In this document: piece by piece, positions 1 to 64,000 of the stretch | Position numbering within the stretch: position 1 is the stretch's first letter | How the letters are laid out: each line of letters opens with the position of its first letter | Assembly (NCBI RefSeq): GCF_017980685.1 | Contig: NZ_JACXXO010000003.1 | Coordinates: forward strand, 124,001 to 188,000 | Direction: 5' to 3' | Source: Pseudomonas iridis | GTDB lineage: Bacteria; Pseudomonadota; Gammaproteobacteria; Pseudomonadales; Pseudomonadaceae | DNA length: 64,000 nt | The notes under the pieces: generated by a model | Databases searched by the model: none | Seen by the model: the letters and a program-made list of their open reading frames with translations, nothing else | Told to the model about the DNA's origin: nothing | Position numbers and translations under genes: made by a program

Positions 1-670
1 CCGGTGCAATCAAGGTGCTGCGGGCATTGGTCAGATAGGCCTGACGCAGATCGGCGGCGGCCGACATCACGTCCGGATGCGACGAAACCACGGTGTCGTC
101 GACCAGGGCGCTGGTGGTTTTCAGTTGCTGTTTAGCGTTGGCCAGGGCGTTTTTTGCCGAGGTCAGGTCATCGCGAGCGTGGGACAGTTCTTCCTGGGAA
201 ATCGCCCCGCCCGAGGCAAGATTCTTGCGGCGGTTGTAGTTGTCCTGGGCTTTCTGCACTTCAGCTTGCTGGGCGTTGACCTGGGCTTTCATGCCATCGA
301 CGTTGCTGTACAAGCCGCGCACCTGACGCACAGTGTGCGCCAGTTTCGCCTGAGCACTTTGCAGGCCGACTTCAGGGTCGTTGGGGTCGAAGTTGATCAG
401 CACCTGACCTTCGTGAACCAGATCGCCATCGTCAGCACCAATGCTGACCACGGTACCGGTGACCAGCGGGGTGATTTCAACGACGTTGCCGTTGACGTAG
501 GCGTCGTCGGTGCTTTCACTCCAACGCCCGATGAATTCGTGATAAGCCCAGACGCCGGCGATGGCGAGGATTACCACGACGGCCAGCGTCAGCAGCATCA
601 CTTTACGTTTGCGCGGGTTGCCGGTGTCCGGGGTGTTGTCTTGAGCTTGGGTGTTTTCGGCAGTGGCCAT
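1..670 (-). CDS. emrA: EmrA/HlyD-family membrane fusion protein (3' part outside the window)
   Basis: This is the periplasmic adaptor of a tripartite drug efflux pump, linking an inner-membrane MFS pump (EmrB type) to the outer membrane factor encoded just upstream. The protein starts MATAENTQAQ, has one membrane segment at about residues 23-45, then a biotinyl-lipoyl-like half (residues about 60-100, with VTGTVVSIGADDGD) and a long coiled-coil hairpin rich in Ala, Gln and Lys. About 223 codons are visible and the reading frame runs off the left edge, so the second lipoyl half and beta-barrel are missing here. It starts 15 bases after the stop of the NodT-type gene and is in the same operon. 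An emrB gene is expected beyond the edge but cannot be seen. Confidence 0.88.
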   Translation of the reverse strand, partial: MATAENTQAQDNTPDTGNPRKRKVMLLTLAVVVILAIAGVWAYHEFIGRWSESTDDAYVNGNVVEITPLVTGTVVSIGADDGDLVHEGQVLINFDPNDPEVGLQSAQAKLAHTVRQVRGLYSNVDGMKAQVNAQQAEVQKAQDNYNRRKNLASGGAISQEELSHARDDLTSAKNALANAKQQLKTTSALVDDTVVSSHPDVMSAAADLRQAYLTNARSTLIAP

Positions 671-685
671 GAAAAATACCTTGAA

Positions 686-2164
686 TTAGTTGTGCGGCGT
701 GGCTGGGCGGGCGTTGGCTGCGGCCAGGGTTTGCCCCTGGAAGCCGCCGCCCAGCGCTTGCATCAGTTGAATCGACAGATCGATCTGCTCGGCATTGAGG
801 TTGGCCAACTGACGTTGGGCCTGGAGCAATTGCTGCTCGATGCTGAGCACGTCCAGGTAGTTGCCGATGCCGGAACCGTAACGCTGGACGACGGTGTTGT
901 AAGAATCCTGCGCAATGTCGGTGGCGTGTTGCTGCGCACCGATCTGCCGGCCGATGTCACGCAACTGGTTGATCGTGTCGCTGACATCGCCGAGTGCTTT
1001 CACCAGACTTTTGTTGTACTGCGCCACCGCGAGATCGTAATCGGCGTCGCGCGCATCGAGGTTGGCGCGTAGGCGTCCACCGTCGAAGATCGGCACCGAA
1101 ATGGTCGGGGCTATGTTGAAGAAGCGACTGGCCGACCCGAACATCGCATCACCCAACAACGATTCCGCACCGGCCGAGGCCGTGAGGTTCAGGTTGGGAT
1201 AAAACCGGGTTTTCGCCGAGTCGATGTCTTTGCTCGCGGCTTCCACGCGCCAGCGGGCGGCGACCAGATCCGGACGACGACCGAGCAGTTCCGCCGGCAA
1301 CACCGACGGCACGGCCACGGCGCTGGCCTGGAGGATTTTCGGTCGGGCGATTTCGTTGCCGCGATCCGGGCCTTTGCCGAGTAGCACCGCCAAAGCGATT
1401 TTCGCGCTGTTCAGGCGTTTTTCGGCATCGATCAGACTGGCTTCGGAACTGGCTTCCAGACTTTGCGTTTGCTGGAACTGGTACTGGCTGTCGATCCCCG
1501 AGCTCAGGCGACGCTGGCTCAGTTCGAGCATCTGTTTAGTGCGCTTGAGGTCTTCGTTGGCCAGGTCATAGACGATGTGCGCCTGCCCCAGATCGCTGTA
1601 GGCCCGGGCGACGTCGGCGGCGAGGGTCAGCTGTGCAGCCTGACGATCGACTTCGGCGGCACGGGCCTGACCGAGTGCGGCTTCCCAGGCATCGCGCTGA
1701 CCGCCCCACAAATCGAAGTTGTAATTGAAGCCGGCGCTGACATTGCGCACGGTGGAATAGGCATCGCCCTGCCCTCGCGGATCCTGATCCTTGGCCAGGC
1801 GCGAGCGGCTGATGCCGGCGCTGGCGTCCAGCGTCGGATAGCGTTCGGCATCGGCGGCATACGCGGCGGCGCTGGCCTGATGGGCGCGGGCTTGGGCGAT
1901 CTGCATGTCGGGGCTGTCGTGCAGGGCTTCGCGGATCAAGCCGTCGAGTTGCGGATCGCCGAGGCTGGTCCACCAATCGCTTTTCGGCCAGGCCGCCGGC
2001 GACAGCGTGACGCCATTGAGCGACTGACCGACTTTGAGGCTCTTCGCATCGAGGCTCTGACCTTGAGTGTCGAGGCCGCTGTAGTTGGCGCAACCGGCGA
2101 GAATCATCGCCGACAGCACCAAATTGAGGCTGCTGCGCAAGGTTTTACCGCTCATTGTGTTCAC
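686..2164 (-). CDS. NodT-family outer membrane efflux lipoprotein
   Basis: This 492-residue protein is the outer membrane channel of a tripartite efflux system (RND/NodT family, two OEP domains). The N-terminus is a lipoprotein signal, with the lipobox LAGC at about residue 25 after a hydrophobic stretch. Two homologous OEP halves follow (about residues 75-260 and 290-475), with the family signature GRRPDLVAARWRVEAA near residue 300. Its start overlaps the last 20 bases of the MarR gene and the adaptor gene follows 15 bases later, so the three are one transcript. Such sets export hydrophobic compounds and antibiotics; the substrate here is unknown. Confidence 0.9.
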   Translation of the reverse strand: MNTMSGKTLRSSLNLVLSAMILAGCANYSGLDTQGQSLDAKSLKVGQSLNGVTLSPAAWPKSDWWTSLGDPQLDGLIREALHDSPDMQIAQARAHQASAAAYAADAERYPTLDASAGISRSRLAKDQDPRGQGDAYSTVRNVSAGFNYNFDLWGGQRDAWEAALGQARAAEVDRQAAQLTLAADVARAYSDLGQAHIVYDLANEDLKRTKQMLELSQRRLSSGIDSQYQFQQTQSLEASSEASLIDAEKRLNSAKIALAVLLGKGPDRGNEIARPKILQASAVAVPSVLPAELLGRRPDLVAARWRVEAASKDIDSAKTRFYPNLNLTASAGAESLLGDAMFGSASRFFNIAPTISVPIFDGGRLRANLDARDADYDLAVAQYNKSLVKALGDVSDTINQLRDIGRQIGAQQHATDIAQDSYNTVVQRYGSGIGNYLDVLSIEQQLLQAQRQLANLNAEQIDLSIQLMQALGGGFQGQTLAAANARPATPHN

Positions 2165-2627
2165 CTAACCGCTGGATAGTGATCGGGTCACCGGCTGCCA
2201 GCAGAATTTTTTTGAGGATGTATTCCAGGGTTTTCAACTCGTCCGGAGTGACGGCGCCGGCCAGTTCATTCATCGCATCGGCGCCGATGTGTGGCAGGCG
2301 ATCGGCCAGTTGCTGGCCTTGTTCGGTCAGTTTCAGTTGCACCTGACGGCGATCGCCTTCGCTGCGTTGGCGAACCAGAAAGCCTTTCTGCTCCAGACGA
2401 TCGAGCATGCGCGTCATCGAACCGCTGTCGAGCGACAAGTGCCGGCACAGCTCGGCCGGCGTATCAACGCCGAACTGGGCCATGATGATCAACACCTTGA
2501 ACTGCGCGGCAGTGATGCCGTGGGGTTCCATGTGGGTGTCGATGATCCGGTCCTTGAGCAGCGCAGCACGGCCAAGCAACAGGCCGAGATGGCAATGTTT
2601 GAATTCGTCCGGGGTGAAATGCTTCAT
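2145..2627 (-). CDS. MarR-family repressor of the efflux operon
   Basis: This is a 160-residue winged-helix regulator. The DNA-binding part lies around residues 50-110, with TPAELCRHLSLDSGSMTRML as the helix-turn-helix and a basic wing (VRQRSEGDRRQVQLKLTEQG). MarR proteins act as dimers that leave their palindromic operators when they bind a small aromatic ligand. It is the first gene of the operon, with the efflux lipoprotein gene overlapping its end, which matches the emrR-emrAB arrangement. Two perfect 12-base palindromes sit 16-60 bases upstream of its start and are probably its own operators. The ligand cannot be read from sequence. Confidence 0.88.
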   Translation of the reverse strand: MKHFTPDEFKHCHLGLLLGRAALLKDRIIDTHMEPHGITAAQFKVLIIMAQFGVDTPAELCRHLSLDSGSMTRMLDRLEQKGFLVRQRSEGDRRQVQLKLTEQGQQLADRLPHIGADAMNELAGAVTPDELKTLEYILKKILLAAGDPITIQRLGEHNER

Positions 2628-2641
2628 TTGCTCACCTAATA

Positions 2642-2687
2642 ACTGCCTAGGCAGTGAATGTATGTCGAGATGTTACTGCCTAGGCAG
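2642..2687. promoter_or_regulatory. Tandem palindromic operators of the MarR-controlled efflux operon
   Basis: CTGCCTAGGCAG occurs at 2643-2654 and again at 2676-2687, 33 bases apart, which is about three helical turns, so both copies lie on the same face. The matching block extends downstream (ACTGCCTAGGCAG[T/C]GAATGT). The position directly upstream of the marR start points to autorepression; binding itself is inferred. Confidence 0.72.
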
Positions 2688-2767
2688 CGAATGTCAACGA
2701 AATCGTTAGCAGGCTAGGTAATTAGCTGACAAATGGGCTGGGGTTTTGCGTTGCGCAATCGGACGTC

Positions 2768-2857
2768 ATCGCTGGCAAGCCAGCTCCCACAGGGTCCTTG
2801 CCGGGCACAACATTCAGGTGCGCCAGAGAGACTTGTGGGAGCTGGCTTGCCAGCGAT
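2768..2857. repeat. REPIN (inverted REP pair)
   Basis: Two inverted REP arms (ATCGCTGGCAAGCCAGCTCC and its complement) are separated by a spacer of about 40 bases. The element lies between tamB and the efflux operon, downstream of tamB. It belongs to the GCTGGCAAGCCAGC group that recurs several times in this window. Confidence 0.85.
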
Positions 2858-2888
2858 TGAAGCGACTCGGTTCAGGTGAAAGCGCGAC

Positions 2889-5800
2889 CTAGAAATCGCG
2901 CTTGTAGAAAATGTCCAGAGAACTGGCCACGCCACTGGCGACTTCGACGTAAACCTTCTTGCTCAGCTTGTACCGCAGCGCAATGGTGCTGGCCGGTTCA
3001 AACACGCCAACGCCATAACGCAAACTGAGCTTCTCGGAGATGTTGCCGCTGGCCACCACGCTGGTGGCGTCGCCGCTGCCCTGTGTGTCGAGCTGGAAAT
3101 CCTGAATACCCAGATCCTTGGCCAGGCCGCTGGTGACCCCGGCACTGCCCATCAAGCCCAGGCCCAACGCCGCTTGCGCGAGCATGTTGTTGTCTTCACC
3201 GTTGGTGCTCAACGGACGGCCGAGGACGAGGTAAGACAGCGCCTGTTCCTGGCTCATCGCCGGCTCGGAGAAGATCTGCGTGGTCGGTTGTTCCGCGCTG
3301 CCGCTCAGGCGAATACCGGCGATCACGTCGTCTGTCTGGCGAATCGCTTCGATATCCAGATACGGCTGATCGATGGGACCGGCGAACAGCAGACGCGCAC
3401 GGCGCACCGTCAGGCGCTGACCGTAGGCGCGGTAACGCCCGTCGTTGAGCCAGAGTTCGCCGCGAGTGTCCATGTTGTCACCGATGTGAACCTGACCTTG
3501 CAGATTGGCGGTCAGGCCAAAACCGGCGAAGCTCAACTTGTCTTGCCCGACCACCACGTCGATGTCCATTTTCATGGCTATGGGTGGTTTGCCCTGTTCG
3601 GTCTGTGCGCCGACGATGATCGTGTCATCGGAGACCTTCACAGTCGATGGCGGCAATTCACGTACGGTGATTTCGCCTTTGGGCACCAGCACTTTGCCGG
3701 CAATTTTCAGCTCATCGCCGGCCATGGAAATCTTCAGGTCCGGCGCCACTTCGAGTTTGGCGTAGGGTTCGACGCTGACCGGCAATTGCGTGCCTTTGAG
3801 CGCCAGATCCACCACCAGTGCCTGGCCCCAGGTGATATTGCCGTTCAGGCTGCCCTGCCCGCTCTTGCCGCTTTTCCAGCCGCCGTCCAGACGCACCGAC
3901 TCACCGGCAATCATCGCTTTGACTTGCAGATCCTGCAGTTCCATCGGCAACTCGGCGCCGGACACTTCGCCATCGCTGAGTTGCACGGTGCCATTGACCA
4001 GGGGTGCGAGCAGACCACCGGAGATCGTGCCGCTGCCGTTGAGGCGCCCGGTGAGTTTCTCGACCATTGGCACAAACGGACGCGCCACAGACAGGTCCAG
4101 CCCGGTCAGGCGGAACGAGCCGCTCAGCGGTTTGTTTTTCGGCAGCGGATTGAGTTGCGCCTGCACCATCAGTTCGCCAAGTTTGCCACCGACGAAATTG
4201 AGGTCCGTGTCGATGCGTTTCGGGGTCAACTTACTGGTGAGTTTCAGCGTCTGGTACGGAAAGTCGAGCCACTGATCCTTTTCACGCATACGCAAGGTGC
4301 CGCCGCTGGCGTCGATGCTGATCACGCCATTGGGGCCGCTGGCCGGCAGGTCCAGTTGCAGATCGGCATTGAGCTTGCCCTGCCAGGCGAAGTCTTTGGG
4401 CAACCACTGCGCGAGGCTTTCAATCGGGAATTGCTTGAGGTGGTATCGCAGTTTCGGCTCGGGCATCAGCCGTTGATCTTCACCGCAGAAGCTGGCGCTG
4501 CCGGACACCCAGCAGTGGGCGCCGAAATTGATTTTGCCGTCCGCCAGGCGCTCGAGCCTGGCCGGGTTTTGCAGTTTCCAATCCTGGCCACCGGCCTGAA
4601 TATCGCCGCTGGCAAGGCGCCCGCGCCAGTTGCCGTTGTCCAGATTGCCGTCCAGGCCAAGCGCCAGTTTCAGTTTCGGCCCAAGCAGGTCGAGATTGAG
4701 TTTCTGGCTCTTGATGTCGCCTTGGGCGCTGGCGGTCAGGGTGCCCAAATTCGTGTCGCCGGCCTGAATGCCGCTGCCTTTGAGATCGATCTTCGCTCGC
4801 TGTGCGCTGTCGACGGTGGCGTCGAGGTTGAGGCTTTGCAGGCGATTATCCTGAAAGGCCAGCTGCGAACCTTGCAGACCGAGCTTGCCTTGCGGTGCTT
4901 TCAATGTGCCGGCGACGTTGACCTGACCGTTGATCTGCCCGCGCAGCTCTGGCCAGAGTTGGGCCAGACGCGGCAACTTGATGTCGATCTGCCCGGTGAG
5001 TTTCTGTTGCAGACTGCCCTTGCCGCTGATGCTATTGTCGCCGAGGCGGATTTGCAGGGCATTCAGATTCCATAGTTCGCCAGCGCCGTCGGCCTTGGCC
5101 TGGAGGATCGCCGGTTGGCCGCGCAGTTTGCCTTTGAGGTCGAGATCGGCCGTCAGGCTCAAGCGCTCGTTCTTCATTTCGCCTTGGCTTTTCAACGGCC
5201 CCGCCAGGGTGCCCGGCAGTTCTGCAACCCAATACGCCGGGTTGAGCGCCGACAGATCCAGCGCCGCGTCCCAGGCAATGCCGTCAGCAAACTGCACGTT
5301 CACGTGTCCTTCGGCTTTGCCCTGCCCGGCCTCCATTTTCAGTTGCGGCAACGCGATCTGTTCAAGGCTGCCGCTAAACGGACTGCTCAGGCTGAATGCG
5401 CCCGCCGGGCCATCCAGCGCGGCGGCGAAGTTACCGATGTATTGACCGTCGGTGTAAGACACTTCGCCGTTGAAGGTACGCAAAGCGACCTGTGGCTCGT
5501 CGATTTCGTTGTAGAGCCGATGCCACGGGAAGTCCTGCCAATTGATGTTGGCTTGAGCGGTCAGCCCCTTGCTCCAGTCAACACTGCCGGTGAGTTTGAG
5601 GCTTTGCTTGTCGTTGGCGCTCAGGTCGAGGCCGGCGATTTGCGCGCCGCTGGCGTCGACCTTGCCTTTGAGCAATAGCGCGACCGGGCCTTTATCGGCG
5701 GGCAGCGTGGCGTTGCCGTTTAGCTGGTAACCGTTTTTCAGGTCGCCTTCACCGGTCAGCACCAGTTGATTGAGTTGCAGGGTATCCGGCAGATCAGCGC

Positions 5801-6563
5801 TCGGTTTGAACGCCTCGGACGTGATACGCACCTTGGCCGGCAGGTTTTCCGCCAGCGGTTGCAGTTCGCCGCTCAACTGGCCATCAAGGTAGCCACGACT
5901 GTCGGCGTGCAGGTTCAGGGTCTTCAACAGATCGCCGTCGATTTTCAACGCCAGCGTCCAGGGATCGGTGCCCGGTGACGGCAGGGTCAGATCCCCTGCA
6001 ATGTTCAGCGGCCAGTTACCGGTGGGCTGGAGCAACCCGGACAGGTTCAGGCTCAACTCATCGCGTTGCAATTTCACGCTGTCGATCTGCAAGCCTTTAG
6101 CGGTCCAGTGGGCCGCCAGTTGCAGGCCTTTGAGTTGCTCGCTGCCGTTGAACAGCAAACTGCCGACCTGCACATCGCCCAGTTCGAGACCCAGCGGCAA
6201 TTGCAGATCAGGCAGTTTGATCGGGCCGCTTTCGGTGGTTTCTTCACTCGGCGGAAACTGCAAAACAACCCGATCAGCCTTGAGTTGATCGATGCACAAC
6301 GTCATGCGCGTCAGGCACAGCGGCGACCAGGCGAAGATGGCCTGGTCCAGTTCGACCCGGCTGCTGTCTTGCTGCCAGACAAGATGATCGGCGCTCCATT
6401 GCCCGCCGAGGCGACCCTGGAAATTCTCCGTGCTCAAGCCCGGCACCAGACCCAGCGCCCAGCGGCTGCCGGTGTTGGTTCCGAGTACGACGGCCACACT
6501 CAATACGATCAAGAACACCAACGCCAACAGCGTCAGTGCGGTAATTTTCAAACCACGCTTCAC
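2889..6563 (-). CDS. tamB: Translocation and assembly module inner membrane subunit TamB
   Basis: TamB is a very long periplasm-spanning protein anchored in the inner membrane, working with TamA in insertion of outer membrane proteins and in phospholipid traffic to the outer membrane. The 1224-residue product has an N-terminal membrane anchor (about residues 7-30). A long repetitive beta-rich body follows, with many L-x-G-x-L type strands, and the conserved DUF490/TamB C-terminal domain covers roughly the last 350 residues (IFSEPAMSQEQALSYLVLGR). The length is usual for the family. The start codon overlaps the tamA stop by four bases (ATGA), so the two are translationally coupled. The last residues end in an aromatic, beta-signal-like KRDF. 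Confidence 0.93.
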   Translation of the reverse strand: MKRGLKITALTLLALVFLIVLSVAVVLGTNTGSRWALGLVPGLSTENFQGRLGGQWSADHLVWQQDSSRVELDQAIFAWSPLCLTRMTLCIDQLKADRVVLQFPPSEETTESGPIKLPDLQLPLGLELGDVQVGSLLFNGSEQLKGLQLAAHWTAKGLQIDSVKLQRDELSLNLSGLLQPTGNWPLNIAGDLTLPSPGTDPWTLALKIDGDLLKTLNLHADSRGYLDGQLSGELQPLAENLPAKVRITSEAFKPSADLPDTLQLNQLVLTGEGDLKNGYQLNGNATLPADKGPVALLLKGKVDASGAQIAGLDLSANDKQSLKLTGSVDWSKGLTAQANINWQDFPWHRLYNEIDEPQVALRTFNGEVSYTDGQYIGNFAAALDGPAGAFSLSSPFSGSLEQIALPQLKMEAGQGKAEGHVNVQFADGIAWDAALDLSALNPAYWVAELPGTLAGPLKSQGEMKNERLSLTADLDLKGKLRGQPAILQAKADGAGELWNLNALQIRLGDNSISGKGSLQQKLTGQIDIKLPRLAQLWPELRGQINGQVNVAGTLKAPQGKLGLQGSQLAFQDNRLQSLNLDATVDSAQRAKIDLKGSGIQAGDTNLGTLTASAQGDIKSQKLNLDLLGPKLKLALGLDGNLDNGNWRGRLASGDIQAGGQDWKLQNPARLERLADGKINFGAHCWVSGSASFCGEDQRLMPEPKLRYHLKQFPIESLAQWLPKDFAWQGKLNADLQLDLPASGPNGVISIDASGGTLRMREKDQWLDFPYQTLKLTSKLTPKRIDTDLNFVGGKLGELMVQAQLNPLPKNKPLSGSFRLTGLDLSVARPFVPMVEKLTGRLNGSGTISGGLLAPLVNGTVQLSDGEVSGAELPMELQDLQVKAMIAGESVRLDGGWKSGKSGQGSLNGNITWGQALVVDLALKGTQLPVSVEPYAKLEVAPDLKISMAGDELKIAGKVLVPKGEITVRELPPSTVKVSDDTIIVGAQTEQGKPPIAMKMDIDVVVGQDKLSFAGFGLTANLQGQVHIGDNMDTRGELWLNDGRYRAYGQRLTVRRARLLFAGPIDQPYLDIEAIRQTDDVIAGIRLSGSAEQPTTQIFSEPAMSQEQALSYLVLGRPLSTNGEDNNMLAQAALGLGLMGSAGVTSGLAKDLGIQDFQLDTQGSGDATSVVASGNISEKLSLRYGVGVFEPASTIALRYKLSKKVYVEVASGVASSLDIFYKRDF

Positions 6564-8287
6564 AGCTCAGGCCCCATGGAAAAGTGCAGCCGGATGCCGC
6601 CATCGTCGTCCAGCGCATGGGCCAGGTCGAGGCGGATCGGCCCCACCGGCGAGACCCAGCGCACACCGATGCCGACCCCGGTCTTGAGGTTCGGCAGTTC
6701 GAGTTTGTTGAAGGAGTTGCCCTGATCGACGAAGGTCGCGACTCGCCATTTCTCGGCGACGGAGTATTGATATTCAACACTGCCGGCAATCATGTAGCGG
6801 CCACCGATGCGGTCGCCATCGGAGTTTTCCGGGGACAGGCTCTGGTAGTCGTAACCGCGCACGCTCTGATCGCCACCGGCAAAGAAGCGCAGCGACGGCG
6901 GGACCGATTTGTAACCGTTGGTGGCGCTGCCGCCGACCTGCACACGACCGAGCAGACGGTGTTTGTCGAACACCGTGGTCAAGCCCTTGACCAGCGCAGT
7001 GCCATATAAAAGGTTGGTGTCGGAGCCGACGCCTTCCTTCGCGACTTTGCTTTCAAAGGTCAGGCGATAACCGTTGTGCGGGTCGATGCGGTTGTCACTT
7101 TTGAGGTACGAGTAACTGATGCCGGGCATCAGCAAGGTACTCAAGCCCGAGTCGTCGCCAAGCTCGTATTCCTCGCGCTGCCATTTCAGCGAGATCACCC
7201 GTTGCCAGCCGCTGGGCAACTTGCTGTGCCATTCCGGGCCGAAGGTCAGCAGTTTGCTGAGCGTGTCGGAACCTTCGATGTCTTCGAATTGATAACCGCC
7301 AGCCCAACGCAATTTGTCGGTCAGCGGCGGGTCGAGCGGGATGTCGTAGAACAGCCCGACGTTCTGCCGCGGCGCCGAGAGCTCGGCTTCCCAGCCATAG
7401 CTGTCGCCCTGCGGATTGACCCAGTGGCGCGTCCAGTTGGCTTTGATCCGTGGGCCGACGTCGGTCGAATAGCCGAGACCCAGGCCCATGGTGCGCGGCT
7501 TGCGCGTGTCGAGTTTGACGTCCACCGGGATCACGTCATTTTTTGCAGCAGTCGGTGCGGCGTCGACGCGCACGCCTTCGAAATAGCCACTCGATTGCAG
7601 ATCGCGGTTGAGTTCGGCGATCAGTTCGGAGTCGTAAGGCTCGCCCGGTTTGAATGGCACCATGCGTTGCAGCAGATCTTCGTCGAACGGCGTATCGCCT
7701 TCGAAACTGACTGTGCCCAGCGCATAACGCGGGCCGCTTTCATAAATCAGTTCGACATCGGCGACGCCTGCGCGCGGGTCGACCAAGAGTTTTTGACTGG
7801 TGAAATGGCCACTGAAATAACCGAAGCGCGAGGCCTGATTCTGGATCAGTCGCTTGGCGTCTTCGTAGCGACCATGGTTGAGCACCGCGCCAGGCTTGAG
7901 CACGTCGGCTTTCGGTACGCGAAAGGATTTAAAGGAGGCAGCCGGGCCGTCGACACGGATGGTGACGTTGCGCAGGCGAATCGGCTCGCCGGGATCGATG
8001 TTCAGCACCAGGCGCGGCTTGTCACCGCCCTTCACGTCGCTGTCGATCTGCGGCTGGTAGTAGCCCAACGCCTGGGCCGCCTTGCGCGCCTGCTCTTCGG
8101 CACCACGACTGAAGCGCAGCAAGGCTTCTTCGTCGCGGTCACCGAGGCTGCCGATATAGCCTTCTATATTGGCCTTGAGTTCATCGTTGGACGGTTTGAT
8201 CCGCACATCCAATTCACTTTGCGCCAGCGCCGCGCAGCTGGATAACAGCATGAGCACGCCACTGGTAAATCTTCCTGGAAACTTCAT
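6560..8287 (-). CDS. tamA: Translocation and assembly module outer membrane subunit TamA
   Basis: TamA is an Omp85/BamA-family outer membrane barrel, partner of TamB. The 575-residue product has a signal peptide (cleavage after ALA about residue 22). Three POTRA domains fill roughly residues 24-260, and a 16-strand barrel follows, with Omp85 features such as GGDQSVRGYDYQSLSP near residue 480 and GIGVRWVSPVGPIRLDLA near the end. The protein ends at Leu after GPE, without the usual terminal aromatic. It is the first gene of the tamA-tamB pair. Size and order match the family. Confidence 0.93.
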   Translation of the reverse strand: MKFPGRFTSGVLMLLSSCAALAQSELDVRIKPSNDELKANIEGYIGSLGDRDEEALLRFSRGAEEQARKAAQALGYYQPQIDSDVKGGDKPRLVLNIDPGEPIRLRNVTIRVDGPAASFKSFRVPKADVLKPGAVLNHGRYEDAKRLIQNQASRFGYFSGHFTSQKLLVDPRAGVADVELIYESGPRYALGTVSFEGDTPFDEDLLQRMVPFKPGEPYDSELIAELNRDLQSSGYFEGVRVDAAPTAAKNDVIPVDVKLDTRKPRTMGLGLGYSTDVGPRIKANWTRHWVNPQGDSYGWEAELSAPRQNVGLFYDIPLDPPLTDKLRWAGGYQFEDIEGSDTLSKLLTFGPEWHSKLPSGWQRVISLKWQREEYELGDDSGLSTLLMPGISYSYLKSDNRIDPHNGYRLTFESKVAKEGVGSDTNLLYGTALVKGLTTVFDKHRLLGRVQVGGSATNGYKSVPPSLRFFAGGDQSVRGYDYQSLSPENSDGDRIGGRYMIAGSVEYQYSVAEKWRVATFVDQGNSFNKLELPNLKTGVGIGVRWVSPVGPIRLDLAHALDDDGGIRLHFSMGPEL

Positions 8288-8352
8288 GGCGCGAATGCTA
8301 TCACGGGCTTGGGAGCGTAATAGAAGAGGAAATTTCCCAAGAAGTTCGATTG

Positions 8353-9003
8353 CTAAGCTGTTGCTGTTTGTAACACCTGAGGGTTGGCGTGGAAAAATAC
8401 ATGCTCACGCACCGGGCCGACGGCAACTTCGCCGATCTCCTCGTAACCCTGTCGTTTGTAAAATTCCAGATAGCGCGGATTGCCGGTGTCGAGCACCACA
8501 CCTTGCGACGTTTCGTCCACCGCGCACCAGTTGTGTACGGCCGTCAGCAGTTGCTCACCGAAGTGTTTGCCCTGGAACTGCGGGTGAATACCGAGCAGCG
8601 GCAACATGTGTACCGAATCACTCGGCACGCACGCGGCGACGGCATCGTGATATTCCAGATAGCGCCGGGTGCAGCGAAAACCGGTGCTGAGCACCATGCG
8701 CAGGCGCCATGCCCAACTTTCGGTGATGCCCAAGCGGCGCTGCGGCGGCGCGATCAGAGCGATGCCGATCAGGCGGTCGTTGACCAGCAGGCCAATGGCG
8801 GGCAAGTCCTGAAGAAAGTGCTGCTTGACCAGTTCACGGACCGTCGCCCGCACCCGCTGTTCGTATCCGGGGCGTTCGGCTTCGAACAGGTAACCGAAAG
8901 TCGGCTCGTGGCGATAGGCCTGATAGAGCAGGGATCTGGCTTCGCGGGAATAACCGCGGTCGAGCATATGAATGTCGGCAATGGCGGTCTGGGTTTCAGG
9001 CAT
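8353..9003 (-). CDS. GNAT-family N-acetyltransferase
   Basis: This is a 216-residue protein with the GNAT fold. The acetyl-CoA-binding segment is LLGIHPQFQGKHFGEQLLTA (about residues 135-155), followed by the C-terminal strands (VVLDTGNPRYLEFYKRQGYEEIGE) typical of these enzymes. The ATG at 9003 was chosen because AGGGGAG lies 8 bases upstream; the longer frame would run back through REP sequence. The gene stands alone between tamA (65 bases downstream, same strand) and a REPIN. The acyl acceptor is not recognisable. Confidence 0.8.
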   Translation of the reverse strand: MPETQTAIADIHMLDRGYSREARSLLYQAYRHEPTFGYLFEAERPGYEQRVRATVRELVKQHFLQDLPAIGLLVNDRLIGIALIAPPQRRLGITESWAWRLRMVLSTGFRCTRRYLEYHDAVAACVPSDSVHMLPLLGIHPQFQGKHFGEQLLTAVHNWCAVDETSQGVVLDTGNPRYLEFYKRQGYEEIGEVAVGPVREHVFFHANPQVLQTATA

Positions 9004-9127
9004 GTCAGTGATTCTCCCCTGGCACCGCTTGAATGGCGGGGCTCTTGTTGGTACGAACCTTTTGGTGATGCTGCGGTTCCCCACAGGTATAGACCAACTG
9101 GGGATCTTCATCGACTGAACGGACGCC

Positions 9128-9218
9128 ATCGCTGGCAAGCCAGCTCCCACAGGTTTCTCGGGTGTTCACAAAATTTGTGTTCGCTGGAGATCCCTGTGGG
9201 AGCTGGCTTGCCAGCGAT
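9128..9218. repeat. REPIN (inverted REP pair)
   Basis: Inverted arms ATCGCTGGCAAGCCAGCTCC / complement flank a 40-base spacer. The spacer is almost identical to that of the element at 11641-11731, which suggests that the whole pair was copied as a unit. It separates the divergent GNAT and xthA genes. Confidence 0.87.
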
Positions 9219-9331
9219 GGCGCCATTGCAGACAGCACAAACCCCACAGACCAAACCGAATCTGCCTACCCCAACACTGGCCCCCATCCCACATGTCAGC
9301 TAGCATCGCCCTTTTGCCAGGACTGCCGACC

Positions 9332-10144
9332 ATGAAGATTGTTTCCTTCAACATCAACGGACTGCGCGCCCGTCCGCATCAGCTGGCAGCGCTGATCGAA
9401 AAACACCAGCCGGACGTGATCGGCCTGCAGGAAACCAAGGTCCACGACGACCAGTTTCCGCTGGAAGAAGTACGTGCCCTTGGCTACCACGTGTATTTCC
9501 ACGGCCAGAAAGGCCATTACGGCGTGGCAATGCTCTCGCGTCAGGAGCCGATTGCCATCCACAAAGGTTTCGCGACTGACGAAGAAGACGCCCAGCGCCG
9601 CTTCATCTGGGGCACTTTCGCTGACGCCAATGGCGTGCCGGTGACGATCATGAACGGCTATTTCCCACAGGGTGAGAGCCGCGACCATCCAACCAAATTC
9701 CCCGCCAAGCAGCGTTTTTACAGCGATCTGCAAACCCTGCTGGAAACCCGGTTCAGCAACGAACAGCCAGTGGTGGTGATGGGCGATGTGAACATTTCCC
9801 CGGAAGACTGCGACATCGGCATCGGCCCGGACAACATGAAGCGCTGGCTGAAAACCGGCAAATGCAGCTTCCTGCCGGAAGAGCGCGAGTGGATGGCCCG
9901 CCTGAAAAACTGGGGCCTGACCGACAGCTACCGCCACCTGAACCCGGACGTGACTGACATGTTCAGCTGGTTCGACTACCGCAGCCGTGGTTTTGAAGAT
10001 GAACCGAAACGCGGGTTGCGCATCGACGTGATCCTGGCATCCCACGGTTTGCTGCCTCGGGTAAAAGCGGCGGGTGTCGACTATGAATTGCGCGGCATGG
10101 AAAAGCCTTCGGACCATGCGCCAATCTGGCTTGAACTGAGCTGA
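9332..10144 (+). CDS. xthA: Exodeoxyribonuclease III
   Basis: Exonuclease III is the main apurinic/apyrimidinic endonuclease and 3'-phosphatase of base excision repair. The 270-residue product matches the family length. It starts [14 protein letters not shown] and carries the metal and catalytic motifs of the DNase I-like fold: GLQETKV (Glu near 34), [14 protein letters not shown] near 150, and the C-terminal [10 protein letters not shown] with the catalytic Asp-His. The ATG at 9332 was preferred to an upstream one at 9293 because it gives the family N-terminus and has AGGA 9 bases before it. A 12-base perfect stem-loop follows the gene. Confidence 0.94.
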
Positions 10145-10169
10145 TCCTCAAATCACCTGAAATCCCCCT

Positions 10170-10195
10170 GTGGGAGCGAGCCTGCTCGCTCCCAC
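10170..10195. repeat. Single REP palindrome, possible terminator
   Basis: GTGGGAGCGAGC, a two-base loop and the exact complement form a 12-bp stem 26 bases after xthA. It belongs to the GAGCGAGCCTGCTCGC repeat family of this genome. There is no T-run, so termination is only possible. Confidence 0.7.
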
Positions 10196-10273
10196 ATTGA
10201 ATCGCTGTCATGTTTTGGTCATACGCCTGACTTAATCTCCCCGGCAATCCCCTTGGCTTCAATTGGTGCCGGC

Positions 10274-11608
10274 ATGACCCTGCGTGTTTTACTGGTTTTT
10301 CTGTTGGGCGCATGGCTGAAGGTCTCCGCCGCAGCCCTGCCCATCGCGCAAAACGGCCCGGCACTGCGCATCCAGGGATCCAACACCATTGGCGCCGAAC
10401 TCGGCCCGGCACTGGTTGAAGGATTGCTGCGAGAGCAAGGTCTGCTGAAGATTCACCGCGAAACCGCGGACACCGCCAATGAACTGCGGATCGTTGGCCA
10501 GACCGCGCAAGGTCAACGCGTTGTCGTGGAAGTTGCGGCCCACGGCTCGAGTACCGGATTCGTCGCATTGAAAAACGCCAGCGCCGATCTGGCCGCGTCT
10601 TCCCGCGAGATCAAGGATGGTGAGTTACAGACACTGCAATCACTCGGCGATCTGAAAAGCCCAGGCGCCGAGCAAGTCATTGCCATCGATGGCCTGGCGA
10701 TCATCCTCCACCCCGATAATCCATTGCAGCAACTGGATACCGAACAACTGGCGCGGATCTTCAGTGGCGAGCTAAAAACCTGGGAAGACCTCGGCGGGCG
10801 TGGTGGCGTCATTCATTTATATGCGCGGGATGATCAGTCCGGGACGTACGACACGTTTAAGGAATTGGTCTTGAGTCGTCGTGGGAAAAGTCTGAGTAAC
10901 GCGGCGAAACGGTTTGAATCCAGCGAGCAGTTATCCGACGCCGTCAGCAGCGATCCACAGGGTATCGGCTTCATCGGTTTGCCGTACGTGCGCCAGGCCA
11001 AAGCGGTGGCGATAGCCGATGGCCCGTCGCAATCGATGCTGCCACTCAACAGCTTGATCGCCACCGAAGACTATCCGCTGTCGCGACGATTGTTCTTCTA
11101 TCTGCCGCCCGACAGTCAAAACCCGTGGGCCAAGGCATTGGTGGCGTTTGCGCAAAGTCGTCAGGGCCAGGGCATTGTTGCGGCCAACGGTTTCATCAGT
11201 CAGACCGTGCATGCGATGACCGTCGCACCGAATGCGCTGATGCCGGAGGGGTATCAATCCCTCAGCCGTCACGCCCAACGTCTGACAGTCAATTTCCGTT
11301 TCGAGGAAGGCAGTGCCAGCCTCGACAACAAGGCTCGGCAGGATCTGGCTCGGGTGTTCGACTATATAACGCGCCACGACAAAACCGATCGCGCGGTAAC
11401 ACTGGTGGGGTTTGGCGACATCAAGGACGACCCGGCGCGGGCGGACTTGTTGTCCAAATTGCGGGCGATGGCCGTACGGCGTGAGCTGGTGAAAAACGGC
11501 GTGGTGCTGCGCGAGGTACGCGGATTTGGCGCGCAGATGCCGGTGGCAGCCAATAGCGCGGATGAAGGCCGGATCAAGAATCGGCGGGTTGAAGTTTGGA
11601 TCTACTGA
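10274..11608 (+). CDS. Phosphate-binding-like (PstS/PBP) domain fused to OmpA C-terminal domain
   Basis: This 444-residue exported protein has a signal peptide (about residues 1-21). A PstS-type periplasmic binding domain follows (about 25-320), with GSNTIGAELGPALVEGLL near the start and ARDDQSGTYDTFKELVL near 195. An OmpA-like peptidoglycan-binding domain occupies about 335-444 (NFRFEEGSASLDNKA, then NRRVEVWIY at the end). A solute-binding protein tied to the cell wall is unlike an ABC receptor, so it may sense or sequester an anion; phosphate binding is only inferred from the fold. No ABC transporter genes adjoin it. The ATG at 10274 was chosen over a TTG at 10253 because the signal peptide then starts normally; neither has a strong Shine-Dalgarno. 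Confidence 0.82.
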   Translation: MTLRVLLVFLLGAWLKVSAAALPIAQNGPALRIQGSNTIGAELGPALVEGLLREQGLLKIHRETADTANELRIVGQTAQGQRVVVEVAAHGSSTGFVALKNASADLAASSREIKDGELQTLQSLGDLKSPGAEQVIAIDGLAIILHPDNPLQQLDTEQLARIFSGELKTWEDLGGRGGVIHLYARDDQSGTYDTFKELVLSRRGKSLSNAAKRFESSEQLSDAVSSDPQGIGFIGLPYVRQAKAVAIADGPSQSMLPLNSLIATEDYPLSRRLFFYLPPDSQNPWAKALVAFAQSRQGQGIVAANGFISQTVHAMTVAPNALMPEGYQSLSRHAQRLTVNFRFEEGSASLDNKARQDLARVFDYITRHDKTDRAVTLVGFGDIKDDPARADLLSKLRAMAVRRELVKNGVVLREVRGFGAQMPVAANSADEGRIKNRRVEVWIY

Positions 11609-11640
11609 ACCTGATGTGATTGGGTGAACCTGCTGATGCC

Positions 11641-11731
11641 ATCGCTGGCAAGCCAGCTCCCACAGGTTTCTCGGGTGTTCACAAAATTTGTGCTCATTGG
11701 AGGTCCCTGTGGGAGCTGGCTTGCCAGCGAT
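11641..11731. repeat. REPIN (inverted REP pair)
   Basis: It has the same arms and nearly the same spacer (TTTCTCGGGTGTTCACAAAA) as 9128-9218. It lies between the convergent OmpA-fusion and acyl-CoA dehydrogenase genes. Confidence 0.87.
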
Positions 11732-11752
11732 GAACGATGACACGGTGTCGAA

Positions 11753-12982
11753 TCAGCGCTCGCTACGCAGCATTTCCTTCGGCACATACTTGCCGATTTC
11801 GAACTTGCCAATCGCCGCGCGGTGCACTTCGTCGGGGCCGTCAGCCAGGCGCAGGGTGCGTTGCATGGCGTACATGTAGGCCAGCGGGAAATCGTTAGAC
11901 ACCCCTGCCCCGCCATGCATCTGGATCGCCCGATCAATCACGCGAAGTGCCACGTTCGGCGCGACAACCTTGATCTGCGCGATCTCGCTCTTCGCCACTT
12001 TGTTACCGACAGTGTCCATCATGTAGGCCGCTTTCAACGTCAGCAGGCGCGCCATGTCGATTTCCATCCGCGAATCGGCGATCTTGTCGACGTTACCGCC
12101 CAGACGCGCCAGGGGTTTGCCGAATGCCGTGCGGCTCACCGAGCGTTTGCACATCAATTCCAAGGCACGTTCGGCCATGCCGACCGATCGCATGCAGTGG
12201 TGAATTCGGCCCGGGCCAAGGCGACCCTGAGCGATTTCGAAGCCGCGTCCTTCACCCAGCAGGACGTTTTCGTACGGCACGCGTACGTTGTCGAACAGCA
12301 CTTCAGCGTGACCATGCGGCGCGTCGTCATAACCGAATACCGGCAGCGGACGGACGATTTTCACGCCGGGGGTGTCAACCGGCACGAGGATCATCGAGTG
12401 CTGCGCGTGGCGCGGCGCATCAGGATTGCTCAGGCCCATGAAGATGAGGATTTTGCAGCGTGGATCGCAGGCGCCGGAGGTCCACCACTTCTTGCCATTG
12501 ATCACCCACTCGTCGCCATCACGCACGGCGCGGGCGGCCATGTTGGTGGCGTCGGACGAAGCGACATCCGGTTCGGTCATGGCAAACGCCGAGCGGATCT
12601 CGCCGCGCAGCAGCGGTTCGAGCCAGCGCTGTTTCTGTTCTTCGTTGGCGTAACGCACCAGCACTTCCATGTTGCCGGTGTCCGGAGCCGAGCAGTTGAA
12701 CGGCTCTGGCCCGAGCAAGGAGCGCCCCATGATTTCTGCCAGGGGTGCGTATTCGAGGTTGGTCAGACCGGCGCCGAGTTCCGATTCCGGCAGAAACAGA
12801 TTCCACAACCCCTGTGCCTTGGCCTTGGCCTTGAGCTCCTCCATGATCGCCGTCGGCTGCCAGCGATCGCCTTCGGCAACCTGGCGTTCGAACACGGCTT
12901 CGGCCGGGTAAACGTAAGTGTCCATGAACGCGGTCACGCGCTCACGCAGTTCTTGCACCTTGGGCGAATAAGCGAAATCCAT
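11753..12982 (-). CDS. Acyl-CoA dehydrogenase family protein
   Basis: This is a 409-residue flavoenzyme that forms the alpha,beta double bond of an acyl-CoA. The three-domain order is seen: N-terminal helices, then the FAD/acyl contact segment ([15 protein letters not shown] about 125-140, and [12 protein letters not shown]), and the C-terminal helical domain with [20 protein letters not shown] near 370. The ATG at 12982 has AAGAAGGT 8 bases upstream and was preferred to a TTG two codons earlier. A LysR gene is divergent, 171 bases away, and probably controls it. The length (about 410, not 380) and the [12 protein letters not shown] segment place it with the ACAD10/11-like group rather than short-chain enzymes. 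The substrate is unknown. Confidence 0.87.
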
Positions 12983-13153
12983 GAGCAATTACCTTCTTGG
13001 GCAGAGGTTGTTTAAGTCATGCAATCGATGCTAGAACAGCGTTGATAATTTACCTAGCCTATTCTCGGCGTGTATTAACATTCATCACCGATATATGATC
13101 GGCTGATTGTCAGCCCCTAAAACACTTGCCCTTAAAACAAGAGAAGCCGCGTT

Positions 13154-14083
13154 ATGAATCTGAGCAAGGTCGACCTCAACCTTTTCATCGTCTTCGACGC
13201 GATCTACACCGAAGCCAACCTGACCCGTGCCGGGCAGATTGTCGGCATCACGCAGCCGGCGGTGTCCAACGCGCTGGCGCGGTTGCGCGAAACGTTTAAC
13301 GACCCGCTCTTCGTACGCACGGCTCAGGGCATGGTGCCGACGCCGATGGCACAGAACATCATCGGCCCGGTGCGCAACGCGCTGTCGCTATTGCGCGTAT
13401 CGGTTCAGGAAAGTCGCATTTTCAACCCGGCGCAAGCGGTCAAGACCTACCGCATCAGCATGACCGACCTCACCGAGGCAGTGATTTTGCCGCCGCTGTT
13501 CCAGCGTTTGCGCCGTTTGGCGCCAGCGGTAATCATTGAGAGTTTCCTGTCCAAACGTCGCGAGACCACCAAGGAACTGGCGGCCGGACGTCTGGATTTT
13601 GCCGTGGATGCGCCGCTCAACACCGACCCGCAGGTGCGTCATGTCAAGCTGATGGAAGACCGCTACGTTTGCGCGATGCGCAAGGGCCATCCGATGGCGG
13701 GCAAGGAAAAATTCTCCCTCGATGACTATCTGTCGCTGACGCACATCCATATTTCCAGCCGTCGCAGCGGCCTCGGCTATGTGGACCTGGCACTTGGAAA
13801 AATGGGCATTCAGCGCAAGATCGCATTGCGCTCGCAGCATTATTTGATGGCGTCCCAGGTGATGCAGCAGACCGACATGGTCATGACCGTGCCGGAGCGT
13901 TTCGCCCGTCGCCATGAACTGCATGCGTTTAATCTGCCGGTCAACGATGTGCCGCCGGTGGAGACGCATCTGTATTGGCATGAGAGCACCGATCAGGACC
14001 CGGCGAATCGCTGGATGCGCGAGCAGATGATCGAGTTGTGCCAGCAGGTGACGGCGCATGAGAAGAAGCTTGATAAGGTGTAA
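13154..14083 (+). CDS. LysR-family transcriptional regulator
   Basis: A 309-residue LysR protein: winged helix-turn-helix at residues 5-65 (NLTRAGQIVGITQPAVSNAL), then the two-lobed effector domain (about 92-300). It is of the NodD/PA-type subgroup that starts NLSKVDLNLFIVFDAIY. It is divergent from the acyl-CoA dehydrogenase gene, and the 171-base gap probably holds both promoters. Regulation of that dehydrogenase is an inference from this arrangement. Confidence 0.88.
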   Translation: MNLSKVDLNLFIVFDAIYTEANLTRAGQIVGITQPAVSNALARLRETFNDPLFVRTAQGMVPTPMAQNIIGPVRNALSLLRVSVQESRIFNPAQAVKTYRISMTDLTEAVILPPLFQRLRRLAPAVIIESFLSKRRETTKELAAGRLDFAVDAPLNTDPQVRHVKLMEDRYVCAMRKGHPMAGKEKFSLDDYLSLTHIHISSRRSGLGYVDLALGKMGIQRKIALRSQHYLMASQVMQQTDMVMTVPERFARRHELHAFNLPVNDVPPVETHLYWHESTDQDPANRWMREQMIELCQQVTAHEKKLDKV

Positions 14084-14106
14084 GAAATTACACCGCGTTA
14101 TCGTTC

Positions 14107-14189
14107 TTCGCGAGCAGGCTCGCTCCCACAGGGGATTGCTCTCTGACTGAATTAATGCGGTCGAATGTGGGAGCGAGCCTGCTCGCGAA
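14107..14189. repeat. REPIN of the GCGAGCAGGCTCGC type
   Basis: Inverted arms TTCGCGAGCAGGCTCGCTCC / complement flank a spacer of about 35 bases. It separates the LysR gene from the liuR promoter. Confidence 0.85.
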
Positions 14190-14221
14190 GGGGCCATCAA
14201 ATACACCAAAAATCATCCCGC

Positions 14222-14237
14222 TTGACGTAAACGTCAA
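14222..14237. promoter_or_regulatory. LiuR operator upstream of liuR
   Basis: TTGACGTAAACGTCAA is a 16-base palindrome, 43 bases before the liuR start. It closely matches two further sites at 18183-18198 and 18226-18241 before liuA, and resembles the published LiuR box of proteobacteria. This implies that LiuR controls its own transcript with liuE. Confidence 0.82.
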
Positions 14238-14280
14238 CCTACCATTAGCTTAGCGCCAAGACCTTTTATCGAGCGCTTTC

Positions 14281-14679
14281 ATGAGCAGCCAGACCTATAG
14301 CATTTCCGACCTTGCCCGCGAGCTGGACATCACCACCCGGGCAATTCGCTTTTATGAAGAGCAAGGCCTGCTCAGCCCTGAGCGTCGCGGCCAGGAACGC
14401 ATCTATTCGCCCCGCGACAAGGTCAGCCTGAAGCTGATCCTGCGCGGCAAGCGCATCGGTTTCTCGCTGGCCGAATGCCGCGAACTGATCGAACTCTACG
14501 ACCCGTCCAGCGGTAACACCAAACAACTCAACAGCATGCTGGCGAAAATCAGCGAGCGCCGGGAACAGCTGGAGCAGCAATTGCTCGACATCGAGCAGAT
14601 GAAGCTGGAACTCGATACCGCCGAGGAACGCTGCGTGCAGGCGCTGGAGCAGACGCTCAAGAGCCAGCAAGCCATCTAA
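14281..14679 (+). CDS. liuR: MerR-family regulator of leucine/isovalerate degradation
   Basis: LiuR is a MerR-type regulator of the liu pathway, responding to a branched-chain acyl-CoA intermediate. The 132-residue product has the MerR helix-turn-helix (SISDLARELDITTRAIRFYE at 7-26), the wing (ERIYSPRDKVSLKLILRGKR) and a C-terminal dimerising coiled coil (about 85-130, Glu/Leu/Gln rich). It lacks the metal-binding cysteines of MerR or CueR. Its own operator lies at 14222, and two more precede liuA. liuE follows 144 bases later across a REPIN. Confidence 0.9.
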   Translation: MSSQTYSISDLARELDITTRAIRFYEEQGLLSPERRGQERIYSPRDKVSLKLILRGKRIGFSLAECRELIELYDPSSGNTKQLNSMLAKISERREQLEQQLLDIEQMKLELDTAEERCVQALEQTLKSQQAI

Positions 14680-14694
14680 AGGTCAACTTTTCCC

Positions 14695-14788
14695 CCTGTG
14701 GAAGCGGGCTTGCCCGCGATCATGCCGGAGCATCCAGCATTAATGCTGACTGACCCGACGTCATCGCGGGCAAGCCCGCTCCCACAGG
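14695..14788. repeat. REPIN of the GCGGGCAAGCCCGC type
   Basis: Inverted arms GAAGCGGGCTTGCCCGCGAT / ATCGCGGGCAAGCCCGCTCC flank a 47-base spacer. It lies between liuR and liuE, in what should be one transcript. Confidence 0.83.
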
Positions 14789-14824
14789 ACTCTCCACGAA
14801 TCAAAATTCAAGCAGGTCAACGCC

Positions 14825-15724
14825 ATGTCCCTCCCCTCCCAAGTACGCCTGATCGAAGTCGGCCCGCGCGATGGCCTGCAGAACGAAGCCCAACCCATCA
14901 GCGTGGCTGACAAGGTGCAACTGGTCGACGCCTTGAGCGCCGCAGGTCTTGGCTATATAGAAGTCGGCAGTTTCGTCTCACCGAAATGGGTGCCGCAGAT
15001 GGCCGGGTCCGCCGAGGTGTTCGCGCAGATCCAACGTAAGCCCGGCGTGACCTACGGTGCACTGGCACCGAACCTGCGTGGTTTCGAAGATGCTGTCGCG
15101 GCCGGGGTCAAGGAGGTCGCGGTGTTCGCCGCTGCATCCGAAGCGTTCTCGCAGCGCAACATCAACTGCTCAATCAGTGAAAGCCTGGCGCGGTTTGCGC
15201 CGATCATGGACGCGGCGAAACAGCATGGCGTTACCGTACGCGGTTACGTTTCCTGCGTGCTCGGCTGTCCTTACGAGGGCACCGTCGCGCCGGAGCAAGT
15301 GGCCATGGTTGCGCGCGAGTTGTACGCGATGGGCTGTTATGAAGTGTCGCTCGGCGACACCATCGGCACCGGCACCGCAGGCGCGACTCGTCGCCTGTTT
15401 GAAGTGGTTTCGGCGCAGGTGCCAAGAGAAAAACTCGCCGGGCACTTTCACGACACCTATGGCCAGGCCATGGCCAACATCTACGCCAGTCTGCTCGAAG
15501 GCATCGCGGTGTTCGACAGCTCTATCGCCGGCCTCGGCGGTTGCCCGTACGCCAAAGGTGCGAGCGGTAACGTCGCCACCGAAGACGTTGTTTACCTGCT
15601 CAACGGGCTGGGAATCGACACCGGAATCGACCTGGACGCCTTGATTGCCGCGGGTCAGCAAATCAGCGCGGTGCTCGGTCGCCCGAGCGGCTCGCGCGTG
15701 GCCAAGGCCCGTAACGCACAGTGA
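14825..15724 (+). CDS. liuE: Hydroxymethylglutaryl-CoA lyase
   Basis: This enzyme splits 3-hydroxy-3-methylglutaryl-CoA into acetoacetate and acetyl-CoA, the last step of leucine degradation. The 299-residue TIM-barrel product shows the metal and catalytic features of the HMGL family: EVGPRDGLQNE near residue 11, FHDTYGQAMAN near 210, and the signature loop AGLGGCPYAKGASGNVATED near 237-256 with the active-site Cys. It is also called mvaB. In this window it is parted from liuABCD by CrcY and an oppositely oriented ligase gene, but lies just after liuR. Confidence 0.95.
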   Translation: MSLPSQVRLIEVGPRDGLQNEAQPISVADKVQLVDALSAAGLGYIEVGSFVSPKWVPQMAGSAEVFAQIQRKPGVTYGALAPNLRGFEDAVAAGVKEVAVFAAASEAFSQRNINCSISESLARFAPIMDAAKQHGVTVRGYVSCVLGCPYEGTVAPEQVAMVARELYAMGCYEVSLGDTIGTGTAGATRRLFEVVSAQVPREKLAGHFHDTYGQAMANIYASLLEGIAVFDSSIAGLGGCPYAKGASGNVATEDVVYLLNGLGIDTGIDLDALIAAGQQISAVLGRPSGSRVAKARNAQ

Positions 15725-15732
15725 GGCCGAGG

Positions 15733-15775
15733 GTGTTACCGCTGCGTCCGCAAAGTGGGCACGAGCGAGTAACAC
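15733..15775. promoter_or_regulatory. Possible CbrB activator site upstream of CrcY
   Basis: GTGTTAC at 15733-15739 and GTAACAC at 15769-15775 form a perfect inverted repeat 85-125 bases upstream of a sigma-54 promoter. The place suits a two-component activator such as CbrB, which controls Crc-antagonist RNAs in pseudomonads. That CbrB binds here is inferred. Confidence 0.5.
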
Positions 15776-15855
15776 GGAAACAAATTGTCTGGCTTTGACC
15801 GGGCGATAAAACCCGAAAAAATATCAAGTCATTGATTTATAAGGAATTTTTAAAG

Positions 15856-15873
15856 TTGGCACGCGTCCTGCTA
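15856..15873 (+). promoter_or_regulatory. Sigma-54 promoter of CrcY
   Basis: TTGGCACGCGTCCTGCTA has the GG (-24, 15858-15859) and GC (-12, 15870-15871) doublets with exactly 10 bases between them. Transcription should begin near 15882, where the A-rich RNA starts. Confidence 0.85.
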
Positions 15874-15881
15874 TCTCTATG

Positions 15882-16260
15882 GCATAACAAGAATAAAAAG
15901 CGGCAAACCAATAAAAATAAGACGTAACGACTCTGACATAACAAAAACAACACGGCAGAGACGCAGCTAACAGATTTTTTTGGAGAAGGTGTGTTTTTCA
16001 GGGTGCTCTCAGGAGTGACCCGCAACCGGGCAGAGAATAATAAAACTACCTTCAGGTAGCTCCCGAATCGGTTGGATCGTTTAACGAGAAAGCAGATCAG
16101 CGCTCAAAAAAATACGTTTGCTCTTGATCCCGGATGGGGGTCGCCAAAAACAGCGGTAAAGGGCCACGGTTGCCAAAAACAACAATAGACCGACCCTCAA
16201 TAATAAAAAAAGAGCACGCGACGACAAAATTAAAGGGGAGCCTCGGCTCCCCTTTGTGCT
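15882..16260 (+). ncRNA. crcY: CrcY-type small RNA (Hfq/Crc antagonist, catabolite repression)
   Basis: CrcZ/CrcY RNAs carry several A-rich CA motifs that titrate Hfq with Crc and so relieve carbon catabolite repression. Here an RNA of about 375 bases would start after a sigma-54 promoter and end at a strong terminator (16232-16255). Motifs of the AANAANAA kind are at 15886-15896, 15910-15920, 15940-15950, 16036-16045, 16178-16185 and 16199-16211. No protein-coding frame is credible, and the stretch is far richer in A than its surroundings. The place next to the HMG-CoA lyase gene agrees with that known to me for crcY in P. putida. CrcX or CrcZ would be the alternative names. Confidence 0.85.
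16232..16258 (+). terminator. Rho-independent terminator of CrcY
   Basis: AAAGGGGAGCC, a two-base loop and GGCTCCCCTTT form an 11-bp perfect stem. It follows an A-rich stretch and is followed by a T-containing tail. Confidence 0.85.
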
Positions 16261-16290
16261 TTCTGTGATTCCCGAATACCCCCCAATCCC

Positions 16291-16380
16291 TGTGGGAGCT
16301 GGCTTGCCAGCGATTGCGGTAGATCATTCAACGTTGATGCTGGCTGACCTGACGCCATCGCTGGCAAGCCAGCTCCCACA
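16291..16380. repeat. REPIN (inverted REP pair)
   Basis: The GCTGGCTTGCCAGC arms are in reversed order relative to 9128-9218, with a different spacer. It lies between the CrcY terminator and the convergent acyl-CoA ligase gene. Confidence 0.85.
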
Positions 16381-16390
16381 GTGATTGTGG

Positions 16391-18088
16391 TTAGGGCTCA
16401 ATTGTTTTCAGCTCCTCGATACTGATCTCGCGCATCCTGAATTTCTGAATCTTGCCCGTCACCGTCATCGGAAACTCTTCGACAAACTTGAAATGCCGTG
16501 GTGTCTTGAAGTGCGCGATGCGCTCCTTGCACCAGGTTTGCAGCTCCAGTTCTGAAGCGCTGTGGCCGGGATGGAATTTGATCCAGGCGACAATTTCCTC
16601 ACCGTAACGCGAGCACGGAATGCCGATCACCTGCACGTCCGCCACGGCCGGATGGGTGAAGAAGAACTCCTCCAGCTCACGCGGATAAACATTCTCGCCA
16701 CCGCGAATGATCATGTCCTTGTTACGTCCGGCGATGTTCACGTAGCCATCGTCATCCATGCTCGCCAGATCGCCGGTGTGCATCCAGCCGGCCTCATCGA
16801 TGGCCTCGGCGGTGGCCTGCGGATTGCTCCAGTAGCCGAGCATGACACTGTAACCACGGGTACAGAGTTCGCCGATGGTGCCGCGCGGCACCAGGTTGCC
16901 GGCCTCGTCGATGATCTTGCTTTCAAGTTGCGGTTGGGTGCGGCCGACAGTGGTCACGCGCAATTCCAGTTCATCGTTCGGTCCGGTCTGTAGCGAAACG
17001 GGGCTGGTTTCGGTCATGCCATAGGCGATCTGCACTTCGCTCATGTGCATCTCGCTGATGACCCGGCGCATGACTTCGATCGGGCAAGTGGCGCCGGCCA
17101 TGATGCCGGTGCGCAGGCTCGACAGATCGAATTCGCCGCGTTGTGGCTGGTCGAGCATGGCGATGAACATGGTCGGCACGCCGTAAAGCCCGGTGGCTTT
17201 TTCTTCGGCGACGGTTTGCAGGGTCAGCAACGGATCGAAGGCATCGTTGGGATAAATCATCGTGCTGCCGTGGGTAATGCAACCGAGGTTGCCCATGACC
17301 ATGCCGAAGCAGTGGTACAGCGGCACCGGGATCACCAGTCGATCAAGCGGCGTCAGGCCAATACTTTCGCCGACCATGTAACCGTTATTGAGAATGTTGT
17401 AGTGACTGAGGGTCGCGCCCTTGGGGAAACCGGTGGTGCCGGAGGTGTACTGGATGTTCACCGGTTGATCGAAGTGCAGGCTGTCGCTGCGTTCATGCAG
17501 TTGTTGCGGGGCGATGCTGGCGGCCATATCGGCCAGTTGCGACCACGGCAGGAAACCCGACGGCGGTTGTGCGTCGAGGCTGATCACGCCACGCAGCTCC
17601 GGCAGACGCTCGCTGCGCAATTGGCCGATGGATTGCTCCGCCAGTTCCGGCACCAGTCCCTGCAACATGCCGTGATAACTGGAGGTCTTGAATGCTCCGG
17701 CACAGACCAGCCAGTTGCAGCCCGACTGCTTGAGGACATATTCGAGTTCGGAGGTGCGGTAGGCCGGGTTGATGTTGACCAGGATCACCCCGATCTTCGC
17801 GGTGGCGAATTGGGTGATGCACCACTGCGCGCAATTCGGGGCCCAGATGCCGAGTCGATCGCCCGCCTGCAATCCCAACGCCAGCAAAGCCCTGGCATGC
17901 AGATCCACTGCGTCAGCGAGCTGTTGCCAGGAGTAGCGCAGCTGCTGATGGCGCACCACCAACGCCTCGCCGTCCGGGTATCGCGCGACGGTCTGATCGA
18001 ACATCTGCCCGATGGTCATCGCCAGCAAGGCTTTGTCCTGGGAACCTCGGGTGTAACTGCGCTGCGGATTTGCACTGGGTTGATCCAT
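16391..18088 (-). CDS. AMP-forming acyl-CoA synthetase
   Basis: This 565-residue member of the ANL superfamily activates a carboxylic acid to its acyl-CoA. The P-loop [16 protein letters not shown] lies near residue 215, YGMTETSP near 355, [20 protein letters not shown] near 440, and the hinge and C-terminal lysine motifs near 460 and 540 ([25 protein letters not shown]). It is divergent from liuA, with LiuR sites in the shared 208-base gap, so it is probably part of the LiuR regulon. It could activate isovalerate or related branched short acids feeding LiuA. The same pair (ligase next to the isovaleryl-CoA dehydrogenase) is known to me in P. putida. Chain length preference is not visible. 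Confidence 0.88.
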
Positions 18089-18182
18089 GACGACCCCTAT
18101 TGTCTTTATTAGCGGGTTTGCCGGATTAGTCCCTCTGGGACAGTCCGTTTTCTATCTTGAACTGTCTCTACTCTCGCCTAAG

Positions 18183-18198
18183 TTGACGTTAACGTAAA
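18183..18198. promoter_or_regulatory. LiuR operator 1, ligase/liuA divergent promoter
   Basis: TTGACGTTAACGTAAA is a near-palindrome matching the site before liuR. It lies 95 bases upstream of the ligase start and probably serves that side. Confidence 0.82.
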
Positions 18199-18225
18199 GT
18201 GTGATTGACAGTCACTCATCGCAGG

Positions 18226-18241
18226 CTTACGTTAACGTCAA
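18226..18241. promoter_or_regulatory. LiuR operator 2, liuA promoter
   Basis: CTTACGTTAACGTCAA is the near mirror image of operator 1, centred 43 bases (four turns) from it and 56 bases before the liuA start. Two sites in one gap suit separate control of two divergent promoters. Confidence 0.82.
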
Positions 18242-18296
18242 GGTGAGAGCTGAACCGCCGCCCTCCCCACCCTACAAAAAAGCCAAAAGGTGACCC

Positions 18297-19460
18297 ATGA
18301 GCTACCCATCCCTGAACTTCGCCCTCGGTGAAACCATCGACATGCTGCGCGATCAGGTTCAGTCCTTCGTCGCTAAAGAGATCGCCCCACGCGCGGCGCA
18401 AATCGACAGCGACAACCTGTTCCCTGCCGACATGTGGGGCAAATTCGGTGACATGGGCCTGCTCGGTATCACCGTGCCGGAAGAGTACGGCGGCGCAGGC
18501 CTGGGGTATCTGGCGCACGTGGTGGCGATGGAAGAGATAAGCCGCGGCTCGGCCTCGGTGGCGTTGTCCTACGGCGCGCACTCCAATCTCTGCGTCAACC
18601 AGATCAACCGTAACGGCAACCACGAACAGAAAACCAAGTACCTGCCGAAGCTGATCAGCGGCGAGCACGTCGGCGCGCTGGCGATGAGCGAGCCGAACGC
18701 CGGTTCTGACGTGGTTTCAATGAAACTGCGCGCCGACAAACGTGGCGACCGCTACGTCCTCAACGGCAGCAAAACCTGGATCACCAACGGCCCCGACGCC
18801 AACACCTACGTGATCTACGCCAAGACCGATCTGGAAAAAGGCGCCCACGGCATCACTGCATTCATCGTCGAGCGCGACTGGAAAGGCTTCAGCCGCAGCA
18901 ACAAGTTCGACAAGCTCGGCATGCGCGGTTCCAACACCTGCGAGCTGTTCTTCGATGACGTCGAAGTGCCGCAAGAGAACATCCTCGGCGTGCTCAACGG
19001 CGGCGTGAAAGTGCTGATGAGCGGCCTCGATTACGAACGCGTCGTGCTGTCGGGCGGCCCGACCGGGATCATGCAGTCGTGCATGGATCTGATCGTCCCG
19101 TACATCCATGACCGCAAGCAGTTCGGCCAGAGCATCGGCGAATTCCAGCTGATCCAGGGCAAAGTCGCCGACATGTACACCCAACTCAACGCCAGCCGCG
19201 CCTACCTTTACGCGGTGGCTCAGGCCTGCGAGCGCGGTGAAACGACACGCAAGGACGCTGCCGGCGTAATCCTTTACACCGCCGAACGTGCCACGCAGAT
19301 CGCCCTCGACGCGATCCAGATTCTCGGCGGTAACGGTTACATCAACGAATTCCCCGCCGGTCGTCTGCTGCGTGACGCCAAGCTGTACGAAATCGGCGCC
19401 GGCACCAGTGAGATTCGTCGCATGCTGATCGGTCGCGAACTGTTCAACGAAACGAAATGA
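18297..19460 (+). CDS. liuA: Isovaleryl-CoA dehydrogenase
   Basis: The enzyme oxidises isovaleryl-CoA to 3-methylcrotonyl-CoA, the first committed step of leucine catabolism after the keto acid dehydrogenase. The 387-residue product has acyl-CoA dehydrogenase signatures [18 protein letters not shown] near 120 and [20 protein letters not shown] near 345. The segment [18 protein letters not shown] near 245 carries the Glu used as base in isovaleryl-CoA dehydrogenases, which separates it from short-chain enzymes with Glu near 370. First gene of liuABCD, under two LiuR sites. Confidence 0.94.
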
Positions 19461-19469
19461 ATTTCGTCA

Positions 19470-19556
19470 GCGGCAAGCTGCGAGCGTCAAGCGGCAAGAG
19501 ACATGCGCTCTCGCCTCAACTTGCAGCTCGTAGCTTGAAACTTGAAGCTGCTACGG
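19470..19556. repeat. Imperfect inverted repeat between liuA and liuB
   Basis: AGCGGCAAGCTGCGAGC-like sequence on the left and GCAGCTCGTAGCTTGAA-like sequence on the right make an imperfect hairpin. It fills nearly all of the 104-base gap. It resembles the AGCTTGAAGCTGC interspersed repeats of Pseudomonas and is unrelated to the REPs here. It ends just before the liuB ribosome binding site. Confidence 0.6.
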
Positions 19557-19564
19557 AGTAGCAC

Positions 19565-21169
19565 ATGATTCTGCACACTCAGCTCAATCCTCGTTCAGCG
19601 GAATTCGCCGCCAACAGCGCCGCGATGCTCAAACAGGTCGACGCCCTGCACACCCTGCTCGCACAGGTCGCGCAGGGTGGCGGCGCGAAAGCACAGGAAC
19701 GCCACACCTCGCGAGGCAAACTGCTGCCGCGTGAACGCATCAACCGCCTGCTCGATCCGGGCTCGCCGTTTCTGGAAATGAGCCAGTTGGCCGCCCACGG
19801 TGTCTATGGCGAAGACGTTCCGGCCGCAGGCGTGATCGCCGGTATCGGCCGGGTTGAAGGCGTCGAATGCATGATCGTCGCCAACGATGCGACGGTGAAA
19901 GGTGGTTCGTATTATCCATTGACCGTAAAAAAACACCTGCGCGCGCAGACCATCGCCCAGCAAAACCGTTTGCCGTGCATTTATCTGGTGGATTCGGGTG
20001 GTGCCAATCTGCCGCGTCAGGACGAAGTGTTCCCGGATCGCGAACACTTCGGGCGGATCTTCTTTAATCAAGCCAACATGAGCGCGATGGGCATTCCACA
20101 GATCGCCGTGGTCATGGGCTCGTGCACCGCCGGTGGCGCTTACGTGCCGGCGATGGCCGACGAAGCGATCATGGTGCGCAACCAGGCAACGATTTTCCTC
20201 GCCGGCCCGCCGCTGGTGAAAGCCGCGACCGGGGAAGTGGTCAGCGCCGAGGACCTGGGCGGGGCCGATGTGCACTGCAAGATTTCCGGGGTGGCCGACC
20301 ATTACGCCGAAAGCGACGAGCGCGCCCTGGCCCTCGCCCGCCGCAGCGTCGCCAATCTCAACTGGCGCAAGCTCGGCGAAGTGCAGCAGCGCACACCGAT
20401 CGCTCCGCTGTACAGCAGCGACGAGTTGTACGGTGTGGTCTCGGCCGACGCCAAGCAGCCGTTCGATGTCCGTGAAGTGATTGCGCGGCTGGTCGATGGC
20501 TCGGTGTTCGATGAATTCAAAGCACTGTTCGGCACTACGCTGGTCTGCGGTTTCGCCCATCTGCACGGCTACCCGATCGCCATCCTCGCCAACAACGGCA
20601 TCCTCTTCGCCGAAGCCGCGCAGAAAGGCGCGCACTTCATCGAACTGGCCTGCCAGCGCGGCATTCCACTGCTGTTTCTGCAAAACATCACCGGCTTCAT
20701 GGTTGGCCAGAAATACGAAGCCGGCGGCATCGCCAAGCACGGTGCAAAACTGGTGACCGCTGTGGCGTGCGCCAAGGTGCCGAAATTTACCGTGATCATC
20801 GGTGGCAGCTTTGGCGCCGGTAACTATGGCATGTGCGGTCGCGCCTACGATCCGCGTTTCCTGTGGATGTGGCCGAACGCGCGCATTGGCGTGATGGGCG
20901 CCGAACAAGCGGCTGGCGTGCTGGTACAGGTCAAACGCGAACAGGCTGAACGCAGCGGCCAGGCGTTCAGCGCCGAGCAGGAAGCCGAGATCAAGCAGCC
21001 GATTCTCGACCAGTACGAAGAACAGGGTCACCCCTACTATTCAAGCGCACGATTGTGGGACGACGGCGTCATCGACCCGGCGCAGACCCGCGATGTGTTG
21101 GCCCTGGCCTTGTCCGCGTCGTTGAACGCGCCTATCGAACCGAGCCGCTTCGGCGTGTTCCGGATGTGA
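19565..21169 (+). CDS. liuB: Methylcrotonyl-CoA carboxylase, carboxyltransferase (beta) subunit
   Basis: This subunit transfers the carboxyl group from carboxybiotin on LiuD to 3-methylcrotonyl-CoA, giving 3-methylglutaconyl-CoA. The 534-residue protein has two crotonase-like halves. The acyl-CoA-binding half contains [16 protein letters not shown] near 185, and the carboxybiotin half contains [20 protein letters not shown] near 375 and [20 protein letters not shown] near 415. Length is usual for MCC beta. Its partner biotin subunit is liuD, two genes downstream. Confidence 0.95.
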
Positions 21170-21177
21170 TGCTTTTT

Positions 21178-21265
21178 GTGGGCGCGAGCCTGCTCGCGAA
21201 ACGGTCTGTCAGGAATCAGAGAAGTCGATTGATAAACCGCTTTCGCGAGCAGGCTCGCTCCCACA
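21178..21265. repeat. REPIN between liuB and liuC
   Basis: GCGCGAGCCTGCTCGCGAA and TTCGCGAGCAGGCTCGC arms flank a 40-base spacer. It sits inside the liuABCD transcript, where it could affect mRNA stability. Confidence 0.83.
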
Positions 21266-21287
21266 AGAACCGTGGAGACGGATGAAT

Positions 21288-22103
21288 ATGAGCGATTTCA
21301 ACACCCTCGAACTGCACAGCGACCCACGGGGTTTTGCGACTGTGTGGCTCAACCGTGCGGAGAAGAACAACGCCTTCAACGCCGAAATGATCCGCGAACT
21401 GATCCTCGCCCTCGACAAGGTGGCCAGCGACGCCAGCATGCGTTTCCTGTTGGTGCGCGGGCGCGGCAAGCATTTCAGCGCCGGCGCCGATCTGGCGTGG
21501 ATGCAGCAATCGGCCGAACTCGATTATCACACCAACCTCGACGATGCTCGGGAACTGGCGGAGTTGATGTACAACCTGGCCAAACTGAAGATTCCAACCT
21601 TGGCCGTGGTGCAAGGCGCAGCATTCGGCGGCGCGTTGGGTCTGATCAGTTGCTGCGACATGGCGATTGGTGCCGATGATGCGCAATTCTGCCTGTCGGA
21701 AGTGCGCATCGGTCTGGCGCCAGCGGTGATCAGCCCGTTCGTGGTGCAGGCCATCGGCGAGCGCGCAGCACGCCGCTATGCCCTGACCGCCGAGCGTTTT
21801 GGTGGCCAGCGTGCGCGGGAAATCGGCTTGTTGTCCGAGAGCTATCCGAACGCAGAGCTTGAGCAACAGGTCGAGCAATGGATCGATAATCTGCTGCTCA
21901 ACAGCCCTGCTGCCATGCGCGCCAGCAAGGATTTGCTGCGTGAAGTCGGCAACGGTGCGCTGACTCCAGCCCTGCGCCGCTACACCGAAAACGCCATCGC
22001 CCGCATCCGCGTCAGCCCTGAAGGTCAGGAAGGCTTGCGCGCCTTTTTGCAAAAACGTCCGCCGAACTGGCAAGCCGCAACCACCACCAAGGAGCCGCGT
22101 TGA
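21288..22103 (+). CDS. liuC: 3-Methylglutaconyl-CoA hydratase
   Basis: This crotonase-family enzyme hydrates 3-methylglutaconyl-CoA to HMG-CoA. The 271-residue product shows the oxyanion-hole segments GKHFSAGADLAWM near 62 and VQGAAFGGALGLISCCDMAI near 105, and LSEVRIGLAPAVISPFVV near 135. The ATG at 21288 (10 bases from GGAG) was preferred to one at 21282 (4 bases); either is possible. The stop overlaps the liuD start by one base, so translation is coupled. Confidence 0.92.
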   Translation: MSDFNTLELHSDPRGFATVWLNRAEKNNAFNAEMIRELILALDKVASDASMRFLLVRGRGKHFSAGADLAWMQQSAELDYHTNLDDARELAELMYNLAKLKIPTLAVVQGAAFGGALGLISCCDMAIGADDAQFCLSEVRIGLAPAVISPFVVQAIGERAARRYALTAERFGGQRAREIGLLSESYPNAELEQQVEQWIDNLLLNSPAAMRASKDLLREVGNGALTPALRRYTENAIARIRVSPEGQEGLRAFLQKRPPNWQAATTTKEPR

Positions 22104-24052
22104 TGAGCGCACCTGTTCTCACCACCCTGCTGGTGGCCAACCGAGGCGAAATTGCTTGCCGGGTCATGCGCACTGCCAAGGCCCTGGGCCTGGCCACAGT
22201 CGCGGTACACAGCGCTACCGACCGTGATGCGCGACACAGCCGTGAAGCAGATATCCGCGTTGATCTGGGCGGCAGCAAAGCGGCCGACAGTTATCTGCAA
22301 ATCGACAAACTGATCGCAGCGGCCAAGGCCAGCGGCGCCCAGGCGATTCATCCGGGTTATGGTTTTCTTTCCGAGAACGCCGGATTCGCTCGCGCCATCG
22401 AAGCCGCGGGTCTGATCTTCCTCGGCCCGCCCGCCTCGGCCATCGACGCCATGGGCAGCAAATCCGCCGCCAAAGCGCTGATGGAAACGGCTGGCGTACC
22501 GCTGGTGCCGGGTTATCACGGCGAAGCGCAAGACCTCGACACCTTCCGCGACGCCTGTGAACGCATCGGTTATCCGGTGCTGCTCAAAGCCACTGCCGGT
22601 GGTGGCGGCAAAGGCATGAAAGTCGTCGAGGACGTCAGCCAACTGGCCGAAGCCCTCGCCTCCGCTCAACGTGAGGCACAATCATCGTTCGGCGACTCGC
22701 GAATGCTGGTGGAGAAATACCTGCTCAAGCCACGCCATGTGGAAATTCAGGTGTTTGCCGACCAGCACGGCAACTGCCTTTATCTCAATGAGCGTGATTG
22801 CTCGATTCAGCGCCGCCATCAGAAAGTTGTCGAAGAGGCGCCGGCACCGGGGCTGACCGCGCAGCTGCGCCGCGAGATGGGTGAAGCGGCTGTGCGTTCG
22901 GCGCAGGCGATCGGCTACGTTGGCGCGGGCACCGTGGAATTCCTGCTCGATGCTCGCGGCGAATTCTTCTTTATGGAGATGAACACAAGACTGCAGGTTG
23001 AGCATCCCGTGACCGAGGCCATTACCGGCCTGGATCTGGTTGCGTGGCAGATCCGCGTTGCGCGTGGTGAAGCGTTGCCGATCACTCAGGAGCAAGTGCC
23101 GCTCAATGGCCATGCCATTGAAGTTCGGTTATATGCCGAAGATCCGTCGAATGACTTCCTGCCCGCCGCCGGACGTCTGGCCCTGTATCGCGAATCAGCC
23201 GACGGCCCAGGACGGCGGGTAGATAGCGGCGTCGCAGAAGGTGACGAGATTTCGCCGTTCTACGACCCAATGCTCGGCAAGCTGATTGCCTGGGGCGAAG
23301 ATCGGGAGCAGGCGCGTCTGAGGCTGTTGAGCATGCTCGATGAGTTTGCGATTGGCGGCTTGAAAACCAATATCAATTTTCTCCGGCGGATCATCGCTCA
23401 CCCCGCGTTCGCGGCGGCAGAACTGGATACCGGTTTTATTCCGCGTTATCAGGAGCAACTGTTGCCGGCTCCGGGCGAGCTGAGTGATGCGTTCTGGAAT
23501 GTGGCGGCGCAGGCGTTTGCGCAGAGCCTGCCGAGCATTGCGCGGGCTGATGACCCGAGTTCGCCATGGGCTCGCAATAGCGGTTTGCGCGCGGGTCTGC
23601 CGCCGGAAATCACCCTGCACTTGAGTTGCGAGGGCCAGGATCGCGCGTTGACGTTGGGTGCAGGTAGCACCGCCAGACTGTTGGGTGAAGCACTGATTGT
23701 CGAGCACGACGGGGTGCGTCGTGACTTGCGCGCTATCCGTCAGGGCGATTCACTGTATCTGCAATGGGAAGGTGAGTTGCGGCGTATCGAGTCGTACGAC
23801 CCGATCAGCGCTGTCGAAGCCAGCCACAGTCATCAAGGCGGACTGACTGCGCCAATGAACGGCAGCATCGTGCGGGTTCTGGTTGAAGCGGGTCAATCGG
23901 TTGAGGCCGGGGCGCAACTGGTGGTGCTGGAAGCCATGAAAATGGAACACAGCATCCGCGCACCACACGCCGGCGTGATCAAGGCGCTGTATTGCCAGGA
24001 AGGCGAAATGGTTGGCGAAGGCAGCGCTTTGGTTGAGCTGGAAGCTGTGTGA
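22103..24052 (+). CDS. liuD: Methylcrotonyl-CoA carboxylase, biotin carboxylase/carrier (alpha) subunit
   Basis: LiuD carboxylates its own biotin with ATP and bicarbonate and hands the group to LiuB. The 649-residue protein has the biotin carboxylase N-terminal domain (LLVANRGEIACRVMRTAKAL at 6-25) and the ATP-grasp domain with LLKATAGGGGKGMKVVED near 155. NTRLQVEHPVTE lies near 290, and the C-terminal biotinyl domain has the biotinylation motif EAMKMEHS about 40 residues from the end. The ATG at 22103 has AAGGAG 9 bases upstream and lies in the liuC stop (TGATG). It is the last gene of liuABCD. Confidence 0.95.
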   Translation: MSAPVLTTLLVANRGEIACRVMRTAKALGLATVAVHSATDRDARHSREADIRVDLGGSKAADSYLQIDKLIAAAKASGAQAIHPGYGFLSENAGFARAIEAAGLIFLGPPASAIDAMGSKSAAKALMETAGVPLVPGYHGEAQDLDTFRDACERIGYPVLLKATAGGGGKGMKVVEDVSQLAEALASAQREAQSSFGDSRMLVEKYLLKPRHVEIQVFADQHGNCLYLNERDCSIQRRHQKVVEEAPAPGLTAQLRREMGEAAVRSAQAIGYVGAGTVEFLLDARGEFFFMEMNTRLQVEHPVTEAITGLDLVAWQIRVARGEALPITQEQVPLNGHAIEVRLYAEDPSNDFLPAAGRLALYRESADGPGRRVDSGVAEGDEISPFYDPMLGKLIAWGEDREQARLRLLSMLDEFAIGGLKTNINFLRRIIAHPAFAAAELDTGFIPRYQEQLLPAPGELSDAFWNVAAQAFAQSLPSIARADDPSSPWARNSGLRAGLPPEITLHLSCEGQDRALTLGAGSTARLLGEALIVEHDGVRRDLRAIRQGDSLYLQWEGELRRIESYDPISAVEASHSHQGGLTAPMNGSIVRVLVEAGQSVEAGAQLVVLEAMKMEHSIRAPHAGVIKALYCQEGEMVGEGSALVELEAV

Positions 24053-24091
24053 AATGAAGATCGATCCTACGCCTGGCGAGGATCGATCTGA

Positions 24092-24751
24092 CTAAAAACG
24101 CGCCGTTGCCTGAACCACTACGCCGATAATTCGACACTCATCGGTAAACAGGGCTTTCGGCCAGGTCGGATTGAGCGGCACCAGATAGCGCTGGCCGCCC
24201 TCTTCGTCGAGTTTTCGAAAAATCGCTTCGTCGCTTCCCGGCCACTGCGCGATCACCAGCTTGCCGGGCACCGCCTCCACCTCTGGATCCACCAGAATCA
24301 GCATGCCTTCAGCAATGCTTATGCCACTGGGCGCGGTCATCGAATCCCCCGTCACCGTCAGCCAGAACGCAGCACCTCGGGCGTGGTAATCCGTCAATTC
24401 GAAGCGTTGTTTATCGGGCGCGGGCGCATAGGCTGGCTGTCCGCTTTCGCGCACCTCGCATGGCGCTCGCCAGTCACTGACGGGGTAACGGAAGTACGGG
24501 TTGTACTTCTGCGCCAGCGGCATCTCATCCTCCGGCGTCTCCTGCTGCTCGCGGATCAGTACCACCACTTCCAGATATTCCATGCCCAGCGCATGCAGCA
24601 CGCGATTCATTTCAGTGACGCCCGGTTCCCTACGTTTGTTCAGCCAATGACCGATCCCTCCCTGGGACATACCGACGCGCTCTCCGAGCACTGTTTGAGT
24701 GATTTTGAGTTCACTCATCTTGGCCTTGACCAACTCAATCCATTTATCCAT
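24092..24751 (-). CDS. XRE-type repressor with S24/LexA-like peptidase domain
   Basis: This 219-residue protein has an N-terminal helix-turn-helix (MSELKITQTVLGERVGMSQG, residues 12-31). The C-terminal domain is of the S24 kind: GDSMTAPSGISIAEGMLILV near 135 with the nucleophile Ser, and KLVIAQW with the Lys near 170. Proteins of this plan are cI/PrtR-like and cleave themselves when RecA is activated, but there are no phage or pyocin genes nearby. The ATG at 24751 has AAGGTG 7 bases upstream. It is divergent from the small DUF6124-type gene and may regulate it. Confidence 0.85.
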   Translation of the reverse strand: MDKWIELVKAKMSELKITQTVLGERVGMSQGGIGHWLNKRREPGVTEMNRVLHALGMEYLEVVVLIREQQETPEDEMPLAQKYNPYFRYPVSDWRAPCEVRESGQPAYAPAPDKQRFELTDYHARGAAFWLTVTGDSMTAPSGISIAEGMLILVDPEVEAVPGKLVIAQWPGSDEAIFRKLDEEGGQRYLVPLNPTWPKALFTDECRIIGVVVQATARF

Positions 24752-24797
24752 GTGCAGCACCTTACGCGGAGGCCTTCCGCACAACAAAACACAAATT

Positions 24798-24836
24798 GTA
24801 GTATTTAATTTTTAGTCAAAACTACACTTCGTACTA
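24798..24836. promoter_or_regulatory. Candidate operator between the S24 repressor and the DUF6124-type gene
   Basis: GTAGT (24798-24802) and ACTAC (24821-24825), followed by GTACTA (24831-24836), form interrupted inverted repeats in an AT-rich divergent gap. The position suits the repressor. No similarity to a known site is claimed. Confidence 0.35.
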
Positions 24837-24881
24837 TTCTGAAAGCACGGATTTTCAATCGAACAAGGAGTGGCCGTCATC

Positions 24882-25220
24882 ATGAATATCAGCAGCAAAG
24901 ACTTGCCCGATCTGCAAATGGACACCACGTTCACCTCGCCACAAGGCAATGCCGCGGCACAGCGAGCACTGGACTATTACTTGAAACCGGCTGTGTCAGA
25001 GCCCGAAGTCGATGAGCGCTTCTTCGATGTGAGGCGCCATCTCAGCGGCGAGGAAGCGCTGGTGCACGCCTCGGATCTACTGCGTTGCGCGGCAGCCACC
25101 GCGTTCAAGGCAGCAGAAAACCTGCAGGGCGCGAGCCGCGACCTGGCATTTTCGGTGGTGCATATGGTGGATATGGCGCGGGCAATGGTCGACCACTCGC
25201 TTGATGGCGAGGAAACCTGA
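24882..25220 (+). CDS. Small DUF6124-family protein
   Basis: This is a 112-residue, mostly helical, acidic protein with no signal peptide or membrane segment. It has the look of the Pseudomonas-specific DUF6124 proteins: a Pro-rich start, FDVRRHLSGEEALVHASDLLRCAAATAFKAAE in the middle, and a helix VVHMVDMARAMVDHSLD at the end. The function of the family is unknown to me. The ATG at 24882 follows AAGGAG by 11 bases; an in-frame GTG at 24870 overlaps that Shine-Dalgarno and cannot be used. It is divergent from an S24 repressor and 50 bases upstream of the PrrF Fur box. Confidence 0.72.
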   Translation: MNISSKDLPDLQMDTTFTSPQGNAAAQRALDYYLKPAVSEPEVDERFFDVRRHLSGEEALVHASDLLRCAAATAFKAAENLQGASRDLAFSVVHMVDMARAMVDHSLDGEET

Positions 25221-25264
25221 AGGCGCGAGAAGAAAGAATTTTCCAATCGTCCAGATGAAAACAT

Positions 25265-25296
25265 TTGACTTGCAAATGATAATGATTATTATTGCA
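25265..25296 (+). promoter_or_regulatory. Fur-regulated promoter of PrrF
   Basis: TTGACT (25265-25270) and TATTAT (about 25287-25292) make a sigma-70 promoter with a spacer of 16 bases. The spacer is filled by AAATGATAATGATTATTATT, one mismatch from the Fur-box core AATGATAATCATTA. Iron-bound Fur would block it. Confidence 0.85.
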
Positions 25297-25298
25297 TA

Positions 25299-25412
25299 CA
25301 GCTGGTCGCGAGATCAGTCGATGGACCAGAGACCTTAGGTCGGTCTTCTGGACTATCTCCTCATCAGGCTAATCACGGTTTTTGACCCGGCTTATTGCCG
25401 GGTCTTTTTTTT
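25299..25412 (+). ncRNA. prrF: PrrF small RNA (iron-responsive)
   Basis: PrrF RNAs are made in low iron and repress mRNAs of iron-rich proteins with Hfq, like RyhB. The sequence has the PrrF core CTGGTCGCGAGATCAG at its 5' end and CTCATCAGGCTAATCACGG before the terminator, both as I know them from P. aeruginosa PrrF1/2. Length is about 112 bases. The Fur box lies directly upstream. Only one copy is in this window, while P. aeruginosa has two in tandem; a second copy elsewhere is likely. Confidence 0.9.
25384..25412 (+). terminator. PrrF terminator
   Basis: GACCCGGC, loop TTATT and GCCGGGTC are followed by eight T's. It is the 3' end of PrrF. Confidence 0.92.
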
Positions 25413-25688
25413 GCCCATTTTTGGGCTTATAGCTTCAGGCTAATGAAGTCTTTAGATGCTGCAAATTCGATGGCGCGGATAATATCAAAAGAATATCGAT
25501 TGGCAAGACAAGCCCGGCTGCATTGGGGAAAACTAACAACAGATAGCACTTGAGAATCAATCGCATACACTCTAAGCTGCATCCGCGTCATGGAGGACGC
25601 CCCCGCCTCCACACCACAATTACACTCGGTTTCACGTCCATCTTGTGTGTAAAGTAACGGCCATAAAAATCATATTCAGGAACCGATT
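25413..25688. other. Intergenic stretch between PrrF and the carboxypeptidase
   Basis: The 276 bases are AT-richer than the genes around them. I see no convincing frame, repeat or stem-loop; a 61-codon minus-strand frame (25427-25612) has no Shine-Dalgarno and no family look. A promoter for the carboxypeptidase gene is presumably at its right end. Confidence 0.5.
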
Positions 25689-26840
25689 ATGACCGTGGCC
25701 AAATCTTCGTTCGACATCAGCGCCAATTTCGACAGCGGCAATATCCAAGTCATCGATATCAGTAATCCGCTCAACCCGGTTCTGGCCATCCGCCCGGACA
25801 CCCGCAGCGCGCATTTCCAGTGGTTTCACTTCAAGGCCAGCGGCTTGCATGTCGGCCAGGAGCACTGGTTTCGCCTGAACAACGCCAGTCAATCGACTTA
25901 CAGCAAAGGCTGGCCAGGCTATCAGGCAGTGGCCTCCTACGATCACGTCAACTGGTTCCGTGTGCCGACGATCTTCGAAGGCGACTGCCTGCGTTTCTCC
26001 CTTGAAGCCACCCAGACCCACGCCTGGTTCGCCTACTTCGAACCTTACAGCCGTGGCCGTCACGACTGGCTGATCGAGCAGGCCCTGACCAAAGCCGGCA
26101 CCGAACTGCTGGCCACCGGCAAGAGCGTCGAAGGCCGCGACATCCAATTGCTGCGCAAAGGCACAGGTGCCGAAGGCCAGCGCAAAGTCTGGATCATCGC
26201 CCAGCAACACCCGGGTGAACACATGGCCGAATGGTTCATGGAAGGCGTGATCGAGCGCCTGGAAAGACACGATGATCCGGTCATGAACAAATTGCTCGCC
26301 AGCGCCGATCTTTACCTGGTGCCGAACATGAACCCGGACGGCGCGTTCCATGGTCACCTGCGCACCAATGCCATGGGCCAAGACTTGAACCGCGCCTGGC
26401 AGAACGCCACTCAGGAAGTCAGCCCTGAAGTGCTTTTCGTGCAGCAGCAAATGGAAAAATACGGTGTCGATCTGTTTCTCGACGTACACGGGGACGAGGA
26501 AATCCCCCACGTCTTCACCGCCGGTTGTGAAGGCAATCCGGGCTACACACCTCGGATCGAGAAGCTCGAAGAACATTTCCGCAACCACTTGAAGCACACC
26601 ACCAAAGACTTCCAGACCAAGTACGGCTACACCCGCGACGAACCGGGCCAGGCCAACATGACCCTGGCGTGCAACAGCGTCGGTCAGAAGTACGATTGCC
26701 TGTCGCTGACGCTGGAAATGCCGTTCAAGGATCACGACGACCATCCAGATCAACACACCGGCTGGTCGGGCAAACGCTCCAAGCAATTGGGCAAAGACGT
26801 GCTGACCACCATTGCCGACATGGTCGGCACCCTGCGTTGA
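25689..26840 (+). CDS. M14-family zinc carboxypeptidase (cytosolic carboxypeptidase-like)
   Basis: This 383-residue protein has a beta-sandwich N-terminal domain (about 1-125) and an M14 peptidase domain. The zinc ligands are in QQHPGEHMAEW near 177 (His and Glu) and LDVHGDEE near 265 (His); the catalytic Glu is in LTLEMPFKDH near 345. The two-domain layout is that of the CCP/Nna1 group, whose eukaryotic members remove glutamates from tubulin; a structure of such a protein from P. aeruginosa (PA2831) is known to me. The bacterial substrate is unknown. No signal peptide is visible, so it is cytoplasmic. Confidence 0.88.
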   Translation: MTVAKSSFDISANFDSGNIQVIDISNPLNPVLAIRPDTRSAHFQWFHFKASGLHVGQEHWFRLNNASQSTYSKGWPGYQAVASYDHVNWFRVPTIFEGDCLRFSLEATQTHAWFAYFEPYSRGRHDWLIEQALTKAGTELLATGKSVEGRDIQLLRKGTGAEGQRKVWIIAQQHPGEHMAEWFMEGVIERLERHDDPVMNKLLASADLYLVPNMNPDGAFHGHLRTNAMGQDLNRAWQNATQEVSPEVLFVQQQMEKYGVDLFLDVHGDEEIPHVFTAGCEGNPGYTPRIEKLEEHFRNHLKHTTKDFQTKYGYTRDEPGQANMTLACNSVGQKYDCLSLTLEMPFKDHDDHPDQHTGWSGKRSKQLGKDVLTTIADMVGTLR

Positions 26841-26862
26841 CCCCCCGCTCTCGGTAATCCGC

Positions 26863-26895
26863 AAAAGATCGCAGCTTGTCTGCGATCTTTTGTTT
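26863..26895 (+). terminator. Terminator after the carboxypeptidase gene
   Basis: AAAAGATCGCAG, loop CTTGT and CTGCGATCTTTT give a 12-bp stem followed by TGTTTTG. It can work on both strands. Confidence 0.8.
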
Positions 26896-26992
26896 TGTGC
26901 AATGCACAGCCTCGCTCAATCAGGTTGCAAAACGAAACCAGATTACATACCGTGATTCTGGTTTTAATTTGAAACCTAAAAGGAAGCCGGGT

Positions 26993-28192
26993 ATGAAACC
27001 TCATTCACTCAACAACAGCGTGATACTGCTCTTTGCCGTTGCCTGTGGTCTGGCCGTGGGCAATGTGTATTACGCGCAACCGCTGCTCGACGCGATGGCC
27101 GAAGCGTTTGCCATGTCGCCGGCAACCATTGGCATCGTGATTACCCTGACTCAGGTCGGTTACGGCGTCGGCCTGGTATTGCTCGTGCCACTTGGCGATT
27201 TGCTCAACCGACGACGATTGATCGTCGCGCAGACGCTGCTATCGGCCGCGGCGTTACTGATGATCGCGCTGGCACCCAGCAGCCTGTGGCTATTGATCGG
27301 CATGACCTTGACCGGTCTGCTCGCCGTGGTGACGCAAGTATTAGTGGCTTACGCAGCGACGCTGGCGATCCCGGCACAACGCGGGCGCGTGGTTGGCGTG
27401 GTCACCAGCGGCATCGTGGTCGGCATCTTGCTGGCGCGCACGGTCGCAGGCGCCATGGCCGATCTGGCTGGATGGCGGGCAATTTATCTGCTGTCGGCGG
27501 GGCTGACGTTGTTGATCGCTTTACTGCTGTTTCACGTGCTGCCCAAAAAAGAACGTCCGCAGCCGACGACAACCTATCGTGCATTGATCATCTCGGTTTT
27601 TGGTTTGTTCAGGGAAGAGCCCGTTCTGCGTCAGCGCGCAATGCTCGCCCTGCTGACCTTCGCCAGCGCCATGGTGCTGTGGACGCCGATGGTCCTACCG
27701 CTAGCCGCCCCGCCGCTGTCACTTTCCCACAGCGAAATCGGCTTGTTCGGACTTGCCGGGGCCGCAGGCGCGCTGGCCGCCGCCCGCGCCGGTCACTTGG
27801 CTGATCGAGGTCTCGGCCAGTGGGTCAGTGGGTTATCGCTATTGTTGATGCTCGGCTCGTGGCTGCCGATCGCCCTCACCCAATCCTCGCTGTGGGCGTT
27901 GCTACTCGGCGTAGTCACCCTGGATCTGGGCTTACAAGCCGTGCACGTCACCAGCCAAAGCATGATCTACAGCGTGCGCCCGGAAGCACAAAGCCGCCTC
28001 ACCGCCGGTTACATGTTGTTCTATTCGATCGGCAGCGCGCTGGGTTCGATCGGCTCTACCGCCATGTATGCGTGGGCCGGATGGATCGGCGTGTGCTGGC
28101 TGGGCGCGGGCATCAATGCCCTGGCGTTGGCGTACTGGTACCTGACGCTGAGAAGCGGCGCATCTTCACAATGCGCCGCTCAGGCAGGCTAA
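26993..28192 (+). CDS. MFS transporter, drug:H+ antiporter type
   Basis: This 399-residue inner membrane protein has twelve predicted membrane segments and the MFS loop motif GDLLNRRRLI near 70. The N-terminal segment GLAVGNVYYAQPLLDAMA is typical of the YnfM/AraJ-like exporter group. The ATG at 26993 is preceded by AAAAGGAAG. The last four bases overlap the stop of the cytochrome b561 gene on the other strand, so the two genes converge tail to tail. The substrate is not evident. Confidence 0.87.
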   Translation: MKPHSLNNSVILLFAVACGLAVGNVYYAQPLLDAMAEAFAMSPATIGIVITLTQVGYGVGLVLLVPLGDLLNRRRLIVAQTLLSAAALLMIALAPSSLWLLIGMTLTGLLAVVTQVLVAYAATLAIPAQRGRVVGVVTSGIVVGILLARTVAGAMADLAGWRAIYLLSAGLTLLIALLLFHVLPKKERPQPTTTYRALIISVFGLFREEPVLRQRAMLALLTFASAMVLWTPMVLPLAAPPLSLSHSEIGLFGLAGAAGALAAARAGHLADRGLGQWVSGLSLLLMLGSWLPIALTQSSLWALLLGVVTLDLGLQAVHVTSQSMIYSVRPEAQSRLTAGYMLFYSIGSALGSIGSTAMYAWAGWIGVCWLGAGINALALAYWYLTLRSGASSQCAAQAG

Positions 28193-28734
28193 CGGCGATC
28201 ACGCCCGCGCAACATGCTGTCGAGTACCTCGTCGCGGCGCACCCAGCCATGGAACAGCGCCGCCGCCAGGTGCAGCAGCACCGTCAGGAACAACAGATAC
28301 GCCAGATACCCATGGGCCTTGCGCAGCAACGCAAACAACTGCGCATCGGCCGGCACAATTGACGGTAACAGCAGCGAGCTGCTGAGCATCACCGGTTCGC
28401 CCGACGCACTGATCATCGCCCATCCGAGCAACGGCAACACCAGCATCAGCGCATACAGCAATACATGCGAAGCCTTGGCCGCCATCACTTGCCAGTTCGG
28501 CAAATCGGCGGGCAGCGGCGGTTGCCGAGTGGAAAACCGCACAAGAAGACGCACGATCACCAGCGCCAGAATCGCAATACCCAATGGCTTGTGCAGATGG
28601 ATCAGCCATTCATGCCGCTCGGAAACCGAGGTGACCATGCCGGCGCCAATAAACAGCATGGCGATGATCATCAGCGCCATCAGCCAATGCAGCAGCCGCG
28701 CCAGCAGCGCGAAATGAGTCGGTTGAGCGCTCAT
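28189..28734 (-). CDS. Cytochrome b561 family protein
   Basis: This 181-residue inner membrane di-haem cytochrome has four membrane segments and histidines placed as haem ligands: LARLLHWLMAL near 15, HLHKPLGIAILALVIVR near 47, and KAHGYLAYLLFLTVLLHLAAALFHGWV near 140-165. Such proteins pass electrons between the quinone pool and a partner. Its start overlaps the catalase stop (ATGA), so it is coupled to that gene and may supply electrons to the periplasmic catalase-peroxidase. It would be transcribed from the sigma-ECF promoter at 29879-29904. Confidence 0.88.
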   Translation of the reverse strand: MSAQPTHFALLARLLHWLMALMIIAMLFIGAGMVTSVSERHEWLIHLHKPLGIAILALVIVRLLVRFSTRQPPLPADLPNWQVMAAKASHVLLYALMLVLPLLGWAMISASGEPVMLSSSLLLPSIVPADAQLFALLRKAHGYLAYLLFLTVLLHLAAALFHGWVRRDEVLDSMLRGRDRR

Positions 28735-29837
28735 GGACGAGCCTCCTGTTTGGCGGCGGGCAACTGGCTGACTTCGCTGGTGCGTCGCAGGTAGGAATCG
28801 GCGTAACCGGCGGAGCGAGCCGCAAGCAACGGATCGTCGGAACCTTGAATCCCGGCCGGCAGCACCAGCGGATCGTAGTTGATGTCGCGGCACTCGCCGC
28901 TCAGTTGCGGTTGGGTTCGCTCCAGCACCAAGGTGCCGGCGTTCAGAACCTTGCGCCCCTCTGGCCAGGCTTTGCTGGCGTCGTTCACCGGGTCATCGGC
29001 ATTGGCCAAGGTAATGTTCAACTGAAAACGCAACGGTGCGGACGCCAATCGTTGCACCAGGTCTTTCTCCAGAAAATCGCCCCCCTCAGGCGCAGTGGCA
29101 CCCGCAGTGTCCTGCGCCAAAGGTTTCATGCTCCAGCGCACGGCCTGTTTTTTGCCACTGGCGTCCACCAGATAGAACGCGTTGACGCTGTTATACGTTT
29201 CAGTGGCGTAACTGGCGGATGGCTTGGCGGTCTTCACCCACGTCAGAAACGGCACGGCTTCCGGGTGCGCTGCAAAAAAGGCTGGCACCTTGGTCGGATC
29301 CGGTTTGCCAGTGGCCGGATCCGGCGATTGCGCCTGCTGCAACTGATAGAACGCCTCAGGCGTGCCGACCGGGAACACCGGCATGCTGTTCATCCCGGTG
29401 CGCCATTGCTGACCATTGGCCTGAGTGAATCGTAGCGCCAGGCTGCGGATCGGCACGCTGCTGTCCGGTGCATAAGGATTGCCCGCCGGCAGCGCGAAAC
29501 GCCCGACCACTGGCGTGCGCGGATCGTTGAACACCTGCGCGGTGGAGAACACTCGCGCCTCGCCACTGCTCTCAAAATGCCCGATCACGCACACGCCTTT
29601 GGCGTGATTACGGCGAAACCCGGGATGCACGCCGTTGTTCTTCTCCAGCACATCGACCAGCGCTTTGGGCGTCAGACGTTGTGGGTCAAAGGTGCCATTA
29701 ACGTAGGCAAAAGCCCCGGCCACGGCGGCGACTACCACGGCAATGGCGCCAAGACGCAATACCAGGTTCGCGGCACTCAATGGCGGGCGTTGCGGCCCGC
29801 CGGGTGGTGCCGCGTTGGGTGAGCTGCGATCAACCAT
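28731..29837 (-). CDS. Periplasmic catalase-family peroxidase (SrpA-like)
   Basis: This 368-residue protein has an N-terminal membrane anchor or uncleaved signal (about 23-45) and a reduced catalase fold. The haem-site histidine lies in HPGFRRNHAKGVCVIGHF near 80, and FYQLQQAQSPDP and PEAVPFLTWVKTAKPSASYA near 165-210 match the catalase-related peroxidase group. Short enzymes of this group use organic donors or b-type cytochromes and remove H2O2. The ATG at 29837 has GGAG 6 bases upstream. It is coupled to the b561 gene, and its promoter matches that of the ECF sigma gene 4 kb away. Confidence 0.87.
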   Translation of the reverse strand: MVDRSSPNAAPPGGPQRPPLSAANLVLRLGAIAVVVAAVAGAFAYVNGTFDPQRLTPKALVDVLEKNNGVHPGFRRNHAKGVCVIGHFESSGEARVFSTAQVFNDPRTPVVGRFALPAGNPYAPDSSVPIRSLALRFTQANGQQWRTGMNSMPVFPVGTPEAFYQLQQAQSPDPATGKPDPTKVPAFFAAHPEAVPFLTWVKTAKPSASYATETYNSVNAFYLVDASGKKQAVRWSMKPLAQDTAGATAPEGGDFLEKDLVQRLASAPLRFQLNITLANADDPVNDASKAWPEGRKVLNAGTLVLERTQPQLSGECRDINYDPLVLPAGIQGSDDPLLAARSAGYADSYLRRTSEVSQLPAAKQEARP

Positions 29838-29878
29838 GAAAGACTCCAGGGCCATCGGCCATAGGGAAAGGTGCTATG

Positions 29879-29904
29879 AGACGCACGCCTCGTAGGATTA
29901 TTCC
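29879..29904 (-). promoter_or_regulatory. ECF-sigma promoter of the catalase-b561 operon
   Basis: Read on the minus strand, GGAATAA (29904-29898) is followed after exactly 14 bases by CGTCT (29883-29879). The same elements with the same spacing lie before the ECF sigma gene at 33888-33913. Both sit about 40 bases before a start codon. Confidence 0.72.
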
Positions 29905-29957
29905 CTTTGAACTGTAGTTTCTTTCAGGTCACTGCGTTTGCTGATGCGTTGAGCAGG

Positions 29958-30722
29958 TTAAATCTGCTCAAAACGTGGCGTGCGCTTCTCCAAAAATGCC
30001 TGCATGCCTTCTTTTTGCCCCGGTGTGGCGAACAAGCCGTGAAACACTCGACGCTCGAACAGGATGCCTTCGCGCAGCCCGACTTCCTGAGCGCGATCCA
30101 CTGCTTCACGCGCGGCCAATGTCGCCGTTCGTGGAAACCCGGCAATCTGCTGCGCAACTGCCAGTGCCTGTTCAAGCAAGTCATCGGCGGCTGTCACGCG
30201 CGACACCAATCCCGCCTGCTCGGCCTCCCGAGCACTGATCGAGCGCCCGGTCAGGATCATGTCCATGGCTTTAGCCCGGCCGATCGCACGTGTCAGACGC
30301 TGGGTTCCGCCCATGCCCGGCATGACGCCGAGCGTGATCTCAGGCAACGCAAATTGCGCTGACTCGGCGGCGATGAGCACATCGCACATCATGGCCAACT
30401 CACAGCCGCCGCCATAGGCATACCCCGCCACTGCAGCCACTTTCGGTGTCTTGAACCCGACGAAGGCATCCCAACCGGCGAAGTAGTCCTGCTCAATCAT
30501 TTCCAGACAGGTCTTTGCGTACATTTCCTTGATATCAGCGCCGGCAGCAAAGTACTCATTCGTACCGGTAATAACGAAACAACCGACACCCGGATCATTG
30601 TCCAGGCCTCTCAGGCAATCGAGCAGTTCACTCATCATTTGCTGGCTCAGGGCATTGCGGGCTCGTGGACGATTGAGCCGAATCAGCACAACGCGTCCGA
30701 GTCTTTCGATCGATATGTTCAT
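29958..30722 (-). CDS. Enoyl-CoA hydratase/isomerase (crotonase) family protein
   Basis: This 254-residue crotonase keeps both catalytic glutamates of true hydratases: one in YAYGGGCELAMMCDVLIAAE near 105 and one in FALPEITLGVMPGMGG near 128. The oxyanion segment GTNEYFAAGADIKEM is near 58. The ATG at 30722 has AAGGAAGG 8 bases upstream; another ATG two codons earlier is too close to it. It is the last of three genes in one direction (adenylation enzyme, membrane flavoprotein, crotonase) with a 52-base gap before it. This company suggests action on a CoA or AMP-activated intermediate of that set rather than in general beta-oxidation. Confidence 0.88.
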   Translation of the reverse strand: MNISIERLGRVVLIRLNRPRARNALSQQMMSELLDCLRGLDNDPGVGCFVITGTNEYFAAGADIKEMYAKTCLEMIEQDYFAGWDAFVGFKTPKVAAVAGYAYGGGCELAMMCDVLIAAESAQFALPEITLGVMPGMGGTQRLTRAIGRAKAMDMILTGRSISAREAEQAGLVSRVTAADDLLEQALAVAQQIAGFPRTATLAAREAVDRAQEVGLREGILFERRVFHGLFATPGQKEGMQAFLEKRTPRFEQI

Positions 30723-30774
30723 GTTCATTGCCTTCCTTGGATTAAGTAACACTAAGAAAAATATCGACGCGGTG

Positions 30775-32109
30775 TCAGGAATCCCAAATAGCGCCGTAAG
30801 CAGGGATACCCCTGGCTTCCATTTCCTCGACCACGCGCTCCGTCAATGTCTGATTGGATATGCAAATCACTGCCTCCGCGCCGAACGACTGCACCGCGCA
30901 ATACGCCAGCTTCACCAGGTCGGGTTTGCCTGACACATCGGTGTCCCAGATCAGTGCATCGGGCTGCGCCGCGAGAATTTCGTCCACCAGTGCATCGCCA
31001 TAAGTGGCTCTGGGACTTCGGGTCGACCAGATCAGGCGGATGGGTATCTGTTTGGCCAACAAGTGCGGCAACACCGGGCCAATTCCGCTGCCGGTGGCGA
31101 TATACACCACTGCTTTGAACAACGTCTCAATGTGCGCCACCCCTGCGGTGGTAATGCCTTTGACCCAGACGTGGGTCGGCGCCTGCTCGATGAAATCGCC
31201 CGTCCAGTCACCCGCCCGGGAAATGATCAGTCGGAAACCGTCCTCCCCCGGCGCAGGAATATTGGCGAACGAATGCCATTCCCACAGTGGGTTGCGACTG
31301 ATCGCAGTGGCTGAACCGGCAAACGGTGTGTGGTGATCGAACCGGGCTATCACCGCGTGGGAGGAAAGCGGCACCACACTGACAGGGACTCGGCGCAACC
31401 GCAGCCACGGCAAGGTAATGCTGAATGTCACCAGCAATAGCATCCAGAACGAGCCAGATCGCAAGAGGGCATCCGTCAGCGCAGCCGTGGGATGTTGCTC
31501 CCTGACAAACACCAGTGTCATCGCCCAGAACATCGCGAGCGCGGCCCAACCGGCGAAGCGGTGGGTGCGCTCGAAAGCATTATGAAAACGCGCGCGAATG
31601 ATCGGCAGCGCCATGATCGCCATCAGTAAAAGCAGCACGAGCAAACCGCCGCTCAGCCCGATCAGGGTCAACGAAACGCCGCCCGGGCCTTCAAATTTCA
31701 GCCAGATCATCGAGCCGAACAACAACGCAAACCAAGCAATGGCTGCCATCGCGCCACCGCTGTGCAGACCACCAAAATGGTAGACCTTGGCCAACGACCG
31801 GCGAATCGCCAGCGGCCAGGACGTCGGCGCCCGGGTGGCCAGCCAGAACAAGCCATTGATGACGTACTGCTGCCGAATCAGTATCGCCATCGACAAGTTC
31901 GCGACGACCAACCCGGACAGCGTTTGCAAAGCAACGCCTGAAGTCGACCACCACTGGCCGATGTTCAAACCGTAAACCAGGGCGGCAATGTTGACGGCGA
32001 ACACCAGCAACACCAGACGGTTGTAATGCGAGAACATCGGCAGCGTTCCCAAACGCCGCCACAATGCGCGCCGGGGCGGTAACACGATCGTCGAATCTGT
32101 GCGGCTCAT
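30775..32109 (-). CDS. Membrane flavoprotein resembling the TmpA / ferric reductase family
   Basis: This 444-residue protein has about six membrane helices in the first 230 residues, then an FAD/NAD-binding half. WEWHSFANIPAPGE near 275 corresponds to the HPFS-like flavin motif, and VVYIATGSGIGPVLPHLLA near 335 is the NAD(P)-binding glycine motif. Histidines in the helices (KVYHFGGLHSG near 110, FERTHRFAGW near 180) could hold haem, but the classical paired HxnH pattern is not plain. Fungal TmpA proteins, proposed to make a developmental signal, share this plan and often join an adenylation domain. Here the adenylation gene overlaps its start (ATGA). The reaction is unknown. The ATG at 32109 was chosen because of that overlap. 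Confidence 0.72.
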   Translation of the reverse strand: MSRTDSTIVLPPRRALWRRLGTLPMFSHYNRLVLLVFAVNIAALVYGLNIGQWWSTSGVALQTLSGLVVANLSMAILIRQQYVINGLFWLATRAPTSWPLAIRRSLAKVYHFGGLHSGGAMAAIAWFALLFGSMIWLKFEGPGGVSLTLIGLSGGLLVLLLLMAIMALPIIRARFHNAFERTHRFAGWAALAMFWAMTLVFVREQHPTAALTDALLRSGSFWMLLLVTFSITLPWLRLRRVPVSVVPLSSHAVIARFDHHTPFAGSATAISRNPLWEWHSFANIPAPGEDGFRLIISRAGDWTGDFIEQAPTHVWVKGITTAGVAHIETLFKAVVYIATGSGIGPVLPHLLAKQIPIRLIWSTRSPRATYGDALVDEILAAQPDALIWDTDVSGKPDLVKLAYCAVQSFGAEAVICISNQTLTERVVEEMEARGIPAYGAIWDS

Positions 32110-33701
32110 GCCTGCACCTGCTGCTCGGCGCGAGCATGTTGTACCTGATGCGCCACGGCCCATTGGAGCAACAAACGCTTGTCGACCTTGCCTCGGGATG
32201 TCAGCGGAATATCATCCACAGCGAGAATCAACGATGGCACGCAATAATAAGCCAGGCGCTCTTCGCAACGTTTTCGCGCTACTTCAACGTCTGTGATGGC
32301 GGGATAGACGAAGGCCACCAGATGGCGACTGTCGAGCTTGAGGGTGACCGCGCGCTCACAGCCCGGCGCAGACTCCAGTGCCGCTGACACCGAGTCGAGT
32401 TCCACCCGAAACCCCCTGACCTTGACCTGATCATCGACACGCCCCAGGTGTTCGAGCTCACCGTCCGCCGTCCAGCGTCCCAGATCCCGGGTACGGAACA
32501 TCAAACGTCCCTGACCCAGAAACGGATCGGGCCGATAGCGTTCGTTGGTCAGTTGCGGATTTCCCAGATAACCGGCGGTCACGCAGTCACCGCCCGCCCA
32601 CATTTCTCCCTGCTCGCCCGGAGCGCAAAGCTGTCCGGCGTCGTCGAGTACATAAACGGTGTTGTTGGGCGTTGGCTTGCCGATCGTCAACGCACCCGCG
32701 CCGCGATAGTGCTGCATGGTATCGACGATGGTGGTCTCGGTCGGCCCACAGGCATTATAAAAAGTGCAAAACGCCGCCCAACGATCCGCCAGCGGTTGTG
32801 GGCAGGGCTCGCCAGCCAGAGCGACCACTTTTACCTGACTGCAACGGGCAGGATCGAGCGTAGCGAGTATCGACGGCGTCGCAATCAGCACGTCACAGCG
32901 CTCGGCGGTTTGCGCGATGTCCTTGCCGCGGATCAACAGCGTTGCTCCGTTGGCCAGACAACCCAGCACTTCCCAGGCCGCCATATCAAAAGCGATGTTC
33001 AGGATCTGGCCGACCTTCAGGCCCGGGCGCATACCAAGATTGCCGGGCTCGGTCAGCAAAATATTGCACACATTACGCTGCGTCACGCGAACGCCATTGG
33101 GCAGTCCGGTTGTACCCGAGGTGAACAGGACAAAGCACAGTGAGTCCGGCGATGACGTCGTGCCACACCTATTCAAGTCGTCGCTGGCGACACTCGGCAC
33201 CTGAATGAATTCATCCAGGTGGATGCACTGTTGATCCGTGGTCAGAGGAATCGCCCGCGCCAGTTCGGACAGTGTCAGTACGACCCGAACCTGGGCGACC
33301 GCCATGATATGACTCAGCTGCGCTGCGGGGGTGATGCCGACGTGTTGAGGAATATAGGCCGCCCCGGTTTTCAGCACGGCCAGCATGCCCACCAGCATCG
33401 GGATCGAACGCTCGACAAACAGCGCCACATGATCGCCCGGACCCACACCCTGCTTGAGCAATGTCGTGGCGAGTCGATTGGCCTGGCGGTTCAACTCGCC
33501 GTAAGTGATGGACTGGCCCTGATATTCGGCCGCGATTGCTTCAGGCCGGCCAGCTGCTTGCAGTTCGATTGCGCGATGGATCAACGTAGCGTCAGGCTGG
33601 ACGCTCGGACCGCAGCCGAAGCGTTGCCATGGGTTGGACTCGACGAACGGATTCGGCTCCGCGTTCGATGTCGACCGGTTATTCATCGCAAATGCTTGCA
33701 T
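32106..33701 (-). CDS. Stand-alone NRPS-like adenylation enzyme (AMP-dependent ligase)
   Basis: This 531-residue protein is a single adenylation domain. The core motifs are in order: LKTGAAYIPQ near 105, FTSGTTGLPNG near 190, FDMAAWEVL near 233, ACGPTETTIVD near 310, TRDLGRWTADGELEHLGRVD near 405, and TSRGKVDKRLL near 505 with the adenylation Lys. The Asp in FDMAAWE corresponds to Asp235 of GrsA, which binds an alpha-amino group, so an amino acid substrate is plausible. There is no carrier-protein, condensation or reductase domain after the ligase. It overlaps the membrane flavoprotein gene by four bases. The ATG at 33701 has AGGGA 7 bases upstream. Confidence 0.84.
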   Translation of the reverse strand: MQAFAMNNRSTSNAEPNPFVESNPWQRFGCGPSVQPDATLIHRAIELQAAGRPEAIAAEYQGQSITYGELNRQANRLATTLLKQGVGPGDHVALFVERSIPMLVGMLAVLKTGAAYIPQHVGITPAAQLSHIMAVAQVRVVLTLSELARAIPLTTDQQCIHLDEFIQVPSVASDDLNRCGTTSSPDSLCFVLFTSGTTGLPNGVRVTQRNVCNILLTEPGNLGMRPGLKVGQILNIAFDMAAWEVLGCLANGATLLIRGKDIAQTAERCDVLIATPSILATLDPARCSQVKVVALAGEPCPQPLADRWAAFCTFYNACGPTETTIVDTMQHYRGAGALTIGKPTPNNTVYVLDDAGQLCAPGEQGEMWAGGDCVTAGYLGNPQLTNERYRPDPFLGQGRLMFRTRDLGRWTADGELEHLGRVDDQVKVRGFRVELDSVSAALESAPGCERAVTLKLDSRHLVAFVYPAITDVEVARKRCEERLAYYCVPSLILAVDDIPLTSRGKVDKRLLLQWAVAHQVQHARAEQQVQA

Positions 33702-33887
33702 GGGATTTCCCTTTCCTTTTCTCAACGATTTATGTTTTCACGTTCGGCTCCGCATCCTTGGGTTGCGCCGATAGCCAACGTGATTGACAAATGGGTTGAG
33801 CAGGGAAAGTTGAATCCATTACACGGCTTACAAATCGCAGCGAACTATCCTACGAAGAAGGGAGAAAAAATTTTCAAACCGGCGGAT

Positions 33888-33913
33888 GGAATAACCATCC
33901 TTGAGGGACGTCT
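33888..33913 (+). promoter_or_regulatory. Autoregulated ECF-sigma promoter
   Basis: GGAATAA (33888-33894), 14 bases, then CGTCT (33909-33913), 42 bases before the sigma gene start. It equals the promoter of the catalase operon at 29879-29904 in both elements and spacing, while the spacer sequences differ. Confidence 0.75.
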
Positions 33914-33955
33914 TTCTTCTCAACATCGCCTTTCGGCAAAGAGCAGCCCCTCGCC

Positions 33956-34462
33956 ATGAACGAGCTAGACGAACAACTGCGTGAACTGATCCCCAGGCTA
34001 CGGCGCTTCGCCGTTTCGTTGACGCGCAACAGCAGCAGCGCCGACGATCTGGTGCAGGCGTGCCTTGAGCGGGCCCTGTCGAGTTGGGGCGGCAAGCGCG
34101 CTGACGGTGATCTGCGGGCCTGGCTGTTTTCGATCCTCTACCGGCAGTTTCTCGATGCCCATCGCCGCTCGCGCCGTCACGCGCGGATGCTCGAGTTTTT
34201 CACCGGTCGCGACGATGCCGAACCGTCGACCGAGCGCACCGTGATCGCCCAATCGACCCTGCAAGCGTTCGACCGCCTGCCCAGCGAACAGCGGGCGCTG
34301 CTGCTGATGGTCTCGGTTGAGGGCCTTTCCTATAAAGAGGTCGCCGAGATTCTCGACACCCCGATCGGCACCGTGATGTCGCGCCTGTCCCGCGCCCGCC
34401 AGGCTTTGCGCCAACTCAGCGACGGCGAAATCATCAGCCCTTCTTTGCGGATACTCAAATGA
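33956..34462 (+). CDS. ECF-family RNA polymerase sigma factor
   Basis: This 168-residue sigma factor contains region 2 (SADDLVQACLERALSSWGGK about 23-42, with DLRAWLFSILYRQFLD for promoter melting) and region 4 (LPSEQRALLLMVSVEGLSYKEVAEILDTPIGTVMSRLSRAR about 103-145). No C-terminal extension is present. The anti-sigma gene overlaps its stop (ATGA). The upstream promoter matches that of the catalase-b561 operon, so the factor probably controls itself and the peroxidase set, perhaps in answer to peroxide or singlet oxygen. Exact ECF group not assigned; a link of catalase and b561 genes with one ECF group (ECF26) is known to me, but membership is unverified. Confidence 0.9.
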   Translation: MNELDEQLRELIPRLRRFAVSLTRNSSSADDLVQACLERALSSWGGKRADGDLRAWLFSILYRQFLDAHRRSRRHARMLEFFTGRDDAEPSTERTVIAQSTLQAFDRLPSEQRALLLMVSVEGLSYKEVAEILDTPIGTVMSRLSRARQALRQLSDGEIISPSLRILK

Positions 34463-35214
34463 TCAGCATGCCTCCCAGCGAGCGTGACCTGCACGCCTAC
34501 GTCGATCACCAACTCAGCGACGCCGACCGGCGCGTGCTGGAAACCTGGCTGGCCAGCCATCCGGACGAAGCCGCACAGGTTCGTGGCTGGCAACAGGACG
34601 CCCAGCAACTGCGTGCGGCACTGAGCGGCGCATTGCAGCAACCGGCCAATCCGGCACTTGATCCGGCGATGATTCGTCTGCGCCGCCAGCGTCAGTCGCG
34701 CCGCCATCTGGCCAGCGCGGCGGTGCTACTGATCGCGGTGAGCGTCGGTGGTTTCAGCGGTTGGCAGGCACGGGAAATGACCCTCGTGCGAGCCTCCGCG
34801 TTACCAATGACCGACGCCCTGCTGGCCTATCGGTTGATTGCCCAGCAAGGCATGCTGCCCGCGGATTACAAGGTCGATGGTGCTGGCGACATGCAGCGCT
34901 GGCTTGATCGTTATTTCACTCAGGTCAGTCGCTTGCCAGATTTGACGGCGGCGGGGTTTGAGCCCGTCAGCGGGCGCTTGCTGAGTACCGATGAAGGGCC
35001 GGCGGCGATGGTGATGTATGAAGATGCGAGTGGGCACAAGGTCAGTTTTTATGTGCGACCGCCTGGGCCAAAAAACACCTTCTTGCCCAGAGGCAGTCGT
35101 AGTGATGGGGATTTGCAGGCGGACTACTGGTCAGGCGGTGGTTACAACTATGCGATGGTCAGCCCGGTTGATACGCCGGCCGCGCCACTGCTCAAGCAAT
35201 CGCTGCAATTCTGA
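34459..35214 (+). CDS. Membrane anti-sigma factor
   Basis: This 251-residue protein has a cytoplasmic anti-sigma part (ERDLHAYVDHQLSDADRRVL near 7-27), one membrane helix (about 93-110) and a periplasmic domain of about 140 residues. It overlaps the sigma gene by four bases, which is the normal way of keeping the two in balance. The zinc-binding HxxxCxxC motif of ZAS anti-sigma factors is absent, so sensing is not by a zinc-thiol switch and more likely goes through the periplasmic part. Confidence 0.87.
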   Translation: MISMPPSERDLHAYVDHQLSDADRRVLETWLASHPDEAAQVRGWQQDAQQLRAALSGALQQPANPALDPAMIRLRRQRQSRRHLASAAVLLIAVSVGGFSGWQAREMTLVRASALPMTDALLAYRLIAQQGMLPADYKVDGAGDMQRWLDRYFTQVSRLPDLTAAGFEPVSGRLLSTDEGPAAMVMYEDASGHKVSFYVRPPGPKNTFLPRGSRSDGDLQADYWSGGGYNYAMVSPVDTPAAPLLKQSLQF

Positions 35215-35396
35215 AAATCAACGCAGGACCGGAGGGTACAAAACCCAGCTCCACCTTGCCAGCCGTGTAGCGAACCTCACCAACGGCGCCGTGCAAAATG
35301 CCATCGACGCGCACGGTAGCAGGCCAGCGGCGCGCCCGGTTAAACTACGCCGCGGCGCTCCTGGGCGCCGGTTCGCTGAACACGGAGTAAACCAAA

Positions 35397-36527
35397 GTGC
35401 CCGCCCATCCGCCGAAACGATCGCGACTGACCCAGCGCTGGCCGGTGCTGCGCCGTTTGTTCGGCAAAGGCACGCCTGCCAAAGCAGGCCATGACGCCAG
35501 CGCCCAGTTGATCCGCGATTACTTCCGCCACAAGGCCAACGGCCAGGGTTACACCCTCAGCCACAGTCAGTTGCGAGTGATCGACTGCATGGCGCAGCAG
35601 GCCAGTCTGCTGTTCGGCGCAACAGCGCAAACTCCACCGAGCCTGTATCTGCACGGCAGCGTGGGGCGCGGCAAGAGTTGGCTGCTGGATGGCTTCTTTC
35701 AGGCGCTGCCGATCACGCAGAAACGCCGCCTGCATTTCCATGAGTTTTTCGCGCAGTTGCATCAAGGCATGTTCAGTCATCGCGAACAGGACGATGCGCT
35801 GGCCATAACGCTGGATGAACTGCTGCTGGACTGTCGGGTACTGTGTTTCGACGAGTTTCATGTGCATGACATTGGCGACGCGATGCTTATCACCCGTCTG
35901 TTCAAAGCGCTGTTCCAACGGCGGATTCTGCTGCTGGTGACCTCCAACTATCCGCCCGAAGGCCTGCTGCCCAATCCGCTTTACCATGCGCGATTCAAAC
36001 CGGTGATCGAACTGATCAACTCGCGCATGCAGATCATGGAGGTCGGCGGCCCTCACGACTACCGCAGTCAGATGCGCAACCATGCGCATCAGGTTTTCAC
36101 TCAGGGACGCTACGTGTGGCCAGCCACCCCCGCTCAGCGTGAGACGCTGAAGCTGCCGACGGAAGACGCACCAGCCATTTCGTTAACCGTTGGCACCCGG
36201 CCTTTTCGCGCACGTTTTTGCGAGGATCGCCGCGTCGGCTTCACCTTCGCTGACCTGTGTGAACAGCCGACGGCGGTCATGGACTATCTGCAATTGTGCC
36301 GACGCTTCGACCACTGGATCATCGACGGGCTGCCGGAACTGGGCGAATGCTCGATTGCCGCTCAGCAGCGGTTCATCAATTTGATCGACGTGCTCTACGA
36401 CCAGGACAAACACCTGACGTTGCTCGGTCGGTTGCCACTGGGCGAAAGCCTGGCGGGTCAGGTTATCGATCTGGCCCGGACCCGCAGCCGGCTGGGGCAG
36501 TTGCAGGAAGAACACAGCACGGGCTGA
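35397..36527 (+). CDS. zapE: Cell division ATPase ZapE (AFG1-like)
   Basis: ZapE is an AAA-type ATPase that acts on the FtsZ ring late in division and under stress. The 376-residue product has Walker A in LHGSVGRGKSWLLDGF near 85, Walker B in LCFDEFHVHD near 155, and sensor TSNYPPEGLLPNPLYHARF near 182-200. The start is GTG at 35397 with GGAG 9 bases upstream. Pseudomonads carry a second, more typical zapE near the division genes, so this may be a paralogue. It is monocistronic. Confidence 0.87.
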   Translation: MPAHPPKRSRLTQRWPVLRRLFGKGTPAKAGHDASAQLIRDYFRHKANGQGYTLSHSQLRVIDCMAQQASLLFGATAQTPPSLYLHGSVGRGKSWLLDGFFQALPITQKRRLHFHEFFAQLHQGMFSHREQDDALAITLDELLLDCRVLCFDEFHVHDIGDAMLITRLFKALFQRRILLLVTSNYPPEGLLPNPLYHARFKPVIELINSRMQIMEVGGPHDYRSQMRNHAHQVFTQGRYVWPATPAQRETLKLPTEDAPAISLTVGTRPFRARFCEDRRVGFTFADLCEQPTAVMDYLQLCRRFDHWIIDGLPELGECSIAAQQRFINLIDVLYDQDKHLTLLGRLPLGESLAGQVIDLARTRSRLGQLQEEHSTG

Positions 36528-36654
36528 CCGCCATCAATTCCCTGTGGGACTCCCACAGTTAAAGCCGAGTCAAGATCCGATAAAATTTCAAATCACAGCT
36601 TTGCCGCTATCATGTCGCCCATTCCCAGCGACCCCTCTATTTGCGAATTCCTTC

Positions 36655-37968
36655 ATGCACACCCTTGCTCAATTGCGCGCCGGCGAATTGTCGGGCATCA
36701 CGCGGCTGGACCTGTCCTGCGGCCTGACCGAGTTCCCGGCAGAAATCTTCGATCTGGCCGACACCCTGGAAATCCTCAATCTCAGCGGCAACGCCTTGAG
36801 CTGCCTGCCGGATGACCTGCATCGTCTGACTCGATTGCGCGTGCTGTTCTGCTCCGACAACCAGTTCACCGCGCTGCCCGCCTGCCTTGGCCAATGCACG
36901 GCCCTGACGATGATTGGCTTCAAGACCAACCGCATCGCCGACGTCCCCGGCGCCGCCCTGCCACCGCTGCTGCGCTGGCTGATCCTGACGGACAACTGCA
37001 TCGACACCTTGCCGAGCGAACTGGGTGAACGTGCGCACCTGCAAAAACTCATGCTGGCCGGCAATCGCCTGCAATCGCTGCCGTCGTCGCTGAGTCATTG
37101 CCACCGACTGGAACTGCTGCGCATCGCTGCCAACCAGTTGACCGAGTTGCCCCACTGGATACTGACGTTGCCGAGCCTGACGTGGCTGGCCTACGCCGGC
37201 AATCCGCTGGAAACCGAAGCCGACGCCGCGGCGCTTGAAGCCACGCCGCAGATTGACTGGTCGGCGCTGCGCCTGGAGCAACAACTGGGCGAAGGCGCCT
37301 CCGGGGTCATTTCCCGTGCGACCTGGCAACGCGCCGATGGTGCGGTGACGCCGGTTGCGGTGAAGCTGTACAAAGGCGAAATGACCAGCGATGGCTCACC
37401 ACTGCATGAAATGAACGCCTGCATCACGGCCGGGTTGCACCCGAATCTGATTCGAATTGAAGGTCGCATCCATGGCCATCCCGACGGCCAGCAAGGTTTG
37501 GTCATGCAACTGATCGATCCGAGCTTTGCCAACCTGGCAGGACTGCCGAGCCTGGCGTCCTGCTCTCGGGATGTCTATGCCGAGGATCGCCGCTTCAGCG
37601 CACAGGTTGCACTGCGCATTGCCATGGGCATTGCGTCGGCGGCGGAGCATCTGCACCAACAAGGCATCACCCATGGCGATCTCTACGGACACAACATTCT
37701 GTTGAACGATCAGGGTGACTGTTTACTGGGGGATTTCGGCGCAGCGTCGTTTCATTCCACCACCGACAGCATGGAAACGCGGGCGCTGCAACGCATCGAA
37801 GTACGGGCGTTCGGGGTCTTGCTGGGAGAATTGCTGGCGCGGATCGACTCGGGACTGAGTGAGGAGCGACGTGAGGCGCTTGAAGAGCTGGCGCGGCGTT
37901 GCTCTCAGGCGGATGTGCTGGGGCGGCCGGGGTTCAGTGAGGTGATTGAGGTATTGCAACAGCTGTGA
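36655..37968 (+). CDS. Leucine-rich repeat protein fused to a eukaryotic-like protein kinase
   Basis: This 437-residue protein has about seven leucine-rich repeats of the LxxLxLxxNxLxxLP kind in residues 15-185, followed by a kinase domain (about 210-437). The kinase has the glycine loop LGEGASGVISRA, VAVKLYKGE with the ATP-binding Lys, HGDLYGHNILLN with the catalytic Asp and Asn, and LGDFGAAS with the metal Asp. All key residues are present, so it should be active. No signal peptide or membrane segment is seen, so it is cytoplasmic. The ATG at 36655 begins the first repeat cleanly. No phosphatase or obvious target adjoins it. Confidence 0.88.
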   Translation: MHTLAQLRAGELSGITRLDLSCGLTEFPAEIFDLADTLEILNLSGNALSCLPDDLHRLTRLRVLFCSDNQFTALPACLGQCTALTMIGFKTNRIADVPGAALPPLLRWLILTDNCIDTLPSELGERAHLQKLMLAGNRLQSLPSSLSHCHRLELLRIAANQLTELPHWILTLPSLTWLAYAGNPLETEADAAALEATPQIDWSALRLEQQLGEGASGVISRATWQRADGAVTPVAVKLYKGEMTSDGSPLHEMNACITAGLHPNLIRIEGRIHGHPDGQQGLVMQLIDPSFANLAGLPSLASCSRDVYAEDRRFSAQVALRIAMGIASAAEHLHQQGITHGDLYGHNILLNDQGDCLLGDFGAASFHSTTDSMETRALQRIEVRAFGVLLGELLARIDSGLSEERREALEELARRCSQADVLGRPGFSEVIEVLQQL

Positions 37969-37982
37969 CCGCTGTACGGTCA

Positions 37983-38068
37983 ATCGCTGGCAGGCTAGCT
38001 CCCACAGGGTTTATGGCGATCACATAGTGTGTGCACGACGCCATACCTGTGGGAGCGGGCTTGCCCGT
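37983..38068. repeat. Mixed REP pair
   Basis: The left arm is a mutated ATCGCTGGCAGGCTAGCTCC and the right arm is of the other class, GTGGGAGCGGGCTTGCCCG. The arms therefore come from two REP groups, unlike the other pairs here. It separates the kinase gene from the convergent yebC-type gene. Confidence 0.72.
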
Positions 38069-38093
38069 GTGGCGGCTCTACTGAGTAAACAAA

Positions 38094-38798
38094 TCAGCCA
38101 GCCAGACCCACAAACATATCCTGCACGTCATCATGGTTGTCGAGGCCTTCGAGGAACGCTTCAACCTCAGCCATCTGCTCATCGCTCAAACCGCTGACCG
38201 GGTTTTTCGGCTGGTAGCCGAGCTTGGCCGACAGCACGGTGAAGCCTTGTTCCGGCAGGGCTTTCTGCACCGCGTCGAGGTCGGTCGGATCGGTGATAAA
38301 CAGGGTCGCGCCCTCTTCACCCGGCTCAAAATCCTGGGCACCGGCTTCGATCGCCGCCATTTCCGGATCGGCGTCCGGAGTGTCTGCCGAGGCTTCGATC
38401 ATGCCGACGTGGTTGAAGTCCCAGGCAACCGAACCGGAAGCGCCCAATTGGCCCTTGCGGAACGCCACGCGGATTTCCGCCACGGTGCGGTTGATGTTGT
38501 CGGTGACGCACTCGACGATCAATGGCACCTGGTGCGGGGCGAAACCTTCGTAGGTCACGCGGTGGTATTGCACGGTTTCGCCCAGCAGGCCCGCGCCTTT
38601 CTTGATTGCGCGGTCGAGGGTTTCTTTCGGCATCGAGGCTTTCTTGGCCTGTTCGACTACCAGACGCAGGTGCGCGTTGGTCGCGGTATCGGCACCGTTA
38701 CGCGCAGCAATGGTGATTTCTTTCACCAGTTTGCCGAAGATCTTGCCCTTGGCATTGGATGCCGCTTCTTTGTGTTTAACCTTCCACTGTGCGCCCAT
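38094..38798 (-). CDS. YebC/PmpR/TACO1-family protein (YeeN subgroup)
   Basis: This is a 234-residue protein of the TACO1/YebC family; members act in translation of difficult stretches and have also been described as transcription regulators. It starts [20 protein letters not shown] and keeps the family blocks [20 protein letters not shown] near 55 and [15 protein letters not shown] near 120. The N-terminus ([10 protein letters not shown] instead of MAGHSKWANIKHRK) places it in the shorter YeeN-like subgroup. The housekeeping yebC should be elsewhere, next to ruvC. Confidence 0.88.
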
Positions 38799-39019
38799 TA
38801 CTCACTCTCTTGATCTGTGGCGCCGAGACATCTATTGGCCGACGCGTGGCGCCAAGTTTATACGGCCTAAAGTCGGCAATCGACCAAAAAAATCCAATGT
38901 TGAATCGACATCTTCGCCGGACCTTGTAGGGCGATTCTGAAAACCACCTTTGACATGACCATTCAGCGCTGCGGTTTCGTACCCTCTGAGGCCCGTATCG
39001 CCTGACAGAGCCTGTTCGA

Positions 39020-40423
39020 ATGCTCAATGACAAGGAAAGTCCGTTTACCCTCACCCTGACCGACAGTGGATTATGCCTGCCGGTGGTGCGTTTCAATGGC
39101 GAGGAAGCGCTCAACCAACGCTATCGTTTCGACATCGAACTGATCGGCCTGGCCCCCGCCGTGACGCCGGGCACACTGGTGCAGCAACCGGTATTTCTGC
39201 GTCTGGATGACCATCACGGCATTCACGGCATGATCGACAGTGCCAGTTGCGAACATCGCGGAGCGCACCGCATCGGCTATCGACTGATCGTGGTCCCGGC
39301 GCTGCAACGGATGGCGCAGCCGAGCAAACGTCGGGTGTTCGTGCAACTGAGCGTGCCGCAGATTCTTGAACGGTTGCTCGCTGACAACGCCCTGCCGGCC
39401 GACAGCTACCGAATTGAAATGACCGTGGGCCAGTATCCGGCACGTCCATTTTGCGTGCAGTTCGAGGAAAGCGATCTGGCGCTGCTACACAGACTTTGAG
39501 AAGAAGAAGGCATCCACTATCACTTCGAGCACAGCACCGACGGGCATGTTGTCGTGTTCGCCGATGACAGCCTGAGTCTGCCGCAAGAACCGTCACTGGT
39601 GCCGTTCATGGAGGATGAACAAGCGTCCTCGCCCTGTGTCAGCTCGTTGTACCAGAACCACCACGCCGCCCCCATCCCGACGCTGCACGCCGTGCGCAAT
39701 CGAGGGCTACAGACTGCCGACGGGGATGCGGCCAATCAGCCCCCGTCAAAACCGTCGCTGCCGATCCCTTCGCCGCAGCAACGCCACAGTGAACAGCGCA
39801 GTCGTCGCCATCTGGAACGACAACGTTGCCAACATCGTTCAATCAATGGCCGCAGTAACTGCGTCGGTTTGCTCAGCGGGCACTTGTTGCAAGTGACGGA
39901 ACATCCCATCAGCCAGTTCAACGAACAATGGCGGATCACCACCCTGCGCCATCACGGGCAACACCCATCGATTCTGGACCCGGCAGCGACGGTGCACCGT
40001 TACTACAACGATTTCACCGCCCAACCGTGGTCTACCGACTATCGCCCGCCACTTCAGCAACCGCGCCCGAGCATTGCGGGCTATCACCTGGCGCAAGTAC
40101 TGGGAACACCAGGGCAACCCGTGCGGCTCGATGCGCAAGGGCGGATCGCCGTCAGGTTGTGGCCATCGCAATCGCCCCCCGTCGCCGACACCGACACCGA
40201 AGCCATCTGGCTACCCATCGCCATGCCCCGGGCCAACGGTCGAATCGCCCCTGATGAATTGCCCAGCGTGGGCAGTGAAGTGTGGGTGAGTTTTCTCGAC
40301 AGTGATCCGGACCGGCCGATCCTGTGCCTGGGCAACACACGCAATCCCACACCCCGCGAAACTCCGTCCGCGACTGACAGCAGTCTGTTGCTCGATTGGC
40401 TGCTCAACGGAACCCACCTGTGA
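39020..40423 (+). pseudogene. vgrG: vgrG (type VI secretion tip protein) with in-frame stop
   Basis: The frame is that of a 467-residue VgrG, broken by TGA at 39497-39499 (codon 160). The reading frame is unchanged across it: LALLHRL, stop, EEEGIHYHFEHSTDGH, the usual VgrG segment. The first part is the gp27-like domain (FTLTLTDSGLCLPVVRFNGE at the start). The later part has the gp5-like OB fold (AQGRIAVRLWPSQS, then LPSVGSEVWVSFLDSDPDRP near 430). The protein ends soon after the OB fold, without the long needle or an effector extension. An internal GTG at 39554 could start the second half, but lacks a good Shine-Dalgarno. No other type VI genes adjoin it. Confidence 0.82.
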
Positions 40424-40429
40424 CCTGAT

Positions 40430-40530
40430 CTGTAGGAGCTGCCGAAGGCTCGGGCCGCGATCGGACGATCTTTTGATCTTGCTTTTAAAAACCAAAATCA
40501 AAAGATCGCAGCCTTCGGCAGCTCCTACAG
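40430..40530. repeat. Long inverted repeat, GTAGGAGCTGCCGAAGG type
   Basis: CTGTAGGAGCTGCCGAAGGC and its complement at the right end enclose inner inverted parts GATCTTTTGAT / ATCAAAAGATC. The whole can fold into one hairpin of about 100 bases. Related copies are at 49725-49810 and 54522-54595. It may also end transcription between the convergent genes. Confidence 0.82.
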
Positions 40531-40560
40531 GGGTTGGAGTGTTTTGCGGTTATGCGGTTG

Positions 40561-41952
40561 TCAGCCCTTGTCAGCCTTGCCTGCCGCCGCGGCAAATTTG
40601 GCCAGGCGCACGTCCAGATGCCGGGGCCGGTGGCCATGGTCTTCGGCGCGCTCCTTGCGGCGGATGGCGTTACGCACCATCAACGATCCCAGGTAGCGGA
40701 TTGGCTCCGGCGGGAAATAACCCATCGGCCCGTTGACCAACGGCGAGCGCGTCCACGGATTGTCCAGCCCCTGCACCAGTGACGCCAGAATCTGCCCGCC
40801 CATGTGACACGGGCCGACGCCGCTGCCGGAATAGCCGAAACCGTAAAACACATTGCCACTGCTGCTCATCTGACCGAAAAACGGCAAACCGGTGACCGAG
40901 CGATCTGACGGGCCGTTCCAGGTCGCGTCGACTTTGACATCGGCAAACGCCGGGAAAAAATCGCCCAGGCTCGTTTTGAGCAGGTCCGCGTAAGGCGATG
41001 GCTGATCGAACACCGGCAACATCCGCCCGCCAAAAGCGAAGGTGTTACCGCCCTTGCCGAGCATGATCCGGCCATCCGGGGTGTTGTGGTAGTAGTGCAC
41101 GAAAATCCGCGAATCGAGCACGGTGATCCCACTGGTCAAGCCGATTTCCTGCAACAGATCCGGACGCGGTTCGGTGATCAGCATGTCGCTGGAGACAATC
41201 GCCACACTGCGTTCGAATTGCGGGAAGGCGCGGGCCATCCACGCGTTCATCGCCAACACCACGCGGTCTGCCTGCACATTGCCGTTGGCCGTACGAATGC
41301 GTGCTGGACGGCCCTCCTCCAAACCGGTCATTGCCGTGTTTTCGTGAATTTTCACGCCCAACTCCAGCGCTACACGGCGCAACCCGCGCACCAGTTTGCC
41401 GGGTTGCACACTGGCTGCTGCTGGCGAAAACCAGCCCTCCAGATGCTTGCTGGAGCCGGCCATGCGCTGCACATCAGCCACCGGACGTTGAGTGAACGAG
41501 TTGATACCGTTGCGCTCAAGCGCAGCGATTACCGCGTCAGTCGAACCGACCTGCGCACGGTTGGTCGCGGTATAAAGCGTGCCATCGAGCCGGTAGTCGG
41601 CATCGACGCCGTACTGCTCGCAGAACTCGCCGATCGCATGAATGCTGCGTTCGGATTCCTTGACCAGACGCACCGCTTCCTCAACGCCGAACAAGCGCTC
41701 AAGCGTAAAATATTTGGCCGACCACGACAGCGCACACCCGCCGTTACGCCCACTGGCGCCGGCGCCGCAGATGTCGGCTTCGATCAGCAGCACATCGAGT
41801 TCGGGGTTTTGTTGCTTGAGCATGATCGCCGTCCACAACCCGGTGTAACCACCGCCGACGATGCACACGTCGGTGCGCACTTCGCCTTGCAGCGGCGGGC
41901 AGGTTTCGGAGGTGTCGGCCTGCAGGGCCTGCTCCAGCCAAAACGGTCTCAT
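40561..41952 (-). CDS. FAD-dependent amine/amino acid oxidoreductase (DAO family)
   Basis: This 463-residue flavoenzyme has the FAD dinucleotide-binding motif VCIVGGGYTGLWTAI near 27 and GASGRNGGCALSW near 64, as in glycine, sarcosine and gamma-glutamylputrescine oxidases. YGFGYSGSGVGPCHMGGQIL near 385 is the C-terminal FAD contact. The ATG at 41952 has GGAG 7 bases upstream. It is the second gene after the OPA transporter, in an aminoethylphosphonate locus, so it probably oxidises an aminophosphonate or its N-alkyl form. The enzyme group that has been described next to phnW-type clusters (PbfC/PbfD) is a candidate. The substrate is inferred from context only. Confidence 0.82.
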   Translation of the reverse strand: MRPFWLEQALQADTSETCPPLQGEVRTDVCIVGGGYTGLWTAIMLKQQNPELDVLLIEADICGAGASGRNGGCALSWSAKYFTLERLFGVEEAVRLVKESERSIHAIGEFCEQYGVDADYRLDGTLYTATNRAQVGSTDAVIAALERNGINSFTQRPVADVQRMAGSSKHLEGWFSPAAASVQPGKLVRGLRRVALELGVKIHENTAMTGLEEGRPARIRTANGNVQADRVVLAMNAWMARAFPQFERSVAIVSSDMLITEPRPDLLQEIGLTSGITVLDSRIFVHYYHNTPDGRIMLGKGGNTFAFGGRMLPVFDQPSPYADLLKTSLGDFFPAFADVKVDATWNGPSDRSVTGLPFFGQMSSSGNVFYGFGYSGSGVGPCHMGGQILASLVQGLDNPWTRSPLVNGPMGYFPPEPIRYLGSLMVRNAIRRKERAEDHGHRPRHLDVRLAKFAAAAGKADKG

Positions 41953-42025
41953 GGGTATTCTCCAGTCAGTTGGCCACGACACAGCCTGCCGCGAACACCG
42001 CAGCAGGCCGCGAGGCAAAGCGTTT

Positions 42026-43351
42026 TCAGTTACGCAGAGGTTTGATCGTCAAGGGGGAGTTGGGGATGGACGCGCGCGGCTCCATGAAACCGACCGGACG
42101 GCTGTTCCAGTGCGGAATCAACACCAGCGCCGAAAACAGTGCACAACCGGCGAAGACGATGAACACCGTCACCGTGTCGAAGTAGCCCGGCAGCAAGCCG
42201 CCAAGCACGGCGCCGACCGAGCCGCAGCCGTTGACGAATCCGGCGGCAGTGGCCCCGGCCTTGGCTTTGCCGAAATCGATGGCGGCCGCACCGCTGATCA
42301 TCGAGTCGGGTCCGTACAGGGTCAGGCCCATGAAAAACAGCAATGCCACAACCAGCAAAACACTGCCGGTCTGCAAGGCAGCCATGAACAGCGCCAGCGT
42401 CACCGTCAGCGCCAGCAGGCTGATCACACAGGCTGGCATGCGCCGAGCGCCGAACAATTTGTCCGACGCCAGACCAATCATGATCGGCCCAAGCAGCCCG
42501 GCCAGCTCGAACGAAGTGGGGATGATCGCCGCACCCACCTTGCCGACGCTGGGCATCTGTTCAAACACGATCACCGGGCCCCACAGCAGGATCGCGTAAC
42601 GCGCCGGTTTCAACATGAAATACGCCAGGCCCAGCACCAGCACCGTGCGATTACGCAGGATTTCCTTCAACGGCTCCCAAACACTGAGCTTGCTGTTGGC
42701 TTCGGTCTCTTCGGCGGTTAACACAGGCTCCGGTTCCACCGCCGGCAGGCCGACATCTTCCGGTTTGTCGCGCTGGAAGATGAAGAACAACACCGCCACC
42801 ACCGCCACCACTGCCGCACTGGAAAAAAACGCTGCGTGCCAGCTGCCGACGAGCGTGTAGGCCCACCAACCGGCGAACGGCGACGCCACCAGTCCACCAA
42901 ATGCGTAGCAAGAACTCCACAAGCCGAGCACTCGCCCGCGCTGCTTGGACGGGAAGAAACTGCCAAGGTTTTTACACAACCCCGACCATCCCGTGGACTG
43001 TGCCAACCCTTGAATCAACATACAGGTGGCGAAGATCGGCAGAGTGGCGAAACTGCCCATCACCAGCGCCGCCGCCGCAGAAATCAGCAAGCCTCCGAAC
43101 ACCACGACCCTTGGGCCGAAGCGGTCAGCGAGCATGCCCCAGGTGAATTGGCCGATGGCGTATGCCGCCAGATAGATGGCATCGAGGTTGGCCATGGTCA
43201 TTTTGTCGAGCATGAAATCTGGATCTTCGCCGATGCCCAGTTTGGCCACCGAGAAGGCTTTGCGAGTGAAATAGAAAGCGGCGTACGCGAGCCATGTGAT
43301 AGCAAAAATCTGCATGCGCCAACGCGCAATGGTGCCGATGTGCTTGTTCAT
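42026..43351 (-). CDS. MFS transporter of the organophosphate (OPA/GlpT-UhpC) type
   Basis: This 441-residue inner membrane protein has twelve segments and the OPA-family start FYFTRKAFSVAK near 28, plus GWSGLCKNLGSFFPSKQRGRVLGLW near 125. OPA proteins exchange organic phosphates for phosphate; a relative imports 2-aminoethylphosphonate in P. putida (AepP is a candidate name, not verified). The gene precedes the FAD oxidase (73 bases) and is divergent from a LysR gene. With phnW and phnX nearby, uptake of an aminophosphonate is the likely role. Confidence 0.83.
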   Translation of the reverse strand: MNKHIGTIARWRMQIFAITWLAYAAFYFTRKAFSVAKLGIGEDPDFMLDKMTMANLDAIYLAAYAIGQFTWGMLADRFGPRVVVFGGLLISAAAALVMGSFATLPIFATCMLIQGLAQSTGWSGLCKNLGSFFPSKQRGRVLGLWSSCYAFGGLVASPFAGWWAYTLVGSWHAAFFSSAAVVAVVAVLFFIFQRDKPEDVGLPAVEPEPVLTAEETEANSKLSVWEPLKEILRNRTVLVLGLAYFMLKPARYAILLWGPVIVFEQMPSVGKVGAAIIPTSFELAGLLGPIMIGLASDKLFGARRMPACVISLLALTVTLALFMAALQTGSVLLVVALLFFMGLTLYGPDSMISGAAAIDFGKAKAGATAAGFVNGCGSVGAVLGGLLPGYFDTVTVFIVFAGCALFSALVLIPHWNSRPVGFMEPRASIPNSPLTIKPLRN

Positions 43352-43621
43352 TGTGGTTCTGACCTCAGGGTGTGAGTGTGCCGGCAGAATCGTTAAGTAA
43401 ACGCCTGTGTTTTTTTATTGTTGAGCACTGCGATATCACCCCGTCCCTATGGCGATACCGGTCAGATGAGTCCTGCTGTTGCACGCACAGGCTCATGGCC
43501 AGCGCCGCTGTTCGATCGAGCAGTCGGCGGTGGCGTGAGCCGATCAAAGCAATTACTGTTTAATAAATAAAATCGATTTATCGTATTTCACACATAAGCT
43601 CAGCTTTTAACTGGAGCGACG
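43352..43621. promoter_or_regulatory. Divergent promoter region, OPA transporter / LysR
   Basis: The 270-base gap must hold both promoters. The part nearest the LysR gene is AT-rich and contains the palindrome AAATCGATTT (43570-43579) inside a longer imperfect one. That would suit a LysR site, but no experiment or consensus supports it. Confidence 0.4.
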
Positions 43622-44494
43622 ATGTCAATTTCCCACGCCCAACTCAAAGCGTTCCACGCCGTGGCCGTGCATGGAAGCTTCACCAAAGCCGCCCAGCGTC
43701 TTTTTCTCACGCAACCGGCGATTTCCGACCAGGTGCGCAAACTCGAAGAACGTTTTGGGGTTTTGCTGTTTCATCGCAACAAACGTTCGGTACGCCTGAC
43801 CGATCTGGGCGAACGCTTGCTGGCGATCACCCAGCGCCTGTTTGTGATTGAAGCGGAAGCACAGGAGTTATTGCAGGAATCCAAGGCCTTGCAGACCGGC
43901 AGCCTGATTCTGGCGGTGGATGCGCCGGTGCATGTGCTGCCGCAGATCGCGCGGTTCTGCGAGCGTTTCCCTGGCATCAACGTGAAAATCGAGACCGGTA
44001 ACACCGATGAATCATTGTTTCGCCTGTTCAACTATCAGGCCGATCTGGCGCTGCTTGGGCGTGATGTCAGCGATGAACGCTTGCTGTGCGTACCGCTGCG
44101 CAACGATCCGATGGTGGCGTTTGTTTCGCGCAATCACCCGTGGGCCGAGCGCGAGTCGATCTGCCTGGCGGACCTGGATGACACGCCGCTGGTATTGCGC
44201 GAACACGGTTCGGTGACCCGGCAAACGCTGGAGGAGGAAATGGCTCGGGCGGGGTTTCGCATTCGTCCGGCGATTCAGGTCGAAGGCCGGGAAGCGGCGC
44301 GCGAGGCGGTGGTGGTGGGGATTGGTGTGGGCGTGGTTTCAGCGGCCGAGTTTGGCGCCGACTCAAGGGTTTGCGCGTTGCCGATCACTGACTGCACCCG
44401 ACGCTTGACCGAAACCCTGGTGTGCTTGCGCGAACAGAGTTCGCGGCGAGTGGTGGCGACGTTTCTGGATATGGTTCGCGAGAGTCTTGTGTGA
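43622..44494 (+). CDS. LysR-family regulator of the phosphonate transporter/oxidase genes
   Basis: A 290-residue LysR protein: helix-turn-helix at 4-62 (SFTKAAQRLFLTQPAISDQV) and effector domain about 88-290. It resembles the second LysR of this locus (44616-45476) along the whole length (SFTxAAxRLFxxQPA, GREAAREAVVVGIGVGVVS against SREAVTEAVAAQLGVGVVS). The two look like paralogues of the PhnR-type group. It is divergent from the OPA transporter gene. Confidence 0.88.
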   Translation: MSISHAQLKAFHAVAVHGSFTKAAQRLFLTQPAISDQVRKLEERFGVLLFHRNKRSVRLTDLGERLLAITQRLFVIEAEAQELLQESKALQTGSLILAVDAPVHVLPQIARFCERFPGINVKIETGNTDESLFRLFNYQADLALLGRDVSDERLLCVPLRNDPMVAFVSRNHPWAERESICLADLDDTPLVLREHGSVTRQTLEEEMARAGFRIRPAIQVEGREAAREAVVVGIGVGVVSAAEFGADSRVCALPITDCTRRLTETLVCLREQSSRRVVATFLDMVRESLV

Positions 44495-44508
44495 ACGGCG
44501 CTGGCCCA

Positions 44509-44598
44509 ATCGCTGGCAAGCCAGCTCCCACAGGGTTACAGCCTTTAACAAATTGTGCGTACACCAGAGAAACCTGTGGGAGCTGGCTTGCCAGCGAT
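44509..44598. repeat. REPIN (inverted REP pair)
   Basis: The ATCGCTGGCAAGCCAGCTCC arms have a spacer of about 40 bases containing ACAAATTGTG, related to the spacers at 9128 and 11641. It lies between the two convergent LysR genes. Confidence 0.86.
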
Positions 44599-44615
44599 GA
44601 AAGCGCCACGGTTTA

Positions 44616-45476
44616 TCAGGCTGGCGCCAATCCAAAAAACGCCTGAATCAAGCGCAACTCCCGCCGCCGCTCCATGCAACCGATCATGTGCCGATTGACC
44701 AAGCCCTCCCCGACAATAGGAATTGCCACCACCCGTGGGTCGTGGCTGACTTCCACCGATGACACCACGCCAACGCCCAGTTGCGCGGCGACCGCCTCGG
44801 TCACCGCCTCGCGACTGTCCAGTTCGAGCAACACGCGTGGATGAATCGACGCCTGCGTGCAGGCTAGATCAAATGTGCGCCGGGTAATCGAACTCGGCTC
44901 ACGCAGCACCATGATCACCTGATCCAGTTCCTTGAGTTTCACCTCCGTGGCACGCGCTGCCCACGGATGCCCCGCCGGCACCAGTGCACAAATCCGCGAC
45001 TCGCTCAGTGCTTGCAGATGCAGTCCCTTGCGTGACTCGACTTCGGTCAGCACCGCGACGTCGGCGTGTTCCGACAATAACGCCGCCAGCGTTTCCTGGG
45101 CATTGCCCAAACGCAGATTCACCGTGATCCCCGGATAGCGCGCACGCAGACTGGCCAGCATCGGCATGACCATGTGCGGGCCGTCCGCCGCCACTTCCAG
45201 CCGCCCGGTCAACAACTGGCGGTTGGCCTCCAGCATGGTTTGCGCTTCTTCCGCCAGACCGAACATTGCGCGAGTAATCGCCGCCAGTTTGGTGCCTTCC
45301 TCAGTCAACTCCACCCGTCGCGCGGTGCGTCGCAACAACGTGATTTGGTAATGCTCCTCGAGCGACTTGATGTGCCCGGTCACTGCCGGCTGGCTGATGA
45401 ACAACCGTGCGGCGGCGCGGGTAAAGCTGCCCTCGCGCGCCACGGCATCGAAGGCGCGCAGCTGAAACAGGTTCAT
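44616..45476 (-). CDS. LysR-family regulator of phnWX
   Basis: A 286-residue LysR protein with the helix-turn-helix at 3-62 (SFTRAAARLFISQPAVTGHI) and the effector domain about 88-286. It is divergent from phnW with a 112-base gap that contains the inverted repeat TGCAA-N7-TTGCA. Activation of phnWX by 2-aminoethylphosphonate or its aldehyde is the expected role. It is a near paralogue of the LysR at 43622. Confidence 0.88.
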   Translation of the reverse strand: MNLFQLRAFDAVAREGSFTRAAARLFISQPAVTGHIKSLEEHYQITLLRRTARRVELTEEGTKLAAITRAMFGLAEEAQTMLEANRQLLTGRLEVAADGPHMVMPMLASLRARYPGITVNLRLGNAQETLAALLSEHADVAVLTEVESRKGLHLQALSESRICALVPAGHPWAARATEVKLKELDQVIMVLREPSSITRRTFDLACTQASIHPRVLLELDSREAVTEAVAAQLGVGVVSSVEVSHDPRVVAIPIVGEGLVNRHMIGCMERRRELRLIQAFFGLAPA

Positions 45477-45523
45477 GAATAACTCTCACTGATGGCTGGC
45501 ATAACAACAAACAATTTGATTGA

Positions 45524-45540
45524 TGCAACGGCAAATTGCA
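45524..45540. promoter_or_regulatory. Candidate LysR operator upstream of phnW
   Basis: TGCAA, seven bases and TTGCA form a 17-base inverted repeat about 48 bases before the phnW start, in the gap shared with the divergent LysR gene. Confidence 0.45.
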
Positions 45541-45588
45541 ACTTAGGCCCCGTAGCTTCATCCCACAGCGCTATCCGAGGACACACGA

Positions 45589-46698
45589 ATGAGTATCGCC
45601 GAACCCATCCTGCTCACTCCCGGCCCGTTGACCACTTCGGCCCGCACCCGCCAGGCGATGATGGTCGACTGGGGGTCATGGGATGACCGCTTCAATCAAC
45701 TGACCGCCAGCCTCTGCGAGCAATTACTGGCGATTCTCAACGGCGCCGCGACCCACCACTGCGTGCCATTGCAAGGCAGCGGCACTTTCGCGGTCGAGGC
45801 AGCGATCGGCACGCTGGTGCCACGCGACGGCAAAATACTGGTGCTGATAAACGGCGCCTACGGCAAGCGACTGGCAAAAATCTGCGAAGTGCTGGGCCGC
45901 TCGTTCAGCACTTTCGAAACCGCTGAAGACGAACCGACCACCGCCGCCGACGTCGACCGTCTGTTGCGCGCCGACAGCACTATCACTCACGTCGCGCTGA
46001 TCCACTGCGAAACCAGCACCGGCATTCTTAATCCGCTGGCGGAAATCGCTCACGTCGTCGAGCAACACGGCAAGCGCCTGATCATCGACGCCATGAGCTC
46101 CTTCGGCGCGCTGCCGGTGGACGCGCAGCAAGTGCCATTCGATGCGCTGATCGCCGCGTCAGGCAAGTGCCTGGAAGGCGTGCCGGGGATGGGTTTTGTT
46201 TTCGCACGCAAAGAGTCGTTGGCCTCAGCTGCCGGCAATTCGCACTCACTGGCGATGGACCTGTTCGACCAGCACGCCTACATGATGAAGACCGGGCAAT
46301 GGCGCTTCACCCCGCCGACCCACGTAGTCGCGGCGCTGCACGAAGCCCTGCTGCAATACAACGAAGAAGGTGGCCTGCCGGCGCGGCATGCGCGTTACGC
46401 CGCCAATTGCCAGGCGCTGATGGAAGAGATGGGCAAACTCGGTTTGCGCAGCTTTCTGCCAGCAGCGATTCAGGCGCCGATCATCGCGACGTTCCACGCA
46501 CCTAATGACCCGCGTTATCAGTTCAAGGATTTCTACGAACGGGTCAAGGCCAAGGGCTACATCCTCTATCCCGGCAAACTGACTCAGGTCGAAACCTTCC
46601 GCGTCGGCTGCATCGGTCATGTCAGCCCGGACCAAATGCGCCAGGCCGTGGCGGCGGTGGGCGAAGTATTGCGCGAGATGGAAGTGTTAGAGATCTAA
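45589..46698 (+). CDS. phnW: 2-Aminoethylphosphonate-pyruvate transaminase
   Basis: PhnW is a PLP enzyme that converts 2-aminoethylphosphonate and pyruvate to phosphonoacetaldehyde and alanine. The 369-residue product starts with the family's [19 protein letters not shown]. The Schiff-base lysine is in [20 protein letters not shown] near 195, and the aspartate that holds the PLP ring nitrogen is in [13 protein letters not shown] near 168. phnX follows 139 bases later across a REPIN, giving the complete two-step route to acetaldehyde and phosphate. Confidence 0.95.
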
Positions 46699-46713
46699 CC
46701 CCCCTAATACCTA

Positions 46714-46800
46714 TGGGAGCGAGCCTGCTCGCGAATGCGGTTGAACATTCAACCTTGATATCGACTGGTCTGACGCCTTCGCGAGCAGGCTCGTTCCCAC
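46714..46800. repeat. REPIN between phnW and phnX
   Basis: TGGGAGCGAGCCTGCTCGCGAA and TTCGCGAGCAGGCTCGTTCC arms flank a 40-base spacer. It lies inside the phnWX transcript. Confidence 0.84.
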
Positions 46801-46837
46801 ATTTGAATTGCATTGCCAACACAGGATTTTCAACATC

Positions 46838-47665
46838 ATGAACTACACCAACCCAACCAAGCTGCAAGCCGCCATCCTCGACTGGGCCGGCACCGTGGTC
46901 GATTTCGGTTCCTTCGCTCCGACGCAGATCTTCGTCGAAGCCTTTGCCGAATTCGACGTTCAGGTTTCCATTGAAGAGGCCCGCGGCCCGATGGGCATGG
47001 GCAAGTGGGATCACATCCGCACCCTGTGCGATCAGCCGCAGGTGGCCGAACGTTACCGCAAAGCGTTCGGCCGCACGCCGACCGACGATGACGTCACCGC
47101 CATTTACGAGCGCTTCATGCCGCTACAAATCGAGAAAATCGCTGAACACTCGGCGCTGATTCCCGGTGCCCTGGACACCATCGCCAACCTGCGCCAGCAA
47201 GGCATCAAGATCGGCTCCTGCTCCGGCTACCCGAAACAGGTGATGGATAAAGTCGTCGAACTGGCTGCCACCAACGGCTACATCGCCGACCACGTGGTCG
47301 CCACCGACGAAGTGCCGAACGGCCGCCCTTGGCCAGCACAGGCATTGGCCAACGTCATCGCGCTGGGCATCGACGACGTCGGCGCCTGCGTGAAGATCGA
47401 CGACACCGTCCCGGGCATCCTCGAAGGTCGCCGCGCCGGAATGTGGACCGTGGCGCTGATCTGCTCGGGCAACGCGCTGGGCCTGGATTACGAGGGCTTC
47501 CGTGCCTTGGGCAGCGATGAGCTGGCCAGCGAACGCGCGCGTATCCATGCGCTGTTCGAAAGCTCGCGCCCGCATTACATGATCGACACTATCAGCGATC
47601 TGCCGGAAGTGATTGCCGACATCAACAAACGTCTGGCCAACGGTGAAATGCCGCAATCCTGCTAA
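46838..47665 (+). CDS. phnX: Phosphonoacetaldehyde hydrolase
   Basis: PhnX cleaves the carbon-phosphorus bond of phosphonoacetaldehyde, giving acetaldehyde and phosphate. The 275-residue HAD-family product has the nucleophile motif [15 protein letters not shown] near 10, the Schiff-base lysine in [15 protein letters not shown] near 54, and [12 protein letters not shown] near 190 for magnesium. Length agrees with the P. aeruginosa enzyme. The ATG at 46838 gives the usual N-terminus; AGGA lies 11 bases upstream. A terminator follows 12 bases after the stop. Confidence 0.95.
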
Positions 47666-47677
47666 CTTGCAATAAAA

Positions 47678-47720
47678 AAACACCGCCGACTTGAGAGCCA
47701 GTCGGCGGTGTTTCTGTTTT
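47678..47720 (+). terminator. Terminator of phnWX
   Basis: AAACACCGCCGACT, an 8-base loop and AGTCGGCGGTGTTT form a 14-bp perfect stem followed by CTGTTTT. It may also serve the gene converging from the right. Confidence 0.9.
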
Positions 47721-47776
47721 ACTGATCGAGACGCAGAGCATCACGAAACTTTACAACATGGCCAACCCACAACTTA

Positions 47777-48382
47777 TTACGAGACAAGGTTACCTTGCGC
47801 ATCGTAGGTCAGGCCGTCCGGATACTTGATACTGCCATCAGGAAGTTGTTCTGTTCCATCTTCCCAAACAATGCGGCCATCAGGGTGTTCGATCGTGTTA
47901 TCCGGCCAGATAATGCGGCCATCAGGAAACTCGACACGGCCGTCCTGGTGATGGATAACGCCATCGGGGCCCTTGAGTAAGTTCTTGCTCGTATCAACCA
48001 GACTGCCATCGGGAAGGGACGCAGAGCCATCAGTATTGAAGATTCCGCCCAAACTGATAACAAGTGTCGCCAGAGCGACCGGATCAATATTGAAGTTGAT
48101 GGTCGGCCAAGGCATGGGTGGCCTTTTCGCTGCAACAGGTCTGACAATGCCGCCAGTAGTTACAGGTTTGGTTATCGGAACTGGCTTGACTGGCTTGACT
48201 GGCAAGAGTGGCTTGACCGGCTTGACGATTGGTTTGACTGGCTTGACAGGCTTGATGAGAGGCTTGACCGGCACTACAGGTTTGGGCGGCACTGGCTTGA
48301 CCACCGGTTTCGGTTTGGAGACAGGTCGTTTGGCCATGGCCTTTTTAATAACATGAGCGTTTTTGTTTTTACCAGAGAACAT
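47777..48382 (-). CDS. Unrecognised protein with Pro-Lys-Val repeats and C-terminal PDG repeats
   Basis: I do not know this protein. From an ATG at 48382 it has 201 residues; a GTG at 48454 would add 24. Residues about 18-75 are a basic repeat of PVKP, KPVKP and LIKP units. The last 85 residues are a run of short acidic turns, PDG.I..PDG.I.W.DG, spaced 8-9 residues, resembling the repeat of the TCP10/CPAP G-box, which forms a lone open beta-sheet. The hydrophobic segment PVALATLVISLGGIF lies between. There is no clear signal peptide. Base composition is lower in GC than that of its neighbours, and the DNA of the repeat is itself repetitive (GGCTTGAC units), which suggests slippage. Confidence 0.7.
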   Translation of the reverse strand: MFSGKNKNAHVIKKAMAKRPVSKPKPVVKPVPPKPVVPVKPLIKPVKPVKPIVKPVKPLLPVKPVKPVPITKPVTTGGIVRPVAAKRPPMPWPTINFNIDPVALATLVISLGGIFNTDGSASLPDGSLVDTSKNLLKGPDGVIHHQDGRVEFPDGRIIWPDNTIEHPDGRIVWEDGTEQLPDGSIKYPDGLTYDAQGNLVS

Positions 48383-48752
48383 AAATAATCCACTTGAAAA
48401 ATCAAACAAAATTAATACCCCCAAGTAACTATTTTTACCCGAGGACTTACCCACACAATAAACAGCACGATATAACCAGGCAATCCGAAGTCAAATACAG
48501 AATATAAACAACAAGCCGCAACACAAACACTTAACCTTCAAATCCAAACTTCAAAAACAATTAACAGCCATTAAACTCAGCCACTTCACGCATCGCCATA
48601 GAAAACATCCAAATCGCACCAGTACATTGAACAAAACTCAGACGACTCAGAGCAAAAACGCGCCATCGGGTTGAGCCCAGGCAGGGGTGATCCCGGCCGA
48701 GACACAGCAGCGGCGCTCTTTGGCCATAGATAGATCCCATGCCCGCAAAAGC
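48383..48752. other. AT-rich intergenic stretch
   Basis: About 370 bases, much poorer in GC than the rest, with many A-rich tracts (ACAACAAGCC, CAAACACTTAACC). I see no credible frame, repeat or terminator. It presumably includes the promoter of the PDG-repeat gene. Composition unlike the neighbours fits recent arrival or weak selection. Confidence 0.5.
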
Positions 48753-49673
48753 TCAACTTAGAAGAAGGTTATGGGAGAACCCCCGCCGTCCCTGCAATCC
48801 ACCTGTATGCACGAAGACCAAGCGTGCGCCGCTGGCGAATTTACCTGCCTCGACCTGCTGCTTGAGCGCCAGCAACGCCTTGCCGGTGTACAGGGGCTCC
48901 AACGGTACGCCGCTGTCCAGCTCGGTCTGCGCAATGAACGCCAGCAACGGCGAATCAACCTTGGCAAAACCGCCGCGACTGGCATCAATCAGCTCATAGT
49001 CAGCGCTGCGCCGGCCGGATTCCTGCAGGATCGACTCGACTTGCGCCGCCACGCCGTGATCCTCAGGCACCGCCAACGCGCCGTAAACCGGATGCGCCCC
49101 CGCCTCGGCGAGTGCCAACCCGGCCAACGTTGTCCCGGTGCCGCAGGCCAGCCACCAACCGTGATAATCGTTCCAACCCAAATGGCTCAATTGCGCATCG
49201 ACCTGCGCTTTGATCGCGGCACAACCCAGCGCCCCGGCTAATCCGCCACCGCCCTCCGGCACCGCATGCAGATTTGGATAACGCGTCTGCCACGACTCCC
49301 AGAACCCCGGATCATGTCGCGCTCGATAGCCGCCATAACCCAGCCAATGCAGGTGCATGCCGTACGCCTGCAGATCGGCGACAGTCGGCGTTTCTTGTGG
49401 ATGACCGCGCAGCAGCCCGGCCGTTTTAAACCCTAGCCGTTTACCCGCCGCCGCCAACGCGTGCAAATGATTGGAGTGCGCGCCGCCGAGACTGATGATG
49501 CCTTCGGCACCGGTGCGATCGGCGGCTTTCAGATGTTCAACGAGCTTGAACCACTTGTTGCCGCTGATCAGCGGGTCGATTTGATCGAGGCGCAGGATGG
49601 CGACTTCAACATTGGCGGCGGTGAGCCAGTCGAGTTGCAGGAGTTCAAGAGGAGCTTGCGCAGGCAAAAACAT
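48753..49673 (-). CDS. ACC deaminase / D-cysteine desulfhydrase-like PLP enzyme
   Basis: This 306-residue fold-type II PLP enzyme has the lysine in LISGNKWFKLVEHL near 37, GGAHSNHLHALAAAG near 65, and CGTGTTLAGLALAEAG near 177 for the PLP phosphate. It belongs to the 1-aminocyclopropane-1-carboxylate deaminase/D-cysteine desulfhydrase family, but at about 305 residues it is shorter than true ACC deaminases (about 338). D-cysteine desulfhydrase or another PLP lyase is therefore as likely. The start is the ATG at 49673; a GTG two codons upstream is possible. Confidence 0.83.
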   Translation of the reverse strand: MFLPAQAPLELLQLDWLTAANVEVAILRLDQIDPLISGNKWFKLVEHLKAADRTGAEGIISLGGAHSNHLHALAAAGKRLGFKTAGLLRGHPQETPTVADLQAYGMHLHWLGYGGYRARHDPGFWESWQTRYPNLHAVPEGGGGLAGALGCAAIKAQVDAQLSHLGWNDYHGWWLACGTGTTLAGLALAEAGAHPVYGALAVPEDHGVAAQVESILQESGRRSADYELIDASRGGFAKVDSPLLAFIAQTELDSGVPLEPLYTGKALLALKQQVEAGKFASGARLVFVHTGGLQGRRGFSHNLLLS

Positions 49674-49724
49674 AAGCACCGCATGACTTGAAAAAGATCA
49701 CAGTCTACCAGCCAAAAAAACCCT

Positions 49725-49810
49725 TGTAGGAGCTGCCGAAGGCTACGATCTTTTGATCTTGTTTTTGAAAAACAAAGTCAAAAGATCGCAGCCTGCGGCA
49801 GCTCCTACAG
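49725..49810. repeat. Long inverted repeat, GTAGGAGCTGCCGAAGG type
   Basis: TGTAGGAGCTGCCGAAGGC and GCCTGCGGCAGCTCCTACA, with inner GATCTTTTGAT / TCAAAAGATC parts, make a hairpin like 40430-40530 but without the extra GCCGCGATCGG segment. It lies between the ACC-deaminase-like gene and fadH. Confidence 0.82.
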
Positions 49811-49838
49811 GGGTTAGTCCGTTACCGGTGGCCGTTGA

Positions 49839-51899
<2,061 letters not shown>

Positions 51900-52086
51900 T
51901 CACGGAAAAAGTGCGGGAGCTCTGCGTCCCCCATCAGTCATGTTCGACAGACTAAGAGTCGCATCGCTGTCACTCAATGACCGTAACTGACAAGTTAATG
52001 ATCTAAATGCGCAGCGCCCCTTGGCAAGCCAGACCCGGGGCCCTACCCTAGTCGCCATACCCTGTACCCGGTCGTTGTTGGTTTTC

Positions 52087-53214
52087 ATGCGCAAACTTTT
52101 GTACCTGTTTTTTTCCATGGCCCTCGTTGCCGTCCTCACCACCTACGCCATGTGGGCGGCAGACCGGCCTGCGGGGCATTACCTGTCGGACCTGCGCATC
52201 AAACTGGCGGTCGATCAGGGCACGCCCGCCGACCGAGGTAATCTGCTGGGCATCCAGCCGGAACTGTTCCCCACCGACTACCAAAGCCCCGCGCGCCTGC
52301 GCCGCAAACTCGCGGCGTACTTGCAACAAGCGCAGGATCAAGGCTTGTTGAATGACAAGACCGTGGTGGTGTTGCCGGAACATGTCGGCACCTGGTTAAT
52401 GATCAGCGGCGAAAAAGACGAGCTCTATCAAGCCCCCACTCTCGCCGAGGCGATGAATTGGCTGGCGGCGAGCAATCCGTTGTTGTTCGCCCGCGCCTGG
52501 CTCAGCGCCAAGGGCAAAGACCGTCTCGACGATGCTCACCTGCGCATGAAATCGCGCACCATGGCCAAGGACTACCAAACGCTGTTCGGCGGCCTGGCCA
52601 AGGAATTTCACGTGACGCTGGTGGCCGGCTCAATCGTTCTGCCCGAGCCGAGCATCCGTGACGGCCAGCTCAAACCCGGCAGCGGTGCGCTGTACAACAG
52701 CAGCGTGGTCTTCGGTCGCGACGGTGCACCGCTCGGCCAGCCGCAGCGGCAACTGCACCCGGTGTTCAGCCAGCGTGATGTCATCCAGGCCAATGAGAAG
52801 ACGATCAACGTGGTCGATACCCCGGCCGGGCGACTTGGCGTACTCATCGGCAGCGACAGCTGGTATCCGGACAACTACCGCAAACTCGACGAACAAGGCG
52901 CGCAATTGATTGCCGTGCCGGCGCAGGTACTCGGTCAGGGTGCATGGGATCAGCCGTGGCGTGGCTATAAGAGTTCGAGTACACCAAGCTCCGTCAGTCT
53001 CAAGCCCGGCGAAGTCAGCGAAGGCCAGGCCTGGCATCGCCTGACCTTGACCGCGCAACCGCCCAGCAGCCATGCAGTCGCCGGCATGAGTGTATTTCTG
53101 CGTGGGCAGTTCTGGGATAAATCAGGCGCAGGCCGAAGCTTCCTCAACAGCAACGGCCAGCAGTTCGCCGACGGTGACGCCCGCGGTGCACGTATGCTCA
53201 ATATCTGGTTGTAA
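52087..53214 (+). CDS. Nitrilase-fold protein with N-terminal membrane anchor and no catalytic Cys
   Basis: This 375-residue protein has a membrane helix at about 4-25 and then a carbon-nitrogen hydrolase fold. The first catalytic residue is present (Glu in VVVLPEHVGTWL near 98). At the place of the usual ICYDxxFP motif it reads LIGSDSWYPDNYRKL near 255, so Cys is replaced by Gly. An active nitrilase or amidase is thus unlikely unless another residue takes over. The AraC gene starts only 3 bases after its stop, so the two form one transcript and it may supply a sensing or binding role. The ATG at 52087 begins a clean signal-anchor. Confidence 0.78.
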   Translation: MRKLLYLFFSMALVAVLTTYAMWAADRPAGHYLSDLRIKLAVDQGTPADRGNLLGIQPELFPTDYQSPARLRRKLAAYLQQAQDQGLLNDKTVVVLPEHVGTWLMISGEKDELYQAPTLAEAMNWLAASNPLLFARAWLSAKGKDRLDDAHLRMKSRTMAKDYQTLFGGLAKEFHVTLVAGSIVLPEPSIRDGQLKPGSGALYNSSVVFGRDGAPLGQPQRQLHPVFSQRDVIQANEKTINVVDTPAGRLGVLIGSDSWYPDNYRKLDEQGAQLIAVPAQVLGQGAWDQPWRGYKSSSTPSSVSLKPGEVSEGQAWHRLTLTAQPPSSHAVAGMSVFLRGQFWDKSGAGRSFLNSNGQQFADGDARGARMLNIWL

Positions 53215-53217
53215 GCG

Positions 53218-54258
53218 ATGAAGCCGCTGCCGATGCGCCTTGGGGATCTGTCGGTAGGTTTCGTTCATAGCCTCGCTGATGCGGTTCGCAGTCACGGCGC
53301 TGACCCACAGCCGCTGCTCGAACAATACGCACTGGATGCGGCAAGATTGGCCGAGGCCGGGGCACGACTGTCGATTCCGCGTTACATGCGTTTGGGGCAT
53401 GGCGCGATTCAATTGACCGGGGATCCGGCCCTCGGCCTGCGCATGGGTCAGCTCAGTCGCTTGAGCCAGGCGGGACTGGCCGGTGTCACCGCATCGCAGG
53501 CGCCTACCGTACGTGAGGCCGCTCGCTGCCTGATCCGCTTCGAACCGTTGTACGGTTCCAATTACCGCGGCCAGTCGAGCTTTCACGAGGACGCCACTGG
53601 CGCATGGCTGCGTTTCTATTCGATCAGCCCGTACAACGCCTATAACCGTTTCGTGGTGGATTCGATCATCGCCGGCTGGCTGCATCAACTGTCCAGTGTC
53701 AGCCGCGAACCGCTACGGGCTGAACGCGTTGAAATCGAATTCGACGCGCCCGATTATCGCGACGCTTACACTGCCTTGGGTGATTGCCCGGTCCAGTTCG
53801 GCGCCGAGCGCAACCAGTTGCGCCTGAACCTTGCCAGCCTTGCCCTGCGCAACCCCGAACACTGCCCGAGCACTTGGCGGCATCTGCTGCAACTGTGTGA
53901 AAGAGAACTGGAGCAGCTGACCCGCACTCGTAGCCTGCGCGAACGCATCACGCAACTGCTTGGGCCGTTATTGAATGGTGGCCGAGAACCCGACCTGGAA
54001 GAAGTGGCGGCACGCCTGAAGCTGCCGACATGGACCTTGCGGCGCAAACTGACAGAGGAAGGCACGCAATTTCGAGCGATCCTCAACGACACTCGCCGTG
54101 ATCTGGCGATGACCTACATCCGCGATACGGAACTGGCGTTCGGCGAAATCGCATACCTGCTCGGCTTTGCTTCAGCCGAAGCATTCCAGCGAGCGTTCAA
54201 ACGCTGGAGCGGCCAGACGCCGGGCGAATTCCGCCGCAGTCATCGTAAAACAGCCTGA
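53218..54258 (+). CDS. AraC-family transcriptional regulator (arabinose-binding-like N-domain)
   Basis: This 346-residue regulator has an N-terminal ligand domain of the kind in OruR/VirF-like AraC proteins (about 1-200; AQGG-type start LGDLSVGFVHSLADAVRSHG). The C-terminal AraC DNA-binding domain covers about 240-345, with two helix-turn-helix parts (LEEVAARLKLPTWTLRRKL, FGEIAYLLGFASAEAFQRAF). It is joined to the nitrilase-fold gene by a 3-base gap. Ligand and targets are unknown. Confidence 0.87.
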   Translation: MKPLPMRLGDLSVGFVHSLADAVRSHGADPQPLLEQYALDAARLAEAGARLSIPRYMRLGHGAIQLTGDPALGLRMGQLSRLSQAGLAGVTASQAPTVREAARCLIRFEPLYGSNYRGQSSFHEDATGAWLRFYSISPYNAYNRFVVDSIIAGWLHQLSSVSREPLRAERVEIEFDAPDYRDAYTALGDCPVQFGAERNQLRLNLASLALRNPEHCPSTWRHLLQLCERELEQLTRTRSLRERITQLLGPLLNGGREPDLEEVAARLKLPTWTLRRKLTEEGTQFRAILNDTRRDLAMTYIRDTELAFGEIAYLLGFASAEAFQRAFKRWSGQTPGEFRRSHRKTA

Positions 54259-54262
54259 CACC

Positions 54263-54349
54263 TTAAAGCTCGGTAGCGTCTTCCGCCGGCTCTGGCGAAT
54301 CCAGTTCGTAGGCCTGGAATTCGAGCAGTTCTTCCTGATAGTCATCCAT
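54263..54349 (-). CDS. Small acidic protein, 28 residues
   Basis: The frame reads MDDYQEELLEFQAYELDSPE and ends PAEDATEL, then TAA. AGGGGG lies 8 bases before the ATG, a very strong ribosome binding site. Eleven of the 28 residues are Asp or Glu and one helix is predicted. It is too short for ordinary ORF calling. I believe similar MDDYQEELLE small proteins exist in other pseudomonads but could not check this. It converges with the AraC gene. Function unknown. Confidence 0.6.
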   Translation of the reverse strand: MDDYQEELLEFQAYELDSPEPAEDATEL

Positions 54350-54521
54350 CGCGTAATCCCCCTGCTGCTCTGTTGAATGGGCCTGAGCAAATGCCCAGAG
54401 CCACGAGCATAACGTGCCCGTGTGAAGGAAAAGTGAAGCCTGGCCTTCATGAATAAAACGTAGCAGGCGGTCAGGAATTTATCGCAGGATTTTTGTCAGG
54501 GGAATGTAACGAGATATTCCT

Positions 54522-54595
54522 CTGTGGAGCTGCCCAAGACGCGATCCTTGATGATTTCAAGATCAAAAGATCGCAGCCTTCGGCAGCTCCTACAG
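54522..54595. repeat. Decayed copy of the GTAGGAGCTGCCGAAGG inverted repeat
   Basis: The right arm (GCAGCCTTCGGCAGCTCCTACAG) is intact, while the left arm is altered (CTGTGGAGCTGCCCAAGACG) and the inner part shortened. It lies between the small acidic gene and the DUF2242-type lipoprotein. Confidence 0.72.
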
Positions 54596-54616
54596 GGGAC
54601 GAGCCGATGCGTGGGA

Positions 54617-55495
54617 TTATTGGCCGGAGGCCGGCATTGCCGGAATCGGCTCGGACGGCGGCGGAATGTCCGTCGGGTTGGCCGGTGGCGTGATGGTTTC
54701 GGTAGCCGGCGCAGGTTCTGCACTGGGTGCCGGAGCAATCGGGGTCGACTCCGCAGGAGGTGCGACCGGCTCGGAACTGACCGGTGCCGGTTCAGCGGGC
54801 GCAGGCGCGGTCACGGCCGGCTCAGGCGCTGGCTCAGGTGCTGTAACGGGAGCTGTAACAGGCGCTGGAGCGGGCTCTGCGGCCGGCGTCAGGCTCGCGG
54901 GAGCCACTTTTGCCTCAGGCACGCCCAGATCCGTCTTCGGCTTTTCCTCGATATGTGCAGCTTTCTTGGTTTCTGCCGGCAGAAACTGTTCGACCAGGGT
55001 AAAGAAGCGCTCATAGAACTTCTGCGCCGTCACCGTCTCGCTGGCGACCTTGACCATCGAATCGTCCGACGAGCCGATCGGCATCGATACCGACCCCAAT
55101 ACGCCGACGCCGAGGCTGGCTGAGTTGTTGGTCTTCTTCAGCGCATAACGATCCTGCAAGGCATTGGCGAACATCGTCGCGTGGTGCCCGGCACTGCCGT
55201 CATCGGCACAGACCACATTGAAGCTGATCTCCATGTGCGTATCGCCGGTTTGCTGAAAACTCTTGTGGCCACTGATCAGTTTCGAGTCGCTGCTGGTAAT
55301 GATGTAGCCCTGACTCAGCAACGCACGACGCGCCGCTTCGCAACTGACAACGTCGGTCACCGGGTAATTACGCGAAAACGTACCGGAGTCATCGAAGCTC
55401 TCGTGCTCATACATCGGCTTGTCTTTCGCACAACCGGCAACACCGGCCAACAACAGCGCCAACCCGACAACACGCAAGGGAGTGGAAATCAACAT
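54617..55495 (-). CDS. DUF2242-type lipoprotein with long Pro/Ala/Glu tail
   Basis: This 292-residue protein has a lipoprotein signal with lipobox LLAGVAGC (Cys at 22). A globular part of about residues 30-175 (VSCEAARRALLSQGYIITSS near 50, and MEISFNVVCADDG) resembles the DUF2242 family. The rest is a low-complexity tail of PAPA, EPAP and TPPA units (about 190-292), which probably spans periplasm or cell wall. The ATG at 55495 has AGGA 6 bases upstream. The role of the family is not known to me. Confidence 0.82.
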   Translation of the reverse strand: MLISTPLRVVGLALLLAGVAGCAKDKPMYEHESFDDSGTFSRNYPVTDVVSCEAARRALLSQGYIITSSDSKLISGHKSFQQTGDTHMEISFNVVCADDGSAGHHATMFANALQDRYALKKTNNSASLGVGVLGSVSMPIGSSDDSMVKVASETVTAQKFYERFFTLVEQFLPAETKKAAHIEEKPKTDLGVPEAKVAPASLTPAAEPAPAPVTAPVTAPEPAPEPAVTAPAPAEPAPVSSEPVAPPAESTPIAPAPSAEPAPATETITPPANPTDIPPPSEPIPAMPASGQ

Positions 55496-55740
55496 TAAAC
55501 ATCCTGAGGGAAAACAGTCCGGGGCGTATTGTGCAACAGAACGCGCCCTCGCGGCGTAAGGATTAGTGTCTTGAAACGGTTACAAGCCTATCGACCCCAG
55601 ATTGCGGAAAAAGGTCGCGTCGATAATTCAATGAAGGAAATCCAGCAAAATCCAGAATCAGTTCTCGGCTAAAAGCAACGACAGCACCACCCCAAACCGA
55701 ATGGATAGTTACAGAAGAGAGCATCAGCCGAAAACGAGAA
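55496..55740. other. Intergenic stretch upstream of the DUF2242-type gene
   Basis: About 245 bases without a credible gene; a 62-codon minus-strand frame (55563-55751) overlaps the ppiD terminator and has no Shine-Dalgarno. It should hold the promoter of the lipoprotein gene. Nothing else is seen. Confidence 0.5.
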
Positions 55741-55770
55741 AAGCCCTGCAAGCGTAAACCTGCAGGGCTT
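55741..55770 (-). terminator. Terminator after ppiD
   Basis: AAGCCCTGCA, a 10-base loop and TGCAGGGCTT form a 10-bp stem; on the minus strand it is followed by TTCTCGTTTTC. It lies 75 bases past the ppiD stop. Confidence 0.75.
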
Positions 55771-55844
55771 CTCGGTCAGGCTGACCTTCTCATTAAGCCC
55801 CGGCACACAGCCCGGGACTTCTTGTACTACAGCTCAAACCGCCA

Positions 55845-57716
55845 TCAGAACTTCTTGATGTCAGCCTGGCTCTCCAACTGCTTGCGATACGCCGCAAAGT
55901 CCTGCTGACCTTCACGCGACGCAAGGAAGCGACGGTACTGAACCTTCTCTTCATCAGTCGGCGCAGCCGCTTCGTTCACGCCATTGAGGCGAACGATCAC
56001 CAAACTGCCGTCCGGCAACGTCACACTGGTAAACGTCGGTTTGTCCTTGGCAGCCGGTTTCGGCATGCGGAACAGTGCTTGCAGCACCGCCGGTTCAACA
56101 CCTTCCTGACCACGCGTGGCCGCTTCGGTGGTTTTCCAGTCCTGACCGTCAACCGCTTTGTCCAGAGGAGCCTTGCCATCACGCAGATCAGCAATCAGCT
56201 TCTCGGCCTTGGTCTTGGCTGCAGCGCTGGCATGCTCTTTGGTCAACTGAGCGCGGATGGCCGCACTCACGCTTTCCAGAGGCAGTTGAGCAGGCTTCAA
56301 GTGTTCCTTGGCACGCAGCACGATCACAGTGTCCGGATCCAGCTCAATGGCGGTGCTGTTGGCACTCTCATCGAGCACTTCGGTGCTGAATGCAGCAGTG
56401 ACTACGGCACGGTTGGCCGTAACCCCTTCGCCACCTTCACGGCCGAATGGCTTGGAAGTGTGAACAGTCAGCTTCAAATCTGCTGCTGGCTGAGCCAGGT
56501 CAGACGCTTCAAACGCGGAGTCTTCCAGTTGCTTGGTCGCCTCGACGAAACGCTGCTCGACTTGCGCCGCTTTCAAATCGCGGGTCAGCTTGTCTTTCAG
56601 GCTGGCCAGGGACGGCACTTCAGGTGCTTCTACACCCAGCAGCTTGATCAGGTGGAAACCGAAGTCGGTGCGAACCGGCTCGGAAACCTGGTCTTTGGCC
56701 AGCGAGTACAGCGATTTTTCGAAGGCTGGATCGTAGACACCAGGACCTGCGTAACCGAGGTCACCGCCATTGTTGGCCGAACCCGGATCCTGCGAGAACT
56801 CCTTGGCCAGCGCTTCGAATTTCTCGCCTTTGGCCAGACGCGCCTGGACTTCTTCGATCTTCGCTTTGGCTTGAGCTTCGGTGGTCTTGTCGTTCACTTC
56901 GATCAGGATGTGAGCCGCGCGACGCTGCTCCGACAGGTTGGCAATCTCTTTCTGATACGCCGCCTGCAGGTCTTCATCCTTGACAGTAACCTGGTCGAAG
57001 AACGAGGCCTTCTTCAGCTCCAGGTAATCGATGACGACTTGATCCGGAGTCATGAACTCCTTGGCGTGTTCGTCGTAGTAAGCCTTGACCTCATCGTCGG
57101 TCACCTTGACTGCAGCCGGATCGGCCTTGACGTTCAGGGTCGCGAAGTCACGGGTCTGTTTTTCCAGACGGGCGAAAGCCAGCACTTCGGCGTCGGTCAC
57201 AAAGCCGCTGCCCGCAACGCCGGCACGCAGTTGGCCGATCAGCATTTCCTGAGCCAGCATCTGGCGGAACTGCATACGGCTGTAACCCAGTTGACGGATC
57301 ACCTGGTCGAAACGCTCGGAGCTGAACTTGCCGTCAACCTGAAATTCAGGCGTCAGCAGAATCACCTGATCAAGGGCACCTTCGGAGAAAGCAAATTTCG
57401 CTTCGTCCGCACCTTGCAGCAGCAGCTTGCGATCAATCAAACCCTTGAGGGCTGATTCGCGGAGCATTTTTTCATCGAGCAACGAAGCGTCGAAATCCTT
57501 GCCCAGCTGTTGCATCAGTTGACGGCGTTGCATATCAACGGCCTGGCTGAGCTCGTTCTGGCTGATGTCTTCACCGTTGACCGTGGCCGCATTCTGGCTG
57601 TTGGTCGTAGCCTGGAAAATGGCCTCGACACCCGTGAACGCCATCAATACAACGATGATCCCGATAATAGTCTTGGCAATCCAGCCTTGTGAATTGTCCC
57701 TGATATTCTGCAGCAT
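55845..57716 (-). CDS. ppiD: Periplasmic folding chaperone / peptidyl-prolyl isomerase PpiD
   Basis: PpiD is anchored in the inner membrane near the Sec translocon and helps newly exported proteins to fold. The 623-residue product has one N-terminal helix (WIAKTIIGIIVVLMAFTGVE, 12-31), SurA-like chaperone segments and a parvulin domain (about 265-355: RRAAHILIEVNDKTTEAQ, NNGGDLGYAGPGVYDPAF, DFGFHLIKLLGV). Length equals that of E. coli PpiD (623). It follows hupB on the same strand, as in other gamma-proteobacteria, with a tRNA-like gene and terminator between. Confidence 0.95.
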   Translation of the reverse strand: MLQNIRDNSQGWIAKTIIGIIVVLMAFTGVEAIFQATTNSQNAATVNGEDISQNELSQAVDMQRRQLMQQLGKDFDASLLDEKMLRESALKGLIDRKLLLQGADEAKFAFSEGALDQVILLTPEFQVDGKFSSERFDQVIRQLGYSRMQFRQMLAQEMLIGQLRAGVAGSGFVTDAEVLAFARLEKQTRDFATLNVKADPAAVKVTDDEVKAYYDEHAKEFMTPDQVVIDYLELKKASFFDQVTVKDEDLQAAYQKEIANLSEQRRAAHILIEVNDKTTEAQAKAKIEEVQARLAKGEKFEALAKEFSQDPGSANNGGDLGYAGPGVYDPAFEKSLYSLAKDQVSEPVRTDFGFHLIKLLGVEAPEVPSLASLKDKLTRDLKAAQVEQRFVEATKQLEDSAFEASDLAQPAADLKLTVHTSKPFGREGGEGVTANRAVVTAAFSTEVLDESANSTAIELDPDTVIVLRAKEHLKPAQLPLESVSAAIRAQLTKEHASAAAKTKAEKLIADLRDGKAPLDKAVDGQDWKTTEAATRGQEGVEPAVLQALFRMPKPAAKDKPTFTSVTLPDGSLVIVRLNGVNEAAAPTDEEKVQYRRFLASREGQQDFAAYRKQLESQADIKKF

Positions 57717-57787
57717 GCGTCCCCCAGAAACGGTTGAATTTCAATATTTAGGCAACCGTGGAGCGTGGGTAAAATCCGGATAGAAGA

Positions 57788-57811
57788 AAGGCGCATCCGA
57801 GGATGCGCCTT
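57788..57811 (-). terminator. Terminator after the tRNA-like gene
   Basis: AAGGCGCATCC, a two-base loop and GGATGCGCCTT form an 11-bp stem; on the minus strand TTCTTCT follows. It ends transcripts from hupB or the tRNA-like gene before ppiD. Confidence 0.88.
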
Positions 57812-57819
57812 CTCGTAAC

Positions 57820-57895
57820 TGGCGGAGCGGACAGGGCTCGAACCCTCGATCCCGGCGTTACAGGCAGCTGTTTCAGCGACCTGCTCTACCGCTCC
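57820..57895 (-). tRNA. tRNA-like gene (tRNA-Asp-derived, abnormal D and anticodon arms)
   Basis: On the minus strand the 76 bases have a perfect 7-bp acceptor stem (GGAGCGG / CCGCTCC), G73 and an encoded CCA. The T loop TTCGAGC is at exactly positions 54-60. The 3' half (CCTGTAACGCCGGG) closely resembles tRNA-Asp, which reads CCTGTCACGCCGGG. The middle does not fold as usual: no D stem forms, the anticodon stem halves do not pair, and instead CAGGTCGCTG / CAGCTGCCTG can make a 10-bp hairpin with loop AAA. The T stem has mismatches. It is either a dead tRNA or a tRNA-like RNA with another use; no amino acid is assigned. It is 50 bases after hupB. Confidence 0.6.
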
Positions 57896-57945
57896 GCTGC
57901 CAAGTCAGGCATAACCCCGACCCGGATGGGTAAAAACCTGAAAAC

Positions 57946-58218
57946 TTAGTTAACCGCTTCTTTCAGTGCTTTACCGGCTTTGAAACCTGGTTTTTTAGCA
58001 GCAGCGATCTGCAGCGTCTTGCCGGTCTGTGGGTTACGACCAACGCGAGCTGGACGATCAGTTACGGAGAAAGTACCGAAACCAACCAGAACTACGGAGT
58101 CGCCAGCCTTGAGAGCGCCAGTGACGGATTCGATTACAGCGTCCAGCGCACGGCCAGCAGCAGCTTTCGGGATATCAGCGGATGCAGCGATAGCATCAAT
58201 CAGTTCCGACTTGTTCAC
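57946..58218 (-). CDS. hupB: DNA-binding protein HU-beta
   Basis: HU is a small basic nucleoid protein that bends DNA. The 90-residue product starts [20 protein letters not shown] and carries the family signature [20 protein letters not shown] (about 46-65), with the DNA-bending arm that contains RNPQTG. It lies between lon and ppiD, the conserved order. Confidence 0.96.
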
Positions 58219-58365
58219 TCTAAGTCCCCTTATATCTATTTTGAGATGATTCTAAGTTTTTTGGTGAAAGCAAAAACGAGTGCTGGATGGCCTACAAACA
58301 CTTAAGAGCCGCTTTATAACAAGGGCTCTAAAAAGCTGTCAAGGAAGCCACCCAGTCAAAAACGA

Positions 58366-60762
58366 TTAATGCGTGCTAATTCTTTCCTTAGAGTCAGACT
58401 CACGTTTTTCATCCTTGGCAACTATCTCCGGAGCCACATCCGGCAAGGGCTCCGGCGCGTATTGCAGCGCAATTTGCAGGACCTCGTCAATCCATTTAAC
58501 CGGTTTAATCTGCAGATCCTGCTTGATATTGTCAGGAATCTCCTTCAAATCGCGCACGTTCTCTTCCGGAATAATCACAATCTTGATTCCGCCGCGGTGT
58601 GCCGCCAGCAGTTTTTCCTTCAGACCGCCGATTGCCAGTACCTGACCACGCAAGGTGATTTCGCCCGTCATGGCGACATCAGCGCGCACCGGAATACCGG
58701 TCAGTGCAGACACCAATGCCGTGCACATGCCTACACCGGCGCTAGGGCCGTCCTTCGGGGTCGCCCCTTCCGGCATGTGAATGTGCGTGTCGCGCTTCTC
58801 GTGGAAGTCCAGAGGAATGCCCAGGCTCTTGGCACGGCTGCGCACAACGGTCAGGGCAGCAGTGATCGATTCGACCATTACATCGCCCAGCGAGCCCGTC
58901 TTGATCAACTGACCTTTGCCCGGTACGACAGCGGCTTCGATGGTCAACAATTCGCCGCCAACCTGCGTCCAGGCAAGGCCGGTGACCTGACCGATCTGAT
59001 CCTGCTGCTCGGCCAGACCATAGCGGAATTTGCGCACGCCGAGGAAGTGTTCCAGCAGCTCAGCTGTCACTTTCACCGAGAAGCGTTTTTCCATCGCATG
59101 CTCTTTCACCGCCTTGCGGCAGACCTTGGCGATCTGACGTTCAAGACCACGCACACCGGCTTCACGGGTGTAGTAACGAATGATGTCGCGAATTGCTTCG
59201 GCGTCGAACTCCAGCTCGCCTTTCTTCAGACCGTTGGCGGTGATCTGCTTGGGCGACAGGTATTTGACCGCGATGTTGATCTTCTCGTCTTCGGTGTAGC
59301 CCGGCAGACGGATGACTTCCATCCGGTCGAGCAGCGCCGGCGGGATATTCATCGAGTTCGAGGTGCACAGGAACATCACGTCCGAAAGATCGTAATCGAC
59401 TTCCAGATAGTGGTCGTTGAAGTTGTGGTTCTGCTCCGGATCGAGCACTTCCAGCAAAGCAGATGCCGGATCGCCACGCATGTCGCTGCCCATTTTGTCG
59501 ATTTCATCGAGCAGGAACAGCGGGTTACGGACGCCCACCTTTGTCATTTTTTGAATCAATCTTCCCGGCATCGAACCGATGTAAGTCCGGCGGTGACCGC
59601 GAATTTCCGCTTCATCACGCACGCCACCCAGGGCCATGCGCACGAATTTGCGGTTGGTGGCATGAGCAATCGACTCCGCCAACGAGGTTTTACCCACGCC
59701 AGGAGGACCGACCAGGCACAACACCGGGCCACGAATTTTTTTCACGCGTTTTTGCACGGCGAGGTATTCAAGGATACGTTCCTTGACCTCTTCGAGGCCG
59801 TAGTGATCGGCATCGAGAATGTCTTCTGCGCGAGCCAGGTCCAGACGCACCTTGCTCTGCGCCTTCCACGGCACCTGCACCAGCCAGTCGATGTACGAGC
59901 GCACCACGGTGGCCTCGGCGGACATCGGCGACATTTGCTTGAGCTTGTTCAGCTCGGCAGTGGCTTTGGCCAACGCGTCCTTCGGCAGACCCGCAGCGTC
60001 GATACGCTTTTTCAGGTCTTCGATTTCGTTATGGCCTTCATCGCTGTCACCAAGTTCTTTCTGAATGGCCTTCATCTGCTCATTCAGGTAGTACTCGCGC
60101 TGACTGCGCTCCATCTGCTTTTTGACGCGACCGCGAATGCGTTTTTCGACTTGCAGCAGATCAATCTCGGCGTCCAGCAACGCCAGGACGTGTTCGACCC
60201 GTGCCGACAAATCGATGATTTCGAGGATTTCCTGCTTCTGCTCGATCTTCAGCGCCATGTGTGCAGCCATGGTGTCGACCAGGCGGCCCGGTTCATCGAT
60301 GCTGTTGAGCGAAGACAGGACTTCAGCCGGGACTTTTTTGCCCAGCTGTACATATTGTTCGAACTGCGAAAGCAGCGTGCGCACGAATACTTCGGATTCG
60401 CGCTCGACAGCCTCGACTTCTTCGATCAGCGAGACTTCGGCACGGCAGTGCCCGTCGACTTCACTGAAGCGTTCAACGGTACCGCGCTGCTCACCCTCGA
60501 CCAGCACCTTGACGGTGCCGTCAGGCAGCTTGAGCAGCTGCAGAACGGTAGCGATGGTACCTACGCGATAGAGAGCGTCTTCACCGGGATCATCATCAGC
60601 CGGGTTTCTCTGGGCCAGCAACAGAATCTGCTTGTCGCCCGTCATCGCAGCTTCGAGGGCTTCGATGGATTTCTCGCGCCCCACGAACAGCGGGATAACC
60701 ATGTGCGGATAAACCACGACATCACGCAATGGCAAGAGAGGCAATTCGATGGTTGTCTTCAT
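58366..60762 (-). CDS. lon: ATP-dependent protease Lon
   Basis: Lon degrades damaged and regulatory proteins. The 798-residue product has the substrate-binding N-domain (about 1-200), a coiled coil, and the AAA part with Walker [19 protein letters not shown] near 352. Walker B is in [15 protein letters not shown], and the C-terminal peptidase domain has the catalytic serine in [15 protein letters not shown] near 675 and the lysine in [14 protein letters not shown] near 718. It is between clpX and hupB as in most gamma-proteobacteria. The gap to clpX holds a terminator, so it has its own promoter. Confidence 0.97.
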
Positions 60763-60881
60763 GATTTCGCCTCTACGGCGGCCATATGGCCGTAATCAGA
60801 TGGAATTAAGCTTGAAACCAAGATGGGGGCTGCCTTGAAAAAAAACAAGCGCAAAGCGGATGTAAAAAACGACATAAAAAA

Positions 60882-60899
60882 AAGAGGCCCGAAGGCCCC
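60882..60899 (-). terminator. Terminator after clpX
   Basis: On the minus strand AGGGGCC, loop TTCG and GGCCTCT (one G-T pair) are followed by seven T's, 25 bases after the clpX stop. Confidence 0.82.
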
Positions 60900-60924
60900 T
60901 TCTTTATTCCGGCAGAGTGGACGC

Positions 60925-62208
60925 TTAAGCGTCCGGCGCTGCCTTGGCAGTCGGCTCACTGTTTTCGTAGATATACAGTGGCTTGGACTTGCCTTCGATC
61001 ACACTTTCATCGATCACGACTTTGCTCACCTCGGACTGCGAGGGGATTTCATACATCGTGTCGAGCAGCACACCTTCGAGAATCGAACGCAGGCCACGAG
61101 CACCGGTTTTACGTTCCAGGGCACGTTTAGCGACTGATTTCAGTGCATCGGCACGGAATTCCAGATCGACGCCTTCCATCTCGAACAGCTTGGCATACTG
61201 TTTGGTCAGAGCATTTTTCGGCTCGGTGAGGATCTGCATCAGCGCAGCCTCATCCAGCTCGTCCAGCGTCGCGAGGACCGGCAGACGACCGACGAACTCC
61301 GGGATCAGACCGAACTTGACCAGATCGTCAGGCTCAACTTCACGCAGGGATTCACCGACTTTCTTGCCTTCTTCCTTGCTGCGCACTTCTGCGTTGAAAC
61401 CGATGCCACCCTTGGTGGAACGGTTCTGGATGACCTTCTCGAGACCCGAGAACGCGCCACCGCAGATGAACAGGATGTTACGGGTGTCGACCTGCAGGAA
61501 CTCCTGCTGCGGATGCTTGCGGCCACCTTGCGGCGGTACGGAAGCGACCGTGCCTTCGATCAACTTGAGCAAGGCCTGCTGCACGCCTTCACCGGAAACG
61601 TCCCGGGTGATCGACGGGTTGTCGGACTTGCGGGAAATCTTGTCGATTTCATCGATGTAGACAATACCCATCTGGGCTTTCTCTACGTCGTAATCGCACT
61701 TCTGCAGCAGTTTCTGAATGATGTTCTCGACATCTTCACCCACGTAACCGGCCTCGGTGAGGGTGGTGGCGTCGGCGATCGTGAACGGAACGTTCAGCAA
61801 GCGGGCCAGTGTTTCGGCCAGCAGGGTTTTACCGGAGCCTGTCGGGCCGATCAGCAGGATGTTGCTCTTGCCGAGTTCGACGTCGTCAGCCTTTTTGTCA
61901 CGCTGGTTAAGGCGCTTGTAGTGGTTGTACACCGCTACGGCCAGAACCTTCTTTGCACGCTCCTGACCAATGACGTACTGGTCAAGGATGCCGCTGATTT
62001 CTTTAGGCGAAGGCAATTTATGCGCGCTGCTTTCGGCCTGGGCTTCCTGCACCTCCTCGCGGATGATGTCATTGCACAGGTCGACGCACTCGTCGCAGAT
62101 AAAGACCGAGGGGCCGGCAATCAATTTGCGTACTTCATGCTGGCTTTTGCCACAGAAGGAGCAATAGAGCAGCTTGCCGTTGTCCTCGCCGTTGCGGGTG
62201 TCAGTCAT
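60925..62208 (-). CDS. clpX: ATP-dependent Clp protease ATP-binding subunit ClpX
   Basis: ClpX unfolds substrates and feeds them to ClpP. The 427-residue product has a four-cysteine zinc domain ([23 protein letters not shown], about 14-45), Walker [19 protein letters not shown] near 118 and Walker [14 protein letters not shown] near 182. The ATG at 62208 gives the usual [10 protein letters not shown] start; an upstream in-frame ATG would add 11 residues. It follows clpP on the same strand. Confidence 0.97.
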
Positions 62209-62321
62209 TCGTTCGATCCAAATCCGATAGGCTTGCAACACAAGATGAAGGCTATTGCGGGCTTTTTCAAGCCCGCCGCTGATCAGACCAGCCGACCACG
62301 CCTAATTTGAGCTGCTTATTT

Positions 62322-62957
62322 TTACGCTGGGCGCTGGTTGATCACTTCGTCGATCAAGCCATATGCCTTCGCAGCTTCTGCACTCATGAAGTTATCGCGG
62401 TTGGTATCGCGCTCGATTTCTTCCAGAGTGTGACCGCTGTGCTTGGCCATCAACGTGTTCAGACGTTCGCGAATGAAGAGGATTTCCTTGGCATGGATTT
62501 CGATATCCGATGCCTGGCCCTGGAAACCGCCCAGTGGCTGGTGAATCATCACACGCGAGTTCGGCAGACAGAAACGCTTGCCTGGAGCACCTGCGGTCAG
62601 CAGGAATGCGCCCATGCTGCAGGCCTGGCCGATGCAAGTGGTCGATACGTTGGGTTTGATGAACTGCATGGTGTCGTAGATCGACATGCCCGCTGTCACC
62701 GAACCGCCCGGGGAGTTGATATAGAGATGGATGTCCTTGTCCGGGTTTTCCGCTTCAAGGAACAGCAGTTGCGCGCAAATCAGGTTGGCCATGTAGTCCT
62801 CTACCGGACCAACCAGAAAGATCACTCGCTCCTTGAGCAGGCGCGAGTAGATGTCATAGGCGCGTTCGCCACGAGCAGATTGCTCGACAACCATCGGAAC
62901 CAGGCCGCCTGCGGCCTGGATATCAGAGTTCTGCTGAATATACGAATTACGGAACAT
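62322..62957 (-). CDS. clpP: ATP-dependent Clp protease proteolytic subunit ClpP
   Basis: ClpP is the serine peptidase chamber of ClpXP and ClpAP. The 211-residue product has the catalytic serine in [14 protein letters not shown] near 112, the histidine in [20 protein letters not shown] near 137, and the aspartate in [20 protein letters not shown] near 186. N-terminal propeptide residues precede [20 protein letters not shown]. It lies between tig and clpX, the usual order. Confidence 0.97.
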
Positions 62958-62996
62958 GCTCTGCAGTCACTCCCAAATAGTTATGTCTTGAATACG

Positions 62997-63024
62997 CATA
63001 AGCCAGCTCGAGAGCTGGCTTATG
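62997..63024 (-). terminator. Stem-loop between tig and clpP
   Basis: CATAAGCCAGCTC, a two-base spacer and its perfect complement form a 13-bp stem 26 bases after the tig stop. On the minus strand a T-run is lacking (GCGTATTC follows), so it may be a weak terminator or an mRNA processing point. Confidence 0.65.
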
Positions 63025-63049
63025 TGAGCACTTCTTAACGCAAAAACAA

Positions 63050-64000
63050 TCAGTCGGCTGTTGGAGCTTCTACCGGCTTGACCGCTTCTTCGTAAGAGAC
63101 CGATTTGTCGGTCACGCTAGCTTTCTGCAGAACAGTATCCACAACTTGCTCTTCCAGCACAACCGAACGAACTTCGTTCAGTTGCTGGTCGTTCTTGTAG
63201 TACCAGGACACAACCTGCTCAGGCTCCTGGTAAGCAGAAGCCATTTCCTGAATCATTTCGCGTACGCGGGCTTCGTCAGGCTTGAGGTCGAACTGCTTGA
63301 CCACTTCAGCCACGATCAGACCCAGCACGACACGGCGCTTGGCTTGCTCTTCGAACAGCTCGGCCGGCAGTTGGTCAGGCTTGATGTTGCCACCAAACTG
63401 CTGAACAGCCTGCACGCGCAGACGGTCGACTTCGTTGGACAGCAGAGCCTTTGGCACTTCAATCGGGTTGGTGGCCAGCAGACCGTCCATTACCTGATTC
63501 TTGACCTTGGATTTGATCGCCTGACGCAGTTCACGCTCCATGTTCTTGCGAACTTCAGTGCGGAAACCGTCGATACCGCTTTCCTTGATGCCGAATTGAG
63601 CGAAGAACTCTTCGTTCAGCTCAGGCAGCTTCGGCTCGGAAACGGTGTTTACAGTCACGGTGAACTCGGCGGTTTTACCAGCCAGGTCCAGGTTCTGATA
63701 GTCCTCTGGGAAGGTCAGGTTCAGAACGCGCTCTTCGCCCGCCTTAGCGCCAACCAGGCCTTCTTCGAAGCCCGGGATCATGCGGCCGGAACCCAGTACC
63801 AGCTGAGTGCCCTTGGCGGAGCCGCCAGCAAACACTTCGCCGTCGACCTTGCCAACGAAATCGATGTTCAGCTGGTCTTCGTTCTGGGCAGCGCGATCGG
63901 CCACTTCAAAACGAGTGTTCTGCTTGCGCAGGATGTCGAGCATTTTGTCCAGGTCAGCGTCAGCCACGTCAGCGCTCAGGCGCTCAACGGTGATGCCTTC
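63050..64000 (-). CDS. tig: Trigger factor (5' part outside the window)
   Basis: Trigger factor is the ribosome-bound chaperone for new proteins. The visible 316 codons cover part of the N-domain (ending [17 protein letters not shown]), the FKBP-type isomerase domain ([40 protein letters not shown]) and the C-terminal chaperone arms, ending PVEAPTAD. The frame is open at the right edge, so about 120 residues with the ribosome-binding loop are missing. The order tig-clpP-clpX-lon is the standard one. Confidence 0.95.

Follow-up and report, generated by a model that had tools for sequence, protein, structure and literature searches.

A linked bacterial cassette of a stand-alone adenylation domain, a TmpA-like membrane flavoprotein and a crotonase

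Genes for an NRPS-type adenylation (A) domain, a TmpA-like membrane flavoprotein and a crotonase form a linked evolutionary unit, a real cassette, that we identified in Pseudomonas iridis within a window of 64,000 nucleotides (the whole stretch of DNA that was analysed) and recovered from bacteria of five phyla. All three genes lie on the minus strand. The stand-alone A domain of 531 aa (32106..33701) was assigned by translation and by matches to PF00501 and TIGR01733, the flavoprotein of 444 aa (30775..32109) by translation, an AlphaFold2 model and invariant residues, and the crotonase of 254 aa (29958..30722), which is of the ECHS1/EchA8 type, by translation, PF00378 and its place in a clade that contains only trio members. 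We confirmed the same-direction arrangement first read from the letters, in which the A-domain and flavoprotein genes overlap by 4 bases (ATGA, 32106-32109) and a gap of 52 bases separates the flavoprotein gene from the crotonase gene. Chance open reading frames were ruled out because the trio is conserved across five phyla. No paper on the bacterial trio was found in the open-access literature.

Linkage of the three genes across bacteria

Co-occurrence had been set beforehand as a check, and the genes were found to stay together in other genomes of five phyla. The main sample consisted of 80 loci picked by conserved peptides, and is biased since these are the best 80 of 394 matches. In all 80 the A domain was directly upstream of, or fused to, the flavoprotein gene (cut by a contig end in L048 and L055), and in 70 an intact crotonase gene followed 11-235 bases downstream. 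The A domain and flavoprotein were fused in 15 of these 80 loci, all in Bacteroidota and Caballeronia, giving proteins of 989-1019 aa; two Micromonospora-family genomes also have fused reading frames, 1000 and 1056 aa long. A search with the flavoprotein gave 16 loci that were checked (L185 and L186, found via the crotonase, are not counted), with the A domain in 16/16 and the crotonase in 15/16; five were already among the 80, and the 11 new ones had the A domain in 11/11 and the crotonase in 10/11. The mirror-tree correlation was made without correction for species phylogeny and with Pseudomonas rows thinned to every fourth.

The crotonase was missing from eight loci with room for it, namely seven in Pseudomonas and Saprospiraceae L050, which has only a 34%-identical crotonase, and a flavoprotein on a Pantoea piersonii plasmid had neither A domain nor crotonase within 17 kb, thus the crotonase is not always required in cis. 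In Pseudomonas anatoliensis L024 the A domain no longer has the pocket residue D235 and the greater part of the crotonase is gone too, a joint loss that would be expected of genes with a common purpose.

The upstream (promoter) region of the trio, delimited by comparison with empty sites, occupies 33702..33955 between the A-domain gene and a divergent ECF sigma gene and carries GGTTATTCCA near its ECF side. A consensus scan found no sigma-70-type promoter-like site in this region, and a promoter/terminator scan gave no more matches than in shuffles. Of 59 Pseudomonas genomes, 35 carry this ECF sigma gene; at 30 such loci the gene directly adjoining ECF was catalase-like in 27 and the A domain in 3 (our own locus, G011 and G004). 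Pseudomonas trio loci (n=27) had a catalase-like gene and cytochrome b561 in all 27 and the ECF sigma gene in 25. These three neighbours were rejected as trio members, the ECF-catalase locus occurring without the trio in 27/30. We also noted two-component genes beside the trio, which are suggestive only: HATPase_c and Response_reg each matched 8 of the 122 nearest flanking proteins versus 3 of 104 further out, and HisKA (8) and Trans_reg_C (9) compared with at most 2 further out, five genera with too little flank having been skipped.

Features of the three proteins

Translation and domain scans agreed with the earlier description of a lone A domain that contains FDMAAWE and has no carrier domain. 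The protein matched PF00501 (230.4 bits) and TIGR01733 (334.6 bits versus a cut-off of 317.4), and the Pfam/NCBIfam scan found one AMP-binding domain only and no carrier domain; neither carrier nor condensation domains were detected in any of the three trio proteins. Its predicted pocket code, DMWIAAAIVK, is nearly invariant across phyla in our alignment, with M236, W239, A301, I330 and K517 each in 85/85 rows and D235 in 84/85. Rows L018-L020 repeat the places of L025, L059 and L058, so that the 85 rows stand for 82 distinct places; L048 and L055 were omitted because contig ends truncate their A domains. The trio pocket differs from those of 8 other AMP-binding enzymes in the same genome.

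A stand-alone A domain could load an NRPS or other carrier in trans, with the flavoprotein and crotonase tailoring the amino acid, a reading to which we assign little probability. The in-trans stand-alone A domains VibE, MxcE and YbtE are mentioned for this clade in the available part of PMC2823734, and condensation domains occur in 19/24 trio genomes; however, none was detected in the other 5 (genome completeness not stated), so an NRPS partner would not be needed in general, and precursor supply was rejected as the general function. In the fusions, moreover, the A domain continues into the flavoprotein, and neither a carrier nor a condensation domain was detected in the 4 that were scanned out of 15 known.

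The flavoprotein had no Pfam or NCBIfam family at E 0.001, and its best phmmer match in the PDB was at E 0.24. The AlphaFold2 model (pLDDT 88.7) nevertheless predicts an N-terminal part made of helices and, C-terminal to it, a part with matches to FAD/NAD(P) reductase domains. Together with a NOX2-like FAD motif and the sequence TGSGIGP, this bore out the proposal of a membrane protein with helices and FAD and NAD(P) parts. Structure matches of the model to SpNOX (Z 23.0 over 363 residues) and NOX2 (Z 22.4 over 404 residues) indicate a full-length NADPH-oxidase fold, in which a predicted helical transmembrane bundle precedes the FAD and NAD(P) domains, arranged as in NOX. SpNOX and NOX2 share this fold with the flavoprotein at 14% identity, and the NOX2 FAD motif LEWHPFT...GDWT aligns with it at E 0.018. 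The protein did not match a well-studied reductase with known partners. An acyl-CoA-dehydrogenase-type flavoenzyme was discarded because the model matches NADPH oxidases along its length.

NADPH oxidases and ferric reductases have two haem-ligand His pairs, spaced 13-14 residues and borne by two helices, which the trio flavoprotein lacks; an invariant W126 and a C-terminal WDS also distinguish it from them. Among 52 flavoproteins, all of which have GSGIGP, His was found at positions 125, 189, 190 and 196 in none, at 130 in 1 and at 197 in 5. The candidate for a remaining haem pair, H111/H183, which we take to be equivalent to NOX2 H101/H209, was weakened on further investigation: the alignment of H183 with NOX2 H209 scored 2.9 bits only, and residue 111 of the distant Calothrix proteins is Y or L, while their H116, H176 and H183 are retained. 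The partner may be H116, or the protein may hold no haem. The two Calothrix homologues (28-30%) are plasmid-borne, and neither A domain nor crotonase was found nearby; the gene next to one of them is HlyD-like. A third distant flavoprotein homologue lies on a Fischerella plasmid.

The predicted NOX fold would also suit a redox or ROS module, which we hold to be unlikely, in which this NADPH-oxidase relative makes superoxide or controls redox and the A domain and crotonase produce or remove a small gating effector. The available part of PMC2766074 reports that ROS homeostasis is disturbed in Alternaria and Aspergillus strains mutated in TmpL, and a catalase-like gene stands beside the trio in 27/27 Pseudomonas loci; yet the catalase locus occurs without the trio in 27/30 of the Pseudomonas loci examined, so this neighbour is incidental. 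A second pair of haem-ligating His residues with the NOX spacing is likewise lacking among the 52 sequences, and the conservation of the amino-acid pocket across phyla speaks for a made product and against a ROS module. The flavoprotein family appears to be tied to amino-acid activation, not to host defence or iron uptake.

The crotonase matched PF00378 (254.5 bits) and Mycobacterium tuberculosis EchA8 (E 6.7e-89), and reached 358.2 bits to its best NCBIfam model, below the 396 cut-off. Both catalytic glutamates noted by the sequence-only reading were present (Glu108 and Glu128, presumably equivalent to rat Glu144/164), and the protein is an enoyl-CoA-hydratase-family member for which hydration activity is predicted. 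In a tree of 114 sequences other than EchA8 and ECHS1, 62 trio crotonases formed one clade separate from 52 others (support 100/96, 1 change, with a bootstrap that is not fully settled). The set came from 83 loci, of which 3 gave no crotonase and 3 gave sequences that were too short; identical sequences were entered once, and leaving out 12 of 19 Pseudomonas rows reduced the trio rows from 74 to 62.

The closeness of the crotonase to EchA8 and a gene order of ligase, flavoprotein and hydratase that resembles acyl-CoA beta-oxidation point towards a catabolic cassette, in which a beta-oxidation-like ligase, flavoenzyme and enoyl-CoA hydratase would handle an amino or aromatic acid as a nutrient; by eye, Chloroflexi locus L074 also has a thiolase-type gene upstream. 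We nevertheless consider this very improbable, as the structural matches of the model are to NADPH oxidases and to FAD/NAD(P) reductases, the 25 commonest families of 122 flanking proteins include no thiolase or hydroxyacyl-CoA dehydrogenase, and the distribution is patchy, 199 Pseudomonas genomes (our own included) giving 17 strong matches.

Proposed role of the cassette

The reading that we prefer, which we judge to have an even chance of being right, is a self-contained, horizontally shared biosynthetic cassette that would activate an amino acid, carry out redox chemistry at the membrane and hydrate a CoA thioester. The A domain would adenylate a single hydrophobic alpha-amino acid of medium or large size, which would then pass to CoA; this transfer is suggested by the absence of a carrier domain and by the action of the crotonase family on CoA thioesters, and our scheme assumes that an NRPS-type A domain can carry it out. 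Electrons would flow from NAD(P)H to FAD and on to no more than one haem, close to the cytosolic face, to act on the activated amino acid or on a membrane partner. The crotonase would hydrate or isomerise the resulting enoyl-type CoA thioester, and a small product would leave the cell to serve in signalling or defence, in line with the proposal made for fungal TmpB.

We infer both the product and the redox step. The suggestion that an acid is activated and then reduced was not borne out, the predicted fold being that of NADPH oxidases, flavoproteins whose electrons usually go outward, to O2 or iron. Desaturation feeding a hydratase would run in the opposite redox direction to this electron flow, which counts against the biosynthetic reading.

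It is decidedly unlikely, on our estimate, that one small-molecule cassette, with a NOX-like flavoprotein that holds a single haem or none, is common to filamentous fungi and at least five bacterial phyla and yields in both one and the same diffusible compound derived from an amino acid. If so, the TmpB conidiation signal of Aspergillus would also be made by bacteria, perhaps as an inter-kingdom signal. The compact three-gene version in an easily grown Pseudomonas, with a near-fixed A-domain pocket, makes substrate and product directly testable; since the trio matches a fungal gene set for which a developmental signal was proposed, a long-standing question on that signal could be approached in bacteria. 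The cassette also adds an NADPH-oxidase-fold flavoprotein family that has no Pfam or NCBIfam match.

Comparison with fungal TmpA, TmpB and TmpL

In the fungal literature available in part, TmpA, TmpB and TmpL affect sporulation, TmpL affects virulence and redox balance in two fungal pathogens, and no product is named. The available part of PMC4804170 describes TmpB as an A domain joined to a TmpA part in a protein of 989 aa, for which a signal role was proposed, and the available part of PMC2823734 places the bacterial single A domains of Hahella and Salinispora in the fungal clade of A domains. Architecture, motifs and this published tree together suggest kinship between the bacterial and fungal proteins, and the finding that the genes stay together in five phyla supports the earlier view that the trio is a bacterial counterpart related to the fungal architecture of A domain plus TmpA.

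Aspergillus nidulans TmpB, TmpL of Alternaria brassicicola and A. fumigatus, and ChNPS12 have, like the trio, a single carrier-less NRPS-type A domain, which they join to a membrane-bound FAD/NAD(P) oxidoreductase that carries GSGIGP; the corresponding trio genes overlap or are fused. In contrast to the fused fungal proteins, most bacterial loci have two separate genes (65/80 of the best 80 of 394 matches), and the two-protein form that had been proposed for bacteria does exist, alongside a fused TmpB-like form of 989-1019 aa whose length compares with the 989 aa of TmpB. The residues that the available part of PMC4804170 gives for the A domain of TmpB (D, W, G, I and K) are matched in the trio A domain, in which PheA-like D, W, I and K are present. 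The crotonase, once thought to be added in bacteria, is probably no such addition, because according to the available part of PMC4804170 an enoyl-CoA hydratase/isomerase gene adjoins Aspergillus tmpB, much as the bacterial crotonase gene lies 11-235 bases downstream in 70/80 of the best 80 of 394 matches.

Layout, linkage and common evolution of the cassette

The three genes lie on the minus strand of the window as the sequence-only reading had described them: the gene for a stand-alone adenylation (A) domain (33701-32106) overlaps the TmpA-like flavoprotein gene (32109-30775) by four bases, and the crotonase gene (30722-29958) follows after 52 bases. Pfam and NCBIfam searches matched the first protein to PF00501 and TIGR01733 (the latter above its curated cut-off) and bore out the claimed lack of a carrier domain; no family in either database matched the flavoprotein, for which the closest named relative found is from Pseudomonas anatoliensis (95%). 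The crotonase matched PF00378 and, among solved structures, EchA8 came top with mitochondrial enoyl-CoA hydratase lower in the same list; comparison with these structures confirmed that both catalytic glutamates are kept. The source genome comprises 5.93 Mb in 46 contigs.

Scanning named genomes with a seven-sequence alignment produced 394 flavoprotein relatives, and the best 80 of these were retained, a sample skewed towards the peptides through which its members were picked up (46 Pseudomonadota, 18 Bacteroidota, 9 Actinomycetota, 6 Chloroflexota and 1 Cyanobacteriota). Within these best 80 of 394, the A-domain gene was directly upstream on the same strand in 65 and fused to the flavoprotein in 15, and an intact crotonase began 11-235 bases downstream of the flavoprotein in 70; the three genes thus stay together across bacteria (A domain adjoining or fused 80/80, intact crotonase 70/80). 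The ten exceptions consisted of seven Pseudomonas loci from which the crotonase was missing, one locus (L099) whose contig ended too early, one (L050) whose sole crotonase was just 34% identical, and L024 from P. anatoliensis, whose crotonase carries a large internal deletion. A second set of 16 loci found via the flavoprotein contained the A domain in 16 and the crotonase in 15; five were places already among the 80, and the 11 new ones gave 11/11 and 10/11, respectively. The first six relatives, four of which are also in the 16-locus set, gave 6/6 and 4/6. We conclude that the cassette is real and conserved.

Its distribution is patchy. Among Pseudomonas genomes, 17 of 199 gave a strong flavoprotein match (E below 1e-100, the source genome being counted where it belongs); the corresponding figures were 7 of 293 for the order, 4 of 398 for the phylum and 14 of 121 for the family of a Micromonospora carrier (L061), with weak matches only in a further 3, 3, 2 and 12 genomes, respectively. 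On a Pantoea piersonii plasmid (L104, 7932-9287) an orphan homologue (50%) has every landmark residue tested, and neither an A domain nor a crotonase was seen within 17 kb. A 64.5% homologue was also noted at 1172-2431 of MT838715.1, a 4.9-kb 'Bacteriophage sp.' record from human faeces, which seems likely to be bacterial contamination.

A tree built from 62 cassette crotonases and 52 others placed the former together on one side of a single branch (support 100/96, 1 change) that was recovered in 100% of 200 bootstrap trees, a bootstrap that the program reported as not fully settled. The best match of the window crotonase was the cassette crotonase in 17 of 18 cassette genomes; in the remaining one, from Rhizobiaceae, a different crotonase scored slightly higher. 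Pairwise distances of the three proteins were correlated across 55 loci (Spearman 0.57-0.60, 0/999 permutations), uncorrected for species phylogeny. At L024 (7292-10570) the A domain has glycine in place of its pocket aspartate and the crotonase has lost most of its sequence, such that two of the three genes have changed together; this trio looks to be decaying, with its A domain and flavoprotein still approximately 95% identical to those of the window.

Flavoprotein fold and adenylation pocket

In structure searches that included Foldseek, the AlphaFold2 model of the flavoprotein (pLDDT 88.7, pTM 0.85) matched NADPH oxidases from end to end, namely SpNOX (Z 23.0, 363 residues, 14% identity) and NOX2 (Z 22.4, 404 residues). 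A profile of 52 relatives aligned weakly with NOX2 at the FAD motif (E 0.018), where the flavoprotein reads WHSFAN and NOX2 WHPFT, GDWT being common to both. H111, H116, H176, H183, H251, H279, H349, W126, the GSGIGP motif and the last three residues, WDS, were invariant in all 52. Histidine was found in none of the 52 at positions 125, 189, 190 and 196, which lie 13-14 residues further on either helix, and was rare at 130 (1/52) and 197 (5/52), and the usual two-haem wire across the membrane is therefore not a conserved feature. Distant Calothrix proteins keep H116, H176 and H183 but not H111, so these histidines are at most candidate ligands of a possible haem. Two such plasmid-borne homologues (L105, 6475-7767; L106, 11962-13254; 28-30%) retain the C-terminal WDS; neither has an A domain or crotonase nearby, and a HlyD-like gene follows the one in L105.

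Pocket positions of the A domain were mapped via motifs to PheA numbering. Of 85 rows (82 distinct places), 75 have the pocket DMWIAA[A/S/G/C]I[V/I]K, and the remaining ten each depart from it at a single position (299 I in seven, 278 V in two, 235 G in one). The pocket letters are different in eight further AMP-binding enzymes from this genome, three of which have the aspartate; one of these three reads DFWNVGMVHK, close to the threonine code, which supports the mapping. Judged by its residues, the predicted pocket is hydrophobic and PheA-like, and the substrate is for this reason likely to be a hydrophobic amino acid of medium or large size.

Genomic surroundings

In Pseudomonas the trio separates a divergent ECF sigma gene, accompanied in the window by a probable anti-sigma gene, from a catalase-like/cytochrome b561 pair; in the window the two halves of this split locus cover 28189-29855 and 33956-35214. 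The trio was absent from 27 of 30 Pseudomonas ECF loci examined, where the locus is unsplit, indicating that the ECF sigma, catalase-like and cytochrome b561 genes are bystanders; those unsplit loci that were printed carry facing GGTTATTCCA / GGAATAA motifs. Further along the window, we noted by eye a predicted protein in which leucine-rich repeats precede a protein-kinase-like part (36544-37968), and two successive reading frames resembling fragments of a VgrG-type protein (39020-40423), possibly a broken gene.

One protein cluster follows the trio at 18 Bacteroidota loci from 10 genera (blastp). Its representative (L084, 11274-12005), located after the crotonase, is a DUF6733 protein (PF20507), a family matched by 9 of the 122 nearest flanking proteins and to which the trio may give a context. 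A Gcw_chp protein follows the trio in Aliikangiella and Pleionea. Two-component genes adjoin it in several lineages with modest enrichment: a response regulator and/or histidine kinase, on varying sides and strands, was found at L047, L061, L102 and L103 (Pfam-checked singly) and at L039, L058, L092 and L100 (by similarity or eye). Condensation domains were present in 19 of 24 trio genomes and found in none of the other five, so the trio does not as a rule require a peptide synthetase as partner.

Predicted role and fungal counterparts

The likely product of the cassette is a small molecule derived from an amino acid; its formation may involve a CoA step and redox chemistry, and it may have a signalling role. 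In excerpts from PMC2823734 the fungal fusion ChNPS12 is described as an A domain with a ferric-reductase-like domain, and single A domains from the bacteria Hahella and Salinispora nest in its clade; the fungal TmpL is described, in an excerpt from PMC2766074, as carrying a GSGIGP motif and as acting in ROS balance and virulence. PMC4804170 mentions a gene for an enoyl-CoA hydratase/isomerase next to Aspergillus tmpB. The bacterial A domain-flavoprotein fusions are 989-1019 aa long. All three parts of the trio thus have described counterparts in fungi, a likeness drawn between descriptions.
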